NCBI GenBank assembly: GCA_947302865.1
Contig: CAMYWS010000108.1
Location: 1-5,144 of the forward strand
Length of the DNA: 5,144 bases
From: an uncultured Clostridia bacterium
GTDB taxonomy: Bacteria > Bacillota_A > Clostridia > Christensenellales > CAG-138
Reading direction: 5' to 3'
Shown: positions 1 through 5,144 of the stretch, piece after piece
Layout of the letters: each line of letters begins with the position of its first letter
How positions within the stretch are numbered: the stretch's first letter is position 1
Position numbers and translations under genes: made by a program
The notes under the pieces: model-generated
What the model saw: the letters and a program-made list of their open reading frames with translations, nothing else
Told to the model about the DNA's origin: nothing
Database searches by the model: none

Positions 1-497
1 AGAACGCGATCGAGCTGACGATCGAATACCGCAACAAGGACGGCCGCCGCGTGGTTGCGCCGAACGGCGCGCAGTCGATCAAGGATCTGTACGCGAACGG
101 CTACAAGCTCGGCATCATCTCAAACCTCGTCACCTCGCAGGAGATCCCGCGCTGGCTCAAAGCAGACGGTCTCGAACAGTATTTCGGCGCGGTGCTGCTC
201 TCCTGCGTGGAGGGGATCCGGAAGCCCGATCCAGCCATCTCCAACAAGGCGTGCGACATCCTCGGCGTGAAGCCGGAGCGCTGCGTCTACATCGGCGACA
301 ACCTGAACCGCGACGTCGAAGGCACGCGCCTTGCGGGCTACGGCATGTTCATCCTCTACACCACGCCGGAAAAGCTCGCGAAGGAAAAGATCACGGACGA
401 GAACCGTCCCGACGCGGTCATCTTCGATTTCAATGAACTCAAGGAGATCTTCCCGAAAGCGCCGCACGTCGCCTGGGACAAGGTACGGAGGGTATAA
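1..497 (+). CDS. HAD-family hydrolase, C-terminal part (5' end outside window)
   Basis: This is the C-terminal part of a haloacid dehalogenase (HAD) superfamily hydrolase, probably a cytosolic phosphatase acting on a small phosphorylated metabolite; the substrate is unknown. The reading frame is open from base 3, giving about 164 visible residues and a TAA at 495-497. Motif II is the Ser in 'LGIISNL', motif III the Lys in 'GIRKPDPAI', and motif IV 'YIGDNLNRD', the acidic Mg-binding loop. Motif I with the nucleophilic Asp lies upstream of the window. A GTG at base 51 could be taken as a start, but the residues before it ('TIEYRNKDG') still align with the next gene ('TYCFRRAKG'), so the true start is outside. 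The protein is a clear paralogue of the next gene, sharing the motifs and the ending 'ENRPD..IF.FNELKEIFP'. The two genes are separated by 2 bases and are surely co-transcribed. The family call is firm and the substrate is not known. Confidence 0.88.
   Translation, partial: NAIELTIEYRNKDGRRVVAPNGAQSIKDLYANGYKLGIISNLVTSQEIPRWLKADGLEQYFGAVLLSCVEGIRKPDPAISNKACDILGVKPERCVYIGDNLNRDVEGTRLAGYGMFILYTTPEKLAKEKITDENRPDAVIFDFNELKEIFPKAPHVAWDKVRRV
486..492 (+). promoter_or_regulatory. Ribosome binding site of the second HAD gene
   Basis: The sequence CGGAGGG lies inside the last codons of the upstream HAD gene, with 7 bases between it and the ATG at 500. It supports that start and suggests translational coupling, since the upstream stop (495-497) falls between this site and the start. 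Confidence 0.7.
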
Positions 498-499
498 GG

Positions 500-1276
500 A
501 TGCTGACGGATATCAAAGCTGTTTTTCTGGATCTCGGCGGCACGTTCCGCATTGTCGACGAGGACAACCTGCCGTTCATCCGCGAAGCGCGTTCGCGCAT
601 TAAGGAGCTGTGCGGCACGGATATGGACCCGGACGCGTTCTACGATTTTCTGAACAAGCGCTACGACGGTTACCGCGAGTGGGCGCTGAAGTATATGTGC
701 GAAGCACCGGAAGAAATGCTCTGGACGCGCTGGCTTGTGCCGGAATGGGACCGCGACCGGATCGAAAAAGCCGCCAAGGAGCTGACCTACTGCTTCCGCA
801 GGGCGAAAGGCGAGCGCGTCGTGGTCGAAAAGGGTATCGAAACGGTCAGGGAGCTTCGCAGACGCGGCTACAAGGTCGGCATCATCAGCGACCTCATCGG
901 CACGATCGAGATCGACGAATGGCTCGACCGCGACGGCATCCGCGACCTGTTCTGCACGGTGCAGCAAAGCTCTGTCACGATGCTGCGGAAACCGCATCCC
1001 GCGATCTATTTCCTTGCGCTTTCGGAAGCCGGCGTTCGTCCCGAGGAGAGCTGCTTCGTCGGCGACAACCTGAAGCGCGATATCATCGGCGCGAAGCAGT
1101 CCTGCTTTGCCGGCACGGTCGGCGCGGAGTACCCCGGCGGACTCGAGTTCAAGCTCACCGCGGAGAACCGACCGGACTGCATCATCCATCACTTTGACGA
1201 ACTCTTGAATGTTTTCCCGGGCGAAGGCAGATTCTGTCCCGAGGCCGCGGAGGATCCGACGCCGCGTATCCGGTAA
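500..1276 (+). CDS. HAD-family hydrolase with DxGGT motif I
   Basis: This is a complete 258-residue HAD superfamily hydrolase of the Rossmann-core type with a helical cap between motifs I and II. Motif I is 'FLDLGGTF' with the nucleophile Asp11. The usual second Asp (general acid/base) at position +2 is Gly13. Motif II is Ser130 in 'VGIISDL', motif III is Lys164 in 'LRKPHPAI', and motif IV is 'FVGDNLKRD' with Asp189 and Asp194. The cap is about residues 20-105 and rich in Trp, Arg and Glu, with no membrane segment or signal peptide, so it should be cytosolic. It is a tandem paralogue of the upstream gene. The ATG at 500 has a good Shine-Dalgarno and places motif I at the N-terminus as expected. 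DxGGT variants occur in annotated HAD proteins, so the change does not prove inactivity. It could be a phosphatase for a sugar phosphate or phosphoglycerate related to the downstream enzymes, but nothing in the sequence fixes the substrate. Confidence 0.9.
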   Translation: MLTDIKAVFLDLGGTFRIVDEDNLPFIREARSRIKELCGTDMDPDAFYDFLNKRYDGYREWALKYMCEAPEEMLWTRWLVPEWDRDRIEKAAKELTYCFRRAKGERVVVEKGIETVRELRRRGYKVGIISDLIGTIEIDEWLDRDGIRDLFCTVQQSSVTMLRKPHPAIYFLALSEAGVRPEESCFVGDNLKRDIIGAKQSCFAGTVGAEYPGGLEFKLTAENRPDCIIHHFDELLNVFPGEGRFCPEAAEDPTPRIR

Positions 1277-1283
1277 GGATCGG

Positions 1284-1290
1284 AAAGGAG
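1284..1290 (+). promoter_or_regulatory. Ribosome binding site deciding the start of the permuted mutase
   Basis: AAAGGAG lies 7 bases before the ATG at 1298, in the 21-base gap after the second HAD gene. It shows that the rearranged mutase has its own translation start at this point. The protein therefore truly begins in what is normally the middle of the family sequence. Confidence 0.8.
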
Positions 1291-1297
1291 AAACGAT

Positions 1298-2863
1298 ATG
1301 GCACAGTACAGGTTTTCCGGCGGCGAAGCGCTTGCGCGCGCTGTGGAAAAGCTTTATGAAAACGGCGGCTCGGAGTATCATTTCGAGCCGATGAACCTTG
1401 TCGACGCGAACGGCGGCGCGGTCGGGCTCGTCAGGCCGGGCGACGGCGTGATCTTCTGCTGCCGCAGAGGCGAGCGCGAAACCGAGCTCACCGACGCGTT
1501 CACCGACCCGGAGTTCAAGGGCTTTGCGCGTGAGAAGCTCGATCCTTTGGACTTCGTGATCCTCACCATGTACAGCGAGCGCTACACCTACCTTCCGATC
1601 GCGTTTGCGCCGAGCAAGGTGCAGAAGACGCTCGCCGAGGTGCTTGCCGAAAACGGCAAAACGCAGCTGCATCTTTCCGAGAGCGAGAAGTTCGCGCATG
1701 TGACCTTCTTCTTCAACGGCGGCAATCAGGTTCCGTTCCGGGGCGAGGACGATATCCGCATCCCGTCCCCGAAGGGCGTTCCGTTCGAGACCGTGCCGGA
1801 GCTGCGGCTCCCCGACGTCGCGCAGACGCTGTGCGACGGGCTCGACAAGGGCTATGATTTCATCGTCACAAACTTCGCGAACGGCGACGTCATCGGGCAT
1901 ACGTCGAGCGACGCGGCAAAGCCGGTCGCCTGCGAAGCGATCAGTAAATACGTCGGCAGGGTCGTCTCCCACGCCCGCGAACGCGGATACACGGTGCTCG
2001 TGACCGCTGACCACGGCAACATCGAGATCCTGCACACGCCGGAGGGCAAGCCGCACGTGTCGCACACGACGAACCTCGTCGCGTGCGTCGCGCTCGGACC
2101 GGACACGGAATTGATCAAGGACTCCGGCAGACTCTGCGACGTCGCGCCGACGATCCTGTCCGCGATGGGGCTTGAACAGCCCGCGGAAATGACCGGCTCG
2201 CCCCTGTTCCGCTTCGGCAAACCCGGCAAGGTGCTGCTTCTGATCTGTGACGGCTGGGGACTCGACAAGCCCACGGACAACAATCCGATCTTCACGGCGT
2301 CGACGCCGGAATGGGACATGCTGCTGGACAACTACCCTTATGCGAAGCTCGAAGCGTCCGGTCCCGCCGTCGGTCTCAAGGAAGGCAAGACGGGCAATTC
2401 CGAGGCGGGTCACATCAATCTCGGCTCGGGACGCGTGGTGCTGCAGGACGACGTGCGCCTCGACAACGCCATGAAGGACGGCTCGTTCGCCGAAAACCCG
2501 GTCTTCCTCAACACGCTCCGCGGCGTGAAGGAACGCGGCACGGCGCTGCATCTCTTTGCGCTGCTCACCAAGAAATCCTCGCACGGGTCGATCGACTATC
2601 CGCTCGCGCTGCTGGATATGGCGAAGAAAGCCGGCGTGCAGGATGTTTTCGTGCACGTCATCTTCGACGGCCGCTCCACGGAGCCCGGCAGCGCGCCGGC
2701 GCTTTTGCGCGAGTTCGGCGAAACGATCGAACAGAAGGGCGTCGGTCTCATTGTGTCCGGCGTCGGCAGAGGCGTCGCGCTCGACCGCGACCAGAACTGG
2801 GCAAAAATACAGCGTACCTACGCTTCGCTCGTCGAGGGCAAAGGCGCGCCGTACTGCGAATAA
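1298..2863 (+). CDS. Circularly permuted phosphoglycerate mutase (iPGM/GpmI family)
   Basis: This 521-residue member of the cofactor-independent phosphoglycerate mutase family (alkaline phosphatase superfamily, two metals, 3-phosphoglycerate to 2-phosphoglycerate) has its halves in reversed order. Residues ~11-305 match the family's C-terminal part (about 215-510 in the Geobacillus stearothermophilus enzyme, compared from memory). They carry Arg57 and Arg60 ('CCRRGER', normally 'NFRPDR'), Lys131 ('SESEKFAHVTFF'), Asp197 and His201 ('NFANGDVIGH'), Asp238-His239 ('TADHGN'), His256 ('SHTTN') and the usual ending 'EMTGSPL'. After a linker of a few residues (~305-309), the family N-terminus follows: Asp318 ('LLICDGWGL'), the phosphoserine nucleophile Ser368 ('TGNSEAGH'), His429, Arg459, Arg491 and Arg497 ('DRDQNW'), ending at 'LVEGKGAPYCE'. 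The phosphatase domain becomes contiguous (~106-382); the transferase domain is split (~1-105 and ~383-521). All metal ligands and the nucleophile remain. The Asp after 'DGR' is Ser460, and the 'SDGGVHSH' loop reads 'TKKSSHGS'. Mutase activity is likely but unproven; a shifted substrate is possible. There is no signal peptide, so it should be cytosolic. Confidence 0.9.
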   Translation: MAQYRFSGGEALARAVEKLYENGGSEYHFEPMNLVDANGGAVGLVRPGDGVIFCCRRGERETELTDAFTDPEFKGFAREKLDPLDFVILTMYSERYTYLPIAFAPSKVQKTLAEVLAENGKTQLHLSESEKFAHVTFFFNGGNQVPFRGEDDIRIPSPKGVPFETVPELRLPDVAQTLCDGLDKGYDFIVTNFANGDVIGHTSSDAAKPVACEAISKYVGRVVSHARERGYTVLVTADHGNIEILHTPEGKPHVSHTTNLVACVALGPDTELIKDSGRLCDVAPTILSAMGLEQPAEMTGSPLFRFGKPGKVLLLICDGWGLDKPTDNNPIFTASTPEWDMLLDNYPYAKLEASGPAVGLKEGKTGNSEAGHINLGSGRVVLQDDVRLDNAMKDGSFAENPVFLNTLRGVKERGTALHLFALLTKKSSHGSIDYPLALLDMAKKAGVQDVFVHVIFDGRSTEPGSAPALLREFGETIEQKGVGLIVSGVGRGVALDRDQNWAKIQRTYASLVEGKGAPYCE

Positions 2864-2877
2864 AAGAGTATCATTTG

Positions 2878-2885
2878 ACGGAGGT
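2878..2885 (+). promoter_or_regulatory. Ribosome binding site of the IolG-like gene
   Basis: ACGGAGGT is a near-consensus Shine-Dalgarno ending 5 bases before the ATG at 2891, within the 27-base gap after the mutase stop codon. It fixes the start so that the Rossmann glycine motif begins at residue 8, as is usual in this family. Confidence 0.75.
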
Positions 2886-2890
2886 AACTT

Positions 2891-3904
2891 ATGGTTAACG
2901 TCGGTATCATCGGCGCGGGCCGCATCGGACAGGTCCACGCAAAGAGCATCCTCACGGGCGTGCCGGATGCAAAGATCCTCGCGATCGCGGATCCGTACAT
3001 CAAGCCCGAAGTCGCCGAATGGGCAAAGTCCGTCGGCGTCGAGAACGTGTACAGAGACCATCGGCAGATCCTCGAGGATCCGCGCATCGACGCGGTTCTG
3101 ATCTGCGCGTCCACCGATCAGCACGCGTCGCTTTCTCTGGAAGCCATCGCGGCAGGCAAGCACATCTTCTGCGAAAAGCCGATCGACCAGAGCATCGCGA
3201 AGATCGAGGAAGTCAAGGCGGCGCTGGCGGCTTCGCCGAAGAAGCTCGTCTATCAGGTCGGGTTCAACCGCCGCTACGACCACAACTACCGCGCCATGCG
3301 CAAAGCCGTCGAGGACGGCAAGATCGGCGAGGTACAGTTCGTGCGCGTCAGCTCGCGCGACCCGGAGCCCCCGCCCGCAAAGTACGTCGCGGCGTCCGGC
3401 GGCATGTTCATGGATATGATGATCCACGACCTCGATATGGTCCGCTACCTCTCCGGGCTCGAGATCGTCGAGGTGTACGCGCAGGGCGCGTGCCTTATCG
3501 ATCCCGCGATCGGCGAAGCGGGCGACGTGGACACGGTCACGATCACGCTGAAGCTATCCAACGGCGCGCTTGCGACGATCGACGGCTCCCGCAAGGCGGT
3601 GTACGGCTACGATCAGCGCGGCGAGGTCTTCGGCTCGAAGGGCTGCGTGGTCAGCGCGAACGATTCCGATTCAAACATCGTGCTCTCCACGGTCGAGGGC
3701 GTGACCGCCGAAAAGCCGCTGTGGTTCTTCCTCGAGCGCTACATGGGTTCGTATCAGGCGGAGGTCCGCGAATTCATCGACTGCGTGAAGAACGGCAGGG
3801 AACCGTGGGTCGGCATCGAGGACGGGCTTCTGTCCATCCGCCTCGCGCTCGCGTGCACCAAGTCCATGAACGAAAACCGTCCCGTCCGCATCGACGAGAT
3901 CTGA
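2891..3904 (+). CDS. iolG: Gfo/Idh/MocA oxidoreductase, probable inositol 2-dehydrogenase
   Basis: This 337-residue NAD-dependent dehydrogenase would oxidise myo-inositol (or a similar cyclitol or sugar) to a 2-keto product in the cytosol, the entry step of inositol catabolism. The N-terminal Rossmann domain shows 'GAGRIG' (residues 8-13) and Asp34 in 'AIADP' at the end of strand 2, which favours NAD over NADP. The family motif 'EKP' gives the catalytic Lys96. The C-terminal domain holds 'GFNRRYDHNY' (124-133), 'SSRDPEPPP' (154-162), and 'GGMFMDMMIHDLDM' with Asp175 and His179 as the likely catalytic pair. 'DPAIGEAGDVDT' and 'AVYGYDQRGEVFGSKG' follow, and the string of blocks is characteristic of IolG rather than of generic family members. 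The length is normal for the family. It lies 27 bases after the mutase gene and 27 before the dehydrogenase gene. No other iol gene is visible in the window, so a scyllo-inositol or other sugar substrate remains possible. Confidence 0.85.
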   Translation: MVNVGIIGAGRIGQVHAKSILTGVPDAKILAIADPYIKPEVAEWAKSVGVENVYRDHRQILEDPRIDAVLICASTDQHASLSLEAIAAGKHIFCEKPIDQSIAKIEEVKAALAASPKKLVYQVGFNRRYDHNYRAMRKAVEDGKIGEVQFVRVSSRDPEPPPAKYVAASGGMFMDMMIHDLDMVRYLSGLEIVEVYAQGACLIDPAIGEAGDVDTVTITLKLSNGALATIDGSRKAVYGYDQRGEVFGSKGCVVSANDSDSNIVLSTVEGVTAEKPLWFFLERYMGSYQAEVREFIDCVKNGREPWVGIEDGLLSIRLALACTKSMNENRPVRIDEI

Positions 3905-3913
3905 CGTAATTTC

Positions 3914-3922
3914 AGGAAAGGA
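3914..3922 (+). promoter_or_regulatory. Ribosome binding site of the type II GAPDH gene
   Basis: AGGAAAGGA contains two overlapping purine-rich matches to the Shine-Dalgarno, the closer one ending 9 bases before the ATG at 3932. It supports that start, which puts the glycine-rich loop at residues 10-15. Confidence 0.65.
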
Positions 3923-3931
3923 AACAAACCG

Positions 3932-4987
3932 ATGGCAAAAATCAGAGTCGGCGTTGCCGGATACGGCACGATCGGTCAGCGTCTGGCTGACGGCGTCGCC
4001 CTGCAGGGCGATATGGAACTCGTGGGCATTGCGGATCTCGCTCCGACGCTGTCGATCCGCGCGCTCCGCGAAAACGATATGATCGGCGCAAACAACGTCA
4101 AGTATAACCTGTACCTCGTCGACGGTGCGGACAGGGAAGCGTTCGACCGCTACGACATCCCGGTCGCGGGCACGTTCGAGGAGCTGTGCAGAAGCGTCGA
4201 TATCATGCTGGATTCTTCGCCGGGCGGCGTCGGCGCAAAGAACAAGGAACTGTATGAGAAGGTCGGCGTCAAGGCGATCTTCCAGGGCGGCGAGAAAAAC
4301 TCCGTCGCGGACGTGTTCTTCCACGGCTACGCAAACTACGAAAAGGGCGTAGGTCAGAACTATCTGAAGCTCACAAGCTGCAACACCACAGGCCTCATCC
4401 GCGCGGTGGACTGCCTCGACCGCATCATCGGCATTGAGAAGGTCGCGATCACGATCATCCGCCGCGTCGCGGATCCCGGTGATTATCACCGCGGACTGAC
4501 GAACGCTTTGCAGATCGACAAGGCGCCGTCGCATCAGGCGGTCGACCTGATGACGATCATGCCGCACGTCCAGGCAACGGGCATCCTCGTCCATACGCCG
4601 GTCACGCACGGGCACATCATCACCGTGCTTGCGACCGCAAAGGACGGCAAAAAGATTACCCGCGAGATGGCGCTCGAGGCGTTCCGCAAGCATCCGCGCA
4701 TCCGCACGGTCACGATCGACGAGGGCTTCAAGGGCAACGCGAGTCTCTTCAAGTACGCGCGCGATCTCGGCAACCGCAGAGGCGACATGTACGAGATCGG
4801 TCTCTGGGAGGACAGCATCGTCGAGAGCGGCAACGACATCATGTACGCGATCAACATCCCGCAGGAGAGCGTCACGATCCCCGAAACGATCGACGCGATC
4901 CGCGCCGCCATGAAGATGCAGCTCACCTGCGAAGAGGGCACGGCAAAGACCAACGAATACCTGAAGATCGGACGTTTCAAGAAGTAA
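3932..4987 (+). CDS. gap: Type II (archaeal-type) glyceraldehyde-3-phosphate dehydrogenase
   Basis: This 351-residue enzyme should oxidise and phosphorylate glyceraldehyde-3-phosphate to 1,3-bisphosphoglycerate with NAD(P). It belongs to the archaeal (type II) family, not the usual bacterial GapA. The N-terminal Rossmann loop is 'AGYGTIGQR' (9-17). Family hallmarks follow: 'AGTFEEL' (79-85), 'SSPGGVGAKNK' (95-105), 'AIFQGGEK' (115-122) and 'SCNTTGL' with catalytic Cys150. Later blocks are 'RRVADP' (177-182), 'THGHI' with the likely catalytic His at 226 or 228, 'KYARDLGNRRGDMYEI' (274-289), 'LWEDSI' (291-296) and the typical ending 'KTNEYLKIG'. Bacterial GAPDH has 'SCTTNCLAP' instead, so the type is clear. 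At the end of strand 2, where archaeal enzymes commonly have a Lys contacting the NADP 2'-phosphate, this protein has Asp35, which suggests NAD preference. It precedes phosphoglycerate kinase by 24 bases, matching the next pathway step. Action on another aldehyde phosphate such as erythrose-4-phosphate cannot be excluded. Confidence 0.9.
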   Translation: MAKIRVGVAGYGTIGQRLADGVALQGDMELVGIADLAPTLSIRALRENDMIGANNVKYNLYLVDGADREAFDRYDIPVAGTFEELCRSVDIMLDSSPGGVGAKNKELYEKVGVKAIFQGGEKNSVADVFFHGYANYEKGVGQNYLKLTSCNTTGLIRAVDCLDRIIGIEKVAITIIRRVADPGDYHRGLTNALQIDKAPSHQAVDLMTIMPHVQATGILVHTPVTHGHIITVLATAKDGKKITREMALEAFRKHPRIRTVTIDEGFKGNASLFKYARDLGNRRGDMYEIGLWEDSIVESGNDIMYAINIPQESVTIPETIDAIRAAMKMQLTCEEGTAKTNEYLKIGRFKK

Positions 4988-4997
4988 ACTACAGCAA

Positions 4998-5004
4998 AGA
5001 GAGG
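4998..5004 (+). promoter_or_regulatory. Ribosome binding site of the phosphoglycerate kinase gene
   Basis: AGAGAGG lies 7 bases before the ATG at 5012 in the 24-base gap after the GAPDH stop. It supports the start of the truncated kinase gene. Confidence 0.65.
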
Positions 5005-5011
5005 TTCAAAG

Positions 5012-5144
5012 ATGCGATTCGGGATCAGAACGCTGGATGAACTTTCGGTACGCGGAAAGACGGTCCTGTGCCGCGTGGATATCAATCAACCCGTGGATCG
5101 TGATGCGGGGACGCTGAAAAGCATCAACCGCATCACGGCCTGCG
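5012..5144 (+). CDS. pgk: Phosphoglycerate kinase, N-terminal part (runs off window), archaeal-like
   Basis: The first 44 codons of a phosphoglycerate kinase are visible; the frame is open to the window edge. This cytosolic enzyme transfers phosphate from 1,3-bisphosphoglycerate to ADP. The visible part contains 'RGKTVLCRVDINQP' (14-27), the conserved first strand and substrate-binding loop. Asp23 and Asn25 sit where the family binds 3-phosphoglycerate, and Arg40 in 'NRIT' corresponds to the conserved substrate-binding Arg. The opening 'RTLDEL' and the 'VDINQPVD..AG' form resemble archaeal kinases ('VDINSP.DP..G') more than the bacterial 'VDFNVP...G' form, in agreement with the archaeal-type GAPDH just upstream. 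With so little sequence the family call is good and the archaeal affiliation is moderate. Whether the C-terminal nucleotide-binding domain is intact cannot be seen. Confidence 0.8.
   Translation, partial: MRFGIRTLDELSVRGKTVLCRVDINQPVDRDAGTLKSINRITAC

Follow-up and report, generated by a model that had tools for sequence, protein, structure and literature searches.

In canonical cofactor-independent phosphoglycerate mutase (iPGM; GpmI/GpmM, TIGR01307, structures 1ejj and 1o98), two hinge peptides connect the phosphatase and transferase domains, and His, Asp, and Arg residues bind phosphoglycerate (PMC5382265). TM0415 (PDB 5ysp, 1vk4) is a PPi-dependent inositol kinase with Ins(1)P as its product, and two tested homologues gave other isomers; the PPi-dependent signature comprises K171, F221, R229, R232, and M266, and the inositol contacts are D11, N78, Q141, and R145 (PMC5931981). 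PTP-like phytases are represented by PDB entries 1u24 and 3f41. Two types of iol catabolism bear on the present locus, one built on IolG/E/B/D and the other on IolG/M/N/O, the latter being assigned to Thermotoga.

The window, that is the whole stretch of 5,144 nucleotides analysed here (contig CAMYWS010000108.1 of an uncultured Clostridia bacterium), encodes an iPGM-family protein that we refer to as cp-iPGM. It resembles GpmI/GpmM in its two domains, with halves aligning nearly end to end, and in the presence of the dimetal ligands, the Ser nucleophile, and most substrate residues. In contrast to GpmI/GpmM, the halves are swapped, Asp154 is replaced by Ser, the gene company is non-glycolytic, and the protein coexists with another phosphoglycerate mutase (PGM). 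A neighbouring kinase shares with TM0415 an RTGRGD motif, four of the signature residues, and the inositol contacts, but differs at F221 and is accompanied by HAD hydrolases, an importer, and, at some loci, a pyrophosphatase. As in IolG/E/B/D-type catabolism, genes for IolG, IolE, IolD, and an IolB-like protein lie 3' of the permuted gene in the window's clade, and loci L038 and L070 resemble the IolG/M/N/O type. However, an importer, tandem HADs, and the permuted mutase come first here, and we know of no described iol operon preceded by this set of genes. One further locus, L062, encodes a protein homologous to PTP-like phytases over most of its length, but this copy (L062:6690-7682) has no obvious signal peptide by eye and is encoded among HADs.

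Chain order of the window protein

A preliminary description of the window, made from its sequence, held that the iPGM motif blocks of the gene at 1298-2863 occur in rotated order, that the two halves meet with little gap, and that the old ends are joined by a few residues within an intact frame having its own ribosome binding site. Profile search and alignment bore this out. Against TIGR01307, cp-iPGM scored 466.9 bits (curated cut-off 330.65), with homology spanning both iPGM domains, in two stretches whose model coordinates are swapped; the best stretch aligned residues 13-304 with model positions 214-504. Alignment with chain A of 1ejj (Bst iPGM) agreed, placing residues 15-303 on 219-508 and residues 312-519 on 6-213 with an 8-residue junction between the old ends, and the 521-aa ORF starts with ATG behind AAAGGAG (Table 1). 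The canonical order P1-T1-T2-P2 was thus not found in the window protein. The domain boundaries used, 76/77 and 310/311 in Bst iPGM, are those we take to apply. Both domains of the window protein displayed the iPGM fold; since Foldseek and VIA are sequence-order aligners, the permuted model was not superposable on iPGM as one piece. A long antisense ORF (356-3427, 1023 aa) was treated as a high-GC shadow.

Table 1. Coordinates and residues of features in the window
Feature	Position	Strand	Remarks
HAD hydrolase A	3..497	+	5' end beyond window; counterpart is third of four tandem HADs in L001
HAD hydrolase B	500..1276	+	directly upstream of cp-iPGM
Ribosome binding site AAAGGAG	1284..1290	+	7 nt 5' of ATG; read from sequence
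cp-iPGM CDS	1298..2863	+	521 aa, iPGM family; order T2-P2-P1-T1, canonical P1-T1-T2-P2
T2, second half of transferase domain	1340..1612	+	residues 15-105 ~ Bst iPGM 219-310
FCCRRGER in T2			R57, R60 ~ R261, R264; alignment
P2, main part of phosphatase domain	1613..2206	+	residues 106-303 ~ Bst 311-508
P2 residues			K131, D197, H201, D238, H239, H256
Junction, old C-terminus to old N-terminus	2207..2230	+	8 residues; alignment
P1, old N-terminus of phosphatase domain	2231..2443	+	residues 312-382 ~ Bst 6-76
P1 residues			D318 and nucleophile S368 ~ D12, S62; alignment
T1, first half of transferase domain, now C-terminal	2444..2854	+	residues 383-519 ~ Bst 77-213
T1 residues			H429, R459, R491, R497
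S460 codon (DGRST)	2675..2677	+	Asp154 (DGRD) in canonical iPGM
IolG, myo-inositol 2-dehydrogenase	2891..3904	+	TIGR04380, 447.8 bits, cut-off 355
Type II (archaeal-type) glyceraldehyde-3-phosphate dehydrogenase	3932..4987	+	NF003251, 391 bits, cut-off 185
Phosphoglycerate kinase, gene start	5012..5144	+	cut by window end; full-length counterpart in L001

The chain is opened after Bst residue ~213, a point within the transferase domain, and closed by fusion of the old ends. Therefore, the phosphatase domain is continuous and the transferase domain is split over both termini. As judged from the mapping, both inter-domain connections of iPGM are preserved in cp-iPGM. The preliminary description knew of no circularly permuted iPGM; likewise, we found none described in the open-licence literature, as far as its accessible parts go, nor a report on catalysis by the permuted family in that literature.

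Distribution and origin of the permuted family

The search for other proteins with the rotated order, suggested by the preliminary description, showed that it recurs: the swapped motif order occurred in the query and in each of the top 120 of 7885 matched homologues. When species genomes were scanned with two patterns derived from A1, 282 stretches matched; a relative is encoded in 223 of them, and 80 loci were kept. Genes at these loci were called by a codon-score method, yielding 81 copies of which 80 are permuted and one is partial. According to the record titles, the loci stem mainly from Clostridia-type metagenome-assembled genomes, many from rumen or gut, and also from Spirochaetes; they further include one contig of Leptolinea (Chloroflexota), and the strain Butyricicoccus pullicaecorum ET57. 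Among 60 other genomes drawn evenly from the phylum of this strain, two carried a permuted copy.

For a maximum-likelihood tree, 30 permuted sequences picked from the 81 at <80% identity were rotated back and combined with 44 canonical iPGMs. A branch supported at 100/100 separated all 30 permuted rows from the canonical ones. One origin of the permutation is the simplest reading of this tree, although it is not proven because the root was placed at the midpoint.

These data also bear on whether the permuted order reflects an assembly artefact or a misread tandem duplicate. The 80 loci are mostly from metagenome-assembled genomes, which would suit such an explanation, but the rotated order is shared by the best 120 of 7885 homologues and by 80 of the 81 locus genes (the other being partial), contigs reach 324 kb, one locus comes from a named strain, and the permuted copies form one supported group in the tree. 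With the order common to homologues, loci, and tree group, we rejected artefact, frameshift, and tandem duplicate alike, an error of this kind being exceedingly improbable.

Two individual copies deserve mention. The permuted homologue P0078 has 243/290 identities to the window protein in its first half and 123/216 in its second, and is either a product of recombination or an assembly error; its longest contig has 2,910 bases. Locus L043 has a second permuted gene on the same contig as the first; one of the pair is diverged and lacks the DGR motif.

Active site and companion phosphoglycerate mutases

Active-site residues were mapped by the alignment of cp-iPGM with 1ejj_A and counted over 79 permuted rows. 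The metal and nucleophile residues D12, S62, D403, H407, D444, H445, and H462 were kept in all 79 rows, as were H123, R185, R261, R264, and K336, and both R153 and R191 were kept in 78. In contrast, the position of Asp154, which we take to contact the substrate in iPGM, is occupied by Ser in 80 of 81 permuted rows (scored by the DGR motif, with two basal-clade rows added), the exception being L043_3, the diverged second copy. DGR-Asp was found in 43 of 44 canonical rows, and the remaining row does not match the pattern. Of the residues presumed to form the phosphoglycerate-contact set (H123, R153, D154, R185, R191, R261, R264, and K336), the window protein retains every one but D154, which is Ser. 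Furthermore, two active-site segments are altered family-wide in the permuted copies, GGVHSH to KSSHGS and NFRPDR to CRRGER.

Ahead of neighbour annotation, 24 genomes were picked from the 80 loci and searched for other PGMs. A full-length canonical iPGM over the cut-off was present in 19, and the five without one all have a dPGM over the cut-off. Of the two basal-clade genomes, G060 has an iPGM and G073 an ApgM, with dPGM over the cut-off absent from both. Another recognised PGM over its family cut-off thus occurs in all 26 permuted-gene genomes examined, a set that does not include the window's own genome, and in none of them is the permuted protein the sole PGM. We concluded that the permuted family is a paralogue of iPGM. 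The label 'phosphoglycerate mutase' is doubtful for it because Asp154 is Ser in 80/81 rows and another PGM occurs in 26/26 genomes. The preliminary description was right about the circular permutation, while its working function of phosphoglycerate mutase was not supported in view of these two results, the altered active-site segments, and the genomic company.

That the protein is nevertheless a working PGM, merely permuted, we regard as unlikely. In the window, such an enzyme would act with type II glyceraldehyde-3-phosphate dehydrogenase (GAPDH-II) and phosphoglycerate kinase (PGK) as a lower-glycolysis segment for triose phosphate from inositol catabolism. The retained canonical metal, Ser, Arg, Lys, and His residues and the TIGR01307 score above the equivalog cut-off are consistent with this role, as are the GAPDH-II and PGK genes downstream in the window, which recur in 27 and 25 of the 80 loci, respectively (PGK without GAPDH-II in L031 and L032). 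It is opposed by the additional PGMs, by the replacement of Asp154, and by the lack of GAPDH-II in 53 of 80 loci, some of which are cut by contig ends. At these frequencies, GAPDH-II and PGK were rejected as generally defining partners.

The same substitution raises a second alternative, a pure phosphatase that would join the HADs as a further phosphatase for inositol phosphates: as Asp154 is lost and the KSSHGS loop altered, only the phosphoserine half-reaction would take place, followed by attack of water. Asp154 belongs to the transferase half, 80/81 rows carry a different residue there, and phosphatase-family genes abound in the operon. However, the entire transferase domain is conserved without obvious need in a hydrolase, including Arg185, Arg261, and Arg264 in 79/79 rows and Arg153 and Arg191 in 78/79. 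We consider a pure phosphatase somewhat unlikely.

Gene neighbourhood and candidate function

Directly upstream of the permuted gene, at least one same-strand HAD gene of one family was found in 74 of 80 loci, and three or four in 57; three of the six loci without an upstream HAD are at a contig edge. Other neighbours were counted by sequence clusters, each of which took its name from one or two members, and many loci are cut by contig ends. By this count, a LacI regulator occurs in 57 of the 80 loci, the kinase in 51, any iol gene in 32 (IolG in 31), an MgtC-like protein in 30 (the two members tested score below the NCBIfam cut-off), ABC importer parts in 27, a PHP-domain protein in 26, and a membrane pyrophosphatase in 25, the matching model being named sodium-translocating (predicted ion). 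In the window's clade, the genes encoding IolG, GAPDH-II, PGK, a LarA-family malate racemase, IolE, an IolB-like protein, and IolD follow; IolG, IolE, and IolD are over their cut-offs and the IolB-like protein is below it (95 bits, cut-off 205). In L038 and L070, IolM and IolN are over the cut-off, an IolO-like protein is below it, and IolG was assigned by similarity (a fragment in L070).

Several further features of these loci were observed. The archaeal-type GAPDH and PGK of the window sit within an inositol catabolic operon, and the operon of L001 also encodes a nickel-dependent malate racemase (LarAH6; L001:14983-16233) whose cluster occurs in 22/80 loci. By a simple pattern, motif I of the tandem HADs reads DxGxT, not DxDxT, in 241 of 256. 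A gene for tagaturonate epimerase UxaE (L038:11642-12979) lies directly 3' of the permuted gene. A short protein of ~195 aa with no Pfam match (L042:3968-4552; cluster in 10 loci) is encoded between an SBP, which itself gave no match in the PDB, and a HAD. A predicted 609-aa ORF (L152:13251-15080) combines an endonuclease/exonuclease/phosphatase domain with a following HAD and may be a fusion or two genes. In L156, a HAD and a xylose-isomerase-like TIM barrel share one ORF adjoining the kinase module (L156:2418-4127), a reading made unsure by an overlapping ORF.

The locus kinase is related to TM0415 (E 1e-35). Of 52 copies called, 51 are full length, and in all 51 the RTGRGD motif, K171, R229, R232, and M266, as well as the inositol contacts D11, N78, Q141, and R145, are kept; F221 is Leu, Val, or Ile throughout, so that four of five signature residues are present. 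Five copies outside permuted loci keep RXGRGD; one of these, encoded in L156 of the Leptolinea genome, has other residues at N78 and M266 but retains F221. Butyricicoccus carries a kinase module (PHP, ABC importer, LacI, HAD, MgtC-like, kinase) on another contig, which has no permuted gene.

Co-occurrence was determined in 80 genomes, namely 24 main-clade genomes, 54 without a permuted gene, and two of the basal clade. The kinase (E <= 1e-15) was found in 24/24, 1/54, and 0/2 of these, respectively, and IolG over the cut-off in 22/24 (not found in the other two), 3/54 (5/54 at a looser E of 1e-60), and 0/2. Fisher tests on the 24 versus 54 genomes gave p = 3e-19 for the kinase and 4e-14 for IolG; both values are underestimates, since the genomes share ancestry and sampling differed between the two groups. 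Missing inositol monophosphatase was uninformative as support, PF00459 occurring in 9/24 permuted-gene genomes and 9/54 controls. The phytase homologue of L062 (E 1.3e-103 to phytase 3f41) is encoded after the first of the four HADs that precede cp-iPGM and ahead of the second; as it was found in only 1/24 genomes, a PTP-like phytase was rejected as a general partner. The genes between the HADs and the kinase in L156 specify two PiT-type phosphate permeases and a DUF47 protein, which would be expected if much phosphate were released intracellularly.

The basal clade presents a different setting. L148 and L149 encode a GntR regulator, a cyclic 2,3-diphosphoglycerate synthetase-like protein (L148:2864-4207, L149:1916-3256; homologues carry PF27272 and the source-given name), a PhnS2/PhnU2/PhnT2-like importer scoring below the model cut-offs, and the permuted gene, which has DGR-Ser here too. 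Cyclic 2,3-diphosphoglycerate synthetase is an enzyme known from archaea. No HAD was found near the permuted gene in either locus, and neither the kinase (E <= 1e-15) nor IolG over the cut-off was found in the two basal-clade genomes; therefore, not all permuted copies can be covered by the inositol reading. The theme common to both clades is that an importer of this type adjoins the permuted gene. The basal pairing of the permuted gene with this importer and the synthetase-like gene would fit another imported vicinal organophosphate, such as 2,3-bisphosphoglycerate, as the substrate in all permuted clades. This appears quite unlikely, as in the main clade the permuted gene has a near one-to-one link with the kinase, whose inositol-binding residues are kept in 51/51, and a phytase is encoded within one main-clade operon.

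Gene company and co-occurrence lead us to infer that the main-clade substrate is a myo-inositol phosphate rather than phosphoglycerate, and inositol phosphate as the substrate class seems reasonably probable. With nearly the same confidence, we favour the view that the permuted iPGM paralogue of the main clade, including that of the window, acts as a phosphomutase or phosphatase on inositol phosphates; between these two activities, we lean only slightly towards the mutase. The retained PGM residues speak against the inositol reading in that they fit plain PGM activity, as do GAPDH-II and PGK, which are encoded next in the window and could mean lower glycolysis. Inositol phosphates offer vicinal hydroxyls just as phosphoglycerate does. 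A phosphoserine enzyme formed on S368 with two bound metals would move or remove phosphate on a vicinal diol, with Arg and Lys residues holding the substrate, and the phosphate would pass from S368 to the adjacent hydroxyl (mutase) or to water (phosphatase).

In the cytosolic route proposed here, inositol phosphates would be imported by the ABC importer and dephosphorylated stepwise by the tandem HAD phosphatases, with the help of the phytase in one locus. Then, cp-iPGM would reposition or remove a phosphate, the PPi-dependent inositol kinase would interconvert inositol phosphate and inositol, and IolG would feed the product into the iol pathway. We found no description of a cytosolic inositol phosphate pathway of this kind among the titles and opening abstract lines of the open-licence literature, and the term 'ABC transporter' does not occur in PMC12482443. 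A more specific and distinctly speculative version, which we consider improbable, is that the permuted enzyme is an inositol monophosphate mutase shifting a phosphate left by the HADs, e.g. the axial 2-phosphate. With the phosphate in a neighbouring position, the TM0415-type kinase could work in reverse (InsP + Pi to inositol + PPi), and the PPi would be converted into an ion gradient by the linked membrane pyrophosphatase. If true, the phosphoester energy of plant inositol phosphates would be conserved without ATP.

In the permuted family, a metabolic enzyme of two domains has been circularly permuted in nature, and its many descendants exist alongside the unpermuted parent family. How chain order influences domain closure and specificity is directly testable with the permuted and unpermuted families. 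In several source records permuted proteins are named phosphoglycerate mutase, a name that may be wrong. If the broader inositol phosphate reading of the main clade is true, rumen and gut Clostridia and Spirochaetes would possess an undescribed cytosolic inositol phosphate route, which would bear on phytate and phosphorus use and possibly on PPi-based energy conservation.
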